From positions 1 through 64,000 of the forward strand of contig SVHZ01000001.1 in NCBI GenBank assembly GCA_015055525.1: DNA of 64,000 bases, written 5' to 3'. A program made the position numbers and the translations under genes. Positions 1 to 64,000 of this stretch are shown piece by piece; positions within the stretch are counted from its first letter, which is position 1, and each line of letters starts with the position of its first letter. Below the pieces are notes generated by a model that saw only the letters and a program-made list of their open reading frames with translations, made no database searches and was not told the DNA's origin. Origin of the DNA: Clostridiales bacterium. Its GTDB lineage: Bacteria > Bacillota > Clostridia > Christensenellales > Borkfalkiaceae.

Positions 1-2
1 TA

Positions 3-212
3 CCACCGCTTTTTATAAAAGTAAAAAATCCTGAAATTCAAAAAGAAATCGGCGAAATAAATATTCTTAAGGCAAACTTGTTTTCTTGGCAAATAGGCGT
101 TACTCTTGAACAAAATATACACCTTATCATTTGCTTAACGCTATTGTTTTTAGCACTTGTCTTTTTGACAGTTGGGTTAATATGTCATTGTAAAAGAAGA
201 AATAATGAATAA
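3..212 (+). CDS. C-terminal end of a membrane protein (partial, truncated by window start)
   Basis: Open frame 3 reads ...FSWQIGVTLEQNIHLIICLTLLFLALVFLTVGLICHCKRRNNE*; one hydrophobic segment followed by basic tail. Confidence 0.6.
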   Translation, partial: PPLFIKVKNPEIQKEIGEINILKANLFSWQIGVTLEQNIHLIICLTLLFLALVFLTVGLICHCKRRNNE

Positions 213-270
213 AAAATACTTTTTGTCTCACACACATACCCTAAAAACGAGATTTAGTCCCACACATACA

Positions 271-301
271 AAAAAAGCAAGGCAATTTGCCTTGCTTTTT
301 T
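271..301 (+). terminator. Rho-independent terminator
   Basis: aaaaaagcaaggcaatttgccttgctttttt hairpin plus T-run. Confidence 0.8.
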
Positions 302-394
302 AGTGTGGAATAAGATAATTTACTTTATAAAGTTATTGTAAATATAAAAACATTGTGCTATAATAAGAATACTTTACTATTATAAAGGTATTGT

Positions 395-1105
395 ATGGAA
401 AACTTATTGCTTACGTTACTTGCATTGAGTTCAGTTGATAGCCTTAATCCCATAGGGATTACTCAACAGTTTATCTTGCAAGGTATGGTTAAAAAGCCAA
501 GGCATATCTGGTATTTTATAGTAACGACGGGTATCGTTAATATGATATTTGGATATTTGGTCTATTACGGCGTTATGACCATAATTAACAATAGAATAGA
601 TTACATATTAGATCGTTTTGGGGCAATTATTTATTCGGCGGAAATTTTGCTTGGTGTTGTAATTCTTGCTTTTTCCATAAAAAGTATAGTCACTCATTTT
701 ATCAACAAGAAAAAAGATGGCGACTTAGACTCACAGGAAAAAGAGATTAAAACAAAAATTCGTTCGGTAACTCCGCTTGCGCTTATTGCGGTGGGCGTTG
801 TGTCTACTGTTTCTGAACTAACTTCGGCAGTTCCGTACTTTGCGTTCCTTGCGGTGCTTGTTAATTATCAACTTTCTTTTCCGCTTTTGACGGGGATTTT
901 CGTGTTATATAACATAATTTACATATTGCCGTTCGCAATTTTATATTTTATTTATATAATTTCTAAAAACGTTTTTGACAAAATTTACAATTTTTTCAAA
1001 GTAAAATTCAAGGCAATACTTGAAATTGCTATTCCAATTCTATTTTTCGTTATAGCATCAATAATTATATACTATGGAATTGCAAATCTAATTTGTTTTT
1101 TATAA
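395..1105 (+). CDS. GAP/LysE-like polytopic membrane protein
   Basis: 236 aa, multiple TM segments, N-terminal SSVDSLNPIGI motif resembling GAP family. Confidence 0.6.
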   Translation: MENLLLTLLALSSVDSLNPIGITQQFILQGMVKKPRHIWYFIVTTGIVNMIFGYLVYYGVMTIINNRIDYILDRFGAIIYSAEILLGVVILAFSIKSIVTHFINKKKDGDLDSQEKEIKTKIRSVTPLALIAVGVVSTVSELTSAVPYFAFLAVLVNYQLSFPLLTGIFVLYNIIYILPFAILYFIYIISKNVFDKIYNFFKVKFKAILEIAIPILFFVIASIIIYYGIANLICFL

Positions 1106-1120
1106 TCTAAGGAGAAAATA

Positions 1121-2896
1121 ATGGATAATTCTTATATATTTAATATGTTAAATGAAATGAATATTCAAAGAACGCTTATTTTTACTTCGCTTTCAAGTAA
1201 AGATAAATCAGTTGCATTGAGATTGATTAAGCGTTTAGAAGATATGAACGTAAATCATTGGTGTATGTATGACGAGAACGGCAAAGAAAGAAATATAAGC
1301 GGGGATATTTATACTGAAGTTATTTCTAAAATGCTCAAAAAGTGTTGCGTTTTTTTGATGTTAATATCCAAGCACTCGCTTGCTTCGGCAGAAGTAAGAA
1401 GAGAGATTGCCGAAGTAACGTATACTGCGTATAATGAAAAGTATTCAAAATTAAAAATTATACCAATACTTATTAACGACACGAGTGAAAAAGATATTCC
1501 TGAAGACGTTGTTAAATTAAGTGGGATAACTTCTGAGGTTATCGTTAGAAGATTATCATTAGAAACTACTGAAAACGAACTTAATGAAATTTGCAACGAA
1601 ATTCGCTCGCAATATATAGCAACAATACTTGAAAACATACAGCAAAGTTTTATAAAGAACAACGAATCTCAAATATTCTTAAACATAATGGACCGTTGCG
1701 TAAAGCAAAAGTGTTCAGTTGAATCAATATCTAACACCATTAAGCAAAGCCGTGAAGTTTATACGGATAGTTTACGCGAATTGCACGTTTTATCTAATGA
1801 AATGTTAGAATTTGATAGCAACCCTTATTGTTGCATGGTAATTGCCTCAAACTTGCGCGGTAACGAGGTTTTAATTAACAAGAAAAAAGATTACGATCCT
1901 GAAAGGCAAGGCGTAAAATATTTCTATTATTACCCTGAAAGCGCAGAGTCGGAATATCAAACGATGTTTGAAAAAATCAAATCTTTCATTATAAAGGACG
2001 TAAAGAGTAGGCGAGAAGTTACAAGTTTAATAAGAAAGGAATTTTGTTTCCGCAATAAGATAGCCACCTTCTTTTCAGAATTTAACGATATGACTCAAGC
2101 GCAGTTTGCGGACCATTATCATATCGTTGATGAAGGCGATTATGCAAAATTCAAAAAACTTTTTGACGATAACGAAACGCAATTTTACTTTGCCTATGCC
2201 GATGAAGACGATATTTTCCAAATTCCAGACGAGTTTGTTGCTTGGTTAGATGGCGATGCGGATAAATTTACTTATAATAACGTTATTTCCGTTTCATATC
2301 AATTTATAAGTTTTATCGGCAAGTTTGTTGAATTGCTTGAAAACTGCAAGGATATAAATAAAGTTTCCTTTGAAACTCTTAAAAAATATTATCAATTCTT
2401 GATTAAATTGCAAAAAATGGAAGAGTGGCAAGCTGGGAATATTAAACTTCCAGCTGCGGAATCAAGAAGGCTTGTTAACTACCTGCTCGACTATACCGTT
2501 GGCGCGATGCGTAAAGGAACGAGAAAATTTCCTAAAATTGCAAACTGGTTAAATATCGAATATAATGAAGACGGCAGTATAAAGGGTCTTGATCCAAAAA
2601 TTGCGGAAAAAGCGTTTGCAAACGTCGTTCCGATAAAATTAAAAAATAGCGACGACCTTAAACTTTGTTATAGTTTTGAATTGTTCATTGAAGACGCGTT
2701 GTTGACTGCCGCTTGGTATTCGGTGGAACAATATGACCCCACTAAAAACGACAATATGGTTTTCAGTTACGAAATAAATAGAAAATCAGAACTTTTTGAT
2801 GATTTTATCAAGGCGTTTAAGTATTTGGTTGAAATTCACCCGAACGCTGAGCAAATTCTCAAAGAGAAAAAGAGTAGAATTTTGAAAATCAATTAA
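1121..2896 (+). CDS. TIR-domain protein with ~400-aa uncharacterised C-terminal region
   Basis: N-terminal IFTSLSSKDKSVALRLIKRLED...CVFLMLISKHSLASAEVRREIAEV...KIIPILIND pattern typical of TIR folds; SD aaggag upstream; 15 nt after the preceding gene. Confidence 0.75.
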   Translation: MDNSYIFNMLNEMNIQRTLIFTSLSSKDKSVALRLIKRLEDMNVNHWCMYDENGKERNISGDIYTEVISKMLKKCCVFLMLISKHSLASAEVRREIAEVTYTAYNEKYSKLKIIPILINDTSEKDIPEDVVKLSGITSEVIVRRLSLETTENELNEICNEIRSQYIATILENIQQSFIKNNESQIFLNIMDRCVKQKCSVESISNTIKQSREVYTDSLRELHVLSNEMLEFDSNPYCCMVIASNLRGNEVLINKKKDYDPERQGVKYFYYYPESAESEYQTMFEKIKSFIIKDVKSRREVTSLIRKEFCFRNKIATFFSEFNDMTQAQFADHYHIVDEGDYAKFKKLFDDNETQFYFAYADEDDIFQIPDEFVAWLDGDADKFTYNNVISVSYQFISFIGKFVELLENCKDINKVSFETLKKYYQFLIKLQKMEEWQAGNIKLPAAESRRLVNYLLDYTVGAMRKGTRKFPKIANWLNIEYNEDGSIKGLDPKIAEKAFANVVPIKLKNSDDLKLCYSFELFIEDALLTAAWYSVEQYDPTKNDNMVFSYEINRKSELFDDFIKAFKYLVEIHPNAEQILKEKKSRILKIN

Positions 2897-2917
2897 CGTT
2901 AAAAAAGACTAAATGTC

Positions 2918-2946
2918 TTTACAAAAGATTAAATAAGTTGTATAAT
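2918..2946 (+). promoter_or_regulatory. Promoter of nagB (TTTACA-N17-TATAAT)
   Basis: Consensus-like hexamers with 17-nt spacer upstream of SD ttaaggag. Confidence 0.6.
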
Positions 2947-2988
2947 CAAAATACGAATAAATTTTCACACTATTAAGGAGTAATAAAT

Positions 2989-3774
2989 ATGAAATTAATT
3001 ATCAAAGATAATTATGATGCAATGAGCCAATGGGCTGCTGAGCATATTGCAAACGCTATCAACAGTCATAAAGAAAACCGTCCTTTCGTTTTAGGTCTTC
3101 CAACCGGTTCTTCTCCGCTCGGAGTTTACAAAAAGTTAGCCGAAATGAACAAGGCAGGAAAAGTTACTTTTAAGAACGTTGTAACTTTCAATATGGACGA
3201 ATACGTTGGTCTTCCAAGAGAACACGACCAAAGTTATTGGTACTTTATGCACGATAATTTCTTCAACCACATTGATATTCCCGCTGAAAATATCAATATC
3301 TTAAACGGTATGGCTGAAGACCTTGAAGCAGAGTGCAAGCGCTATGAAGATAAAATCGCATCTTACGGCGGTATTGATTTATTCTTAGGCGGTAGCGGTG
3401 TTGACGGTCATATTGCGTTCAACGAACCTTTCACTTCTTTAACTTCAAGAACGGGTGTTCGCGCGTTAACTGAAGACACTTTAATCGTAAACTCTCGTTT
3501 CTTTGATAACGATCCTAACAAAGTTCCCAAAACTGCACTCTCCGTTGGCGTTGGCACGGTTTGTGATTCTAAACAAGTTTTACTTTTAATTAGCGGTCAT
3601 AATAAAGCAAGAGCGCTCCGCCATTGCGTTGAAGGTGGCGTTGATCACGCTTGGACTATTAGCGCGTTACAACTTCACAAAGACGGCATTATCGCTTGTG
3701 ACGAAGCCGCTTGCGGTGAATTAAAAGTGGACACATACAAATATTTCAAAGAAATTTACAAAAACGAAAAATAA
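2989..3774 (+). CDS. nagB: Glucosamine-6-phosphate deaminase
   Basis: [43 protein letters not shown] motifs. Confidence 0.95.
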
Positions 3775-3787
3775 TAAAAAAATAACA

Positions 3788-3813
3788 AATCCCGCCAACA
3801 AAGTTGGCGGGAT
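3788..3813. terminator. Terminator hairpin between convergent genes
   Basis: tcccgccaacaaagttggcggga. Confidence 0.7.
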
Positions 3814-4013
3814 TATTCTATGTTTTCAAAAAATTCATCAAAAGAAACGTCAAAAAACCTAACGAGAGCGATAATATAACTTGCTTTTGGCTCGTTAACG
3901 CTCCTTTCCCAATAATCAATTGCCTTTTGACTTGTTCCAATTTGCTTTGCAAGTTGCATTTGAGAAAGGTTTTTTTCTAACCTTAGTTCTTTTATCTTTT
4001 CACCTATCTTCAT
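3813..4013 (-). CDS. Xre-family HTH transcriptional regulator
   Basis: 66 aa, IKELRLEKNLSQMQLAKQIGTSQKAIDYWERS HTH_3. Confidence 0.9.
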   Translation of the reverse strand: MKIGEKIKELRLEKNLSQMQLAKQIGTSQKAIDYWERSVNEPKASYIIALVRFFDVSFDEFFENIE

Positions 4014-4024
4014 AATTTTATTAT

Positions 4025-4038
4025 AGAAGAAATCTTCT
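4025..4038. promoter_or_regulatory. Palindromic operator copy 1
   Basis: agaagaaatcttct (AGAAGA-AA-TCTTCT), adjacent to the -10 of the leftward xre promoter. Confidence 0.65.
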
Positions 4039-4046
4039 CAATATGG

Positions 4047-4075
4047 TTGACTAAGAAGAAATCTTCTTGTATAAT
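4047..4075 (+). promoter_or_regulatory. Promoter TTGACT-N17-TATAAT with operator copy 2 in the spacer
   Basis: ttgact aagaagaaatcttcttg tataat; operator agaagaaatcttct at 4054-4067. Confidence 0.75.
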
Positions 4076-4119
4076 AATGTAAAATAGTGAGAGCCACTTA
4101 AAAACGAAGGAGAAAAGAA

Positions 4120-5262
4120 ATGGCGAAAGAGATGAGCGTAAAGAAGAAAATGAAAAAATATTTAGATTTAGAATCTAAAATGAATGAAATTTTTGAAAAA
4201 CGTAATGATGAATGTCAAATGGCAAGAGATAAGTACTTAGGTAAATATGATGATTTTGATGAATTTGCTGAATTTATAACGATAGAAGAATATTTAAAGA
4301 AAAATTGCGGGGCTGATCCTGGAAATAACATTAAAAATGTCTATGATCATCCGGGCAATAAACCTGCATTTCCAATCTTTGGTATAGTGGGTGGTTTGAT
4401 TGCTATTGTGGGTGTAATACTTACGATTTTAGGATTTGTAAACTACAATGGAGAAATTCCGATCTTTCAAGGGTTAATTGCAATAGTTGGTGTTTTATTA
4501 TTTGTGGGTGCTAGAAGCGATTACAAAAATAGTATAGATAAATATGAAAATAAATTAAACTTGTATTATAAGGAAAAGAAACAAAACGAGCAAATAAGAC
4601 AACAACAAGAAGAATGGAAAAAGAAAGTTGAAATAGCAAAAGCTAAATATGAAAAAGAGAAGGAAGAATTTGAAAAGAATCAAAAACAAATAAAAGAAGA
4701 ATATAATATAGCATACGAAAAATATAAAGAAATAGAAGACGAGATATATAGAAAGTATATTGACGCAAATGAGACTTTTTGGGCTATTAGAGATGAAAGA
4801 TTTGATGTTGAATATGAATTGCTTGAAAAATTGAAAGAAGCAGACGATCAAATTCCATCTAGAAAGAAATATGGCTTTGATTTATTTTACTCTGACTATG
4901 AATTAGATAGGGAAGAGGATCAAACGGATGAAGATTATCGAAGAGAGAAATTTTTTAGATCTTTGAGTGCAGATCCTTATGAAGTAATTGAAGAACTTGA
5001 ATCATGGGTGAAAGGAGAGGATCTTGTTTCAGCGTTGCTTACATATTATAAAAATAAGCACGAAGAAGAACTTGAAGAAGAAAGGCGAGAACTTGAAGAA
5101 GAACTTGAAGAAGAAAGGCGAGAACTTGAAGAAGAAAGGGAAGAGGCTGAAAGAAGAAGGACTGCAGCGTTGAGATGCGCTATGTGTGCAAATTATAATT
5201 CTTGTAATTATTATGGCACAAAAAATATTGATCCTGAAGCAGGTTGTTTTAAAGGAAAATAA
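4120..5262 (+). CDS. Membrane protein with two TM segments, long coiled coil and Cys-rich tail
   Basis: TM segments IVGGLIAIVGVILTILGF and IFQGLIAIVGVLLFVGA; E/K-rich heptads; C-terminal CAMCANYNSCNYYG...GCFKGK. Confidence 0.7.
   Translation: MAKEMSVKKKMKKYLDLESKMNEIFEKRNDECQMARDKYLGKYDDFDEFAEFITIEEYLKKNCGADPGNNIKNVYDHPGNKPAFPIFGIVGGLIAIVGVILTILGFVNYNGEIPIFQGLIAIVGVLLFVGARSDYKNSIDKYENKLNLYYKEKKQNEQIRQQQEEWKKKVEIAKAKYEKEKEEFEKNQKQIKEEYNIAYEKYKEIEDEIYRKYIDANETFWAIRDERFDVEYELLEKLKEADDQIPSRKKYGFDLFYSDYELDREEDQTDEDYRREKFFRSLSADPYEVIEELESWVKGEDLVSALLTYYKNKHEEELEEERRELEEELEEERRELEEEREEAERRRTAALRCAMCANYNSCNYYGTKNIDPEAGCFKGK
5065..5130 (+). repeat. Perfect 33-bp tandem duplication inside the coiled-coil CDS
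   Basis: gaagaacttgaagaagaaaggcgagaacttgaa twice in direct succession (EELEEERRELE x2). Confidence 0.9.
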
Positions 5263-5269
5263 AATAATT

Positions 5270-5295
5270 AAGCAAGGCGAGAGCCTTGCTTTTTT
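5270..5295 (+). terminator. Rho-independent terminator
   Basis: aagcaaggcgagagccttgctttttt. Confidence 0.75.
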
Positions 5296-5333
5296 ACGTT
5301 GAAAATTTATAAAATTTGTGTTAGAATAAAAAT

Positions 5334-5591
5334 ATGATGAAAGAAACGCAAGCAATAGTTATAAAAGTAACAAAACAATGGTGGTTAAAAATTAATACTA
5401 AACCTATTAGGATGCACTCGTTTGACGGGGCGATTTTTCCGCATGTTATAAAAGTTTTATATCAAGTTGACGGTAAAACTTATTATAAATCAAAATGGGT
5501 TGGCGCAAGCAAAGTTCCGCCGAGCGTGAATAGTAAAGTTAGTGTAATTTACGATGAAAATAAGCCTAAAAAAGCAAAAATAATTTTATAA
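5334..5591 (+). CDS. Small hypothetical protein
   Basis: 85 aa ORF with promoter TTGAAA-N17-TAGAAT directly before ATG. Confidence 0.6.
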   Translation: MMKETQAIVIKVTKQWWLKINTKPIRMHSFDGAIFPHVIKVLYQVDGKTYYKSKWVGASKVPPSVNSKVSVIYDENKPKKAKIIL

Positions 5592-5608
5592 TCAAAAGGG
5601 AAAAGGTT

Positions 5609-6115
5609 ATGAAGTATTTAATAGTAGTTGATATGCAAAATGATTTTATTACGGGAAGTCTTGGCAGTAAACTTGCTGAAAAAATCGTTCCGCAAGTTAT
5701 AAACAAGGTTAAAACTTACGATGGACAAGTGATTTTTACTAGGGATACGCATTTTGAAAATTATCTTTCAACCCAAGAAGGTAAAAACTTACCCGTTGAG
5801 CATTGCGTAAAAGATACTTTTGGTTGGGAAATTTGCAACGAGTTAAAACCGTATGCTAAAACGATTGTTGATAAACCGAGTTTTGGTAGCGTTGAACTTC
5901 CTAACGTTATAAAAAGTTTTTCTAACGAGATTGAAGAAATTGAACTTTGCGGGCTTTGCACGGATATTTGCGTTATTTCAAACGCAATGATATTAAAAGC
6001 CGTTTTTCCTGAAGTAAAAATCAAAGTTGATAGCAGTTGTTGCGCGGGCGTTACGATAGAAAGCCACGAAAATGCGCTTAACGCTATGAAATCTGTTCAA
6101 ATAGAGATAAAATAA
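5609..6115 (+). CDS. Isochorismatase/nicotinamidase-family cysteine hydrolase
   Basis: LIVVDMQNDFITGSL, FTRDTH, LCGLCTDICVISNA. Confidence 0.85.
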   Translation: MKYLIVVDMQNDFITGSLGSKLAEKIVPQVINKVKTYDGQVIFTRDTHFENYLSTQEGKNLPVEHCVKDTFGWEICNELKPYAKTIVDKPSFGSVELPNVIKSFSNEIEEIELCGLCTDICVISNAMILKAVFPEVKIKVDSSCCAGVTIESHENALNAMKSVQIEIK

Positions 6116-6894
6116 TGCTTAATAAGGAAACGATTATCAAACAACTTAAAAGTATGGGCGCGCCTAAGGATAAAGCCGTTATCGTTCATATATCTTTAAG
6201 GGCGGTTGGGAAAATTGACGCTCAATATTTGCTCGATATATTTATCGAGTATTTTACAAGTGAGGGTGGCGTTTTGATAGTTCCAACTCACACTTGGCAC
6301 AATACTTCTAAAGATATAGTTTTAGATATGGCTAGCCAAGATACTTGCGTTGGTACGTTTTCAAAAATAGCCCTTCAAGATAAAAGGGGGAAAAGAACTG
6401 CTAACCCAACGCACTCTGTAATTTTATTCGGTAACGAACAAAAAATTCAAGAGTTTTTAGATTTGGAAGAGATAGTTTCAAAGCCTACGGATAAAGGCGG
6501 TGTGTATTCTAAAATAGATTATATATTACTCGTTGGCGTAACTCAGAACAAAAACACTTATATTCATTGTGTAGAAGAAATTTTAGGCATAAATAGGTTT
6601 AATTGCGAGCCTACCAAAATGAAAATTAAGCGCGAAAACGGAAAAATCGAAGAGAAATTATTTTACGAGTTTGATGAAAAAGACTTGGGCGACGTTTCAA
6701 CGAGATTTTATAAATACGAGCCAGCGTTTAGATATCACGGCGGAATAGTGGACGGGTTTATTGGAAATGCTAAAACGGAATTTTGCGATGCTAAAATTTT
6801 ATTAAACGTTATGAAGTTGATAAGAAAAAATAGCAAAAACGTTGAACTTTTAAGTGACGATAGCCCGATTGAAGAAAAATTTTTCAAAAATTAA
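6115..6894 (+). CDS. AAC(3)-family N-acetyltransferase
   Basis: VIVHISLRAVG, GVLIVPTHTW, GTFSKIALQDKRGKRTANPTHSVILFG; start overlaps previous stop (taatg). Confidence 0.8.
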   Translation: MLNKETIIKQLKSMGAPKDKAVIVHISLRAVGKIDAQYLLDIFIEYFTSEGGVLIVPTHTWHNTSKDIVLDMASQDTCVGTFSKIALQDKRGKRTANPTHSVILFGNEQKIQEFLDLEEIVSKPTDKGGVYSKIDYILLVGVTQNKNTYIHCVEEILGINRFNCEPTKMKIKRENGKIEEKLFYEFDEKDLGDVSTRFYKYEPAFRYHGGIVDGFIGNAKTEFCDAKILLNVMKLIRKNSKNVELLSDDSPIEEKFFKN

Positions 6895-6937
6895 AAAATT
6901 ATTGATTATTTTCAAAAAGTATGATATAATAACCATA

Positions 6938-7032
6938 TTCCGTAGGGGAGTAGTATCCGTTTTTTGGCGGAACAAGTCAACATACATGGCTGAATTTCAG
7001 TCTGGCTTGTTTTAATTTACGAGACTTACGTA
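6938..7032 (+). ncRNA. yybP-ykoY-type (Mn2+) riboswitch aptamer
   Basis: ttccgtaGGGGAGTAGtatccg...caagTCAACATACATggc...gcttg...acgagacttacg matches the recognisable yybP-ykoY core and closes with cgta/tacg. Confidence 0.8.
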
Positions 7033-7043
7033 TATCTTTTTTA

Positions 7044-7110
7044 ATAAGCTATACGAAAGTTTTACTAAAATTATTATTCAGGTATAGCTTATAGCTATAT
7101 CTGTTTTTTT
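7044..7110 (+). terminator. Riboswitch expression platform (terminator-like hairpin)
   Basis: ataagctatac (7044-7054) pairs with gtatagcttat (7082-7092), followed by ctgttttttt. Confidence 0.6.
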
Positions 7111-7122
7111 ATAGGAGGCAAA

Positions 7123-9801
7123 ATGATATTTCACAGCGAAAGCCAAGATAAAGTTTTGGCAAATTTGCAGACTGATAGCGTTAACGGCTTGACGTTAGAG
7201 CAAGTTAAAGAACGTACTGAAAAGTACGGGGAAAACAAACTTCAAGAAAAGAAGAAAAAGACGTTACTCGCTCGTTTCTTTGAACAGTTCAAAGATGCAA
7301 TGATAATCATTTTATTGATTGCGGCGGCGGTTTCTCTTGGTATTGCAATTTATAATACGATTGCAAATAATCATTTTGATTTAATTGAAATGATTGAGCC
7401 TTTCCTTATTTTAGCAATTGTTTTAATTAACGCCATTATGGGCGTAGTGCAAGAAAGCAAGGCGGAAAAAGCGCTTGACGCTCTTAAAAATATGTCCGCT
7501 CCGCACGCGAGAGTTATTCGCGGTGGGGTTGAAAAGATTATAATGTCATCTGAACTCGTTCCAGGCGATATTATTAAACTTGAAGCGGGCGATTTCGTTC
7601 CGGCGGACGCAAGGCTTATTAAAAGCGTTAACTTAAAGAGTGAAGAATCTGCGTTGACGGGTGAATCAGTTCCGTCTGAAAAGTTTGCAGACGCCGAAGT
7701 TAAAGAAAAAGCACCTATTGGCGATAGAACTAATATGGTTTTCTCCGGCTGTTCTATCACTTACGGTACTGCTCTTGCAGTTGTTACCGCAACGGGTATG
7801 GATACCGAAATGGGTAAAATTGCAGGGATTCTTGCAAACGAAGAAGAAACGAAAACTCCGCTCCAAGAAAAACTTGCTAAACTCGGTAGCATACTCGGTA
7901 TTTTAGTTCTTGCTATTTGCGGTGTAATGTTCTTAATTCAACTTATTCGCGACGGGTTTGGTTTTGATAACATTATCAACGGATTTATGTCGGCAATATC
8001 TTTAGCAGTTTCGGCAATCCCAGAAGGTTTACCTGCAGTTGTTACGATAGTTTTATCTATCGGCGTTCAACGTATGGTTAAAAGAAACGCTATTATTAGA
8101 AGACTTCCTGCGGTTGAAACGTTGGGTAGCGCATCGGTTATTTGTTCAGATAAAACGGGAACGCTCACTCAAAATAGAATGACGCTCGTTAAAACTTACG
8201 TTGACGGCGGAGAAATTATTGATTTTAACGGTAACGCAGAAGGCGAAACTTATAAAATGCTTTGCTACGGTTCACTCTGTTCAGATGGTAAGGTGGTATT
8301 TGACGGTGGCGTTGAAAAGCACCTTGGCGATCCCACCGAAACGGCTATCGTTTTAGCGGCGCATAAAGCGGGTGGCGAACAAGATGAACTCAATAAGAAT
8401 AGCCCGAGAGTTGGCGAACTTCCGTTCGACTCTGACCGTAAACTTATGACTACCGTTAACGTAATCGACGGTAAGCCTATTGCAATTATCAAAGGCGCGT
8501 TTGACGTTATTGCGGGTAGAACTATTAAAGGCGATATTGAAAAGGCAAAACAAGCGTGCAACGAAATGAGTTCTAACGCTCTTAGAGTTTTAGCAATTGC
8601 CTATAAAGAACTTGACAAAGTTCCCGAAACTCCCACGTTTGAAGAACTTGAAAACGGTCTTACCTTTATCGGTTTAGTTGGTATGATAGACCCGCCAAGA
8701 CCAGAGTGTAAACTTGCGGTTGCAACTTGCCGTCAAGCGGGAATTAAACCCGTTATGATTACGGGCGACCACATAATTACCGCAACGGCTATTGCTAAAG
8801 AACTTGGCATTTTCGTTGAAGGGGATAAGGCAATTACGGGCGCTGAACTTGACGAAATGAGCGACGAGCAACTCGATCAAGAAGTTAGAAATATTTCCGT
8901 TTACGCTCGTGTTTCTCCTGAAAACAAAATTAGAATCGTTAAAGCATGGCAGAAAAAGGGCGAAGTTGTTTCAATGACAGGCGACGGCGTTAACGACGCT
9001 CCCGCATTAAAGGCGGCGGACATTGGTTGCGCTATGGGTATCACGGGAACTGACGTTGCTAAGGGCGCTTCCGATATGACTCTTACCGACGATAACTTTG
9101 CAACTATCGTTGAAGCGGTTAAAGAAGGTAGAGGCATATTTGAAAACATTAGAAAAGTAGTAGGTTTCTTACTTTCAACTAACCTTGCCGAAGTATTAGT
9201 AGTATTTATTTCAACTATCGTTTTAGGTTATATAGCAGGGCTTGGAAATCCGTTTATTCCTATTCAACTTCTTTGGATTAACTTGGTTACCGACTCTTTA
9301 CCTGCAATCGCTCTCGGTATGGAAGCCGTTGAAAGTGACATTATGTTTAGAAAGCCAAACCCCAAGAACGAAAGTTTATTCGCTAAGGGTTTAGGCGCAA
9401 AAATCGTATTAAACGGCGTGTTATTAACTATAACGACTCTCGTTGGTTACGTTCTCGGCGCGTTTATAATGAAAGATCCTAGTGGCGCTCTCAATCACGA
9501 AGCGGGTAGCACGATGGCGTTTATGATACTTGCTCTTAGCCAACTCGTTCAAGCGCTTAATATGAGATCTTCTCACTCGCTCTTCAAAGTTGGTTTCTTT
9601 AGTAACGGAACTATGAACCTTTCATTACTCATCTGCACGTTACTTACCGCTGTGGTAATCTTTATCCCAGGCGTAAACGCGGTGTTTGGCATGATGTATA
9701 TTGAGTGGTGGTTATATCTCGTTGGCGTAGGTCTTTCACTTTTCCCAATACTCGTTATGGAAATTGCAAAGGCAATAGGCTTTATCAAACATCATCATTA
9801 A
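7123..9801 (+). CDS. P-type cation-transporting ATPase (PMCA/SERCA-like, Ca2+/Mn2+)
   Basis: CSDKTGTLTQNRMT, SAIPEGLPAVVTI, MTGDGVNDAPALK; 892 aa. Confidence 0.92.
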   Translation: MIFHSESQDKVLANLQTDSVNGLTLEQVKERTEKYGENKLQEKKKKTLLARFFEQFKDAMIIILLIAAAVSLGIAIYNTIANNHFDLIEMIEPFLILAIVLINAIMGVVQESKAEKALDALKNMSAPHARVIRGGVEKIIMSSELVPGDIIKLEAGDFVPADARLIKSVNLKSEESALTGESVPSEKFADAEVKEKAPIGDRTNMVFSGCSITYGTALAVVTATGMDTEMGKIAGILANEEETKTPLQEKLAKLGSILGILVLAICGVMFLIQLIRDGFGFDNIINGFMSAISLAVSAIPEGLPAVVTIVLSIGVQRMVKRNAIIRRLPAVETLGSASVICSDKTGTLTQNRMTLVKTYVDGGEIIDFNGNAEGETYKMLCYGSLCSDGKVVFDGGVEKHLGDPTETAIVLAAHKAGGEQDELNKNSPRVGELPFDSDRKLMTTVNVIDGKPIAIIKGAFDVIAGRTIKGDIEKAKQACNEMSSNALRVLAIAYKELDKVPETPTFEELENGLTFIGLVGMIDPPRPECKLAVATCRQAGIKPVMITGDHIITATAIAKELGIFVEGDKAITGAELDEMSDEQLDQEVRNISVYARVSPENKIRIVKAWQKKGEVVSMTGDGVNDAPALKAADIGCAMGITGTDVAKGASDMTLTDDNFATIVEAVKEGRGIFENIRKVVGFLLSTNLAEVLVVFISTIVLGYIAGLGNPFIPIQLLWINLVTDSLPAIALGMEAVESDIMFRKPNPKNESLFAKGLGAKIVLNGVLLTITTLVGYVLGAFIMKDPSGALNHEAGSTMAFMILALSQLVQALNMRSSHSLFKVGFFSNGTMNLSLLICTLLTAVVIFIPGVNAVFGMMYIEWWLYLVGVGLSLFPILVMEIAKAIGFIKHHH

Positions 9802-9808
9802 GATTAAA

Positions 9809-9971
9809 GCTCAATCACAACCCATGATTGATTATCGAACGCATGAAACACGGCGTAATACTGTGTTAAAGCCACTTGAAAATACGAAAAAAGTATTATC
9901 TACGGGCTTTGCCTTGTCTTACTTGTGTTTGATGCGTTCTCTTAAAAATCAATCATAAATTGCGATAGAGC
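9809..9971. ncRNA. Candidate structured element (nested stems) in the 3' region of the ATPase gene
   Basis: gctcaatcacaa/ttgcgatagagc, atgattgatt/aatcaatcat, gaacgcatgaaacac/gtgtttgatgcgttc (14/15), aaagcc/gggctt. Confidence 0.55.
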
Positions 9972-10074
9972 ATAAAAAGTTCAAATAAAAAGACCAAGGC
10001 AAAATTGCCTTGGTTTTCTATTGAGAAAAAATTTTGAGTGTGGTATAATTATTAAAAAGTTAAGGAGAGATAAA

Positions 10075-10869
10075 ATGCAACAACCTTGGGAAGGATACGT
10101 TAAGCCGTTTAAGATTTTTGGTAATTTATATTTTGTAGGAACTAAATATGCCTCTACTCATATAATTGATAGTGGAAACGGGCTTATTATGGTTGATAGT
10201 GGATATCAACACTCTTTGCATCAAGTAATTCATAATATTTACCTTTTAGGGCTTAAACTTAGCGACTTAAAATATATCGTTCATACGCACGGGCATATCG
10301 ACCACTTTGGAGCAACGCGCTCGCTTGTTGAACTGACAGGAGCAAAAACCGTTATTAATAGGAAAGATAAAGACTATGCTAACGGAGAAAGGGATCTTTC
10401 TTACGCAAAAGAACTCGGCATGACTTTTAGCGAAACCTTCGAGCCTGACGTCTTGCTTGACGACGGTGACGTTTTTGAGTTTGGCAACGTTAAAATGTTA
10501 GCGTTTGAAACCCGTGGGCATACTGAAGGTTCTACCTCGTATTTTTTTGACGTAACTGACGGAAAAACCGTTTTAAGAGCGGGTATTCACGGCGGAGCAG
10601 GGCTTAACACTTTATCAAAGGAGTTTTTAGATAAATATAACCTCCCGTATTCGTTAAGGGATGATTACGTTAATTCAATGCTTAAACTTAACGAGCAAAA
10701 GATAGATATTTTCCTTGGCAATCATATGCACCAAAGTAACACCGCTGAAAAGGTTAAACTTTTAGAAGGCGGAGATAAGTTTGCTTTTGTAGACCCTGAA
10801 GGGTTTAGAAGATTTAATCTTAACTGTATAGAAAATATTAAAAATCTAATAAAAAGTGAAAAAAGTTGA
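10075..10869 (+). CDS. MBL-fold metallo-hydrolase
   Basis: IVHTHGHIDHFGATRSL, ETRGHTEGSTSYFF, LGNHMHQ; start moved from 10021 to ATG after SD aaggagag. Confidence 0.85.
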   Translation: MQQPWEGYVKPFKIFGNLYFVGTKYASTHIIDSGNGLIMVDSGYQHSLHQVIHNIYLLGLKLSDLKYIVHTHGHIDHFGATRSLVELTGAKTVINRKDKDYANGERDLSYAKELGMTFSETFEPDVLLDDGDVFEFGNVKMLAFETRGHTEGSTSYFFDVTDGKTVLRAGIHGGAGLNTLSKEFLDKYNLPYSLRDDYVNSMLKLNEQKIDIFLGNHMHQSNTAEKVKLLEGGDKFAFVDPEGFRRFNLNCIENIKNLIKSEKS

Positions 10870-11648
10870 TGGATAGCGTTAATAAAACTTTGTATATTCC
10901 CCTTTACGGAAAATCGCTCGTTAGTAAAAAGGGAATAATACTAAACGATAAAAATGCCGAAGAAATTTGGGCTAAAGTAGAGTTTAAGTTAAAAAGAAAG
11001 TCAAAATCAAAGTGGCTTGCTTATTTTTTAGGTATGCGCGCAAGAGTTTTTGACGATTGGGTAAAAGAACGTTTAGCAAAAACGCCAAACGCAACGGTAA
11101 TTTGTGTGGGTTGTGGTTTAGACGGTAGGGCGTTAAGAGTTAACGCTAATACTTTTTGGTATGACGTTGATTTTGAAAGCGTTATTTTGGAGCGTAGAAA
11201 ACACTATGCCGAAAATGAAAATTATCGTATGATAGTTGGCGATTTGAAAAGTGGAGATTTTATTGAAAAGTTGCCTAAAAGCGATAGCGCGATAGTGGTT
11301 TTAGAAGGCGTTAGTATGTACGTTGAAAACGCCGACCTTATAAATACTCTCAACAACTTAAAAAACTATTATAAAAGCATATCCGTTTTAGTTGATTGTT
11401 ACACTCCGTTTGCAGTAAAAATGTCAAAACTAAAAAACCCCGTTAAAGAAGTGGGTGTTTCAAAGGTTTTTGGTATTGAAAATGCTAATATTTTAGAAAA
11501 AGCGGAAATAAAGTTTGAAAGGGAATTATCTCTCACTCCAAATTCGTTAATAAACGAATTAAAGGGTTTTGAAAGGGTATGGTTTAAGAGATTGTACGCA
11601 GGCAAAATTTCAAAAAAACTATATAAACTTTACGAATATAAAGCATAA
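10869..11648 (+). CDS. Class I SAM-dependent methyltransferase (LCMT/PPM-like)
   Basis: NATVICVGCGLDGRALR...FWYDVDFESVI...VVLEGVSMYV. Confidence 0.75.
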   Translation: MDSVNKTLYIPLYGKSLVSKKGIILNDKNAEEIWAKVEFKLKRKSKSKWLAYFLGMRARVFDDWVKERLAKTPNATVICVGCGLDGRALRVNANTFWYDVDFESVILERRKHYAENENYRMIVGDLKSGDFIEKLPKSDSAIVVLEGVSMYVENADLINTLNNLKNYYKSISVLVDCYTPFAVKMSKLKNPVKEVGVSKVFGIENANILEKAEIKFERELSLTPNSLINELKGFERVWFKRLYAGKISKKLYKLYEYKA

Positions 11649-11685
11649 AAAAATATCTACGGAAGTTCCGTAGATATTTTAATTT

Positions 11686-12489
11686 TTAAGGTCTAAGCCC
11701 CATACCGCCTTCTAACGTTAAGGTTTCGCCAGACATATACTTAAAATCAGGCGATGCAAGTTGAACGCAAACTCTACCAATTTCAAGTTCGCTATTTCCG
11801 TAATGCCCCATTGGTGGCATTTTTACGTTTGCTTTGAACGCTTCGGGATTATATTGTTGCCATTTTTCAAGTTGAGAAGTCCACGCGAGCGGGCAAACTA
11901 CGTTAACGTTAATACCGTCTGCTCCCCACTCGGTTGCGGCTACTCTTGAAAGACCACGGATACCTTCTTTAGCGGCAGCGTAAGCCGATTGACCGTAGTT
12001 ACCAAATAAACCTGCGCCCGATGCAAAGTTGATAACCGTACCTTTAGTTTCCTTAAGATATGGATAGCAAGCCTTCATATAGAAGAACGCTGAGTAAAGC
12101 CCAGAATAAATTGCTAAGTTAAATTGTTCAACCGTGTGATTTGCAAGTGTTACGCCCGATGCCGACGCTTGAGCGTTATTTATCAAAACGTCAATCCTAC
12201 CAAATTCGGCGATTGTTTTTTCAATTACGTTTTTAGCAACCTCTTCGCCGTTTTCATTTTCGTTAATATCTGCTTGAACGATTAAAACTTTTATGCCGTA
12301 TAATCTTTCAAGTTCTTCTTTTGCAAGTTCAAGTTTAGAAACGTTTCTACCCGTTAAAACTAAATTTGCGCCTTCTTTTGCGTATGCGATTGCGATGCCG
12401 TAACCGATAGAACCGGCGCTACCGTCTTTAAGGGGTTCTGCTTTACCACCGCCCGTTATAATTGCGGTTTTACCTTTCAAAAAACTCAT
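11686..12489 (-). CDS. SDR-family oxidoreductase
   Basis: KTAIITGGG...GIGYGIAIAYAKEGANLVLTGRN, LINNAQA, YAAAKEGIRGLSR; SD aaggaga. Confidence 0.88.
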   Translation of the reverse strand: MSFLKGKTAIITGGGKAEPLKDGSAGSIGYGIAIAYAKEGANLVLTGRNVSKLELAKEELERLYGIKVLIVQADINENENGEEVAKNVIEKTIAEFGRIDVLINNAQASASGVTLANHTVEQFNLAIYSGLYSAFFYMKACYPYLKETKGTVINFASGAGLFGNYGQSAYAAAKEGIRGLSRVAATEWGADGINVNVVCPLAWTSQLEKWQQYNPEAFKANVKMPPMGHYGNSELEIGRVCVQLASPDFKYMSGETLTLEGGMGLRP

Positions 12490-12644
12490 AATGTATCTCC
12501 TTAACTTTGATTAATTAAATTATAACATTTGAACGATTGTAAATCAATACTTAAATGAAAAATCGAGATAAAATTATTTAGTTTATGTTGATTTTAGAAA
12601 ACTTAATTGATATAATAAAATAAGTAAAATCTAAGGAGATTATT

Positions 12645-14123
12645 ATGTTTGAAAAAATCACGCCCGAACAAGCGGGTATAAGTTCAAAAGTAGTTACTAA
12701 ATTTATCAACAAGTTGTTAAAACGCGGAACTTGCACCCACGGTTTCTTGTTTATGCGCGGAGATAAAATTTTTGCCGAAGGTTATTATAAACCGTTTCAT
12801 CAAAATTACAATCATAGAATGTATTCTCAAACTAAAAGTTTCGTTGCGGTTGCAATAGGGCTTTTGATTGAAGAAGGTAAACTTTCACTTGACGATATCG
12901 TTGCCGATTACTTCCCTGAAAAAATCGATGACAAAGCGCCGAAGTATATAGCAACTCAAACTTTGAGAGAAATGCTCACTATGGTAACGGGTGGTTGGCC
13001 AACTTATTGGTTCTTGGTTGATGACCCTGATAGAACTCACCTTTATTTTAGCGAACAGAGAAAAACTCACCCGTCGGGTACTATTTGGGAATACGATAGC
13101 GCCGGCTCGCAAGTTCTTTGCGCGCTCGTTGAAAAGGTTGCGGGTAAAACTTTACTTAGTTATCTTAAAGAAAAACTCTTTGATAAGATGGGAACTTTCA
13201 AAAATGCGGAAGTGTTAAAATGCCCGAACGGCGATAGTTGGGGCGATTCCGCTATGATTTGCACGTTAAGAGATATGGCAAGTTTTGGAAGACTCGTTAT
13301 GAATTACGGAACGTATAACGGCGAACGTTTAATGAACGAGCAATATCTTAAAGAGGCTACGAGTAAACTTGTTGACAATAGGGGTAGCGGTCATTACTGC
13401 TCGTATTATCAAGGTTACGGCTATCAAATTTGGAGAATTTCGGGCGGTGGCTTTGCCTTTATCGGCATGGGCAACCAACTTACCTTTATGTATCCCGATA
13501 AAGACCTTATGTTCGTTTGCATCTCTGACGATCAAGGCGATGAGGCTCGCGTTCGCGAAATGCTCGTTACCACCGTTGAAGATATGTTTGTTGACGAGAT
13601 TAAAGATTACGCTCTCCCTGAAGATAAAGACGCCGGAAGAGAACTTTCAGAACTTATTGATTCACTTGAACTTGTAAGTTTGAAAGGCGCAACTGAAGTT
13701 CCGTTTGAAAAAGAACTTAACGGCGTTAAATACGTTTGCGAAGAAAATCCTATGGGAATTACCGAATTTACCTTCAATTTCAATGGGGATAAGGGCGAAT
13801 TTATCTACGTTAACAAGCAGGGCAGAAAAGTTATTCCGTTCGGCATTAACCACAACGAATTTTCTAAATTCCCTGAACTCGGTTACGCTAACGAGTACGG
13901 CAACGTAAAGACTACCGACGGGTTTATGTACGACTGTGCAACTTCTTTTGCTTGGGAAGAAGATAAAAAGTTTATGATATTCACTCAAATCATAGATAAA
14001 TACTTTGCTAATATGAGCGCAACTTTTGCCTTCAAGGGCGATGAAGTTCACGCAAAATTCGTAAGTGCCGCAGAGTGTTTCTTAAATGAATATAGAGGAT
14101 ACTTAAACGGTAAAAAAGCATAA
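12645..14123 (+). CDS. Serine hydrolase, class C beta-lactamase/DD-peptidase family
   Basis: SQTKSFVAVAIGLLIEEGKLSLDD (SxxK), YDSAGSQVL. Confidence 0.85.
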   Translation: MFEKITPEQAGISSKVVTKFINKLLKRGTCTHGFLFMRGDKIFAEGYYKPFHQNYNHRMYSQTKSFVAVAIGLLIEEGKLSLDDIVADYFPEKIDDKAPKYIATQTLREMLTMVTGGWPTYWFLVDDPDRTHLYFSEQRKTHPSGTIWEYDSAGSQVLCALVEKVAGKTLLSYLKEKLFDKMGTFKNAEVLKCPNGDSWGDSAMICTLRDMASFGRLVMNYGTYNGERLMNEQYLKEATSKLVDNRGSGHYCSYYQGYGYQIWRISGGGFAFIGMGNQLTFMYPDKDLMFVCISDDQGDEARVREMLVTTVEDMFVDEIKDYALPEDKDAGRELSELIDSLELVSLKGATEVPFEKELNGVKYVCEENPMGITEFTFNFNGDKGEFIYVNKQGRKVIPFGINHNEFSKFPELGYANEYGNVKTTDGFMYDCATSFAWEEDKKFMIFTQIIDKYFANMSATFAFKGDEVHAKFVSAAECFLNEYRGYLNGKKA

Positions 14124-14124
14124 T

Positions 14125-14158
14125 TAAACGCTCGCTTAAAAGCGAGCGTTTTTTAATT
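14125..14158. terminator. Terminator hairpin between convergent genes
   Basis: aaacgctcgcttaaaagcgagcgttttttaa. Confidence 0.75.
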
Positions 14159-14614
14159 AAGAAGAATAATAAAAAAGTTTAGATACCCTGCAAAAGCCAC
14201 CCATAAAACGTAAGGAATTTGCAAGAAAGATGCGAGTTTATTTATTTTATAATACTTTATAACCGTTAAAATTATAAGGAATAATAGCGCTAGTAGTATT
14301 ATAAAAGAGAATACGAAATTTCTCAAATTGAAAAAGAATATACTCCAAAAAAAGTTGAGTATTAAACTTGCGCCGTAAATAAAAAGGGCGTCGTCTTTTT
14401 TTGGGGAGTTAGAGTTATAAATTATTGCTGAACTTATGCCCATTAGGATATATAAAACCGTCCAAACGATAGGAAATAGTATCCCAGGTGGCGATAGTGG
14501 TGGCGCTATGATTTCAGAATAAATATTCATATTCTTCATTGTAAGAAGGCTAGATAGTCCGCCAACCGATAAAGGTAAAAGAATTAAAAACAAATAAGAT
14601 AAAAACTTTTTCAT
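14153..14614 (-). CDS. tspO: TspO/MBR-family protein
   Basis: PPLSPPGILFPIVWTVLYILMGISSAIIY. Confidence 0.88.
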   Translation of the reverse strand: MKKFLSYLFLILLPLSVGGLSSLLTMKNMNIYSEIIAPPLSPPGILFPIVWTVLYILMGISSAIIYNSNSPKKDDALFIYGASLILNFFWSIFFFNLRNFVFSFIILLALLFLIILTVIKYYKINKLASFLQIPYVLWVAFAGYLNFFIILLN

Positions 14615-14682
14615 ACCGTTAGTATATGAACGTTTTTACAAAATATGACAAAAAGCAAGGCAAATTACCTTGCTTTTTTAAG

Positions 14683-15882
14683 TTAGTTTTCAAAATAACC
14701 TATATATTTAACTTTTAAGTTAGACGACGGGAAGAGATGCTCGAAAAGTTCAATAAAATAATCGTCCGTCATACTTGCTATATAGTCAACAACTATTTGA
14801 TTGGGTTCTTCTTCTAAATAAGGAGTTTCGCGCTTATAATACGGCTTGTTGATATAGTCTACGTGATGCTTAAATATAGGCGACGACTTATTGCCCGATT
14901 TAATATCAAGATAAAGTTTATCGTAAAGATAAAAGAGCATTTGTTTAATAATTGAGTCGCTATCTTTATTAACCTTATCGTTATAAATTATATCGTAATT
15001 ATCTTTTTTTGCTTGTTTTAACGCTTCAAAATGAGATTTATCAAGTTTGATATACGGTTTATTGTAACTGTTTTCTATAACGTTTACGATTAAATTATTG
15101 ATAATCTCGCTATTTAATACGCCTATTCCATAGTCTTTGAACGCGGTTAGGTTAAGGGGAGTGCTTTTAGTAGCGTCTTGCCTATCTTTACCTAAATATG
15201 CAATGATATCTGAAATTCTAACGATGCAACCTTCTAAGGTTGAAGGAATCATCTTAAAAACGTTATCCCCGTTTATATAGCAACTTTCAATAATACTATC
15301 AAACTCGTTAAAAGAGTTAAGGGCGCAAGGCTCGTAGCGTTCAAGTTCCATTTCGCCGTTGTGCGATGCAATTCCGTCAAGCGTTTGAAGGGTGATATTT
15401 AGCGGGAAGATTTTATCTAAAACTCTTACCGAGTGGATATTGTGGAAAAATCTTCTGCCCGTTTTTTCACGATATATTTCATCTAAAAAACTTTCGCCCG
15501 TGTGACCGAAAGGAGTATGCCCAATGTCATGCCCGAGTGCTATTGCCTCAATGAGTTCAAGGTTAAGATTGAGCGCTTTGCCAATCGTTCTTGCCGTTCT
15601 TGAAACGAGTTGAACGTGTAAACTTCTTTTAGTTATATCGTCGTTTTTATGAAGGGAATAAACTTGAGTTTTGTCAGCATACCTACTGTAAAAGGGACAA
15701 TTTAGGATCTTGTCAACGTCACGAATAAAAGCCGAGCGCCAAGCGTTAGCGTAATCGTGAGGGTTATCCTTTCTTCTTACGGCTAAATTGCTGTTAAAAA
15801 AGTGGTTTGGTAAAGTTTTTTCTTCCTTATCTTTTATTATTAAATTTTCAATTTCTTTTGATAACTCTTTATAGTTTGCCAT
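14683..15882 (-). CDS. dgt: dGTPase-like dNTP triphosphohydrolase
   Basis: HVQLVSRTARTIGKALNLNLELIEAIALGHDIGHTPFGHTGE (HD domain). Confidence 0.88.
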   Translation of the reverse strand: MANYKELSKEIENLIIKDKEEKTLPNHFFNSNLAVRRKDNPHDYANAWRSAFIRDVDKILNCPFYSRYADKTQVYSLHKNDDITKRSLHVQLVSRTARTIGKALNLNLELIEAIALGHDIGHTPFGHTGESFLDEIYREKTGRRFFHNIHSVRVLDKIFPLNITLQTLDGIASHNGEMELERYEPCALNSFNEFDSIIESCYINGDNVFKMIPSTLEGCIVRISDIIAYLGKDRQDATKSTPLNLTAFKDYGIGVLNSEIINNLIVNVIENSYNKPYIKLDKSHFEALKQAKKDNYDIIYNDKVNKDSDSIIKQMLFYLYDKLYLDIKSGNKSSPIFKHHVDYINKPYYKRETPYLEEEPNQIVVDYIASMTDDYFIELFEHLFPSSNLKVKYIGYFEN

Positions 15883-15937
15883 AGTTATATTATACTATAA
15901 AAATAAAAAAACGCAAGGCGTAAACCTTGCGTTTATA

Positions 15938-16549
15938 TTATAAAACTTCTTTGATTGCATTAAAGAGTTCGTCATAACTTTCAAATGCCGAAAGTTCAGG
16001 GTAATCTTTTTTAATCTTTTCAGTAGAGCGGAATAAGAAACCCTTTTTACTATTTAATATCATCTCTAAATCATTATAACTATCGCCGGCGCAAATAGTT
16101 TCAAAGCCAACTGATTGAAGCGCCTTAACGGTAGAGAGTTTAGAGTGAGCGCAACGCATTTTGAACCCGGTAATTTCACCGTTACTTGCAACTTCTAAGG
16201 TGTTGCACATAATAGTGGGATTTCCAAGTTGTTTCATAAGTGGTGTTGCAAATTGATAAAAAGTATCACTCAAAATTACAACTTGAGTAATATCTCTAAG
16301 TTTATCTAAAAACTCTTTAGCCCCGTCAAGCGGTTTGATTTTAGAGATGGTTTGCTGTATCTCATTAAGACCAAGCCCGTGTTCTTTCAAAATCTTGATA
16401 CGATATTTCATAAGTTTATCGTAATCAGGCTCTTCACGGGTGGTGATTTCAAGTTCGGGGATATTAGTTTCTTTTGCAAATGCTATCCATATTTCAGGAA
16501 CCAACACGCCTTCTAAATCAAGGCATACAATATTCATATCGTTACTCAT
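15938..16549 (-). CDS. thrH: HAD phosphatase, ThrH-like (phosphoserine phosphatase/homoserine phosphotransferase)
   Basis: NIVCLDLEGVLVPEIWIAFA, VILSDTFYQFA, ICAGDSYNDLEM; start set to 16549 because TTGACA-N17-TATAAT lies 6 nt upstream. Confidence 0.8.
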   Translation of the reverse strand: MSNDMNIVCLDLEGVLVPEIWIAFAKETNIPELEITTREEPDYDKLMKYRIKILKEHGLGLNEIQQTISKIKPLDGAKEFLDKLRDITQVVILSDTFYQFATPLMKQLGNPTIMCNTLEVASNGEITGFKMRCAHSKLSTVKALQSVGFETICAGDSYNDLEMILNSKKGFLFRSTEKIKKDYPELSAFESYDELFNAIKEVL

Positions 16550-16613
16550 AGTTTTATTATAAACAAAAACTAAAAAAATGTCAAACAAACGCTTAGTAGG
16601 GTTTATAATTAAC

Positions 16614-16654
16614 TTGATAAAATTTACATATTTTTTGAGTGATTTTACATTGAA
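16614..16654 (+). promoter_or_regulatory. Conserved upstream element, copy 1
   Basis: ttgataaaatttacatattttttgagtgattttacattgaa; 38/41 identical to 19078-19118 region. Confidence 0.65.
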
Positions 16655-16705
16655 ATTATTCTTTTAATATGTTATTATTAAAATAACAACCAAAGGAGTA
16701 TTTTT

Positions 16706-18637
16706 ATGAAAAACAAGAACTTGCATATCTACTCAATTATGAGGCTTGACGTTCCCGACAATAAGATTGACGAAGTTGTTGAGGATATTAAATATCAATA
16801 CGAAAACGGCATAGCGTTCTGCCCGCTTTTTTCAATGACGCTTGTTCCAGAAGGCAACCCACCCGTTGATAAAGTTGGAACGTTATGTAAAAAATACCTT
16901 CTTTTCAAAGAAAAACTTGATAAACTCGGCGTTCCAAGCGGCGTTTTAGTTCAAGCAACTCTCGGCCATGGTTGGACGCTTGGTCAAATGTTTCCATACC
17001 AACAATATATTGGGCTTAAAGACGGCGTTGCAAGAAATACCGTTTGCCCAACTGACTTAGGGTTTAGAGATTACATTTATAACGTTTTCAAAACGATTGC
17101 AAAGTGTAATCCTGATGCTATGATGGTTGATGACGACTTCCGCCTTTTACAAAGAGCGGGTTTTGCTTGCGGTTGCCCAAACCATATAAAGATTATAAAC
17201 GATACCTTTAACGTAAACTTAACGCGTGAAGAACTTGCTGAAATTATTAGTAAAGATGATGAAACTTCAAAAAAATACTTAAAAGTGTTTGTTGAATCTC
17301 AACAAGAAGCGCTTATTGAAACTGCAAAGATTATGAGAAAGGGTATTGATGAAGTTAATCCTGATATTCCTTGCGCTTTCTGTTGCGGTGGTTATAACGC
17401 TCAATACGACCTTGATATTGCAAAAGTTTTAGCAGGTAAAGGTAAAACTATTTTAAGAATTAATAACGGTAGTTATTCTCATGAGGGCACCAGGTATTTC
17501 ACTTATTCATCGCTCCGTGCAGCAAGGCAAACGTATAAGTTTAAGGATAAAATTGATATCTTACTTGGCGAAACTGATACTTGCCCACAAAATAGATATA
17601 GCACAACGGCAGTTGCTCTTCATAATCAATTCACAAACTCAATACTTGAAGGTTGCGGTGGCGCAAAACAATGGATAACTCGTGGGCCTTACGAACCTGA
17701 AAGTGGTAAAGCCTACCGTAAAATTCTTTCTGAAAACTGTGGTTTTTACGAACAACTTTTCCTTGACGTTAAAGATATTGAGTGGCAAGGTGCAAGAACA
17801 TATCTTTCAAGAGATATGGACTTGCCTACTTCAAACGAAAGTAGCGCTTGGGGGCATTTCTTCTTTGAAGCGATGGGTATTCCGTATTATTTCTCAGGCG
17901 ATAAAGGCGGTGTGGTTTGCCTTGAAGGTAAAACCATTGAATCTTATCCTATTGAAGAGATTAAAGAAATTTTATCAGGAAACGTTATTCTTTCTTCAGA
18001 CGTTGCCGAACTTTTAATTAAACTTGGGCTTCAAGAATATATCGGGGTTGACGTTAGAGCGTGGAAAGGTAAAACTATAAAAGGCGAATATATCGTAGGC
18101 GGTAAGATTAGCATGGGCGTTCAACCTAAGGCGAAAGAACTTGTTCCGCTTAGTGATAAAGTTGAAGTTTTATCTAACGTGTTTAATTCAGACTACGTTA
18201 ATACGGAATTATTATTCCCGGGTGTAACTAAGTTTGAAAACTCTTTAGGCGGAACGATTGTAACCTTTGCAGGAACGCCTAATGTAGGGCACTTTATCGA
18301 TACGGGCTGTTACGCCTTCCTTAACCAAACGAGAAAGAGTCAAGTTGTTAGCATAATGAAAGGCTTAGATTGCCTTCCTGTATATTACCCCGGCGATGCT
18401 GAAGTTTACGTTAAAGCAGGTAAGTTAAAGTCAGGCGAGTTGATGGTTGTGTTTACAGGCGTTAGTGCAGATATTATAGAAAATATTGAACTTTGCTTTG
18501 ATAGAGAAGTTTCTAAAATTGAAATGCTTATGCCTAACGGTGAAAGAAAGGAACTTTCGTTCAAGGTTGAAAACGGCGTGTATATTATTGATAAACAAGC
18601 CTTCCCATTAAAACCCGTTATTTTATACGTAAAATAA
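16706..18637 (+). CDS. Glycoside-hydrolase-like TIM-barrel protein (function unassigned), paralog 1
   Basis: 643 aa; shares VPSGVLVQATLGHGWTLG, DDDFRL, NRYST, GAKQW.TR.PYEP.SGKAYRK with 19175..21109. Confidence 0.6.
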   Translation: MKNKNLHIYSIMRLDVPDNKIDEVVEDIKYQYENGIAFCPLFSMTLVPEGNPPVDKVGTLCKKYLLFKEKLDKLGVPSGVLVQATLGHGWTLGQMFPYQQYIGLKDGVARNTVCPTDLGFRDYIYNVFKTIAKCNPDAMMVDDDFRLLQRAGFACGCPNHIKIINDTFNVNLTREELAEIISKDDETSKKYLKVFVESQQEALIETAKIMRKGIDEVNPDIPCAFCCGGYNAQYDLDIAKVLAGKGKTILRINNGSYSHEGTRYFTYSSLRAARQTYKFKDKIDILLGETDTCPQNRYSTTAVALHNQFTNSILEGCGGAKQWITRGPYEPESGKAYRKILSENCGFYEQLFLDVKDIEWQGARTYLSRDMDLPTSNESSAWGHFFFEAMGIPYYFSGDKGGVVCLEGKTIESYPIEEIKEILSGNVILSSDVAELLIKLGLQEYIGVDVRAWKGKTIKGEYIVGGKISMGVQPKAKELVPLSDKVEVLSNVFNSDYVNTELLFPGVTKFENSLGGTIVTFAGTPNVGHFIDTGCYAFLNQTRKSQVVSIMKGLDCLPVYYPGDAEVYVKAGKLKSGELMVVFTGVSADIIENIELCFDREVSKIEMLMPNGERKELSFKVENGVYIIDKQAFPLKPVILYVK

Positions 18638-18713
18638 TAGTCGGTTGGCTATTGACAAATTACAAGTTATAACATAAAATATTCGTAGATATATTTATAT
18701 AAGGAGAGTAATT

Positions 18714-18941
18714 ATGAAGGAATATATTAAATTTTTTGATGATCTTCCACTTTTAGGCAAATTATTATTTTGTTTACCCGTACTTAATTTAGGTTGGGCT
18801 ATTTACAGAATTTGTAAAGGCGTTAGCAATAATGATATGCTTTTCATAGTCGTAGGTATTTTATGGATTGTTTTAGACGTTGCTATGTGGGCTGTTGACC
18901 TTGTAACGACCGTTCTTTTTGGAAAACCAATTTTATCATAA
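18714..18941 (+). CDS. Small hydrophobic membrane protein
   Basis: 75 aa, SD aaggagag, two hydrophobic segments. Confidence 0.65.
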   Translation: MKEYIKFFDDLPLLGKLLFCLPVLNLGWAIYRICKGVSNNDMLFIVVGILWIVLDVAMWAVDLVTTVLFGKPILS

Positions 18942-18950
18942 GTTAAAATT

Positions 18951-18984
18951 AAAGCACTCGCTCAAAAGAGCGAGTGCTTTTTTT
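18951..18984. terminator. Rho-independent terminator (duplicated copy 1)
   Basis: aaagcactcgctcaaaagagcgagtgctttttt. Confidence 0.8.
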
Positions 18985-18988
18985 ATGC

Positions 18989-19072
18989 TTAAATTTTAGG
19001 GAGTTTTGAAAGGGCAACTTAAAGTTCGTCATCTGTGGGGACGTAATCTTTCATAATGCCGTCGTTAAACTT
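18989..19072 (-). pseudogene. Relic of the 3' end of trpB2 left by tandem duplication
   Basis: Minus strand reads KFNDGIMKDYVPTDDEL*VALSKLPKI*, matching the intact trpB2 C-terminus KFNDGIMKDYIPTDEELQVALSKLPKI* (21151..) with an in-frame stop. Confidence 0.9.
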
Positions 19073-19077
19073 AGGAT

Positions 19078-19118
19078 ATTGACAAAATTTACATATTTTT
19101 TGATTGGTTTTACATTGA
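19078..19118 (+). promoter_or_regulatory. Conserved upstream element, copy 2
   Basis: ttgacaaaatttacatattttttgattggttttacattgaa. Confidence 0.65.
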
Positions 19119-19174
19119 ATTCCCTATTATAATATGCTATCATATAGATAATAACTCAATTTGGAGATAAAAGT

Positions 19175-21109
19175 ATGAAGGAAAGAAAACTTGTTTTATA
19201 CTCGATAATGAAGTTTAACGACGCTTACGTTGAAGAAATTTGCCAAGATATCATTGAGCAATATAACACTGGCGTATGCTCGCTTCCTATGTTTAATATG
19301 ACGCTTGTTCCCGAGGGAGATCCCCTCGTTGATAAAGCGGAAGAACTTTGCAATAGTTACAAAAAGTATAAAGCAATTTTAGATAAAGCAGGCGTTCCAA
19401 GCGGTGTTTTAGTTCAAGCAACCCTTGGGCACGGTTGGACTCTTGGTAAGCCTTTCGCTATCCAAGCGTACACTAATTTGACTGACGGTAAAACGGATAA
19501 CGTTGCTTGCCCTTTAGACGATAGGTTTAACGAATATATTTATAACGCAATTAAAAAGATTGCCCTTTGCGCTCCCAAAGCCATTATGATCGACGATGAC
19601 TTTAGGCTTGTCACAAGGCCGGGTAAATCCTGCGCTTGCCCACTTCACATGAAGAAGTTTAACGAAATTGCAGGGTTAAACTTAACCCGTGAAGAACTTT
19701 GGGAAAAAATTCAAAAGGGCGATGAAGAAGGCAATCGTTTATACGATATTTTGAAGCAAACAAACCAAGATTCTCTTTTAGCAACCGCCCAAATTATAAG
19801 AAAGGCGATAGATGAAGTTGATCCTTATATTCAAGGCTCATACTGTGGCGGTAGTTCAGTTAGCCTTGACTATGAGCGCGCGGTAGTTTTATCGGGAAGT
19901 AAAAACCCCATAACCTATCGTTTGTCAAACGGTTATTACACCCCTTCCGGAACAAGATATTTCAGTTACGTTTCTTTTAGAGCGGCTCGCCATACCACAA
20001 GGCTTAAAGATAAGGTTGACGTTATTATGGCGGAAACCGATACCTGCCCGCACAACAGATATTCAACTTCCGCTCAAAGTTTGCACACCCACTTTATTTG
20101 CTCTTTGCTTGAAGGTTGCAACGGCGCTAAACAATGGCTCACTCGCTCACCGTACGAGCCTGATAGTGGAAAAGCGTATAGAAAAGTTCTTGCTAAAAAC
20201 CGTGATTTATATGAAGAACTTGCAAGGATTTATCCCACTTTAAGGTGGCGTGGTTTCAACACTTTTATCACTCGCAAACTCACAAATTATACAAACGTTG
20301 AGCATAACGACGGGTTTACCACAACTTTCCTTGACCAAATGGGCTTGCCGTTATCTTTCTCAACGGAAGTAACTGGTATTAACTGTTTTGCAGGTAAAAT
20401 CACTTCAATTCTTCCAGACGAAGAAGTTAAGGAACTTCTTGCTGGCAACGTTGTTTTAGACTGGGAAAGCGCAAAAATCTTAATCGACCGTGGTTACGGT
20501 AAATATCTTGGCGTTGATATTCGCGAGTGGACTGGTAAAATGCCTAAAATTGAAGTTGTTTACAACGAGCCCGGCAAATACACGAGCATTCAACAAAGCG
20601 TAAAAGAAATCGTTATAACTGATGACAAAGTGGAAGCGATAACCAAAGTTTATAATCAAACCACAGGTTGCGAGCCTGAATATTTATTCCCAGGTTCAAC
20701 CAAGTTCAAAAACGAACTCGGCGGTACGGTTTACGTGTTCGCAGGTACTCCCATTGCGCCACGCAGTATTCACGGCGGAGCGTTCTCTTTCCTTAACGAA
20801 ACGAGAAAACGCCAATTTATCGATATTTTGAAAGAGCACGGCGAAGCGCAAGTATATTATCCTGGCGACGGGGAAGTTTACTTAAAAACGGCTAATATGG
20901 ACGACGGCGGTTATTTCGTTTCCTTTATCAACGAGTGCGCCGATCCCATTGAAAATATTGAACTTGTAGTAGATAAAAAGGTTAAAAAGATTTATAAACT
21001 CAACGAAAAGGGCGAAAGGGTAAAGGTTAAATTTACTCAAAAAGGCGATTTAGTAACCTTGAAAGAACAGTCCTTAGTATTACAGCCTGTTTTACTTTTA
21101 ATTTATTAA
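19175..21109 (+). CDS. Glycoside-hydrolase-like TIM-barrel protein (function unassigned), paralog 2
   Basis: 644 aa, colinear paralog of 16706..18637. Confidence 0.6.
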   Translation: MKERKLVLYSIMKFNDAYVEEICQDIIEQYNTGVCSLPMFNMTLVPEGDPLVDKAEELCNSYKKYKAILDKAGVPSGVLVQATLGHGWTLGKPFAIQAYTNLTDGKTDNVACPLDDRFNEYIYNAIKKIALCAPKAIMIDDDFRLVTRPGKSCACPLHMKKFNEIAGLNLTREELWEKIQKGDEEGNRLYDILKQTNQDSLLATAQIIRKAIDEVDPYIQGSYCGGSSVSLDYERAVVLSGSKNPITYRLSNGYYTPSGTRYFSYVSFRAARHTTRLKDKVDVIMAETDTCPHNRYSTSAQSLHTHFICSLLEGCNGAKQWLTRSPYEPDSGKAYRKVLAKNRDLYEELARIYPTLRWRGFNTFITRKLTNYTNVEHNDGFTTTFLDQMGLPLSFSTEVTGINCFAGKITSILPDEEVKELLAGNVVLDWESAKILIDRGYGKYLGVDIREWTGKMPKIEVVYNEPGKYTSIQQSVKEIVITDDKVEAITKVYNQTTGCEPEYLFPGSTKFKNELGGTVYVFAGTPIAPRSIHGGAFSFLNETRKRQFIDILKEHGEAQVYYPGDGEVYLKTANMDDGGYFVSFINECADPIENIELVVDKKVKKIYKLNEKGERVKVKFTQKGDLVTLKEQSLVLQPVLLLIY

Positions 21110-21113
21110 AATT

Positions 21114-21145
21114 AAAGCACTCGCTCAAAAGAGCGAGTGCTTTTT
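21114..21145. terminator. Rho-independent terminator (duplicated copy 2)
   Basis: aaagcactcgctcaaaagagcgagtgcttttt. Confidence 0.8.
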
Positions 21146-21150
21146 CTTTG

Positions 21151-22521
21151 TTAAATTTTAGGGAGTTTTGAAAGGGCAACTTGAAGTTCTTCGTCGGTAG
21201 GGATATAATCTTTCATAATGCCGTCGTTAAACTTTTGATAACTCATCATATCAAAGTAACCGGTACCCGTTAAACCAAACACGATAGTCTTTTCTTCGCC
21301 CGTTTCTTTGCATTTAAGAGCCTCGTCTATCGCAACTTTTATTGCGTGAGCAGATTCTGGAGCGGGAAGTATTCCCTCAATTCTTGCAAACTTTTGAGCA
21401 GCCTCGAAAACTTCAGTTTGCTTTACGGTAGTCGCCTCAATCAAGCCTTGGTGTTTAAGTTCTGATAAAGTTGAAGTCATACCGTGATATCTCAAACCGC
21501 CTGCGTGAGTTGCCGCGGGGATATATCCGCTACCTAAGGTGTACATTTTGGCAAGGGGGCAAACTTTACCCGTATCGCAATAGTCGTAAGCGTATTTACC
21601 GCGAGTGAGCGACGGGCAAGACGCGGGTTCAACCGCAATAATTCTATAATCTTTCTCGCCTTGAATCTTTTCAACCATAAACGGAGAGATAAGACCGCCA
21701 AGGTTAGAGCCACCGCCCGCGCAACCGATAACGATATCTGCTTTAATATCGTATTTATCAAGTGCGGTTTTAGTTTCTAAACCGATAACCGATTGATGAA
21801 GTAAAACTTGGTTAAGAACGCTACCTAAGGCATAACGATAACCGTCAAGCGACGATGCCGTTTCAACCGCCTCTGAAATAGCGCAACCGAGAGAACCTGT
21901 CGTCCCCGGGAATTCTTCGTTTATTTTTCTACCAACTTCAGTAGTCATAGACGGAGAAGGCGTAACGTCTGCCCCGTAAGTTCTCATAACTTCTCTACGG
22001 AAGGGTTTTTGTTCGTAAGAGCATTTTACCATAAACACTTTGCAGTCAAGCCCAAAGTATGAGCAAGCCATAGAAAGAGCAGTTCCCCATTGACCTGCGC
22101 CCGTTTCGGTGGTAACGCCTTTAAGACCTTGTTCTTTGGCGTAGTACGCTTGAGCAATTGCAGAGTTTAACTTGTGAGAACCCGAAGTATTGTTACCTTC
22201 AAACTTATAGTAAATTTTAGCAGGAGTATCTAAGAGTTTTTCTAAGCAGTACGCCCTAACGAGTGGAGATGGGCGATACATCTTATAAAAATCTCTAACT
22301 TCCTTTGGTATTTCAATATATTCGCTCGTATCGTCGAGTTCTTGTCTAGCAAGTTCGGTGCAGAAAACGTTAGAAAGTTCATCTAAAGTGATAGGCTCGA
22401 AAGTTTTTGGATTAAGAAGGGGAGCGGGCTTGTTTTTCATAAACGCTCTCAAATTTATCCAAGACTTAGGCATCTCCGATTCTTCAAGATAAATTTTGTA
22501 AGGAATTTCTTTGTTAATCAT
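21151..22521 (-). CDS. trpB: TrpB2-type tryptophan synthase beta-like PLP enzyme
   Basis: FEGNNTSGSHKLNSAIAQAYYAKEQG, TETGAGQWGTALS, GCAGGGSNLGG. Confidence 0.92.
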   Translation of the reverse strand: MINKEIPYKIYLEESEMPKSWINLRAFMKNKPAPLLNPKTFEPITLDELSNVFCTELARQELDDTSEYIEIPKEVRDFYKMYRPSPLVRAYCLEKLLDTPAKIYYKFEGNNTSGSHKLNSAIAQAYYAKEQGLKGVTTETGAGQWGTALSMACSYFGLDCKVFMVKCSYEQKPFRREVMRTYGADVTPSPSMTTEVGRKINEEFPGTTGSLGCAISEAVETASSLDGYRYALGSVLNQVLLHQSVIGLETKTALDKYDIKADIVIGCAGGGSNLGGLISPFMVEKIQGEKDYRIIAVEPASCPSLTRGKYAYDYCDTGKVCPLAKMYTLGSGYIPAATHAGGLRYHGMTSTLSELKHQGLIEATTVKQTEVFEAAQKFARIEGILPAPESAHAIKVAIDEALKCKETGEEKTIVFGLTGTGYFDMMSYQKFNDGIMKDYIPTDEELQVALSKLPKI

Positions 22522-22544
22522 TTTGCTACTTCTCCTAAAAATAA

Positions 22545-22790
22545 AAACTGCCCCAGCAAAATTGCTGGGACAGGATAATATACCCGTGGTGCCACCCGGC
22601 TTGGCGCAAACGCGCCCACTTTACGCAAAAATTTTGCGTTAACTATTGATTACGGATAGTTAACCCGTCTCCCATACTAAGCAAAACTGCCTTTCCGTTC
22701 GCCCTCAAAAGCCCATTCAATTACGCATTTTGCATTGTAATCTCACCGTCTACAACTCTCTTTGCCAAAAAAATCGCAATCTACTTACAC
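22545..22790 (-). ncRNA. T-box leader with terminator, upstream of trpB2
   Basis: Minus strand contains GGGTGGCACCACGGGT (22582-22597) followed by hairpin cccagcaattttgctggg and T-rich run; UGG in ...ttgaaTGGgctttt... (22713-22715) is a plausible Trp specifier. Confidence 0.9.
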
Positions 22791-22835
22791 TTTATCATCA
22801 GTTTTAATAATGGTAACACAATTTAAGCAAAAAAG

Positions 22836-23672
22836 TCAAGCGTTTTTGATAAGCCCTTTCAACTTGTAAAGAACAGGCTCGAACGAAGCGCCGTACCAAT
22901 GGTTTTTAAGTTTTGCCGTTTGCTTAATGCTCATAACGGTAAAGTCTGCCGCTATCTTTGCAGATTCATAAGCGGTTTTGCCGTTAACGAGCGCTCCAAC
23001 GAAACAAGATGCGTAAATATCTCCCGTTCCGTGGCAACTGTTTTTCAAGAGTTTGTGTTTATAATAAGAGCGTTTTCCGTTTTCGTAAACTTCAATGCCC
23101 GTGTAACCTTTTTCGTAAGAAATTCCCGTTAAAATAACCGCTTTTGCGCCTAAACTCAAAAGACCTTTCACAACTTTAGAAATATATTCTTCGTCGTATG
23201 CCGTTTTATATTCAATGCCGGTTAAGAAACAAGCTTCGGTAAGGTTTGGAACAACGTAATCACAAACGGCAACTAAACTCTTCATATCTTCAACGTAATT
23301 ATTATCAAACGCGGGGTAGAGTTTTCCGTTATCTGCAAAAGCAGGGTCTACTATCATTTTACCGCCCGCTCTTAAAGAGTTTTTAGCGTAAGTTATCATA
23401 TATTCAATTTGAGTTTTACTGCCTAAATAACCGGTATAAACGGCATCAAAAGAAACGCCCTCTTTTTTCCAATGGTTAAAAATTGGGGGGATATCATCGG
23501 TTAAATCTCTAAAAGTAAAACCTGAAAAACCTGCGGTGTGAGTTGATAGTACCGCGCTTGGAAGCACGCAAGTTTCAATTCCGCAAGCAGAAATGATAGG
23601 AAGTGCAACAGTTAACGAGCATTGACCTAAACAAGATATATCTTGAATAGTTAAAACTTTTCTATTTTCCAT
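22836..23672 (-). CDS. Pyridoxamine/pyridoxal kinase
   Basis: VLTIQDISCLGQCSLTVALPIISACGIETCVLPSAVLSTHT, NSCHGTGDIYAS. Confidence 0.9.
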   Translation of the reverse strand: MENRKVLTIQDISCLGQCSLTVALPIISACGIETCVLPSAVLSTHTAGFSGFTFRDLTDDIPPIFNHWKKEGVSFDAVYTGYLGSKTQIEYMITYAKNSLRAGGKMIVDPAFADNGKLYPAFDNNYVEDMKSLVAVCDYVVPNLTEACFLTGIEYKTAYDEEYISKVVKGLLSLGAKAVILTGISYEKGYTGIEVYENGKRSYYKHKLLKNSCHGTGDIYASCFVGALVNGKTAYESAKIAADFTVMSIKQTAKLKNHWYGASFEPVLYKLKGLIKNA

Positions 23673-23763
23673 AATTAAAAATTCCTTTTATAAATTTGTT
23701 TACATTATACAATAGTTGTGATATTATTAAAATAATCAAATTTGGAGTTTTTTATATAACCAG

Positions 23764-24795
23764 ATGAAAAAGTATTTGACACTATACAACACCGTTAAAA
23801 GCGAGATTGAAAGCGGAATATATAAGGCGGGGCAAAAACTTCCGTCAAAGAGAGTTATGGCGGATATAACCGGGTTTAGTGAAATTACGGTTATGACGGC
23901 ATACTCTATGCTTGAATCGGAAGGTTACGTTGAAACGAGAGAGCGTAGCGGATATTTCGTTAACAAGATTGAAAAGAAGGGGAGTTCCCCGTTGGCGATA
24001 AATAAACTCGAAGAGCCGAAAACAAATGGAGAAGATAATGAGTTTGAATATTCTTTATGGATAAAAACGATAAGGAAGGTTCTTCAAGAAAAGCCGTCTG
24101 AACTTTTTATAAAAGCGCCAACCGAAGGGTGCGCCGTGCTTAGAAACGCAATAAGCGATTATCTTTTAAGGTATAGGGGCATGGTTGCCCCGCCCGATAG
24201 AATTATAATTGGTTCGGGGTCGGAGCAACTTTACGAGATTGCCGTGAAAATTCTTGGCAAAGATAAAGTTTACGCGATAGAAGCCCCGTCGTATAAGCAG
24301 ATTGAAAGGGTTTATAATGAACAAGGCGTAAGCGTTGTTAAACTCAAAATGGGTAGCGACGGGATAGAGAGCAAAGAATTAAAGGGAAATAAGTTTGACG
24401 TTTTGCACGTTACACCTTTTTCAAGTTTCCCCTCAGGTGTTACGGCAAGTTATAAAAAGCGCAAAGAGTATTTAAGCATTATCGATAACGGCTATATCGT
24501 AGAAGATGATTTTTCAAGCGAGTTTTTCCCACCGGGAAAACCTATTCGTTCGCTATACGGTATGGGCGACGGCAATAAGGTAGTGTATATCAACACTTTT
24601 TCAAAGAGTTTATCGCCCGCTATGAGAATAGGTTATATGATAATTCCCGAACCCCTTATTAATATATATAAGGATAAGCAAAAGGGGTTTTCTTGCTCAG
24701 TTCCCGTGCTAGAACAGTACGTTCTTGCCGAGTTTATTGCAAGCGGTAGTTTTGAGCGCCACTTAAACAGAGTTAGGAGAAAGATGAATAAATGA
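23764..24795 (+). CDS. MocR-type GntR-HTH/aminotransferase regulator, C-terminally short
   Basis: GntR HTH (SGIYKAGQKLPSKRVMADITGFSEITVMTAYSMLESEGYVETRERSGYFV) plus aminotransferase core (NTFSKSLSPAMRIGYMIIP). Confidence 0.8.
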   Translation: MKKYLTLYNTVKSEIESGIYKAGQKLPSKRVMADITGFSEITVMTAYSMLESEGYVETRERSGYFVNKIEKKGSSPLAINKLEEPKTNGEDNEFEYSLWIKTIRKVLQEKPSELFIKAPTEGCAVLRNAISDYLLRYRGMVAPPDRIIIGSGSEQLYEIAVKILGKDKVYAIEAPSYKQIERVYNEQGVSVVKLKMGSDGIESKELKGNKFDVLHVTPFSSFPSGVTASYKKRKEYLSIIDNGYIVEDDFSSEFFPPGKPIRSLYGMGDGNKVVYINTFSKSLSPAMRIGYMIIPEPLINIYKDKQKGFSCSVPVLEQYVLAEFIASGSFERHLNRVRRKMNK

Positions 24796-25445
24796 TAGAG
24801 ATTGCTAAAATTGAAAACGGTTTTAAGGATAAGTTTGGAATCCCCCGCCAAAGCGGTAGGGTAAACAACCTATCAAAAATAGTTTTATTAAAAGAGTTTG
24901 CAAGCGCCGACGCTATAAGGAGAATTGAAGAGTTTTCTCACTTATGGATAATATTTGGGTTTTCAAAGGCGGAAGGGAAGTTTTCATTGACGGTGCGTCC
25001 ACCAAGGCTTGGCGGAAACGAAAAGGTAGGTGTTTTTGCAAGCCGTTCTCCGTTTAGACCTAATAATTTAGGTCTTTCTTCGGTAAAACTTGAAAGGGTG
25101 GAAGACGGCAAGAACGGAAAAGTGTTAATAGTTTCCGGCGCAGACCTTCTTGATGGAACGCCCGTTTACGATATAAAACCCTATCTTCCGTTTACGGACT
25201 GCCACGAAAACGCAACTTGCGGTTATGCAGGAGAGTTTGTAGATTATAAACTCGAAGTTATTAATCAAGAACTTTTAAGTAACGTTCAAAGCGATATAAA
25301 AAACGATATTGTAGCGTGTTTAAGCGAAGACCCGCGCCCGTCGTATCAAGACGATGAAGATAGAATTTACGCTATGGATTATAGTGGAATAAACGTTAAA
25401 TTCAAAGTAAAAGATAAAACGTTAACGATAGTTGACGTAAAATAA
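24792..25445 (+). CDS. trmO: tRNA (N6-threonylcarbamoyladenosine(37)-N6)-methyltransferase TrmO (TsaA/YaeB)
   Basis: ASRSPFRPNNLGLSSVKLE, LDGTPVYDIKPYLPF; overlaps preceding stop. Confidence 0.9.
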   Translation: MIEIAKIENGFKDKFGIPRQSGRVNNLSKIVLLKEFASADAIRRIEEFSHLWIIFGFSKAEGKFSLTVRPPRLGGNEKVGVFASRSPFRPNNLGLSSVKLERVEDGKNGKVLIVSGADLLDGTPVYDIKPYLPFTDCHENATCGYAGEFVDYKLEVINQELLSNVQSDIKNDIVACLSEDPRPSYQDDEDRIYAMDYSGINVKFKVKDKTLTIVDVK

Positions 25446-25451
25446 CGAATA

Positions 25452-25482
25452 AAAAAGACTGCTTTTTCAAGCAGTCTTTTCA
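25452..25482. terminator. Terminator hairpin between convergent genes
   Basis: aaaaagactgctttttcaagcagtctttt. Confidence 0.7.
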
Positions 25483-25491
25483 TTTTGACTA

Positions 25492-28400
25492 TTAGTCTTT
25501 GTTTTCTTCTTCGGCAGGTTGTTCAGTTTCAACTGTTTCTGTAGTTTCTTCGCTAACCTCTTCGCCTTCAACTTCTAAAGTAATTTCATCTGAAGTTTCT
25601 TCGGTTACTTCTTCTTCGATAACTTCTTCAGTTTCGTCGATTTGTTCAGCCTCAGAATAATCGTATTCAGTAACGTCGTCATCGTCGGCAAGTTCGATTT
25701 CCTTTTCTTTCTTTAATTTCTTTTCAGCAATCTTTTGCATAACCTTTTCACGAGTATCTCTGTTGAAACCAGAATCTTCTTCGTAATAAGTTGCTTGCTT
25801 TTCTAATTTTTTCGCTCTCTTTTTAAGTGCGTTTCTAATAAGGATAACGATGATTACCGCAATCAATACGAGTGCTATGATGATTGAAGAGATTTGAAGT
25901 GCAACGTCCGTAGTAAGGTTGTAACCTTCGTTGTGGTCGTGGCTGTCTTCTTCAGGCTTATCTTCTTCAACGTCAGTAGTATTGTCGATAACGCTATCTG
26001 CGTGTAAAGTTTCGTAAGATGCAAACTTAGCGTAAGCGTTTCCTGAGTAAATTTCAAGTTCGGGGTAGTATTGAGTGTATTCAACAACTTCGCCGTTTTC
26101 ACCCGTGTTCTTAACGGTTGAAGGCGCTCTAGTGTGTTTGAGTGAACTGAACGCGTATTCATCGCCTTGAAGAACTGCAAAGTCGTTTCTGATAGCGTTC
26201 ATTTCTGCCTTAACCGCATTAGCGTCAACTGTGAGAACGTTAGCGCCTTCGGTAATAATAGTACCTTCAGATGCTTCGGAATGAGAGCCGTTGCTTATTT
26301 CAATTCTAAAGTCTAAATCTTCGTTACCAGCGGTTACGTAGAAGTAAACGTAAGTCCAACCGCCTTTGAGATAAGAGTCTTTGGTTACTTTAGAAGTAAG
26401 GTTAACGGAATCTTTTTCGTTGCTAAATGAAATAACGTCGTAGTGGTCGCCTTCAAGAGCAGAGTTTACGAGTGAAACGTTTGCAACTGCGTTACCATAA
26501 GTTCTAATCTTAACGATTACCTTTGAAGAAGAATTTTTAGAAACCGTTTTGATTTCAGAAACAAAACGAGAATACGTTGCTTCCTTATTGTCAAGAACTA
26601 ATACTTGAGCGTGCTTGTTATTAGAAACCTTTAAGTCTTTGAAGTTAACGATAGGATTTCTAAACGTTACGCCACCGCTTTCACCGTAAGTGTAGTTAGA
26701 AGTGTTGTAGTATGCGCTGTTGATAATACCGTATTGAACTTTACTCTTATCGCTAGCGGTAGTTTTGAAAGTGTAACCATTAACGTTGGTAGCAGGTTTT
26801 TCTTTGATAGTGAAAGATTGAGTCTTGTCAACGCTGATACCGTACATATCGTTAGATGTATCGTCGGTTACCTTGCCGTAAGATACGTATTCACCGTAAA
26901 TTTGTTGCTTGATAAGTCTTTCGCCTGCGGTTGCAAGATTATAACTTTCTTCGTCGGAAGATGCAACGGTAAAGTCTGCAACGATTGCAACGCCTTGTTG
27001 AAGAGCGTAAGATTCTTCCCAAACACCGTCGTAACCGTAAATTAATTTGATAGAGTAAGTAGTATCTTTATCGGTTGGGTTGTTGATAAACGCTTGATAT
27101 TTAATAAAGTCGCCGTATCTAACGCTTTCAACGTCAGTAGTGTCGATTGACTTGAATAATTCAATAGGATCGTTATCGTCGTTTAATACCTTAACGGTTA
27201 ATTTGTCAGAATTGAAGTTTTTAGAATTTACTTTAGCGTAGAAAGTAACTAAATCAAATTTGCCAGCCTTTAATTCGTAAGTTTTAGATTGGTAAGATGC
27301 AACTGAAGGATTTACAAAGTCCATATAAATAAAGTTTGTAAACTTATTTGCATTGTCGCCAATCATTGCCGAAACGTTAGCGCTTGCGCCCTTTGCTTGG
27401 CTTGCTGAACCAAAACCGATAACGTTGCCAGTTTTATAATCGTAATTGAAGTCGTTAGTAGTTTCGATAAAGTTGATTGATTCGCTACCTTGACCGTCGT
27501 TTCTAACGCTTGAAGTTAAAACGTTGTAATTAAGGTTTGCCTTGTAAGTAGTGAACGAAGTTGCAACGCCCTTTTCGTTAGTAGCGTAAGTTTGATTTTT
27601 AAGAGAAACCGCTTGGATATTTTTAGGATCGCTTACGGTGTGGTTGATTGAAGAAGAAACGAACGCGTCGTAATCAGTCTTTTCAATTCCTTTTACGTTT
27701 ACGTTATCAAGGAAAGCAAAGCCGTTAACGAATTCGTTGTGATCTAAACCGTTACCTTTACCAAGACCTAAAGTGAAGTTTAACGTAGTTGAAGAAACTT
27801 CAGAGCCTTGAATAGCAATTTCAAACTTAACCCATTGACCGTTAGTATTAACGTCGTCAAAAGATAACTCTTCATAAGTTACAGATGAGTTTGAACTAGT
27901 GAGTTTGATGTGAGCGCCTGCAAAGTTTGAATACATACTCTTAAGATCAACTGTTTTTACCCAGAACGAAAGTAAGTGATATTCGCCTGCAGGAACGCTT
28001 ATTGAAGAAGATGCTCTAAAATATTGAGCAGTACCTTCATCGTTCTTGTTATTGTTGATCATTAAGATTTTAGTACCTTTAACTTGAGGGTTAACCTGTT
28101 TGTCCTTATCTTCATAATCGTATTCGTCGGCAACGAAACCGAATTCATAAGGAGTAGAAGGGTTTTCGTTAAGTTTAATTTTTTGCTTGATCTTATCGAA
28201 AGCTTCTTTTTCCGTATCGATAATACCTGAAGTTGCTGAAGACGACGGAGCGCTAGTAACGTCAGAATAAAGATTTCTCGTCCAATTGATAGAAGACGAG
28301 TATGGGAAAGAAGTTGCGTCTTCCGTTCCAAACTCAAAGTCGCCGTTTTTAATAGACTGATAGTCGGTTATAGTGCTTTCGGTAGTAGTTGAAGAATCGT

Positions 28401-28527
28401 CGTCATCGTCATTTGAAGATGAGTTACCATCTGAACAAGCAACCGAGAAAGCAAGCATTATAGCCATAAGCAAAGAAAGTAATGCGATTGAGAATTTTTT
28501 CAAATTAAACTTGAATTGTGAATACAT
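25492..28527 (-). CDS. Large surface lipoprotein-like protein with C-terminal TM and acidic tail
   Basis: 1011 aa; lipobox-like AFSVACS; beta-rich ectodomain; TM ISSIIIALVLIAVIIVILIRNALKKRAKK; E/T/V-rich C-terminus; SD aaggtgg. Confidence 0.75.
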   Translation of the reverse strand: MYSQFKFNLKKFSIALLSLLMAIMLAFSVACSDGNSSSNDDDDDSSTTTESTITDYQSIKNGDFEFGTEDATSFPYSSSINWTRNLYSDVTSAPSSSATSGIIDTEKEAFDKIKQKIKLNENPSTPYEFGFVADEYDYEDKDKQVNPQVKGTKILMINNNKNDEGTAQYFRASSSISVPAGEYHLLSFWVKTVDLKSMYSNFAGAHIKLTSSNSSVTYEELSFDDVNTNGQWVKFEIAIQGSEVSSTTLNFTLGLGKGNGLDHNEFVNGFAFLDNVNVKGIEKTDYDAFVSSSINHTVSDPKNIQAVSLKNQTYATNEKGVATSFTTYKANLNYNVLTSSVRNDGQGSESINFIETTNDFNYDYKTGNVIGFGSASQAKGASANVSAMIGDNANKFTNFIYMDFVNPSVASYQSKTYELKAGKFDLVTFYAKVNSKNFNSDKLTVKVLNDDNDPIELFKSIDTTDVESVRYGDFIKYQAFINNPTDKDTTYSIKLIYGYDGVWEESYALQQGVAIVADFTVASSDEESYNLATAGERLIKQQIYGEYVSYGKVTDDTSNDMYGISVDKTQSFTIKEKPATNVNGYTFKTTASDKSKVQYGIINSAYYNTSNYTYGESGGVTFRNPIVNFKDLKVSNNKHAQVLVLDNKEATYSRFVSEIKTVSKNSSSKVIVKIRTYGNAVANVSLVNSALEGDHYDVISFSNEKDSVNLTSKVTKDSYLKGGWTYVYFYVTAGNEDLDFRIEISNGSHSEASEGTIITEGANVLTVDANAVKAEMNAIRNDFAVLQGDEYAFSSLKHTRAPSTVKNTGENGEVVEYTQYYPELEIYSGNAYAKFASYETLHADSVIDNTTDVEEDKPEEDSHDHNEGYNLTTDVALQISSIIIALVLIAVIIVILIRNALKKRAKKLEKQATYYEEDSGFNRDTREKVMQKIAEKKLKKEKEIELADDDDVTEYDYSEAEQIDETEEVIEEEVTEETSDEITLEVEGEEVSEETTETVETEQPAEEENKD

Positions 28528-28742
28528 AAGCCACCTTGATTGTTATTTGACCACTTTTTACCTTCAAGTAGTCATAATTGAACGCGTACGCGCCCACGTT
28601 TTTATTATAATACTAAATTAGTATAAAACATTTTTTTGAAAAATGCAATACTTAACACGGACATTTTTACATTTACTTTGCTAAATTTTCAAAAAATCAA
28701 CAATAAACTTATTGTTTTTAATAAATTGCAAACACTATCGCT

Positions 28743-29111
28743 ATGAAGAATAAAGAAGGTTTATATATGGCGCTATCGGGAACGGTGGTAGGCGCAGTCA
28801 ACGGATTTTTCGGTGGCGGAGGCGGTATGATTATACTTCCATTATTTACAATGCTCTTAGGTTTTAGACAAAAAACGGCTCACGCAACCGCTATTGCGGT
28901 TATTCTTCCAATATCTATTATAAGCGCCGTGATTTATATTATCGGTAGCGGATTTGAGATTTTTAACCTTAACACTCTCTACGTTGCTATAGGCGTACTG
29001 CTTGGTGGAATTGCAGGCGCGCTAATACTTAAAAAAATAGATAACGCGTGGCTAGTAAAAATCTTTGCAGTCGTTATGCTCGTTGCGGGCGTAAAGATGA
29101 TGGTGTTTTAG
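28743..29111 (+). CDS. TauE/SafE (TSUP) half-protein
   Basis: 122 aa; GAVNGFFGGGGGMIILPLFTMLLGFRQKTAHATAIAVILP. Confidence 0.8.
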   Translation: MKNKEGLYMALSGTVVGAVNGFFGGGGGMIILPLFTMLLGFRQKTAHATAIAVILPISIISAVIYIIGSGFEIFNLNTLYVAIGVLLGGIAGALILKKIDNAWLVKIFAVVMLVAGVKMMVF

Positions 29112-29112
29112 T

Positions 29113-29493
29113 ATGCAAATTTTTAAGACGTGTTTATTTGGTTTTTTAGGTGGAGTGCTAGGTGGTATGGGCATGGGTGGCGGAACGGTTTTAATTCCGC
29201 TTATCACGATATTTTTAGGCTTTGAACAAAAAACGGCGCAGGCGGTTAACCTATTATCGTTTATTCCTATGGCGGTGGTGGCGCTAATTTTTCACTTTAA
29301 GAACAAATTAGTGAGAAAAGAAAATTTGCTTTTTATGATAATTCCCGCTTGCGTTTTTAGTGTAGGGGGAGCAATTCTTTGCCAAGTTGTCAAGAGTGAG
29401 TTACTTTCGAGAATTTTCGGTGGTTTTTTGATAGCGCTGTCAATTTTGCAGTTTTTATCGCTGAAAAAACCAAATAAAAAAAATAAAAAATGA
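29113..29493 (+). CDS. TauE/SafE (TSUP) half-protein
   Basis: 126 aa; GFLGGVLGGMGMGGGTVLIPLITIFLGFEQKTAQAVNLLSFIP; starts 2 nt after previous stop. Confidence 0.8.
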   Translation: MQIFKTCLFGFLGGVLGGMGMGGGTVLIPLITIFLGFEQKTAQAVNLLSFIPMAVVALIFHFKNKLVRKENLLFMIIPACVFSVGGAILCQVVKSELLSRIFGGFLIALSILQFLSLKKPNKKNKK

Positions 29494-29649
29494 AATTTTT
29501 TCAAAATGGGTATTGAAAAGTTGAGTTTTTGGGTGTATAATTGTAGATACTAAAAGTAATGCCTTAGTAAAATGCTAAAATTTTAATAAAAAGGCGCTAT
29601 TAAAATTGTTTTTGCTCGTAAGATTAATTACTAGTATAGGAGAATAAGA

Positions 29650-31164
29650 GTGGAAAGAATAGGAATTATTGATTTAGGTTCTAATACCGCAAGGCTCGTT
29701 ATCGTTGAGATGCTCGGCGATGGGCATTTTATGGTTATTGACCAACTCAAAGAAAGCGTAAGGCTCGGTAAAGATATGGAGAGAGACGGGTTCTTAAAAC
29801 CCCAACGTATTGCCGAGACTATTAAGACGCTTAAAATGTTTAGAAAACTTTGCGATGCTTATGAGATTGAGAGAATTATCTCGGTTGCCACCGCAGCGGT
29901 TCGCCGTGCAAAAAATCAAAGAAGTTTTCTTGATGAAATCGTTGCAAATACCGGAATTAAACTCAAAGTGCTTTCTGCAGAAGAGGAGGCAACTTACGTT
30001 TATCGTGGGGTAATAAATACAATGGATATTTCCAAGGGGTTAATCTTGGAAATCGGTGGTGGTAGCACTAAGGTTATATACTATAACCGCAGAAATCTTC
30101 TTCATTATGAAACCCTTCCGTTTGGTGCGGTAACGCTTACCGACCTTTTCTCTCAAGAAGGTTTATCTCAAAAAGAGCAAGCGGAAAAAATTGAAGAATT
30201 TGTAGTTGAGCAAATATCGAATATCGAGTGGCTTAAAGAACTTGATCCCGAAACTCAAATTATCGGTTGTGGCGGTTCGTTTAGAAACCTTTGTAAAATC
30301 GTAAAAATGATGAAAAAATCACCGCTTCCGCTTATACATAATTACAACGTTAAAACGGAAGAATTCGAGCAAGTTTACGATATGATAAAGGGTCTCGATA
30401 GCGATAAGAAGATGAGAATTAAAGGCGTTTCTCCTACAAGAGCGGATCTTTTACCGTCTGCTTTTGCCGTTGCGCACGCGTTTATTAAAAATCTCAATTT
30501 TGAAAACATTACTATCTCGGCTTGCGGTTTAAGAGAAGGCATAATGTTCAATTACGCCGTTCCAACCACCGTTGAAAAGCCTATATCCGACGTTTTGACT
30601 TACAGTTTGCAAACGCTCGTTAAGTACTATCATTGTAACGAAAAGCACGCAGAGCAAGTAGTTAACCTTTCCGTTCAACTTTTCAAGCAGATGAGAGTTC
30701 TTCACAAGTTCCCACGTCAATGCCTTAAAATACTTAAAGTTGCCGCATATCTTCACAATGCGGGAACGAGCATTAAGTATTACGATTATCAAAAACACAC
30801 GAGTTACATTATATTAAATTCGAGTTTATACGGAATAACTCAAAGAGAAGTAGTTCTTGCCGCGCTCGTTGTTTCAAATTATAAAAACGACGATTTGTCT
30901 ATGGCGGACCTTGTTAAATACAAAGAGTTTATTTCTGAAGAAGACGTAGAAATTATTAGAAAACTCGGCGTTATGCTTAGAATTGCCGTAAGTTTAGATA
31001 GAAGTATGGCAAGTAGCGTTGAAACTATTGATTGTGACGTTTTAGGTGATTCAGTTATAATGAAAACCAAGTTCAATAGCGATGCAACTTTAGAGATTAA
31101 AGACGCGCTCTCATCTCAAGCGGATTTTAAGCGAGTATTCAAGAAGAATCTCGAAATCCTTTAA
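29650..31164 (+). CDS. ppx: Ppx/GppA-family exopolyphosphatase
   Basis: GIIDLGSNTARLVIVEM, VATAAVRRAKN, LEIGGGSTKVIYY; GTG start with SD. Confidence 0.88.
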   Translation: MERIGIIDLGSNTARLVIVEMLGDGHFMVIDQLKESVRLGKDMERDGFLKPQRIAETIKTLKMFRKLCDAYEIERIISVATAAVRRAKNQRSFLDEIVANTGIKLKVLSAEEEATYVYRGVINTMDISKGLILEIGGGSTKVIYYNRRNLLHYETLPFGAVTLTDLFSQEGLSQKEQAEKIEEFVVEQISNIEWLKELDPETQIIGCGGSFRNLCKIVKMMKKSPLPLIHNYNVKTEEFEQVYDMIKGLDSDKKMRIKGVSPTRADLLPSAFAVAHAFIKNLNFENITISACGLREGIMFNYAVPTTVEKPISDVLTYSLQTLVKYYHCNEKHAEQVVNLSVQLFKQMRVLHKFPRQCLKILKVAAYLHNAGTSIKYYDYQKHTSYIILNSSLYGITQREVVLAALVVSNYKNDDLSMADLVKYKEFISEEDVEIIRKLGVMLRIAVSLDRSMASSVETIDCDVLGDSVIMKTKFNSDATLEIKDALSSQADFKRVFKKNLEIL

Positions 31165-31175
31165 TTTTAAGACAT

Positions 31176-31207
31176 AAAAAAGCAAGGCTCGATGCCTTGC
31201 TTTTTTT
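31176..31207 (+). terminator. Rho-independent terminator
   Basis: aaaaaagcaaggctcgatgccttgcttttttt. Confidence 0.8.
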
Positions 31208-31210
31208 ATT

Positions 31211-31323
31211 CCGTTATTTGCGTCGCCTATCTTTGTTTCTGCTCAAGAGATAGACTTCGATGACCAACAAGGTCTATCTCAGCCTATCTCTTTCGCGAGC
31301 CTTGATATGCTCGCAACTAACGG
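31211..31323. ncRNA. Candidate structured RNA/repeat element, copy A
   Basis: Outer stem ccgttatttgcg/cgcaactaacgg, inner stem aagagatag/ctatctctt, apical GACC/GGTC; homologous to 49950-50061 with compensatory changes. Confidence 0.7.
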
Positions 31324-31538
31324 CTTAAATTTTTATTCCGTTATAACCGGTGCAATACGGCGTTAAAAAATTTTACGCTCTAAAAGTGTTTTTGTAAGAT
31401 TTTTTTGTTAAAATGTGACAATGCAAAAAAATAATATATTCACTTTTTAATAAAATGGGATTATAAAGTTTGCCAAAACTGAATTTTTATGATAAAATAA
31501 ACGCATATTTTTATTTTTTATATAAGGAGTTATAAATT

Positions 31539-32576
31539 ATGAAGAAACTCATTACTATTTTAATGACTGTACTCATGACGTTCGGTATCGTAGCCATGAC
31601 TGGTTGCGGTGGCTCTACGAACATCACTATTTACACCGGTGGTACTGGCGGTACTTACTACGCTTTCACTAACGGTTTGCAAACTCAACTTGCTAAGAAA
31701 ACTGATTACACTTATTCCGTTGTTGGCGATACCGGTGGTTCAGTTGCTAACCTTAAGGCAATTCAAAGCGGTGACTGCAAAATGGCTATCGTTCAAAACG
31801 ATACTATGGTTAACGCTTACAACGGTTTCACTCAAAACTTTGCTGAAACTGGCGCAATCACTAATTTCTCAGTAATCGGTCAAGTTTATCCTGAAGTTAT
31901 CCAAATCGTAACTGACGACGCCAATATTAAAACTCTTGCAGACCTTAAAGGTTCAGGTAAGAGCGTTTCTATCGGTGACGTAGGCTCTGGCGTTGAAGCA
32001 AACGCAGTTGCTCTTTTAAGAAAATACGGTATTGATATTGCTTTTGACGAGGCTAATAAAAAATACACTTCTACTGATATCGTTATTCAAAACCTTTCAG
32101 TTGCAAAATCTGCTGACGCTATGAAGGAAAACAAACTTAGCGTATTCTTCTTTACGTCTGGCGCTCCTGCAACTTCTATTACTGAAATCGCTTTAGCAAA
32201 AACCGTTTATATGCTTGGTTTAAGCGACGCTGTTATGGACGAATTTATTGCAGAAAATAAAATTGACAATAAGTACGACGTTTATTCTAAACAACCTATC
32301 ACTAACGCTCAATATAATTTCATTTCTGCAAGCGAACCCGTTTGGACTATCGGCGTTAGCGCAACTTACATTATTTCTAATAGTTTAAGTGAAGAAATCG
32401 TTTACAATATCACTAAGGCAATTTGGGAATCAAAAGGCTCAATCGGTCACTCAGTTGAATCTACTATGAATACCGATTACGCTTTCGTTACTATCGGTAA
32501 CGTTCCCGTTCATCCAGGCGCTGCTAAGTATTATAGAGAAATCGGCTTAACAGTTAACAACGTGGCTCAAATCTAA
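31539..32576 (+). CDS. TAXI-family TRAP transporter substrate-binding lipoprotein
   Basis: MTGCGGSTNITIYTGGTGGTYYAFTNGLQTQLAKK, DLKGSGKSVSIGDVGSGVEANA. Confidence 0.92.
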   Translation: MKKLITILMTVLMTFGIVAMTGCGGSTNITIYTGGTGGTYYAFTNGLQTQLAKKTDYTYSVVGDTGGSVANLKAIQSGDCKMAIVQNDTMVNAYNGFTQNFAETGAITNFSVIGQVYPEVIQIVTDDANIKTLADLKGSGKSVSIGDVGSGVEANAVALLRKYGIDIAFDEANKKYTSTDIVIQNLSVAKSADAMKENKLSVFFFTSGAPATSITEIALAKTVYMLGLSDAVMDEFIAENKIDNKYDVYSKQPITNAQYNFISASEPVWTIGVSATYIISNSLSEEIVYNITKAIWESKGSIGHSVESTMNTDYAFVTIGNVPVHPGAAKYYREIGLTVNNVAQI

Positions 32577-32596
32577 CTAGCAAAATAATAAACTAT

Positions 32597-32623
32597 AAAA
32601 AGCGGGATATATATCCCGCTTTG
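32597..32623 (+). terminator. Intra-operon hairpin
   Basis: aaagcgggatatatatcccgcttt between binding protein and permease genes. Confidence 0.5.
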
Positions 32624-32642
32624 TAATATCAAAAGGACTAAT

Positions 32643-34793
32643 ATGACAAATACTAAACCTCAAAACACGAACGAAGAAGTTTTATCGGCTGAAGAGTTGA
32701 TGAAAAAATTCGATAAAGATAGTAAAAGCCGTAATTTAACGGGCGTTTTCAAAATCGTTTACAACGCTATCTTTATTGCGTTTGCAGTTTACGTTTTATT
32801 CGTTGCGCTTTTATCCGAAGGTATGACGGAGTTTACTAAACTCCCGCTGTTTTTAGGGCTTATAATGGTGCTTGGCTATTTGAAATTCCCCGCTTGTGAA
32901 AAAGACGCTATAAAGGAAAACTATATTCCTTGGTACGATATTTTACTTGCGTTAATTTCACTTGGCTGTTGCCTATATTACGTAATTAAGCAAAACGAAA
33001 TTATCTATATGGGTGGCGTTATTGAAACGGAACAAATAATAGTAGGTATTTTATGCATACTTTGTTTGTTTGAACTTTGTAGGCGCGCGATAGGTATTCC
33101 GCTTATGATAGTTGCGGGTTGCTTTATCATCTACGCAATAATTTGGCTTTTCAATAACAACCCGCAAACGGTAGTTAGAAATTTAATATTTAACTTATTT
33201 TTCAACTTAAACTGTGGTATTTTCTCAACTCCGGTTGCAGTTTGTTCAAGTTTTATCGTAATCTTTATAATATTCGGCTCGTTCCTTGAAAAAACGGGTA
33301 TAGGCACGTTCTTCGTTGATCTTGCAAACTCACTCGTAGGTTCTGCCGCAGGCGGTCCTGCAAAAGTAGCGGTAATTTCATCTGCGCTTGAAGGTATGTA
33401 TTCAGGCTCTTCGGTTGCAAATACCGTTGGTTCTGGCTCTATAACTATTCCCGTTATGAAAAACACGGGTTATCGCCCTGAATTTGCGGCGGCGGTTGAG
33501 GCGGCGGCGTCAACAGGCGGTCAAATTATGCCACCTATTATGGGTGCGGCGGCGTTCTTAATGAGCCAAATTACAGGGTATTCGTATTCAGTAATCGTAG
33601 TGTGCGCAATATTGCCCGCAATTTTATACTTTACGGGTATTTTTATAATGGTTCACCTTGAAGCAAAGAAGATGGGGCTTAAAGGTCTTCCAAAAGAAAG
33701 TATTCCAAACTTTTTCAAGTTAATTCTTAAAAAAGGCTATCTTTTAATTCCTATCGTTGCTTTGGTTATCTGCATGAATAGTTACACGCCTGCTTTATCT
33801 GCTTGCTTTGCTATTTTATTTGCTATGGCAATAAGTTTAATAGACGTTGATTGCGTGGACTATTTATTCTCAAAGAACAAAGAAAAAGTTTTAACTGCTA
33901 TAAAGGGCATAGGGCTTGCGTTAATTCCTATTTTAACTTACGTTGTTTTCTCGTTAGTGCTTGAAAAATCTCCAACGTCAAGAGCGTTGTTTATCGCAAT
34001 CGCTGTTGCGGCAATTTGTTCGGTGTTTACGAAGAAAATCAAAATTAACAGCCCGCTTGATATAAAGGTTGTTGGCGAAGGTTTGCAAGGCGGAACGAAC
34101 AACTCGATAGGCGTTGTTATAGCGTGCGCAATGGCAGGTATAATTTCGGGCGTAGTTGCTATGACTGGTCTTGGCTCGACGCTTATAACTTTAATTGTTC
34201 CTATCGCTGAAAAGTCGATAATGCTTGCGTTATTCTTAACGATGCTTTGCTGTATCGTTTTAGGTATGGGTGTTCCAACTACTGCAAACTACGTTATTAT
34301 GGCAACGATTACCGCTCCAATTCTTACAAATATGGGTGTTGAAATTCTTGCGGCGCACATGTTCGTATTCTATTTTGGTATCGTTGCAGATATTACGCCA
34401 CCAGTTGCGCTCGCCGCGTACGCTGGCTCTGCAATAGCAAAATCAAATCCGTTAAAAACAGGCTTTACCGCATCAAAACTTGCAATCGGCGCGTTTATTA
34501 TTCCGTATATTTTCGCGTTAAATCCGTCAATGTTATTTATAAATGCGGTTTGGTATGACGTTATCTTGACGGTTGTAACTTCGCTCGTTGGTATGTTCGG
34601 CGTGTCGGTAGGGCTTCAAGGTTATGCCTTTGGAAAAGTTCCGGTAGTTTTAAGAATTGTTTCCGCAATAGGCGGTTTGCTCTTAATTATTCCTGGAATA
34701 GTAACCGACGTTATAGGTCTTGTTCTAGTTGCGGGCGTTTGCGTTTATACGTTTATTGATTCTAAAAAGAAAAAACAACTTGCTAACGCATAA
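32643..34793 (+). CDS. TRAP transporter fused permease
   Basis: AEAAASTGGQIMPPIMGAAAFLM-type motif (VEAAASTGGQIMPPIMGAAAFLMSQITGYSY), multiple TM. Confidence 0.93.
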   Translation: MTNTKPQNTNEEVLSAEELMKKFDKDSKSRNLTGVFKIVYNAIFIAFAVYVLFVALLSEGMTEFTKLPLFLGLIMVLGYLKFPACEKDAIKENYIPWYDILLALISLGCCLYYVIKQNEIIYMGGVIETEQIIVGILCILCLFELCRRAIGIPLMIVAGCFIIYAIIWLFNNNPQTVVRNLIFNLFFNLNCGIFSTPVAVCSSFIVIFIIFGSFLEKTGIGTFFVDLANSLVGSAAGGPAKVAVISSALEGMYSGSSVANTVGSGSITIPVMKNTGYRPEFAAAVEAAASTGGQIMPPIMGAAAFLMSQITGYSYSVIVVCAILPAILYFTGIFIMVHLEAKKMGLKGLPKESIPNFFKLILKKGYLLIPIVALVICMNSYTPALSACFAILFAMAISLIDVDCVDYLFSKNKEKVLTAIKGIGLALIPILTYVVFSLVLEKSPTSRALFIAIAVAAICSVFTKKIKINSPLDIKVVGEGLQGGTNNSIGVVIACAMAGIISGVVAMTGLGSTLITLIVPIAEKSIMLALFLTMLCCIVLGMGVPTTANYVIMATITAPILTNMGVEILAAHMFVFYFGIVADITPPVALAAYAGSAIAKSNPLKTGFTASKLAIGAFIIPYIFALNPSMLFINAVWYDVILTVVTSLVGMFGVSVGLQGYAFGKVPVVLRIVSAIGGLLLIIPGIVTDVIGLVLVAGVCVYTFIDSKKKKQLANA

Positions 34794-34833
34794 ATTGCAT
34801 AGTAAAACGGCTTGGAAAACCAAGCCGTTTTTT

Positions 34834-35295
34834 TTAATATTCAAGTCTTTTATAAGTTTCAAGTTCATAAAGGTATTTTTTAGCGTAAATTTTAGCCTTT
34901 TCTAAATCTTGCTCGCTATAATTTCCGCACTCAATAGGTGTTGCGCCGGGGATTTCCCCTTCAAAACTTATAACGAATTTTAGCATTGAAATTATATCTT
35001 CAAATATATCTTTACTATCCCATTTTCCAAATAAAACGAGATAAAAACCCGTTCTGCAACCCATAGGGCCAAAGTAAATAACTTGATCTTTTATTTTAGA
35101 ATTTCTAAAATAAGTTGCGCCTAAATGCTCGAGCGTGTGAATAGCGGGGAAGTGCATAGGCTCTTCACGGTTGGGCGAAGTGAAACGCATATCGAAAGTG
35201 GTGGCGGTAGCCCCGTCAAACCCGTCGATTCTGCTAACGTAAACACCAGGGTATAAGTTTAAGTGATCAATTTTGAAACTTTCTATTTTTTCCAT
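34834..35295 (-). CDS. luxS: S-ribosylhomocysteine lyase
   Basis: PAIHTLEHLGATYFRN, YFGPMGCRTGFYLV, ECGNY. Confidence 0.95.
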   Translation of the reverse strand: MEKIESFKIDHLNLYPGVYVSRIDGFDGATATTFDMRFTSPNREEPMHFPAIHTLEHLGATYFRNSKIKDQVIYFGPMGCRTGFYLVLFGKWDSKDIFEDIISMLKFVISFEGEIPGATPIECGNYSEQDLEKAKIYAKKYLYELETYKRLEY

Positions 35296-35411
35296 AATTT
35301 TATTTTAACACTAAACTGTAAAAAATGCAAAAAATATTTAATTAAACTTGAACAAAAAGTAAAAATGTGTTATAGTTTAGTAAATAAAATAAAAATTCTT
35401 GGAGAAGACTA

Positions 35412-36785
35412 ATGGAAAAAAGAGAAAAATTAGGTAGTAGATTAGGGTTTATTCTCTTATCTGCAGGATGCGCCATAGGCGTTGGAAACGTTTGGAAGTT
35501 TCCTTACATGGTAGGTCAAAACGGCGGTGGTATTTTCGTTTTGATATACCTTTTCTTCCTTATCGCTATGGGCGTGCCTGTAATGACGATGGAATTTTCA
35601 CTCGGTAGAGCAAGTCAAAAGAGTATGACTAAACTTTACGACGAGTTAGAGCCAAAGGGTAGCAAATGGCATTTCCACGGCTATGCCGCTCTCATAGGTA
35701 ATATTTTACTTATGATGTTTTACACGGTAGTTTGCGGTTGGCTTTTGCAATACTTTGTAAAAATGCTCGGAGGCGATTTTACCGGTGTTTCTAATGAAGT
35801 TGCAGTTTCGCAATATTCTGAAATGCTTGCTAATCCTTGGATGCAAATGTTGTTTACGGGAATAGTTATCGTTATAGGTTTCTTAGTTTGCGCTTTCGGC
35901 GTTAAGAACAGTTTAGAAAGAGTAACTAAAGTAATGATGATAGCCCTTCTCGTTATTATGGTAGCGCTTGCCATTAACGGTTTCTTTATGGAAGGAACTT
36001 TAGAAGGCTTAAAATTCTATCTCGTTCCCAACATTGATAACGTAAAAGAAGTTGGTATTTTTAACGTTATAACCGGCGCTATGAGCCAAGCGTTCTTTAC
36101 GTTAAGTTTAGGTATAGGCTCGATGGCGATATTTGGCAGTTACTTAGATAAAGACCGTTCGCTCTTCGGCGAGGCAATCAACGTTGCCGTTTTAGATACT
36201 TTGGTTGCGATAATTGCCGGTCTTATCATTTTCCCCGCTTGCTTTACTTATAATAATGGCAACGTAAATGCAGGCCCACCGCTTATTTTTGAAACTTTGC
36301 CAAACATCTTTAACAATATGCCACTTGGTAGACTTTGGGGTAGTTTATTCTTCTTATTCTTAACGTTTGCCGCTCTTTCAACGGTATTTGCGGTGTTTGA
36401 AAATATTATCGCTTGCGTTCAAGACTTAACTAAGTGGTCTAGAAAGAAAATTTGTATAATCGGAACGTTTGCAATGTTTGTATTAGCGCTTCCTTGTATT
36501 TTAGGTTTCAACGTTCTTTCTGGCTTTGCTCCGTTTGGCGAAGGCTCGGTAGTTCTTGACCTTGAAGACTTTATCGTATCTAACCTTTTATTGCCTATCG
36601 GCTCGTTCGTATTCGTAATGTTCTGTACGTCTAAATACGGCTGGGGTTACGATAATTTCGTAAATGAAGCAAATCAAGGCAAAGGCTTAAAAGTTCAAAA
36701 ATGGATGAAAGTTTACTTTAAGTACGTTCTTCCAATTCTCTTATTTGCGTTTATAATAATAAGCATTGTAACCTTCTTCTTATAA
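35412..36785 (+). CDS. Neurotransmitter:sodium symporter (NSS/SNF) family transporter
   Basis: SRLGFILLSAGCAIGVGNVWKFPYMVGQNGGG. Confidence 0.94.
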   Translation: MEKREKLGSRLGFILLSAGCAIGVGNVWKFPYMVGQNGGGIFVLIYLFFLIAMGVPVMTMEFSLGRASQKSMTKLYDELEPKGSKWHFHGYAALIGNILLMMFYTVVCGWLLQYFVKMLGGDFTGVSNEVAVSQYSEMLANPWMQMLFTGIVIVIGFLVCAFGVKNSLERVTKVMMIALLVIMVALAINGFFMEGTLEGLKFYLVPNIDNVKEVGIFNVITGAMSQAFFTLSLGIGSMAIFGSYLDKDRSLFGEAINVAVLDTLVAIIAGLIIFPACFTYNNGNVNAGPPLIFETLPNIFNNMPLGRLWGSLFFLFLTFAALSTVFAVFENIIACVQDLTKWSRKKICIIGTFAMFVLALPCILGFNVLSGFAPFGEGSVVLDLEDFIVSNLLLPIGSFVFVMFCTSKYGWGYDNFVNEANQGKGLKVQKWMKVYFKYVLPILLFAFIIISIVTFFL

Positions 36786-36937
36786 GAATTAAAACCCGCT
36801 ATACAAGCGGGTTTTTTATATATGAAAAAATATTAAAAAATGTGAAAATAATTTCACAAAACTATTGAAAATAGTTAAAAAAAGTGTTAAAATATGTATA
36901 GATTTGTGCTTTTAGCACGTATAGGAGGAAATTTTCA

Positions 36938-38455
36938 ATGAATAAGTTTTTGAAATCTCTCGGCTATGATGCAGTTGAGAAACAAACTTCAATCAAAACG
37001 GAAATCGTTGCAGGTATCGTTACGTTCCTTGCAATGGCTTACATTTTGACTGTAAACCCAGCGCAAATTTTAGTTGGCGCTAACGCTGCATACTGGCCTT
37101 CACTCTTTATTGCAACCGCTCTTGGTGCAATTATCGGTACGCTTTTAATGGCGTTCTTTGCAAAGATGCCCCTTGCTCAAGCATCAGGTATGGGTCTTAA
37201 CTCATTAGTTGGTGGCTTGGTTGCTTTATGGGCTGCTGGTACTTATGGTGTTCAATTCACTATTGGTCAAGCGTTTATGATGGTTCTTATCTCTGGTATC
37301 ATCTTCTTAGCATTATCTTTAATTAAGATCAAGGGTAAAACTTTCCGTGAACTCGTGTTTGACGGTATGCCCGTTGCAGTAAGAAGTGCAATTTCAGTTG
37401 GTATCGGCTTATTCATCGCTTATATCGGTTTCCAAAACGCAGGTATTATCGTTGCTAACGATTATACTCAAGTTGGTTTCGTTAAGTTTACTATTTGGGA
37501 AAATATCCAAGTTATCCAAGCTGGTAACGGTTTACCGTTCGTTGCTGCTGCTAAAACTGCATCAGTTGCATTAATCGGTTTATTCCTTATCGCTATTCTT
37601 GATAAGATCGGCGTTAAGGGCGCTATCATCTTCGGTATTTTAGGCGCAACCGTTATCGGTATTCCTTTCGGCGTTACCGACCTTACCGTATTAAAAGGCG
37701 AAGGCGCTATTTCTTGGAAGTTCTGGGAAAACTTTGCTAACTTCTTCACAGGTGAATACACAGTATTCGGTTCTTTCACAGAAGTGTTCAAAACTGGTTT
37801 CCCTGAAGGTTCATTATTCACCGTAATCATGGTTATCATTACTATGTGTATGATCGACATGTTCGACACTATGGGAACTATCGTTGGTTGCTGTGGTGGT
37901 AACAGACTTTTATCTGATGAAAACAACAAACCTCACAACTACGGCAAGATTATGATTTCTGACGCTATCGCTACTTGCGCAGGCGCTATGCTTGGTACTT
38001 CAACAGTTACTACTTTCGTTGAATCAGGCGCAGGCGTTTCTGCTGGTGGTAGAACTGGTCTTACCGCGTTCACAACTGCTTGCATGTTCTTCCTTGCAAT
38101 GTTCATTATGCCAGTATTTGCGGCTATTCCGTCTGCTGCTGCAGCTGCTGCTCTTATCTACGTTGGCGTTCTTATGATGAAGAACAACGTTAAGTCTATT
38201 GACTTCAACGGAACTATCAATGCAACTGCTGCTTTCCTTACCGTTGTAACTATGGTACTTGCTTACTCTATTACTACTGGTATCGGCGTTGGTATGATTT
38301 CTTATACTATTATGTCAGCTATCGCTTACGTTGTTGAAGCTATTAAATATGCTATTGATAAGAAAGAAAAACCTGTTTGGAACGTTTCAGTTGTCGCTCT
38401 TATCGTAACTGCTCTCTTCGCAGTTTACTTCTTCGTTCCCGTTGCGTTTATCTAA
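36938..38455 (+). CDS. NCS2-family (AzgA-like) purine permease
   Basis: EIVAGIVTFLAMAYILTVNP, MGLNSLVG, FVESGAGVSAGGRTGLTA. Confidence 0.92.
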   Translation: MNKFLKSLGYDAVEKQTSIKTEIVAGIVTFLAMAYILTVNPAQILVGANAAYWPSLFIATALGAIIGTLLMAFFAKMPLAQASGMGLNSLVGGLVALWAAGTYGVQFTIGQAFMMVLISGIIFLALSLIKIKGKTFRELVFDGMPVAVRSAISVGIGLFIAYIGFQNAGIIVANDYTQVGFVKFTIWENIQVIQAGNGLPFVAAAKTASVALIGLFLIAILDKIGVKGAIIFGILGATVIGIPFGVTDLTVLKGEGAISWKFWENFANFFTGEYTVFGSFTEVFKTGFPEGSLFTVIMVIITMCMIDMFDTMGTIVGCCGGNRLLSDENNKPHNYGKIMISDAIATCAGAMLGTSTVTTFVESGAGVSAGGRTGLTAFTTACMFFLAMFIMPVFAAIPSAAAAAALIYVGVLMMKNNVKSIDFNGTINATAAFLTVVTMVLAYSITTGIGVGMISYTIMSAIAYVVEAIKYAIDKKEKPVWNVSVVALIVTALFAVYFFVPVAFI

Positions 38456-38470
38456 TTAAACAAAAACTAA

Positions 38471-38499
38471 ATCCCACGGCTCTTGCCGTGGGATTTTTT
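38471..38499. terminator. Terminator hairpin between convergent genes
   Basis: aatcccacggctcttgccgtgggattttttt. Confidence 0.8.
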
Positions 38500-38501
38500 T
38501 A

Positions 38502-39779
38502 TTATTCGTTGCAGAAAAATTCGGTTGACGTTGTCGCGTCGGGCGTTCTTCCAACGTAAACGTTGTCTTCTCTTCTATTTCTAAGTTCGGGAATAGGGTT
38601 TTCGGCTACTTGGTAGCGATAATCTATTCCGTTATGGCGAATATAAGTTTCTATAACGTTATGCGACGGAACTATTTGAGTAGTGGGAATTAAAATCTCT
38701 TGGAATTTGAAAAAATCAGCGTTGGGGCTTAGGTTTTTAATCTTTTCATAATCTTCTTTTACCGACGTATACTGAACGGTGTCTTTAAGTATTTTTCTAA
38801 CGTAATTAATATTTTCATGCAAAGATAAAGGCTCTGGAAATTCTGGATTTTTAATAACTTCAAGGTAGTGCTTTCCTTCGTATTTTTCAAGGAGTTCGCA
38901 CGCTTTTAGAAGATGAGCAACTTCAATTGCAAAATTTTGCTCCCAAAGTGATTTTATGTAACCGTCGGTTTCGGTCATATAGTTAGACCAATATAAATAG
39001 CACTCTGAAAATTCGTGCCACAATAACTTTTCAAGCCAAGTAGACTTATCGTCAAGGAGTGATTCGTAATGAGTAACGTGCTCTTCTTCAACGAGCGCTA
39101 TCTCTTGATATAACCGTCTTCCAATATCCGAGCGAGCAAAATTTGTAACGTTCATATAGTAATTCATAGTTTGCTGTTCGGCGGCGGTTATAATCATAGT
39201 GGAAAGCATTGTTTGAGTGTCGGCGGTGCAGGGGTTAATTGCTCGCTTAACGTTATCTTTAGGGTATCTATGGTGAGCAATAGTCGGTCTGCCGGGCATA
39301 ATTTCGGTGTATCTTCCAACTAACCACTCGGCGTAAATGCCTTGCTCCATTTCTAAAAGGTTAGCGTATCTATATAAGTGGTCAAAGTCTTCAAGTAGAG
39401 CAAAGTCAAGGGCAGTTTTAACGTAACAATCGGGCTCGCGCTTTGCAAGTTCGGCAGTTAAATCAACGGCGAGTTGCTCGTAAGATATGGTATGCTCTAA
39501 AATACTTTCGTCAATGGGTTTGAGAAGGGAAATTTTAAGTTGTTGCTGTTTTTCTTGATCGCGAGTGACGGATAGTTCTCTTTTTAACTCGGTATCTTGA
39601 ATATTCCTTGCGAACTGGTGGGAAAACCAGTTGGCTTCAAACTCCGCGCCGTTAGCGAGTATTATTCTCGTTTTAGTGTACGGGTCAACTTCTCGCTTGT
39701 TATACGGTTTGGGGTATAGTTCCTTAAAATTTTGAAAGGCGCTATCGAGTTTTATAGGGGTTTCATTAAACGGATTCAT
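38502..39779 (-). CDS. Ferritin-like/di-iron-type helical protein of unknown function
   Basis: FALLEDFDHLYRYANLLEMEQG and ALVEEEHVTHYESLL spaced E/ExxH-type motifs. Confidence 0.5.
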   Translation of the reverse strand: MNPFNETPIKLDSAFQNFKELYPKPYNKREVDPYTKTRIILANGAEFEANWFSHQFARNIQDTELKRELSVTRDQEKQQQLKISLLKPIDESILEHTISYEQLAVDLTAELAKREPDCYVKTALDFALLEDFDHLYRYANLLEMEQGIYAEWLVGRYTEIMPGRPTIAHHRYPKDNVKRAINPCTADTQTMLSTMIITAAEQQTMNYYMNVTNFARSDIGRRLYQEIALVEEEHVTHYESLLDDKSTWLEKLLWHEFSECYLYWSNYMTETDGYIKSLWEQNFAIEVAHLLKACELLEKYEGKHYLEVIKNPEFPEPLSLHENINYVRKILKDTVQYTSVKEDYEKIKNLSPNADFFKFQEILIPTTQIVPSHNVIETYIRHNGIDYRYQVAENPIPELRNRREDNVYVGRTPDATTSTEFFCNE

Positions 39780-39867
39780 TTTTTATTACCTCGCTTTTAT
39801 GGTATGAAAAGGGAGAGTAAAATGTTAAAACGAAAATAAAACCCTTGCAAAGCAAGGGTTGAATAAT

Positions 39868-41415
39868 TTATTTAGTTCTCGCATCGAAAACGATATTGCA
39901 AATTTCGCTTGCAAACTCGTGCTCGTGGCTTACAAGGATTATTGCGCCTTCGTACTTTATAAGCGCCTCTTTAAGCGCCTCTTTCGCCCTTACGTCTAAG
40001 TGATTGGTAGGCTCGTCGAGAATTAAAACGTTTGACGGAGTGTTATTAAGGACGGCAAGTTTAATTCTAACTTGCTCGCCACCAGATAAATCTTTTATGG
40101 GCTTAGTTGCTAAGTCCCCTTTAAGCCCAACTTTAGCAAGTTCCGCGCGTTGCTCTTTAACGTTCATTCTAGGGAATTTTTCGTTAAAATAAATCATAGC
40201 GTTAAGCGATGAGTTTTCAAAGTTGAGTTCTTGCTCTAAATAGCCTGGTTTAGTTGCAATATGGAATAAAAAATTACCTTTTAACGAGTGAATTTTTCTA
40301 AGAAGAGTTTTAATAAGCGTAGTTTTGCCAACGCCGTTAGTTCCTCTTATCCAAAGTTTATCCGTGCTAGATAAATGAAGATTTATAGGCGGAATCAAAG
40401 TTTTATCGTAACCGACTTCCAAGTCTTTTACAACTAAAAAATCCTTGCTGTTAACGGGGATATAAGGGAAGTTAAAACTCGCGTCGTAAACGGTCATCGG
40501 CTTTTGCATAACTTCAATTCTATCGAGCATTTTCTTTCGAGAGTTCGCCATACCTGCGGTGGCGGCTCTTGCCTTATTTTTGTCGATATAATCTTGCATT
40601 TTTCTAATTTCTGCCTGCTGGCGATTATAGTCTTCTTCATACTGCTTTGCAATCATATCGCGTTGGACTTTGAAAGTAGAATAGTTGCCCGAAAATTTTC
40701 TAATATTGCCGTTTTCAATGTTAATTATAAACTTGCAAACGCTATCTAAAAACGCCGTGTCGTGAGAAATTACCATAAACGTCTTTTTATATCCGTTAAG
40801 GTACTTTTTAAGCCAATCGATATGCTCGATATCTAAAAAGTTGGTAGGTTCGTCAAGAAGCATTACGTCAACTTCTTCAAGGAGTAGTTTAGATAGCATT
40901 AATTTGGCTCTTTCTCCGCCGGATAGCCTTGAAATAACCGTGTCATACCCAAAATTGTGAACGCCAAGCCCACCTGCAACCTTTTTTATCTTACTATCAA
41001 GATCGTAAAACCCCGCATTATCGAGAGTTTCTTGCATTTTTGAAGATTTGTTAACTAGCCTATCAAGTTCGTCAGCATCTTCCGTTTCACCCATTTTAAG
41101 ATAAATTTCTTCAAGTTTTTCATTGAGTTCGTAAAGATAATCAAACGCGTGGCGAAGATATTCTATAACCGTTTGATTTCTATCAATATCGGCGTGTTGG
41201 TCTAAATATCCCCAACGAGCGGACGGTTGGCGTAAAACTTCCCCATCGTCTTGCGAGAGTTTGCCTGCAATTATATTTATAAAAGTCGTTTTTCCTGCGC
41301 CGTTAAGACCAACTATTCCAAGGTGCTCGCCGTTGTTTATTGAAAGCGACGCGTCTTGAAACAAATACCTATCGTCGTATCTATGGGTTAAGTTGCGGAT
41401 TTCTAAAATACTCAT
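39868..41415 (-). CDS. ABC-F family ATPase
   Basis: Two ABC domains: GLNGAGKTTFINII...RLSGGERAKLMLSKLLL...LLDEPTNFLD and GVGKTTLIKTLL...LSGGEQVRIKLAVL...LDEPTNHLD. Confidence 0.93.
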   Translation of the reverse strand: MSILEIRNLTHRYDDRYLFQDASLSINNGEHLGIVGLNGAGKTTFINIIAGKLSQDDGEVLRQPSARWGYLDQHADIDRNQTVIEYLRHAFDYLYELNEKLEEIYLKMGETEDADELDRLVNKSSKMQETLDNAGFYDLDSKIKKVAGGLGVHNFGYDTVISRLSGGERAKLMLSKLLLEEVDVMLLDEPTNFLDIEHIDWLKKYLNGYKKTFMVISHDTAFLDSVCKFIINIENGNIRKFSGNYSTFKVQRDMIAKQYEEDYNRQQAEIRKMQDYIDKNKARAATAGMANSRKKMLDRIEVMQKPMTVYDASFNFPYIPVNSKDFLVVKDLEVGYDKTLIPPINLHLSSTDKLWIRGTNGVGKTTLIKTLLRKIHSLKGNFLFHIATKPGYLEQELNFENSSLNAMIYFNEKFPRMNVKEQRAELAKVGLKGDLATKPIKDLSGGEQVRIKLAVLNNTPSNVLILDEPTNHLDVRAKEALKEALIKYEGAIILVSHEHEFASEICNIVFDARTK

Positions 41416-41489
41416 AGAGTAAGTATATATTATTACAAAATTTTAGTCAAATGATTTGAAATATTAAGGATATGTGCTATAATATAAAT

Positions 41490-41957
41490 ATGGAAAAGAA
41501 AAGTTTAGGTTATAAATATAAATTTTCAAAGTGGTTTTACCTTATTGCGGTGTTAGGCTATTTAGTTTCAATAGGTTGCATCGTTCTTAATGCCATAAGG
41601 TTTTCAATCAAATTAAACAAAAATATAGAAATAGCGTTTACAGAATATATGTCGCTTGCCTTTGCAGTCGTGTTATCGATAGCGTTTATCGTGATAGTAA
41701 CGCTTGCTTTGATAAAGTCGGAATACAAGATTTTTGATGATAAAATAATTCTAAAATGGGGCATTATTAAAAACCCAATAGAACTTAACGAAGTTAAACT
41801 TATTAGGTTTATAACCACTACTGAGAAGTTAGAACTCGTGTTTGAAGACGAAAGTTATTTCGTTATAGTAATAGATAAAAAAGACTATCAAAAGTTTGTT
41901 GACGAACTTAAAAGCATAAAACCAAAACTTGAATATAACCAAACGAGTGAAGAATAA
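41490..41957 (+). CDS. Small membrane protein with PH-like domain
   Basis: Two TM segments then YKIFDDKIILKWGIIKNPIELNEVKLI; start set to ATG 6 nt after TATAAT. Confidence 0.6.
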   Translation: MEKKSLGYKYKFSKWFYLIAVLGYLVSIGCIVLNAIRFSIKLNKNIEIAFTEYMSLAFAVVLSIAFIVIVTLALIKSEYKIFDDKIILKWGIIKNPIELNEVKLIRFITTTEKLELVFEDESYFVIVIDKKDYQKFVDELKSIKPKLEYNQTSEE

Positions 41958-42062
41958 AACGCCCGCGCCGAATTTTCGGCGCGGTGTTTTTATGCACAAA
42001 GTATTGACAAGTCGCGTATTATATGATATCATTTTAATATCAAAGTGATAGGAGATAAAACT

Positions 42063-43085
42063 ATGAAAGAAAAAATTATAGGCAAAAAATGCGGTATGGC
42101 GGTTATGCTATTGTTAATTGCATTGATGGTCGCTTCGTTATTAGGTCTTGTAAAAGGTGGTATTGAACTTGAAGAAGGCGGTAGCCCCGTAATTTTCGTT
42201 GCTAGTATGATATTATTAGTAGTTTGTCCGATAATGCTTCCTGGTCTTAAAGTGTTAAAACCGCAAGAGGCGTTAGTTCTTACGTTATTTGGTAAGTATA
42301 TCGGCACGCTTAAAGGCGAAGGTTTTTATTTTGTAAATCCCTTCTCGGTATCTTTCAATCCCGCCGCTCAAACTAAACTTAAACAGAGTGGCGACGTTAA
42401 TTCAAACGCGTCGCAAGGCATAACTGCAACTCTTAATTCTTTTGGAACGCAAGAGATAAAGTTATCAAGCCAAAATAAAATTAGTTTGAAGGTTATGACG
42501 CTTAATAACAACCGTCAAAAAATCAACGATTGTTTAGGTAACCCGGTTGAAATCGGTATTGCGGTTATGTGGAAGATAGTTGATACCGCTAAAGCGGTAT
42601 TTAACGTAGATAACTACAAAGAGTATTTATCGTTACAATGTGATAGCGCGGTGCGTCAAATAGTTAAAATTTACCCTTACGACGTTGCGCCCAACGTTGA
42701 TACGACTGGTGACGGTCAAGCCGATGAAGGCAGTTTGCGTGGTTCAAGTGAAGAAGTAGTTGAAAGAATTAGAAAGGAAATTCAAGAAAGAGTAAAAGAA
42801 GCGGGTATTGAAATCGTTGAGGCTAGAATAACTTACCTTGCTTACGCTCCTGAAATTGCTGCGGTTATGCTTCAACGCCAACAAGCGTCTGCTATAATCG
42901 ATGCTAGAAAAATGATAGTTGACGGCGCTGTGGGTATGGTTGAAATGGCTCTTGAACGCCTTGAAAAAACCGATATGGTTAAACTTGACGAAGAGAGAAA
43001 AGCCGCTATGGTATCGAACTTACTCGTAGTATTATGCGGTAATCACGACGCTCAACCTATAATAAACTCAGGAACGCTTTACTAA
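42063..43085 (+). CDS. SPFH/Band 7 domain protein
   Basis: PQEALVLTLFGKYIGTLKGEGFYFVNPF, NPVEIGIAVMWKIVDTAKAVFNVDNYKEY; SD aggag. Confidence 0.88.
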   Translation: MKEKIIGKKCGMAVMLLLIALMVASLLGLVKGGIELEEGGSPVIFVASMILLVVCPIMLPGLKVLKPQEALVLTLFGKYIGTLKGEGFYFVNPFSVSFNPAAQTKLKQSGDVNSNASQGITATLNSFGTQEIKLSSQNKISLKVMTLNNNRQKINDCLGNPVEIGIAVMWKIVDTAKAVFNVDNYKEYLSLQCDSAVRQIVKIYPYDVAPNVDTTGDGQADEGSLRGSSEEVVERIRKEIQERVKEAGIEIVEARITYLAYAPEIAAVMLQRQQASAIIDARKMIVDGAVGMVEMALERLEKTDMVKLDEERKAAMVSNLLVVLCGNHDAQPIINSGTLY

Positions 43086-43086
43086 T

Positions 43087-43266
43087 ATGACGGGCGGAGA
43101 AAAGAAACAAATACCGCTCCGCGTTTCAAAGCAACTTTTTGACGATTTATCAAAGTGGGCGGAAGATGATTTTCGCTCGATAAACGGTCAAATTGAGTTT
43201 TTACTATCGGAGTGCGTAAAAAAGAGAAAAAAGTCACAAAAGAACCAAGATAATAAGAAAGATTAA
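43087..43266 (+). CDS. Ribbon-helix-helix/Arc-like small protein (not in the ORF track)
   Basis: Reads MTGGEKKQIPLRVSKQLFDDLSKWAEDDFRSINGQIEFLLSECVKKRKKSQKNQDNKKD*; starts 1 nt after the SPFH stop. Confidence 0.75.
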   Translation: MTGGEKKQIPLRVSKQLFDDLSKWAEDDFRSINGQIEFLLSECVKKRKKSQKNQDNKKD

Positions 43267-43334
43267 ATATTTCCCACTCGAAAGGGTGGGAAATTTATTT
43301 TGCTATTTTTATAAGATTGTGATAAACTAAAAAT

Positions 43335-45524
43335 ATGAAGGAAAAATTTACTATCATAGGCATGTCTTGCGTGATGTGCGCCAAAGCGGTTGAAAACGCG
43401 GTAAAAAAAGTTGACGGGGTTGAAGATGCCGTCGTTACCTTAACCCAAAACCTATTGGTCGTTTCGGGCGAGTTTTCAAATGCCGAAATTTATAAGGCGG
43501 TAAAAAGCGCAGGGTTTAAGGCGGTTAAGTTTAGAGAAAACGGCGATAGCGAAGATTTTAGCGTTATTAAAAAACGCCTTGTTCCGTCGCTCATAATTCT
43601 TATTGTCTTGATGTATTTTACAATGGGGCATCACTTGTTAAAACTTCCTACCTTTCCCTTTTTCAAAGGGGTGGAAGGGGCTATTTATTACGTTTTGTTC
43701 CAACTTGTGTTAACGCTTGCAGTAATAGTTTTGAATATAAAATTCTTTATAAAGGGAACGCGCGCCGTTATAAACAAAGCACCTAATATGGACACGCTCG
43801 TTGCCCTTGGCTCAGGCGCAAGTTTTATCTTTGGCGTTTACGCCTTCGTTATGATAATAATTGGTAAGGTTGCGGGTAATAACGCGCTTGTAAACTTATA
43901 CCTTAACAACTTATACTTTGAGTCTTCCGCTATGATTTTAACGCTCGTTACAATCGGTAAAGTTTTAGAAGAACGCTCTAAAAAGAAAACGGAAAGCGCA
44001 GTTTCTAGGCTTAAAAGTTTAGCGCCGAAAACGGCTGTTATAATGCAGGGCGAAACGGAAGTTACGGTTGACGTATCTATGGTAAAACTCGGCGATATAA
44101 TGGTTATAAAACAAGGGTTTAGCGCCCCGTGTGACGGCGTTGTTATAAACGGCGACGGCGAAATGAACGAGTCTTCCTTAACGGGCGAGAGTATGCCGGT
44201 TTACAAAACTGTTGGTAGCGACATAAAAACTGCAACGGTCTTAGAGAGCGGATATATTTTAGCAAAAGTTACTAGCGTTGGGGAAGATACCGTTTTTTCA
44301 AAAATTATAGAATACGTTTTATCCGCCGAGGCAACTAAAGCCCCCGTTCAGCGTTTAGCCGATAAAATAAGCGGAATATTCGTTCCGAGCGTTACGCTAA
44401 TTTCAATAATAACGCTAATCGTTTGGCTTATAATAGGAAAATCTTTTGATTTTGCTTTTACAAGGGCGATAAGCGTTTTAGTTATCTCTTGCCCGTGCGC
44501 GTTGGGGTTGGCAACGCCCGTTGCAATTTCCGTTTCAACGGGTAGGCTTGCAAATTTTGGAATCCTCGTTAAAAACGCTGAAGTTTTAGAAAGAATTGGC
44601 TTAACTTCCGTTTGCGTTATGGATAAAACGGGCACGGTTACCGAAGGTAAAATTAAGGTTGGGGAAGTTTTTAACTTAAACGAAACCGAACTTAAAGAAG
44701 TTTCAAGCATTGAAAACTTATCTTCACATTTGATTGCAAAAGCGGTAGTTGACTATTCTGGGGTTAGCGATTTTGAAGTTGAAGATTTTGGCTCCATTAC
44801 GGGTAAAGGCGTAAAAGGCACGGTTAACGGCAATAAATACGCAGTTGGTAATTTACCTTTTGTTGGCGAAAACTTTTTAAGCGAAGAGATAAAGGAAAAA
44901 TCAAACCTTTCTCTTTTGAACGGGAAAACCGTTTTATACGTTTCAAAAAACGATAAAGTTATAGGTTTTATTGAAGTTTACGATGCCATCAAGCAAACTT
45001 CAAAACAAGCCGTTTCAAAGTTAAAAGAACTGGGCGTTAAAACTGTTATTTTATCTGGTGACGATCAAAAGATTTCAGATAGAGTAGCCAAGGAAATTGG
45101 CGCGGATTATTCTTACGGCGGTGTTTTGCCAAGCGATAAGGCGGAGATCGTTAAAAAATATAAAGAAGAAGGCATTACCGTATTTATAGGCGACGGGGTT
45201 AACGACAGCCCTGCCTTAAGCGTAGCCGACGTTGGCGTTTCAATGGGTGGCGGAACGGATATTGCAGTTTCGTCAAGCGACGTTATATTTATGTCAAACG
45301 ACTTAATTTCAATCTCAAAAGCGATAAAAACGGGTAGAAAAACTCGTAAAATTATCAAGCAAAATTTATTTTGGGCGTTTATCTATAACGTTTTAGGTAT
45401 CCCCCTTGCTTGTGGCGTGCTTTATCCGCTTGGAATACTCTTAAATCCAATGATAGCATCGCTTTGTATGAGTTTAAGCAGTTTATTCGTAGTAACTAAC
45501 GCTTTAAGGCTTTATAAAGACTAA
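43335..45524 (+). CDS. copA: Copper-translocating P-type ATPase
   Basis: GMSCVMCAKAVENAV HMA, SCPCALGLATPVAI (CPC), MDKTGTVTEG, GDGVNDSPALS. Confidence 0.94.
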   Translation: MKEKFTIIGMSCVMCAKAVENAVKKVDGVEDAVVTLTQNLLVVSGEFSNAEIYKAVKSAGFKAVKFRENGDSEDFSVIKKRLVPSLIILIVLMYFTMGHHLLKLPTFPFFKGVEGAIYYVLFQLVLTLAVIVLNIKFFIKGTRAVINKAPNMDTLVALGSGASFIFGVYAFVMIIIGKVAGNNALVNLYLNNLYFESSAMILTLVTIGKVLEERSKKKTESAVSRLKSLAPKTAVIMQGETEVTVDVSMVKLGDIMVIKQGFSAPCDGVVINGDGEMNESSLTGESMPVYKTVGSDIKTATVLESGYILAKVTSVGEDTVFSKIIEYVLSAEATKAPVQRLADKISGIFVPSVTLISIITLIVWLIIGKSFDFAFTRAISVLVISCPCALGLATPVAISVSTGRLANFGILVKNAEVLERIGLTSVCVMDKTGTVTEGKIKVGEVFNLNETELKEVSSIENLSSHLIAKAVVDYSGVSDFEVEDFGSITGKGVKGTVNGNKYAVGNLPFVGENFLSEEIKEKSNLSLLNGKTVLYVSKNDKVIGFIEVYDAIKQTSKQAVSKLKELGVKTVILSGDDQKISDRVAKEIGADYSYGGVLPSDKAEIVKKYKEEGITVFIGDGVNDSPALSVADVGVSMGGGTDIAVSSSDVIFMSNDLISISKAIKTGRKTRKIIKQNLFWAFIYNVLGIPLACGVLYPLGILLNPMIASLCMSLSSLFVVTNALRLYKD

Positions 45525-45530
45525 AAAAAT

Positions 45531-45557
45531 TCCCACTCGGCTGAGTGGGAATTTTTT
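45531..45557. terminator. Terminator hairpin
   Basis: aattcccactcggctgagtgggaatttttt. Confidence 0.75.
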
Positions 45558-45660
45558 ATTTAAGAAATAATTCACTACAATCAATGTAGATAGGGCGTTC
45601 GGGAATTTCTTCCTTTTTTTCTTCAAAAAACCAATTGTAAATTTTATCAAATAATTTCAT
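45556..45660 (-). CDS. Small protein, 34 aa (not in the ORF track)
   Basis: MKLFDKIYNWFFEEKKEEIPERPIYIDCSELFLK* with SD aaggagag. Confidence 0.5.
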   Translation of the reverse strand: MKLFDKIYNWFFEEKKEEIPERPIYIDCSELFLK

Positions 45661-45750
45661 AAGAGTACTCTCCTTTTGTGATTGTACTGCTATTTTATGA
45701 AATTAAATATGACAATAGTCTGTCATATTAAAAAACTTTTTGTCGAAAAT

Positions 45751-45948
45751 TTATTTCTTTTTATAATATAAACGACAATGGCAAAAACCTTCAAAGTTAG
45801 GGTCGGCAATTTGATCTCTAAACTCTTTGCACATACAAATATTATCGTCCGTTTTTTGTAAACGGCAGGGGCAGTATCCGTCCTTTTTCTTCAAGCCTTC
45901 TCTTATTGCGTTAACGATTTTTTTATCGGGGTTAAAAATAATTTCCAT
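45751..45948 (-). CDS. Ferredoxin-thioredoxin reductase catalytic-subunit-like protein
   Basis: GYCPCRLQ...NICMCKEFRDQ...GFCHCRLYY Cys pattern; SD aaggag. Confidence 0.8.
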   Translation of the reverse strand: MEIIFNPDKKIVNAIREGLKKKDGYCPCRLQKTDDNICMCKEFRDQIADPNFEGFCHCRLYYKKK

Positions 45949-45993
45949 ATCAATCTCCTTGCGTTTATTAAATAAAAGTTGTATACTTTTAGT

Positions 45994-46491
45994 ATGAGTA
46001 AAATTTTAGTAGATATTAAGAATTTAACTGAACTTGAAAACTTTCAAGGTGAGTACGACGGGGTTTATATAAAATTCCCGTGTGAAATTCCCTTTGAAGA
46101 TATTTTAACATTTTTTGATAAAGAAAAGCAAGTGTTTATAGATTTAACTAACCTTTCTGCATCAAATTGCTTAAAACTCGTTTCTAGTATAAATAAGCCG
46201 GCAGTTTACGTTGTTGACGATATTCAAAAGGCAATCTTTATAAAAACGGTTAGTAGCGATATAAACGTAAACCTTTATTATGATGGTTACGACGACGTTA
46301 TCGTTCCGTTTTTATCTTGCAATAAGTTTAACTTAACGGTAAAATATACGGCTCTTGCCCCCGAACGCATAGAAAAACTTCAAAAAGCAGGGGTAAAGGT
46401 TAACGGTTACGTTGTTTCTCGCCTTGACGAAGTTGGGGTGTTAAAATTTTGGAATACCGACTATATAACGGTAACTCCCGATATAAAATAA
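45994..46491 (+). CDS. Hypothetical protein
   Basis: Start moved from TTG 45979 to ATG 45994; TTGCGT-N17-TATACT ends 6 nt upstream. Confidence 0.65.
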   Translation: MSKILVDIKNLTELENFQGEYDGVYIKFPCEIPFEDILTFFDKEKQVFIDLTNLSASNCLKLVSSINKPAVYVVDDIQKAIFIKTVSSDINVNLYYDGYDDVIVPFLSCNKFNLTVKYTALAPERIEKLQKAGVKVNGYVVSRLDEVGVLKFWNTDYITVTPDIK

Positions 46492-46525
46492 AAGCGTTTT
46501 GCGAATTTTCGCAAAACGCTTTTTT
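46491..46525 (+). terminator. Rho-independent terminator
   Basis: aaagcgttttgcgaattttcgcaaaacgctttttt. Confidence 0.85.
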
Positions 46526-46529
46526 ACTA

Positions 46530-46764
46530 AGGCAAGTCAATTTAATACAAATATTGCCATAAAGTGTATATATTAAATTGTCTTTGCAAAATCTACTCAA
46601 ATCCCTACACTTTATGGTGCTTAGCAATTTTGAGTTAGAAAATTTTTGGTTAGACAAAGGTAAAATCTGACGGTAATAGCTTTACCCTATTACCTAGGAT
46701 TTTACCAAAGGATAATCGGAAATTAGCAATTCAAAATCAGTATTCGTATAAAATTGACTTGCCT
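46530..46764. repeat. 235-bp imperfect-palindromic element with 23-nt terminal inverted repeats and nested internal stems
   Basis: ggcaagtcaatttaatacaaata vs reverse complement ggcaagtcaattttatacgaata (21/23); internal ccataaagtgta/tacactttatgg, ggtaaaatc/gattttacc, ggtaatag/ctattacc. Confidence 0.8.
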
Positions 46765-48397
46765 ATTTCTTGAAACTATCTTTCATTGAAACGATTTGAG
46801 AAAGTATGAGTTTGCCGTCTTTTATCGTCTTTTTATAATAGCCTTTTCTAAGGAGTTGGAAAGGAGTTCCTTCTTCCACGCTTTCAATATACGGCTCTGC
46901 TTTTCCTAAATACTTGTGAACGCTATCGTAGTTCATTCTTTCAGAAAAGTCTTGACCGGGATATTCTGCGTCTTTTAATAAGTAGTCGTAATCTCTAATT
47001 TCAACGTCAACGCCGTAATCTGCCGAAACCCAATGAATAGTTCCCTTGCATTTAATTCCGCTAGTATCTTCGCCTGAACGGCTTTCAGGGATATAAGAGC
47101 ATAAGAGTTCTTTTACAGAACCATCGTCGTTTAATAAAACGTCGTCACACTTAATAATGTATGCATTTTTAAGTCTAACGTAACCGTCTTTTTTAAGTCT
47201 AAAATACTTCGGCGGTGGATTTAACGAGAAGTCTTCTTCATCGATAAAGATATTCTTTGTGAATTTAACTTTTCTAACGCCTGCGCTCTCGTCGTTTGGA
47301 TTGATAACGAAATCGGTATCTTCTTCCCCTTCAAAGTTGGTAATCGTAACTTTGATAGGTTTAGAAACCGCCATCGCTCTTTCGGCGTTAAAATTAAGGT
47401 GATCTCTAATAAAGTGTTCAAGATACGATACTTCAATCTCGCTATTTGCTTTAGCAATACCTATCTCTTCACAGAAGTTTTTAAGCGCTTCGGCGGGAAC
47501 GCCACGATTTCTTAAACCCGTGAGCGTTGGCATACGCGGATCGTCCCATCCTTCAACTGCGCCGTCTTCAACGAGTTTTTTAAGGTAACGCTTACTCATA
47601 ACCGTATTAGTTATATTAAGCCTTGCAAATTCGATTTGACGGGGCTTGTGATTAACCCCCGTGTTTTCAACAACCCAGTTATAAAGCGGGCGGTGGTCTT
47701 CAAACTCTAAAGTACAAAGAGAGTGAGTAACGCCTTGCATGCTATCGCAAATGGGGTGAGCGTAGTCGTACATAGGGTAAATGCACCACTTGTCCCCCGT
47801 TCTATGATGCGTTGCTCTTAAAACTCTATAAATAACGGGGTCGCGCATATTGATATTTGGCGACGCCATATCTATCTTTGCTCTTAAAACTTTCTCACCG
47901 TCACTAAACTTGCCGTCTTTCATAGCGGTAAAAAGTTCCAAGTTTTCTTCAATAGTTCTATTTCTATACGGGCTTTCAATGCCTGGCTCTGTTAAAGTTC
48001 CGCGAGTATTTTTAATCTCTTCGGCAGAAAGGTCGCAAACGTAAGCCAAACCGTCTTTTATAAGTTTAACGGCAAGATTATAAATCTCGTCGAAAAAGTC
48101 TGACGCGTAGTGCATTTCAAACCAATCAAATCCAAGCCACTTGATATCTTCTTTGATAGCGTTAACGTATTCGGTTTTTTCCTTCGACGGATTAGTGTCG
48201 TCAAAGAAAAGGTTACAAACGCCGTCATACTTTTTAGCCGTGCCAAAGTTTAAGCAAAGGCTTTTAGCATGCCCGATGTGAAGATAACCGTTAGGTTCGG
48301 GAGGGAAACGAGTGTGAACGGAATTTACTTTTCCGCTAGAAAGTTCGTCGTTAATAATTTCTTCTATAAAGTTTTTTGCTTCAATAACGTTTTCCAT
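46763..48397 (-). CDS. glnS: Glutaminyl-tRNA synthetase
   Basis: VHTRFPPEPNGYLHIGHAKSLCLNFGTAKKYDG, LSKRYLKKLV-like MSKRYLKKL. Confidence 0.94.
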   Translation of the reverse strand: MENVIEAKNFIEEIINDELSSGKVNSVHTRFPPEPNGYLHIGHAKSLCLNFGTAKKYDGVCNLFFDDTNPSKEKTEYVNAIKEDIKWLGFDWFEMHYASDFFDEIYNLAVKLIKDGLAYVCDLSAEEIKNTRGTLTEPGIESPYRNRTIEENLELFTAMKDGKFSDGEKVLRAKIDMASPNINMRDPVIYRVLRATHHRTGDKWCIYPMYDYAHPICDSMQGVTHSLCTLEFEDHRPLYNWVVENTGVNHKPRQIEFARLNITNTVMSKRYLKKLVEDGAVEGWDDPRMPTLTGLRNRGVPAEALKNFCEEIGIAKANSEIEVSYLEHFIRDHLNFNAERAMAVSKPIKVTITNFEGEEDTDFVINPNDESAGVRKVKFTKNIFIDEEDFSLNPPPKYFRLKKDGYVRLKNAYIIKCDDVLLNDDGSVKELLCSYIPESRSGEDTSGIKCKGTIHWVSADYGVDVEIRDYDYLLKDAEYPGQDFSERMNYDSVHKYLGKAEPYIESVEEGTPFQLLRKGYYKKTIKDGKLILSQIVSMKDSFKK

Positions 48398-48550
48398 AAA
48401 AGCACCTAAATTTTAATATATTTATAATTCTATCATAATTTTTTTGAAATATCAATAATTTAACGCAACAATACGCGCGCAATATATATCTTTTGCTTGA
48501 CATTAGTAAATAATTTTATTAAAATTATAACATTAAATTAGAGGTGTGTT

Positions 48551-49948
48551 ATGGAAAAAAGAGCAGTAACTATGGAAAAACTCGTAACTCTTTGCAAAAC
48601 GAGAGGTTATATTTTCCCCGGTAGTGAAATATACGGTGGCTTAGCAAATACTTGGGATTACGGTCCGTTAGGCGTTGAACTTAAAAACAACGTTAAAAAA
48701 GCATGGTGGCAAAGATTTGTTCAAGAAAACAAATATAACGTTGGTTTAGATGCCGCTATACTTATGAACCCTCAAACTTGGGTAGCATCTGGTCACTTGG
48801 CAGGCTTTTCAGATCCGCTTATGGATTGTAAAGAGTGCCACGAAAGATTTAGAGCAGATAAACTTATTGAAGATTGGGTAAAAGAAAATAATTACGCTCT
48901 TGAAAAGGGTATTGATGCGTTCACTCACGAAGAAATGAGAAATTTCGTTGAAGAACACAATATTCCTTGCCCCACTTGCGGTAAGCACAATTTTACTGAC
49001 ATTAGGCAATTTAACCTTATGTTCAAAACTTTCCAAGGCGTAACCGAAGATAGCAAAAATACGGTATATCTCCGCCCTGAAACAGCGCAAGGTATATTCA
49101 CTAACTTTGTTAACGTTCAACGTTCTCAAAGAAGAAAAGTTCCTTTCGGTATTGCTCAAATCGGTAAGTCTTTCAGAAATGAAATTACCCCTGGTAACTT
49201 CATTTTCAGAGTAAGAGAATTTGAACAAATGGAACTTGAATTCTTCTGTAAACCCGGAACTGACCTTGAGTGGTTTAACTACTGGCGTTCTTTCTGCCGT
49301 CAATGGCTCTTAGACATTGGTCTTAAAGAAGAACATTTAAGACTTCGCGATCACTCGCCTGAAGAACTTTGTTTCTACTCTAAAGCAACTACTGACTTTG
49401 AGTATTTATTCCCGTTCGGTTGGGGTGAACTTTGGGGCGTAGCGGACAGAACTGATTACGACCTTACTCAACATCAAAACGTTTCAAAGAAAGATTTATC
49501 TTACTTTGATCCTGAAACTAACGAAAGATACGTTCCTTACGTTGTTGAACCTTCTCTCGGCGTTGAAAGATGCGTTTTAGCAGTTCTTTCCGGCGCTTAC
49601 GATGAAGAAGAAGTTGGCGAAAACGACGTTAGAACTGTTCTTAGATTACATCCTTGTCTTGCTCCTTTCAAAGCAGCCGTATTACCGCTCAGCAAGAAAC
49701 TTAGCGAAAAGGCTCTTGAAGTTTACGATGAACTTTCAAAATACTTTATGGTTGATTACGACGAGGCTGGTTCAATTGGTAAGAGATACCGTCGTGAAGA
49801 CGAAATTGGTACTCCTTTCTGCATCACTTACGACTTTGATAGTGAAGTTGACGGCTGTGTAACCGTTCGTGATAGAGATAGTATGGAACAAGTTCGTATG
49901 CCTATTGCGGAACTTAAAACTTATATTGAACAAAAAATTAGACTTTAA
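48551..49948 (+). CDS. glyS: Glycyl-tRNA synthetase (dimeric type)
   Basis: [53 protein letters not shown]. Confidence 0.95.
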
Positions 49949-49949
49949 T

Positions 49950-50061
49950 CCGTTATTTACGGCGTTATACTTCGTTTCTGCTTAGTTTTTGAACTTCGAT
50001 GACCAAAAGGTCTATCTCATCTCAAAAACTTCGCGAGCCTTGTCTAACTTGTAACTAACGT
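49950..50061. ncRNA. Candidate structured RNA/repeat element, copy B
   Basis: Outer stem cgttatttac/gtaactaacg, inner stem agtttttga/tcaaaaact, apical GACC-AAAA-GGTC; homologous to 31211-31323. Confidence 0.7.
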
Positions 50062-50147
50062 CTTAAAGTATGCGTTCAACTCAACTTTGAGTATAAACGT
50101 CTTAAAGTAAAGCGTTGAATAGACGTGTGTATTAACATATATAACAA

Positions 50148-50176
50148 AAAAGCAAGACTTCGGTCTTGCTTTTTTT
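50148..50176 (+). terminator. Rho-independent terminator
   Basis: aaaaaagcaagacttcggtcttgcttttttt. Confidence 0.8.
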
Positions 50177-50199
50177 TATTGTTATGGTAAAATAAGATT

Positions 50200-50910
50200 A
50201 TGTTAGAGTTTTTATCCAAAGAAAAATACCAAATATTAGATAGCGTTAGTTCTACTAACGATTATATAAAAGATAAAGACTTATTTTTGGTTATAGCAAA
50301 TTCTCAATCGGGTGGAAAGGGAACGAATAACCGTTCGTTTTTTTCTCCGAGCGGTGGAATTTATCTAAGCGTTAAACTTGATATTAAAACGGAAAATTTA
50401 CCTTTCGTTACGGCGTATACGGCGGTTGCCGTTATAAATGCGCTTGAAAAGAGCGTAAAGTTAAAAGCCGATATTAAATGGGTTAACGATATATACGTTG
50501 GCGATAAAAAACTCGGTGGAATACTTTCGGAAAGTATAGTAAAAAACGGTGGGGTTTCAACGGTTATAATAGGCGTTGGCTTAAACGTAAAGAAACAAAA
50601 CTTTCCAAGTTTTAACTTAAACACGCCCACTTCAATAGAGCAAGAACTTTGCCACGCCGTAGATAAAGAAGAGATTATAAGTGAACTTGTAAAAGAGTTT
50701 TTAGCGCTCGATAGTAAAATTGAGAGCAAAGAGTTTATAAGCGTTTATAAAAACAGGTCTATTTTGATAGGGAAAACCGTTCAAATAAGCAAAGGCTCTG
50801 ATTTTTATAACGGAAAAGTCGTTTCTATTAACGACGATTTGAGTATCAATATAGAAATAAACGGCGTTATTAAAACTTTTTATAACGGCGATATTAAAAT
50901 AATTTTATAA
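50200..50910 (+). CDS. birA: Biotin--[acetyl-CoA-carboxylase] ligase
   Basis: SVSSTNDYIKD, GKGTNNRSFFSPSGGIYLSV, IKWVNDIYVGDKKLGGIL. Confidence 0.9.
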   Translation: MLEFLSKEKYQILDSVSSTNDYIKDKDLFLVIANSQSGGKGTNNRSFFSPSGGIYLSVKLDIKTENLPFVTAYTAVAVINALEKSVKLKADIKWVNDIYVGDKKLGGILSESIVKNGGVSTVIIGVGLNVKKQNFPSFNLNTPTSIEQELCHAVDKEEIISELVKEFLALDSKIESKEFISVYKNRSILIGKTVQISKGSDFYNGKVVSINDDLSINIEINGVIKTFYNGDIKIIL

Positions 50911-50923
50911 TGTTGGGGGACTT

Positions 50924-52045
50924 ATGAAAAAGAAGATTTTAACCTTTTTAACGTTAATTTTAAGCGTTTGCTTGGCGACGTGTTTACTTACCGCGTGCGG
51001 TGGTGGTGGAAACGATAGCGGAAACGGCGGTGGCAATACCGCGCCTACCGAGAATTTGAGTTATAGGCTAATAAGTAACGATACGGCTTACGAAGTTACA
51101 GGTTGCAAAGACGATACTATTGAAAAGTTAGTTGTTCCTGAAACTTACGAAGGAAAACCCGTAGTTAAGATTTACGACAAGGCGTTTCGGAATTACAAAA
51201 AGCTTAAAAGCGCAGTTCTTCCAAATACGATTAAAAATATCGGAAAGCAAGCGTTTGACGGTTGCGACGCTCTTACTAAAGTTGAAATTCCAGACTCTGC
51301 AACGATAATTGACACTAAGGCGTTTTACCATTGTGAAAAATTAGTAGACGTTAAAATTCCAAGCAGTTTAACTACGCTCGGCGAATATGCGTTTGCGTAC
51401 ACGTCTATAAAGAGCGCAGTTATTCCTAAAGGCGTTAATAACGTTGAAAAAGTTTTTGCTAGTTGCGGTTCGTTAGAGAGCATATCAGTTGCGGAAGGAA
51501 ACACAAAATACAAAGCGGTTGACGGCAATTTGTATAGTAAAGACGGCAAAATTTTCTTTCAATACGCATGCGGAAAAGCTGATAAGAGTTTTTCAATTCC
51601 TAGTGGCGTAAAAACTATTTATAGATGCGCGTTTGAAAATTGCAAGGCAATAGAAACGGTAAATATTCCAAACACCGTAACCTTAATTCACTCGTCTGCT
51701 TTTTCTGACTGCTTATCCTTAAAAAACGTAACGATACCATCTAGCGTAACGGATATTGGCACTTATGCTTTCCACACTTGCCCGTCACTTGAAACGCTTG
51801 AAATTCCAAGTAGCGTAACGTGGATTCAAATGGGAACGTTTGGTTACTGCTCTTCGCTTAAAACTTTAATTATTCCAAAGAGCGTAACTAAAATTAGTGC
51901 GTTTGCTTTTAGTAGTTGTTCTTCGCTTGGAACGATAACTTATAAAGGAACGGTTTACGAGTGGAATTCAATCACTAAAGAAGCCTCTTGGGATTACGAG
52001 TTTGATTCAGCCGTTCAATGCTCAAACGGTAAAGTAAATATATAA
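50924..52045 (+). CDS. BspA-like leucine-rich-repeat lipoprotein
   Basis: Lipobox LLTACGGG; repeated IP..V..I...AF..C.SL..V.IP. Confidence 0.9.
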   Translation: MKKKILTFLTLILSVCLATCLLTACGGGGNDSGNGGGNTAPTENLSYRLISNDTAYEVTGCKDDTIEKLVVPETYEGKPVVKIYDKAFRNYKKLKSAVLPNTIKNIGKQAFDGCDALTKVEIPDSATIIDTKAFYHCEKLVDVKIPSSLTTLGEYAFAYTSIKSAVIPKGVNNVEKVFASCGSLESISVAEGNTKYKAVDGNLYSKDGKIFFQYACGKADKSFSIPSGVKTIYRCAFENCKAIETVNIPNTVTLIHSSAFSDCLSLKNVTIPSSVTDIGTYAFHTCPSLETLEIPSSVTWIQMGTFGYCSSLKTLIIPKSVTKISAFAFSSCSSLGTITYKGTVYEWNSITKEASWDYEFDSAVQCSNGKVNI

Positions 52046-52048
52046 TAA

Positions 52049-52078
52049 AAAGGCAGGTTAGACCTGCCTTTTTTTTAT
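52049..52078. terminator. Terminator hairpin between convergent genes
   Basis: aaaaaggcaggttagacctgccttttttt. Confidence 0.8.
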
Positions 52079-52941
52079 CTTGATTTTCCGTAGCCGAATA
52101 TTGCTAAAGTGTCGGGCCCGCTATGAATTGCTATAACGGGGTCGATATAGTTGAAAATAAATTCCTTAACTTTTACCTTTTGAGATATTGTCGACGCTAA
52201 AAGTTTTGCGTCTTCTAAACAGTCGCCGTGCCCGATAAAGATAGTTTGCGTTTCGGGGTTTTCAATAGTTTTAATAAAGTTTTCGGCTATTTGTAAAACC
52301 GAACGCTTTCTACCTATTACCTTTTTTTCGGAAACGAGTTTTCCTTCGTTGTTAACAAACATTATAGGTTTTACGTCGGCAACCGTTCCTATCGCCATTG
52401 AAAGTTTGCTTATTCTTCCACCCTTTGCAAGATAGGTAAGCGTTTTAACGGTAAATAAACTGTTGGCGTTTAGCCTAATGGATAGTAAATGATTATAAAG
52501 CGAAGTTAAATCGCAACCTTCTTCTCTTTTTTGAAGGGCGGTAAATGTAAGCAAGCCTTCGCCAAGGCAGGCGTTAAGCGAATCAACTATAAAAATTTTC
52601 CTATCGGGAAATTGCTTTTTCAAAGTTTCGCTTGCTTTATTTGCATTTTCAATTGTTGCGGAAAGACCTGATGATAAGCCTATATAAATAACGTCTAAAC
52701 CCTTTTCAAGTTCAGCCTTAAAATAATCGAAAAAAGTTTGCTCGTTAATGCAAGCGGTCATCATATCTTGCTTATCTCTTAAACGCGTGTAAAAGTCTTT
52801 TAAGAACTCTTCGTCGTCACACTTTATTAAGGTTTCTTCTCCGTTTATTATGCAAGTTAAGGGAATAACTTTTATATCGTATTTGCTAGTTATTAAAAGG
52901 GGAAGACCAGATGAAGAATCCGTAAAAATCGTATAACTCAT
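52075..52941 (-). CDS. DegV family (fatty-acid binding) protein
   Basis: YTIFTDSSSGLP, GLSSGLSATIENA, LAKGGRISKLS; start set to ATG 7 nt after ggag. Confidence 0.9.
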   Translation of the reverse strand: MSYTIFTDSSSGLPLLITSKYDIKVIPLTCIINGEETLIKCDDEEFLKDFYTRLRDKQDMMTACINEQTFFDYFKAELEKGLDVIYIGLSSGLSATIENANKASETLKKQFPDRKIFIVDSLNACLGEGLLTFTALQKREEGCDLTSLYNHLLSIRLNANSLFTVKTLTYLAKGGRISKLSMAIGTVADVKPIMFVNNEGKLVSEKKVIGRKRSVLQIAENFIKTIENPETQTIFIGHGDCLEDAKLLASTISQKVKVKEFIFNYIDPVIAIHSGPDTLAIFGYGKSR

Positions 52942-53150
52942 AAAAATCTCCAAACCAAATTTGTTTTTACGATACTAGTATACAATGGGCTTTGAAAATT
53001 TACACCCTACTCATTTTAATTTTTAAGATAAAGACTTTTTACTCGCAGTAGAGTTGCAAAAATTAACTCTACTCACGGTAGAGTTGGTATTTATAACAAA
53101 AAAAAGACTCGTTTTTGAAAACGAGCCTTTGGTTATTGCAGTAAAATTAA

Positions 53151-53258
53151 TTACTTGCAATCTTTTGTAGACTTAGTTGCGCTCTTAGTAGAATTCTTAG
53201 CAGAATTTTTAGTAGCGCTAGAAGTCTTGGAGTTTTTAGAATTTTTAACGTTCTTCAT
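53151..53258 (-). CDS. Small basic Lys/Ser/Thr/Asn-rich protein, 35 aa (not in the ORF track)
   Basis: MKNVKNSKNSKTSSATKNSAKNSTKSATKSTKDCK* with SD gggaggt and downstream terminator at ~53101-53132. Confidence 0.65.
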   Translation of the reverse strand: MKNVKNSKNSKTSSATKNSAKNSTKSATKSTKDCK

Positions 53259-53373
53259 AACTTACCTCCCGTAAATAAGTGTGGGTAGAACAAAAAAAAT
53301 TATACAAAAGTTCGTTCTAATTTTTTAATTTATTTAATACCATATAACAAACGCAAAAAAAGGAGAGTTAAAA

Positions 53374-54108
53374 GTGAACGAATTAGAATATGCAAAAATG
53401 CTTGAAGTTCCAATAAGTTCTTCAAGCGTAGAGTTTAAGCCTACGCCGAGAAGAAAAAAAGACGTTAAAAAACAAATTATAAATAAAGTTAACAATCAAA
53501 CTGAAACAACCGCTCAAAACCCTAAAAAGAGCATTAAAGACTTTTTTAAGAAGTTGCAAGTAAAAAAGCCGAAGGTTAAAAAAGTTCAAACGGAAAGTTC
53601 CGTGGAAATTACAAAGGGTGGCTTTGACGTTATCTCGATGCAAGTGGTTGCAATTTTCGTGCTAGTCGTTGGGATAATTTTAACAAATATTTTCTTTGAA
53701 AATAGCGGTATGAATAATTTAATGCGCGCAGTCTTTTCAAAAAATGAAGAAGTTATTGAAAAGCATTACACCGAGTTTACCGCGCTTTCCCCTTCAAAAA
53801 ACGGTCAAGTAACTTTGCAAGACGGAGTTATGACGGTTTCTGCAGGTAGCGTATATTCGCCTTGTGACGGCACTATTGAAAGCGTTTCAAAAGACGGAGA
53901 TTTTTACGTTGTAACCGTAAGTCATAGCGATTCCTTTACTAGCGTTATTAGCGGGCTTGAAAGCGTTTATCTGTCGGTAGGGGAAACTGTTTATTCAAAC
54001 GTTCCCGTTGGATATTCAAGCGGAATAACTAACGTTTCAATGTTCAGTAACGACGCGATTTTAACCGGCTATGAAATTAACGATAATAAAATCGTATGGT
54101 TAAGTTAA
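53374..54108 (+). CDS. SpoIVFA-like membrane-anchored LytM/M23-fold protein
   Basis: Single TM then degenerate M23 region (VYSPCDGTIESVSKDGDFYVVTVSHSD...VYLSVGETVYSNVPVG); overlaps next gene. Confidence 0.65.
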   Translation: MNELEYAKMLEVPISSSSVEFKPTPRRKKDVKKQIINKVNNQTETTAQNPKKSIKDFFKKLQVKKPKVKKVQTESSVEITKGGFDVISMQVVAIFVLVVGIILTNIFFENSGMNNLMRAVFSKNEEVIEKHYTEFTALSPSKNGQVTLQDGVMTVSAGSVYSPCDGTIESVSKDGDFYVVTVSHSDSFTSVISGLESVYLSVGETVYSNVPVGYSSGITNVSMFSNDAILTGYEINDNKIVWLS

Positions 54109-54950
54109 GGTTTAGAATTCACCCGTTATTTTTAATATTTGGAATATACTTTGCCTTTACGGGCAAAGTATTTTCTTTTTTAGTGTTTACCTTTACTGCG
54201 GTTATTCACGAGATAGGGCATTTTATAGCGTCTGAAAAACACGGCTACGCGCTTAAAAGGATAACGCTTATGCCTTACGGCGCTATCATTGAAGGGAATT
54301 CTTTAGATATTAAGTTGAAAGATGAAATATCTATCGCGCTTGCAGGGCCTTTATTAAACTTTATGGTAGCCGTTATTTTTATTGCGATATGGTGGATTTT
54401 TCCAGTAACTTACGCCTATACCGATTTAGCCGTTTTTGCAAACCTTTCAATAGCGATTATAAACTTACTTCCCTGTTATCCGCTCGACGGCGGTAGAGTA
54501 ATTTTAGCGCTACTCAGTTTGAAGTTAAAAAGAAGTTTAGCGCTTAAAATAGTTAAAATTTTAGGGGTTGTAATATCGCTTATAGGGGTGGGGTTATTTA
54601 TCTGTTCGATATATATAAAGGTAAATTTTAGCCTATTGTTTTTCTCTACGTTTATTTTCGTTGGCGCTGTGAGTAAAAGCCAAGACGGAAGATATCTTAA
54701 AATCTTTGAAAACTTAAAATATAAAAAGGTAACTTCACCAAAAGAAATCAAAAACGTTATAATAAGCATAGAGCAACCAATAAAGAAACTTTATTCGATA
54801 ATAAGCGGAGATTATTATTACGTAATAACGGTTATAGACGGAGATAAAAAAATACTTTTAGAAGGGGAAGAGTTATATAGAATTTTGAGCGAGAATAGCG
54901 GATATGAAAGTTTATTAAATTCAATAAAAAAAGTTCACGAAAATTCGTGA
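54096..54950 (+). CDS. M50 intramembrane metalloprotease, SpoIVFB-like
   Basis: FTAVIHEIGHFIASEKHGY (HExxH) and LLPCYPLDGGRVILALLSL. Confidence 0.88.
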   Translation: MVKLRFRIHPLFLIFGIYFAFTGKVFSFLVFTFTAVIHEIGHFIASEKHGYALKRITLMPYGAIIEGNSLDIKLKDEISIALAGPLLNFMVAVIFIAIWWIFPVTYAYTDLAVFANLSIAIINLLPCYPLDGGRVILALLSLKLKRSLALKIVKILGVVISLIGVGLFICSIYIKVNFSLLFFSTFIFVGAVSKSQDGRYLKIFENLKYKKVTSPKEIKNVIISIEQPIKKLYSIISGDYYYVITVIDGDKKILLEGEELYRILSENSGYESLLNSIKKVHENS

Positions 54951-54962
54951 ACTTTTTAATTT

Positions 54963-55910
54963 TTAGTTATCGTTTTCAACCGTTGCGGTTACGAGTTTAT
55001 ATTTTATATAACCAATGCTACCAAAACGAGTGAAAGTTTCAACTAATCTATGGCGATTAGTGTCTCTATCTTGCGCGTAATAACACTCGAGCGGACCGCC
55101 TGCAAAATCAGCCTTTATAACTATTTGGATATGGTTGCAAGCCAACTTATCTTCGCTAACGGGTTGACCGTTAAGAGTATAGCCGTCAAGATTTTTAACG
55201 TCAACTTTATTGTCTACAAGATATGCGTAAAATTGCATATTGTGATTTTTATTAGATAAAACGTCAATGGTCTTAAATTCTTGGATAAAACTATTTGACA
55301 CGTCGTACAATCTCGGCATTAAAAGTATAGTGTCGTTATCGATAAACGCTCCTTTATTGTACTTCTTAAACGTAAAGGTGTTTTCGGTTAAGTTTTCGTT
55401 GTTTAAGCCCGATTCTTTAAGAGTTGCAGTAGCCTTATCACCTTCGTAGATAATCTCGTAATCGTATTTGTATTTTGAATATTCGCTATTATAATGCTTG
55501 ATAGTTGATATAGGCGTTAAATTTTCATCAAAGCGGGTAACGGTATTGAAAGTATCTACAAATTCTCTCGTTTCGCTTGGCGTTACGTACTTTGCTTTAA
55601 GGTTAAATTCGGTAGAATAGATGTAATAATTACCGTTTTTATCCGTTTTAGTTTCTAACGTGGTAACGTAAGAACCTTGGTCAATATCGAGCAAGCAACC
55701 GTCAACTTTCACGGGATCGCTATTTGCGTTAGTGGTGTTTACGAAAGAAAGATCGTAAACTAAAACTTCTTTGAAGTTGCTCTTGAAAGCGGACGGGTTA
55801 TTAAACCACAAGTATTTGCTTGCCGTTAAACCTACGTTTGAACACGCAGTCATAGAAAGCGTAATAAGTATAAGCGTTATAACAATTAAAATTTTACTAA
55901 ATCTTTTCAT
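54963..55910 (-). CDS. Putative lipoprotein, function unknown
   Basis: Signal peptide with lipobox LSMTACSN. Confidence 0.75.
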   Translation of the reverse strand: MKRFSKILIVITLILITLSMTACSNVGLTASKYLWFNNPSAFKSNFKEVLVYDLSFVNTTNANSDPVKVDGCLLDIDQGSYVTTLETKTDKNGNYYIYSTEFNLKAKYVTPSETREFVDTFNTVTRFDENLTPISTIKHYNSEYSKYKYDYEIIYEGDKATATLKESGLNNENLTENTFTFKKYNKGAFIDNDTILLMPRLYDVSNSFIQEFKTIDVLSNKNHNMQFYAYLVDNKVDVKNLDGYTLNGQPVSEDKLACNHIQIVIKADFAGGPLECYYAQDRDTNRHRLVETFTRFGSIGYIKYKLVTATVENDN

Positions 55911-56113
55911 AACAATTTAAGCGTAGCGCAAAATGTATTTGATTAAAACACGCTACTTTACTTATTATAGCACAACTTTTCAAAAAAGCAAAAACAAATA
56001 TTAAAAATATCTTTAATTGTTTATTAAAATATGTTAAAATATTTGCAAATGACAACCGTATGGCATAACCTTATGCTAAAATGTATGAAAAAAAGACGTT
56101 TAAGGAGTTCGCT

Positions 56114-59100
56114 TTGAAAATTTATCTTGGGGATACCACTCAAAAAATTACGTCGGTTACCGGCGAAGTGGTTAAAAATTTAATAGACGAAGGGAAAAGG
56201 TGCATTGTTTTTTCGGAAGATAAAATCACCTTGTCTTTAGAACTTGAAATCGCCTCTCGTTTAGGCGGTGGCTTTTTCAACGTTGACGTTTTAACTTTTA
56301 GAAGGTATATATCTTCAAAAAACGTTAATTCCAAAGTCATGTCGAAAGAGGGCTCGGTTATGCTCGTTAGAAAGATTATAACCGAATTGAAAAACCATTT
56401 GGGTTGTTTTAAGCACGCTGTTACCACGCCTAATATGGCGCTTGTGTTATACGAACTCATTTCTCAACTTGAAAGCGCTAAAATATCGCCTCAAGAACTT
56501 CAAGATTTAGTTGAAAAAGAAACTAATCTTCAACCTGCGCTCGTCAGCAAGATACAAGACGTAGTTAGGGTTTATAAAGAATACGACCAAAGAATTAAGG
56601 ACCTTAATCTTTACGATAGTAACGACTATCTTTCTTTGATGCCTGACCTTGTTAAAAATGATGAAAGTCTTAAAAACTCAGCGGTTATAATAGTAGGTTT
56701 CCAATCGGTAACAAGACAGCGTTACGACGTTTTCGAAGCCTTATATCAAACGGCTGAAAGTTTTCACGCCGTTATTCCTTACGATAGTGAAAGTGAACTC
56801 TTTACTGGTGAAACTTTTGATAGGCTCAATAAAATTTGCAAAAAACCAACGGTAATAAACAAATGCGGTAATCTTCCTATCGAGGCGGAGTTTATTAAGA
56901 AAAATTTATTCAATCCGCTGGCGCTTTCTAAAGATTTTAAGTCGCTTAAAACTGACAAAGTTAGCATTTTTCAGGCGGTCGACCTTAAATCTGAAGCCGA
57001 GTGGCTTGCGAAAGATTTGCTTTTTGAAATTAGAGAAAACGGTTATAGATATAACGATATAACGGTTGCGGTTGGAAGTTTAGCCGATACTTTACAGTCG
57101 ATAGAAAAAACTTTTAGAGATTACGGCGTTCCGTATTTCGTTGAAAAATCTACCGCGCTTGCAGAACACCCCGTTTGCGATTTTATCGTTTCACTTTTAG
57201 ATTTTCAAAGGAAGGGGCTTTTGGCGAGCGATTTTGTTAAAATAGTGGGTTCAAGCCTATTTTTAACTAACAAGCGGGTGGCGGACAAGTTTATTAACTA
57301 CGTTTACGCAAATTCTATAAACAGGCGCGCGTTCAAAACGCCGTTTACCGCTAAGCATGAACGTCTTGAAACGTTTGAAACTATGCGCCAAAAGGTAATG
57401 ACTGCCGTTGAAAAACTCTCTAATGCGAAAACTGTTTTTAACTTTGTCGAGGCGTTGAGATTTGCGCTTCAAACGTTCGGCGTGTATGAAAACCTTAACG
57501 AGTTATCTTGCTCTCTTAAAAATTCCGGCAACGAAGTTTTAGCCGATTACAATGGTAAAATTGAAGAAAAATTAAACGCTCTATTTGACGAGATGAACTT
57601 TATTTTAGGCTCTTCATTAATTTCCCCGCTCGATTTTAAGAACTTGTTCTTAAGCGGGGCGGTAGGAACGGCTATCAGCGCAATTCCAATTTTAGCAGAC
57701 GCCGTTTATATCGGCGAGTGTAAAGACGTAAAAGTTAAGAGCGCCAAAGTGTTATACGCCTTTGGTCTTAACGGTGACGTTCCCTTTACCCAAAGCGACA
57801 CCGCGTTACTTTCCGACGGAGATTTAAGCGTTTTAGACGGTTTTAACGTTATAGTCGAGCCGAAGATTAAATCGGTTAATTTAAGAGAAAAGGAAAACGT
57901 TTTATCAACGCTTATTTCTTTTACCGATAAACTTAAAATTTCATATTCTAACGAAAAATACGACGGTAGCAAGAACTTGAAGTCAGACGCTATTAAATCG
58001 CTTGAAAAACTTTTCAAGATAGAGCCTATTAGCGCAACGGGCAAAGACTATATAAGCGAACTTGATGAAGAAAAGTTTATAAAAGACGTTTCAAGTTCCT
58101 TCGTCAACGATTCCGTTTCTCTAATGGAAATTGCCAAGAGTTATTGCGGTTATAAAAATAGCGACAAAGAAACTCTTTCAAAAATAGCATCTTTTTACAA
58201 GGCTATTGAAGAACTTCAAAGAAAAGATCTTAAAGATAAGGCAAACGCCTTGCTTTCAGATAGCCAAGCGGTAAGAAAAATCGACGATGCTAACAATTTA
58301 AGTTTTAAGGGCGGAGAGATTAGCGCAAGCGTTTTGGAAGCTTATTTTAGTTGCCCTTACAAAAATTACGCGTCGTATATGTTAAGGCTTAAAGAATCCC
58401 CGATTTTAGACGTTAAAGTTAACGAAACGGGAATACTTCTTCACGAAGTTAACGAACTGTTTTGTAAAAACATAAATAAAGTTTCGGATAAAATTAGTTG
58501 CGATAATCTCGTTGGCGAAATTTTTAACGAGATAGAAAAGAACGAAAAGTATAAAAAATACCTTTCTTCAAATAAATTGCTCTTTACTCTTAAAAGGCTT
58601 AAAAAAGAGTGTGAAAGGGTATGTTTTAACATATATTCTTCTATTAAAAACTCGTCGTTTATGCCAAGCGGTTACGAAGTGAAATTTGGCGTAGGCGAAG
58701 ATATCCCACCGATTATTTTGAATACCGAAGTTGGCGATATGAAGGTAAAAGGCGTTGTGGATAGAGTTGATAGGTTTTCTGATTACGTTAGAGTTATCGA
58801 CTATAAGTCGGGCAAGATTTTAAGCGATGAAGAGCATTTTTACACGGGTAATAAAATTCAACTTTACCTTTATATGAACGCCTTTATAAGCGATAAAGTA
58901 AGACCTGCCGGCGCATATTATTATCCCGTTCAAAACAGTTATCAAAAGGAAGAATTTAATTATTGCATGCGTGGAAAAACCGTTAATACAAATGAAGTAA
59001 TTCACGCTACCGATAATACGCTTGCCCCCGGCGAAAAATCAACAATAGTAAGCGTTAGCATTAATAAAAAAGACGGTTTGCCGTCGGCAAAATCGGCAGT

Positions 59101-59350
59101 TTTATCGGTTAATGAGATGGATAAATTCTTGCAGTATGCAAAACTCGTTAGCGCGCAAGGCGTTAATGAAATTAGCCAAGGCAACATAGAGCCTTCGCCG
59201 TATGAAGGCGCTTGCAATTATTGTCAGTACGGCGGTATGTGCGGTTTTTGCCAAGATGAAGGCGGTTCTTTTAGAAAGGTGAGCAAGGCTAACGTCCAAA
59301 CGATAACGGGCGCGGTTGACAGTTTGCAAGAAGGTGACGAAAATGAGTGA
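56114..59350 (+). CDS. addB: ATP-dependent nuclease subunit B
   Basis: RVIDYKSGK nuclease motif, C-terminal CNYCQYGGMCGFC cluster; adjacent to addA; start proposed at TTG 56114 after SD aaggag rather than 56081. Confidence 0.88.
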   Translation: MKIYLGDTTQKITSVTGEVVKNLIDEGKRCIVFSEDKITLSLELEIASRLGGGFFNVDVLTFRRYISSKNVNSKVMSKEGSVMLVRKIITELKNHLGCFKHAVTTPNMALVLYELISQLESAKISPQELQDLVEKETNLQPALVSKIQDVVRVYKEYDQRIKDLNLYDSNDYLSLMPDLVKNDESLKNSAVIIVGFQSVTRQRYDVFEALYQTAESFHAVIPYDSESELFTGETFDRLNKICKKPTVINKCGNLPIEAEFIKKNLFNPLALSKDFKSLKTDKVSIFQAVDLKSEAEWLAKDLLFEIRENGYRYNDITVAVGSLADTLQSIEKTFRDYGVPYFVEKSTALAEHPVCDFIVSLLDFQRKGLLASDFVKIVGSSLFLTNKRVADKFINYVYANSINRRAFKTPFTAKHERLETFETMRQKVMTAVEKLSNAKTVFNFVEALRFALQTFGVYENLNELSCSLKNSGNEVLADYNGKIEEKLNALFDEMNFILGSSLISPLDFKNLFLSGAVGTAISAIPILADAVYIGECKDVKVKSAKVLYAFGLNGDVPFTQSDTALLSDGDLSVLDGFNVIVEPKIKSVNLREKENVLSTLISFTDKLKISYSNEKYDGSKNLKSDAIKSLEKLFKIEPISATGKDYISELDEEKFIKDVSSSFVNDSVSLMEIAKSYCGYKNSDKETLSKIASFYKAIEELQRKDLKDKANALLSDSQAVRKIDDANNLSFKGGEISASVLEAYFSCPYKNYASYMLRLKESPILDVKVNETGILLHEVNELFCKNINKVSDKISCDNLVGEIFNEIEKNEKYKKYLSSNKLLFTLKRLKKECERVCFNIYSSIKNSSFMPSGYEVKFGVGEDIPPIILNTEVGDMKVKGVVDRVDRFSDYVRVIDYKSGKILSDEEHFYTGNKIQLYLYMNAFISDKVRPAGAYYYPVQNSYQKEEFNYCMRGKTVNTNEVIHATDNTLAPGEKSTIVSVSINKKDGLPSAKSAVLSVNEMDKFLQYAKLVSAQGVNEISQGNIEPSPYEGACNYCQYGGMCGFCQDEGGSFRKVSKANVQTITGAVDSLQEGDENE

Positions 59351-62300
59351 AATTAAATTAACTAAAGACCAATTAAAAGCGGTAAAGCACTTGGACGGCA
59401 ACGCGTTAGTTTCGGCGTCTGCTGGATCTGGCAAAACCAAAGTCGTTATAAGCAGAATTATTAGACTTATCACCGAAGAGAACGTTAAAGTAAATGAAAT
59501 TTTAGCCGTTACCTTTACAAAACTTGCCGCCGAAGAAATGAAGGATAAACTTAAAAACGCACTTACCGAAAAATATCTTGCCACGCGCGATAAAAAATAT
59601 AAGGAACAACTTGAATTAGTTTCTTCTTCGGATATTTGCACCATAGACTCTTTCTGTTCTAAACTTATTAAAAAATACTTTTACGCGTTGGGAATAGACG
59701 CTAACTTGCAAGTTTTAGAAGAGAGCAAGAGAAAGAGAATTTCCGAAACGGCGCTCGACGAAGTTTTTGAAAATCTTTACGATAGCGATGATAAAGAGTT
59801 TAGAGAACTTATCCCACTTTTTGATAGTTCTCGTAGCGATTACGGGCTTAAAGAGGCGGTAAAATTAGTTTACAATTTTATTGAAAAGGAAAACGATAGT
59901 GACGGGCTTGTAAAAAAGACTGAAGATTTATATTTCAACGCATACAATTATTTAATTGACGAATACAAAGACCAAATAGTAAAACTCGCTGAAAAATACA
60001 AGCAGGAATTTTTAGTTTTAGAGCATGCTTTTACTGAAGATGAAAAAAGAAAGGAATATTGCTCTAAGTTTGTTGCTTTACTTGATTTTTTATTGACGAC
60101 CGACGATTACTTTGAGTTTTTCTATGAGTACAAGCAACTTAATCTCAATCTTCCAAGCACCAAGAGCAAGCAGGCTGATTTACAGCAATCGCTTAAAGAA
60201 GTTGCCGACCCTTGCAAGAAGAAGTTGGCTACCTATGCAACTATTTTCGGCATAGATAAAAAGGAAGAAGATAAAAGGTTAAGTAACAGTTTGCAAATCG
60301 TAAAGGCACTCGTTAAGATTGCAAACGCATACTTTGATAGATACCAAAAGTTAAAAGCAGAAGAAAACGCGGTAGATTTTGCAGACATTGAAAGATACGC
60401 TAGTATTCTTCTTAAAAACCAAGAAATTTTAAGTGAAGTAAAAAATACTTATTCTTATATTTTCGTTGACGAATACCAAGACGTTAACAACGTTCAAGAA
60501 GAAATTATCGTTGCGCTATCTAAAGATAATGCGTTTTTCGTTGGAGATAGCAAACAAAGCATTTACGCTTTTAGAGGTTGCAACCCAGAATTTTTTAACG
60601 ATAAGTATAAAAGTTATAATCAAGGTTTGGGAACGCCTATATCGTTAGACGATAATTTCAGAAGCGCCAAAGCGGTGGTTGACGGCGTTAATGAAATTTT
60701 TAATAAGGTTATGACCGAGGGCTACGGCGGAACTGATTATCAAGCAAATTCAATGGTTTACGGCGGGCTTTATAAAGATTATCAAGGCGTTTGCCAAATT
60801 CACTTAGTTAAAAAAGCCGAAAAGAAGGAAAAAGAAGAAGTTAAACGCGGTGTTTATTCGGTTATAAACGCAACGGAAAAGTTAGAAGAGGAAGACGTTT
60901 TATCCGAAGTAAAATTTATCGTAAACTTGATAGGCGAAAGATTAGGAAAAACGTATTACGATATTGATAACAAGTTAAAAACGATAGAATTAAAAGATAT
61001 TTGTATTCTTCTTCGCTCTATGGATTCAAGGAATAAACTCAGTACGGAACTCGTGCATACCTTGATGAATATGGGAATACCCGTATCGTCGTCTGTGGAA
61101 AAAAGCATTTCCGAATATCCTGAAATTAAAGTTTTATTAAATTTAGTATCCTTGCTCGTTTGCGCCGAGCGCGACGTTCCGCTTGCAAGCGTTATGCTCT
61201 CAATGGGCGGTTTTGATGAAAGCGAATTAGCCTCTATTGCTAAAGAAGGGGCTAAAAAGTATTCAAAAACTTTTGCTGAAAGCGTTGAAATAACTTCTCA
61301 TAAAGAAAGCGAACTTGGCAAAAAATGCCGTGAGTTTTTATCGTGGCTTGACAAAAAACGACTTATTGCTGAATTTTTGCCGTCCGGTGAAGTTATAAAT
61401 TCAATTATTAAAGAAACGGGCTATCTTGCAAAAGTAACTTCTTCGCCTTACGGGCAAGAAAGGGTTAAGAGAATTGAAAGATTTTTAGCAGAAACTACGG
61501 TTGGCGGTAAAAAACTTAGGGTGATTGAGTTTGAAAGCCACGTAAACGAAGTGTTAAAAGATTTATCAATCTCGTCGTCTTCCGGCGAAAACGCGATAAA
61601 CGTTATGACTATGCACGCGTCGAAGGGGCTAGAATTTCCCGTGGTAATAGTTGCGGGCGTTGCAAAACAGTTCAATCTTAAAAATTTAGGATACGACGTT
61701 ATATATTCAAAAAGTTGCGGTATGGCAACGAGAAGTTTCGATGAAGAAAATATGCTCGAATACGAAAACGTTGCAAGAAGCGTTATTAAATCTAGGGGCA
61801 AAAGGTCTACCGCAGTTGAAGAGTTAAGGCTTTTCTACGTTGCTTTGACAAGGGCTAAATGTGAACTTTATATCACTATGACGCTCGATAAATTAAACAA
61901 TGAGTTTAACGCTAACGAAGTTGGCGGTATGAGTGATTTTATTGTTTCTAGCGTCAATATTCCAACTTTCTATCACGAAGACGAGTATGAACTCGTTTTC
62001 CCCGATAAAAGGGGAACGGCAGTTGCCGGTAAGGAAGTAGAGAGCGAACTTACTAAAAAAATAATTGAAACGCTTTCTTATAAATATCCTTATAAAAATG
62101 AAATCAATCTTCCCGTTAAAAGTTCTGTTTCAGACGTTAATAAAAATCAAGACGAATATTTTGTTAGAACTGATAAATACGGCGAATCAAGTAGCGAAAA
62201 AGGTACTGCATATCACAGAATTTTCGAACTCATTGATTTTTATAATTTTGGTGGCGAAAAAGAGATAGAGAGTTTTGTTGAAAACGGGCTTATAACCAAA

Positions 62301-62672
62301 GAACAAGCCGAGTTTATCGACGTTGATAAGGTTGAAAGCATATTAAAACTTGATATTTTTGATAAAATCAAAACTTCCAAATTATTAAAAGAACAAAAGT
62401 TCTGCCAATTAGTTCCCGCAAGTGAACTTTTCGGCGGAGAAGAAGATAGAGAGATTTTAGTTCAAGGTATATGCGACCTTATTGCGATAAACGGCGATAG
62501 CGCAACGCTTATCGACTATAAAATTTCAACGATTGAGAGCGATGACGATATAATTAAGGCGTATAAAACGCAAATGCAGTTATATAAAAACGCAATCGAA
62601 AAGGTAATGAAGAAAAAAGTTGACGGCGTTTACATAATAAACGTGTTAAAAGAAAGCGTTATCAAGGTATAA
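59343..62672 (+). CDS. addA: ATP-dependent helicase/nuclease subunit A
   Basis: ALVSASAGSGKTKVVISRI, VDEYQDVN, GDSKQSIYAFRGC, TMHASKGLEFPVVIVAG, VALTRAK; start set to ATG 59343 after aaggtg. Confidence 0.94.
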   Translation: MSEIKLTKDQLKAVKHLDGNALVSASAGSGKTKVVISRIIRLITEENVKVNEILAVTFTKLAAEEMKDKLKNALTEKYLATRDKKYKEQLELVSSSDICTIDSFCSKLIKKYFYALGIDANLQVLEESKRKRISETALDEVFENLYDSDDKEFRELIPLFDSSRSDYGLKEAVKLVYNFIEKENDSDGLVKKTEDLYFNAYNYLIDEYKDQIVKLAEKYKQEFLVLEHAFTEDEKRKEYCSKFVALLDFLLTTDDYFEFFYEYKQLNLNLPSTKSKQADLQQSLKEVADPCKKKLATYATIFGIDKKEEDKRLSNSLQIVKALVKIANAYFDRYQKLKAEENAVDFADIERYASILLKNQEILSEVKNTYSYIFVDEYQDVNNVQEEIIVALSKDNAFFVGDSKQSIYAFRGCNPEFFNDKYKSYNQGLGTPISLDDNFRSAKAVVDGVNEIFNKVMTEGYGGTDYQANSMVYGGLYKDYQGVCQIHLVKKAEKKEKEEVKRGVYSVINATEKLEEEDVLSEVKFIVNLIGERLGKTYYDIDNKLKTIELKDICILLRSMDSRNKLSTELVHTLMNMGIPVSSSVEKSISEYPEIKVLLNLVSLLVCAERDVPLASVMLSMGGFDESELASIAKEGAKKYSKTFAESVEITSHKESELGKKCREFLSWLDKKRLIAEFLPSGEVINSIIKETGYLAKVTSSPYGQERVKRIERFLAETTVGGKKLRVIEFESHVNEVLKDLSISSSSGENAINVMTMHASKGLEFPVVIVAGVAKQFNLKNLGYDVIYSKSCGMATRSFDEENMLEYENVARSVIKSRGKRSTAVEELRLFYVALTRAKCELYITMTLDKLNNEFNANEVGGMSDFIVSSVNIPTFYHEDEYELVFPDKRGTAVAGKEVESELTKKIIETLSYKYPYKNEINLPVKSSVSDVNKNQDEYFVRTDKYGESSSEKGTAYHRIFELIDFYNFGGEKEIESFVENGLITKEQAEFIDVDKVESILKLDIFDKIKTSKLLKEQKFCQLVPASELFGGEEDREILVQGICDLIAINGDSATLIDYKISTIESDDDIIKAYKTQMQLYKNAIEKVMKKKVDGVYIINVLKESVIKV

Positions 62673-62701
62673 AACTTAATAAGGGTGGGGAGAATTTAGT
62701 T

Positions 62702-63325
62702 ATGTTAAACTATATTAAACTCACCCTTAATTTTTTGTGTTACGATTTTGATAAATACGCTTGGCTTATTTCGGTAAGTTGTTTGGCGCTTGAAGTTTTA
62801 GCCTTTTTAATAGCCGTAGTAATTTTTGCCGTTAAAAAAAGAAACGGTGACGCAACGTATTTTTTGTGTTCGTCGATTGCGCTACTTCTAATAAGTTTAT
62901 ATTTCAGTTTAGAAGATTATAATTTAGAGCAAGCCCTATTCAAAACGACAAAGAGCGTAATAGTTTATTGTTTGACGTTTGCAATTTTAATCGTAATCTT
63001 TTATATGATAGCAAGAAGAGTTTCAACTAAAAAAGTTAAAAAAGACAAAATCGTTTTCGATAGTGAAATTTTGCCCCAATCAAACGCCGTTAAATATTTT
63101 AATCAAAAAGACGTTTTTAGCGGATATTTAGACGTTGGATATATAAAATCTTTGATTTTAGACCTAAAACAAAAAGATTTAACAAGCGAAGATTATGAAA
63201 AAATTGAAGAGTTTGAAATATATCTTTTAAGATTTATTGCCCGCCAGCCAAACGGAGAAGAAAGAGTTGTGCTTTCTAAATATCTATCAATGCTCATTAA
63301 AAAAATATCGCTTTACGCAAGTTAG
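62702..63325 (+). CDS. Hypothetical membrane protein
   Basis: 207 aa, ~3 hydrophobic segments, SD-like ggggag. Confidence 0.65.
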   Translation: MLNYIKLTLNFLCYDFDKYAWLISVSCLALEVLAFLIAVVIFAVKKRNGDATYFLCSSIALLLISLYFSLEDYNLEQALFKTTKSVIVYCLTFAILIVIFYMIARRVSTKKVKKDKIVFDSEILPQSNAVKYFNQKDVFSGYLDVGYIKSLILDLKQKDLTSEDYEKIEEFEIYLLRFIARQPNGEERVVLSKYLSMLIKKISLYAS

Positions 63326-63362
63326 TTATTGACTTTTTTATTACTCGTGCTATCATATAAGT

Positions 63363-64000
63363 ATGAGTTTTTTATATTGTAAACCTACCGTTTTCGTCAT
63401 CGGTAATGATTATGAAATTTTAATAAATTTATCAAGTTTCGGTATATGCTATCTAAAAGTTGGCGATAGTTTTTATTACGAAAAAAATTCAGGCGTTTTA
63501 CCTTCTGAAAGAAAGGTTTTGAAAATTAGAGTTCCACAATCCGCGCTTGATAAAGAAGAAAAATACTCTATAATTTTTAGAGAAAGAATAGTAAGGGGTA
63601 GTTACGTTACCGAATTTAAGTCGACTGAGATAATAGAGTATGCTTTCAAGCCCTTAAAAAAGGTGGATAATATAAATATCTATCACGTTGCCGACGTTCA
63701 CGGGAATTACGGCTTGGCAGTTAATACCGCAAGTTATTTCTCAGAAGAAACAGACCTTTTTATCGTTAACGGAGATATTGCTGAATTTCAGGCGATTGAC
63801 GGATATTTAGAACTTTCAAACTTCTTAGGCGATATATCGGGCGGTAAAATCCCCGTAATTCTTACCCGTGGCAATCACGACGTTAAGGGGGCGCTTCCCG
63901 AACTATACGAAACGTTTTTCCCTTGCCCCGACTTTAACGCCTTTTACGAGTTTAACGTTGGCGTTTTAACGGGCGTTGCGCTTGATTTAGGCGAAGATAA
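63363..64000 (+). CDS. Metallophosphoesterase (partial, runs off window)
   Basis: Open frame with IYHVADVHGNYG, IVNGDIAEF, ILTRGNHD. Confidence 0.85.
   Translation, partial: MSFLYCKPTVFVIGNDYEILINLSSFGICYLKVGDSFYYEKNSGVLPSERKVLKIRVPQSALDKEEKYSIIFRERIVRGSYVTEFKSTEIIEYAFKPLKKVDNINIYHVADVHGNYGLAVNTASYFSEETDLFIVNGDIAEFQAIDGYLELSNFLGDISGGKIPVILTRGNHDVKGALPELYETFFPCPDFNAFYEFNVGVLTGVALDLGED

Follow-up and report, generated by a model that had tools for sequence, protein, structure and literature searches.

A multi-copy palindromic repeat found at stop codons, with an outer arm that matches its site, in uncultured gut Clostridia

Two related palindromic units lie within the window, by which we mean the whole 64,000-nt stretch of DNA analysed here, and both sit at the ends of housekeeping genes, one behind a gene for a Ppx-like phosphatase (29650-31164) and the other at the end of glyS. 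The initial annotation had described them as a homologous pair of about 112 nt; the homology was borne out, but the extent was not, as the covariance model lengthens the units to 31204-31330 (copy A) and 49943-50068 (copy B). The features of the two loci are listed below, with the matches that define them; stop codons, outer strands and arms were read directly from the sequence.

31162-31164, forward strand: stop codon of the Ppx-like phosphatase gene, upstream of copy A
31165-31173, forward strand: TTTTAAGAC, an extra outer strand ahead of the built-in terminator of copy A, for which pairing with the right end CTTAAA is possible
31180-31202, forward strand: hairpin resembling an intrinsic terminator, placed behind the stop codon and ahead of the main palindrome of copy A (inverted repeat, then T-tract)
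31204-31330, forward strand: copy A, full palindromic unit of subfamily S1 (R1 covariance-model match, 144.5 bits, E 5e-38)
31245-31253, forward strand: inner helix 5' arm of copy A, aagagatag
31284-31292, forward strand: inner helix 3' arm of copy A, ctatctctt
31331-31365, forward strand: remnant of a second copy that follows A head to tail and is truncated at its 3' side (profile match to model positions 1-35)
49943-50068, forward strand: copy B, full palindromic unit overlapping the glyS stop codon (R1 covariance-model match, 138.8 bits, E 2e-36)
49946-49948, forward strand: glyS stop codon within the outer 5' arm ACTTTAA of copy B, whose partner is TTAAAGT
49984-49992, forward strand: inner helix 5' arm of copy B, agtttttga
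50022-50030, forward strand: inner helix 3' arm of copy B, tcaaaaact
50069-50095, forward strand: tail of copy B (profile match reaching position 156)
50096-50126, forward strand: 5'-truncated fragment behind copy B, model positions 118-148 (profile match)

Copy A is of a terminator-bearing form that begins immediately behind the stop codon at 31162-31164, and its TTTTAAGAC-type extra outer strand followed by a terminator recurs in identical layout at the loci L004, L065, L063 and L074. As the initial annotation had it, the inner arms of A and B are perfect inverted repeats made of unlike letters, set between the common flanks ACTTCGATGACC and TCGCGAGCC. The folding energy of both copies is much lower than that of their shuffles (z -6.5 for A and -5.0 for B). 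Elsewhere in the window, positions 9836-9940 match the model weakly (25 bits, E 2e-4); this may be a copy that has degenerated or a palindrome that arose by chance.

Because just two copies were in sight, the initial annotation missed how many copies of this element exist and how widely they are spread through the order, as well as their anchoring at stop codons, their tail and an outer arm that is specific to each site. The covariance-model search that it had proposed, performed with a model built from 20 copies, gave about 84 matches in the home genome (1.53 Mb, uncultured gut Clostridia) and further matches in relatives, and an exact core pattern was found there 24 times, compared to 0 occurrences of the reversed control pattern. 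The unit is an imperfect palindrome of about 127 nt, followed in many copies by a tail of about 27 nt. From the outside inward, it is composed of an outer arm TTTTAA/TTAAAA, a 2x2 mismatch (mostly TC/TC), the pair CGTTA/TAACG, a conserved single mismatch (T/C at position 14, seen in 155 of 171 copies), more short helices, a freely varying inner helix and, at the apex, the hairpin GACC...GGTC, in which one T is bulged. Several subfamilies of the home genome have this frame in common and differ considerably in their interiors, so that the near invariance of the loops, also claimed at the outset, holds within S1, while other subfamilies with the same architecture carry different loops. A further palindrome type, TTTAGCCAAAGATTCCGTACA...GTACGCGTACTTTGTCTA, was seen at L128:5642-6045 (reverse strand), where it is placed within the same outer frame, and downstream of ppx in the genome G003 (L226). 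Head-to-tail fragments are found behind tailed copies, 36 of them 5'-truncated and 7 3'-truncated, beside 66 full copies, and in other genomes the corresponding figures are 62 and 13. A hairpin resembling an intrinsic terminator lies between stop codon and palindrome in approximately 10% of copies, copy A included; most of these are preceded by TTTTAAG, which is able to pair with the right end (TTTTAAGG/CCTTAAAA in L004 and L065, TTTTAAGC/GCTTAAAA in L074).

The stems covary, as had been proposed from the two window copies. Two-sided changes affect 19 of 39 pairs in the 20-copy alignment of the home genome (A1, made from sequence alone), and 36 of 39 pairs in 106 distinct matches from other metagenome-assembled genomes (A2), an alignment that was fitted to the model and is hence biased toward it. 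The covariation score was reached by 0 of 500 shuffles, and was lost when the partner was shifted by 1-3 columns. A palindromic element maintained by its structure, one of the two readings offered initially, is thus strongly supported. The other, an RNA fold selected on the sense strand, fares poorly when the kind of pairing is considered. Selection on a sense-strand RNA would be expected to favor G·U pairs. Among the 6473 stem cells of 193 distinct copies, however, G·T is as rare as A·C (62, or 1.0%, and 100, or 1.5%, respectively), whereas tRNA stems of the same genus, used as control in place of the L10 leader, which was dropped for its too few consensus pairs, contain 34 G·T (7.1%) and 0 A·C (0%) in 480; intrinsic terminators collected with a strict detector show 30 G·T and 19 A·C in 1867. 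In addition, 170 of 178 copies fold better as the antisense strand, as do 25 of 29 copies of other families, because most of the conserved mismatches oppose two pyrimidines on the sense strand and two purines on the antisense strand. Scarce G·T and a better antisense fold make the pairing look like one kept at the DNA level, or on the opposite strand, more than in mRNA. These data argue against selection on sense RNA alone, and for pairing that is maintained in DNA.

The genomic address of the repeat is well defined. In 157 of the 165 copies with genes on both sides (a slightly redundant count, as some loci overlap), the upstream gene is on the same strand and directed at the element. In 101 of 134 copies the stop codon marks the start of the element, being either included in the outer arm or immediately in front of it, and 23 of 25 copies of other families with an upstream ORF begin there as well. 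We rejected TTTTAA as a simple insertion target responsible for this anchoring, since only 8 of 276 other intergenic TTTTAA sites lie at a same-strand stop codon. Besides glyS and the phosphatase gene of the window, host genes include rplA, rplJ, rpsR, gap, tpiA, fhs, purF, a purH-like gene, obgE, dnaJ, nrdD and prs. The element is also found in the spacer that separates rplA from the L10 leader and in the one from rplJ to rplL; given this location inside an operon, it is presumably transcribed. Transcription or translation would still have to account for the sense orientation and the stop-codon address.

The outer arm, in turn, is matched to its site. Complementarity of an arm with its own partner is far higher than with shuffled partners at model positions 1-6 and 9-13, and is at chance one base outside the unit; in copy B, for example, CTTTAA at the end of glyS has TTAAAG as its partner. 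In other families too, the outer arm depends on the site and yet pairs with itself (79-100% at positions 1-6 with its own partner vs 32-62% with shuffled ones), while farther out the pairing is not significantly over chance. The repeat is a long imperfect hairpin with a conserved inner part, whose outer left arm contains or follows the host stop codon and whose right arm complements that left arm. A clear target-site duplication was not seen at the inspected sites. Many copies are flanked by TTAA, which is self-complementary, and the other sites show inverted identity alone and no direct identity; a TTAA target-site duplication as the source of the complementary outer arms fails at the arms TATAAC/GTTATA and AGAAAT/ATTTCT.

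Comparison of orthologous gene ends shows that copies come and go between related species and that one subfamily can take the place of another behind a given gene; tandem and 5'-truncated arrays are formed as well. Filled and empty sites are found after both rplJ and rplA. After rplJ, four close species carry four different interiors, one of them inverted, all immediately behind GGCGAATAA, and the site is empty in five further species of the genus and in other genera. In the rplJ-rplL spacer of G002 (L264), the interior is inverted and the outer arms and stop-codon position are unchanged. Eight of about 19 sampled G003 copies share their host gene with a copy of the home genome, compared to about 0.6 by chance on our own estimate, which assumes some 1,400 available genes; three of the eight belong to the same subfamily and carry changes compensated in place, and five have a different interior. 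Overall, 85 orthologous copy pairs were available, and in the 16 of the same subfamily we counted 74 two-sided Watson-Crick changes vs 21 one-sided ones (6 G·T, 6 A·C and 9 other). Such a pattern reflects either rapid restoration of pairing or the simultaneous replacement of both arms through recombination between copies.

The first model matched 24 of 61 relatives, all of them in the home family, where copy number ranges from 0 to more than 57 among the matches listed. A second, broader model matched 45 of 297 genomes of the order, which we take to be Christensenellales, from more than 10 GTDB families, mostly with one to few weak matches per genome; those with names are MAGs of uncultured gut Clostridia and one Candidatus Coproplasma. 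Inner letters near TATAAGCGTCGCAATACTTTGTT ... GCCTCGTCTTGCTCGCTTCTA recur in different families. Because the broader model finds matches across the order, the arms seen in the window are a variant of an older and wider element. No named RNA class had been recognized initially, and Rfam agrees: its 4227 models gave no gathering-threshold match in the window, and in permissive mode none over the element in 4 home loci and 16 loci of other families, on which basis a known RNA family was rejected. At L013:1727-1909 (reverse strand), a T-box leader scored 78.9 bits, under the Rfam gathering score of 93. Carriage by viruses was rejected as well, as viral contigs contained 0 matches to the right-end pattern. 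Many copies are followed by small hairpins in arrays, in which the linkers are conserved and the stems vary (downstream flanks of L005, L015 and L018; in the home genome, C51:26048-26130, C10:33706-33785 and C21:39532-39610). These arrays resemble Gut-1 RNA (RF01706), which was described from metagenomes. Gut-1 matches were found in 22 of the 61 relatives, with a maximum of 53 in one genome, and supply genome context for RF01706.

With regard to how these copies move, Pfam profiles for the Y1 transposase (PF01797) and for DDE_Tnp_1 (the PF01609 family, to which the DDE search refers) found no protein in any of the 9 genus genomes, and reverse transcriptase (PF00078) was present in one of the 8 congeners but neither in the other 7 nor in the home genome, so that neither RAYT/Y1, DDE_Tnp_1 nor a reverse transcriptase could be accepted as the mover. 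This scarcity is unusual given how rich in repeats the genus genomes are. Among the loci examined, no pair of half-elements flanked an ORF as an autonomous partner would. Retroposition, at which the 36 to 7 bias toward 5'-truncation hints, is unsupported without a reverse transcriptase, and the tandem position of the truncated fragments suggests local events. As in MITEs, the repeat is short, non-coding and multi-copy, and has terminal inverted repeats and both filled and empty sites.

On balance, and with modest confidence, we favor the view that this palindromic DNA repeat, which is non-coding and present in many copies, is a mobile element of the REP/YPAL/MITE kind. Its copies are anchored to stop codons, and presumably travel with the transcript as a hairpin in the 3'-UTR; both its mover and its role in the host are what we infer from the patterns described above. 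The arms would stay Watson-Crick complementary at the DNA level, possibly through a recombinase that recognizes the DNA hairpin and/or through arm-to-arm templated copying, and the same machinery might spread the copies, those surviving being in sense orientation at stop codons. As many copies lie inside operons, they would be carried in mRNA, where a stable hairpin could slow exonucleases, Rho or terminating ribosomes, the last by analogy with E. coli REPs within 15 nt of a stop. Against this view stand the genus-wide absence of Y1_Tnp and DDE_Tnp_1, with reverse transcriptase in one of nine genomes, and the want of a clear target-site duplication. Simple arm-to-arm copying, moreover, would remove the conserved mismatches such as T/C at position 14, and was rejected as sole mechanism for that reason, and in the roughly 10% of copies with the terminator first, mRNAs would mostly stop before the main hairpin is reached. 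More tentatively, we consider that an order-wide class of elements might be addressed to stop codons and have its outer stem matched to the host gene end by DNA pairing, either by hairpin-templated copying or by a folded-strand recombinase, without the transposase types tested here, and might also provide the core genes of Christensenellales-like bacteria with a hairpin device of general use at their 3' ends.

If the sense strand instead encoded a structured RNA that acts in cis, as a part of the 3'-UTR whose fold is under selection where it stands, at the end of translation, and which is only secondarily mobile, this would account for the stop-codon anchoring, the orientation, the housekeeping genes and operons that act as hosts, the occupation of the same genes in several species and the changes compensated in place. 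We nonetheless think this reading unlikely, as stems change on both sides but do not tolerate G·U as tRNA stems do, the sense strand folds worse than the antisense one in nearly all copies, and most relatives have the same gene without the element. Watson-Crick-only pairing, empty sites, tandem and truncated arrays and, among the matches listed, the spread in copy number within one family would all suit a purely selfish DNA hairpin whose insertion machinery is aimed at stop codons and which has no host function; this reading seems to us quite improbable, because pairing persists in orthologs, where inert copies would be expected to decay one change at a time if they are not converted by each other. 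The better fold of the minus strand, both here and in other families, could also point to a non-coding RNA transcribed from it, convergent with the upstream gene, with the built-in terminator acting in both directions; on that strand the conserved mismatches become tandem G·A, and G·U would exceed A·C by 100 to 62. That excess is weak, however, no promoter was identified upstream on the minus strand, the element and its gene are in most copies not separated by a terminator, and antisense transcription within rplJ-rplL is unlikely, which leaves this explanation with very little weight. Least probable of all would be an attC-like folded recombination site of a tyrosine recombinase. The imperfect palindrome behind a stop codon, the variability of its stems, the conservation of its unpaired bases, the better fold of one strand, the arrays and the exchange of interiors speak for it, but the RYYYAAC...GTTRRRY boxes are not in the required order in the subfamilies examined by eye, whose ends read GTTA...TAAC. 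An integron attC was rejected on this ground, and the hosts are core genes and not cassettes.

High-copy palindromes of bacteria such as REP, ERIC, YPAL and bcr1 are old puzzles, in which the upkeep of structure can rarely be demonstrated copy by copy. Orthologous copies in sister species offer dozens of natural compensatory experiments at a clear genomic address, the stop codon, and G·U content provides a test that tells RNA from DNA pairing. The movement of non-autonomous palindromes without the usual transposases, and the tuning of core operons by stop-codon hairpins, are thereby made testable. We found no description of the family in the literature searched, and it is unusual for combining stop-codon anchoring with a site-matched outer arm across an order.

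Among known systems, REP/BIME sequences (GTAG-/CGTC-tagged) are likewise high-copy palindromes, mostly located 3' of genes and in many cases transcribed (PMC3733652, PMC12306157), and ribosomes stall at those E. coli REPs that lie within 15 nt of a stop codon (PMC12306157). REPs, however, measure 20-40 bp compared to about 127 here, and only about 11% of those in E. coli lie within 15 nt of a stop (PMC12306157), whereas 75% of the copies studied here start at one; nor does our repeat carry the GTAG/CGTC tag of REPs with RAYT, as the unit begins with TTTTAATCCG or with site-specific letters, and no RAYT/Y1 was found in the genus. YPAL/RU-2 of Yersinia, an imperfect palindrome of about 168 bp, similarly shows recent mobility through filled and empty sites, targets near dyad symmetry and carriage with upstream genes, but makes target-site duplications of 3-26 bp (PMC2229807), of which none is clear here; we found no literature report of a stop-codon register or a site-matched outer arm in YPAL. 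Gut-1 RNA (RF01706) is present in the same genomes and also consists of hairpin arrays with conserved linkers and variable stems, but as a 77-nt array of small hairpins it is a neighbor of the repeat and not a homolog. The bcr1 element of the Bacillus cereus group, also Firmicutes, is a stem-loop of about 150 bp with tens of copies and mobile features (PMC6542083, PMC2267715), and differs in its association with TTTAT repeats; we encountered no stop-codon anchoring of bcr1 in the text consulted. ERIC/IRU/RU-1, finally, is a palindromic repeat of the same 127 bp, co-transcribed, and with an orientation-dependent effect on the upstream transcript, but belongs to an unrelated host group and has 7-bp TIRs, TA termini and a target-site duplication (PMC2229807).
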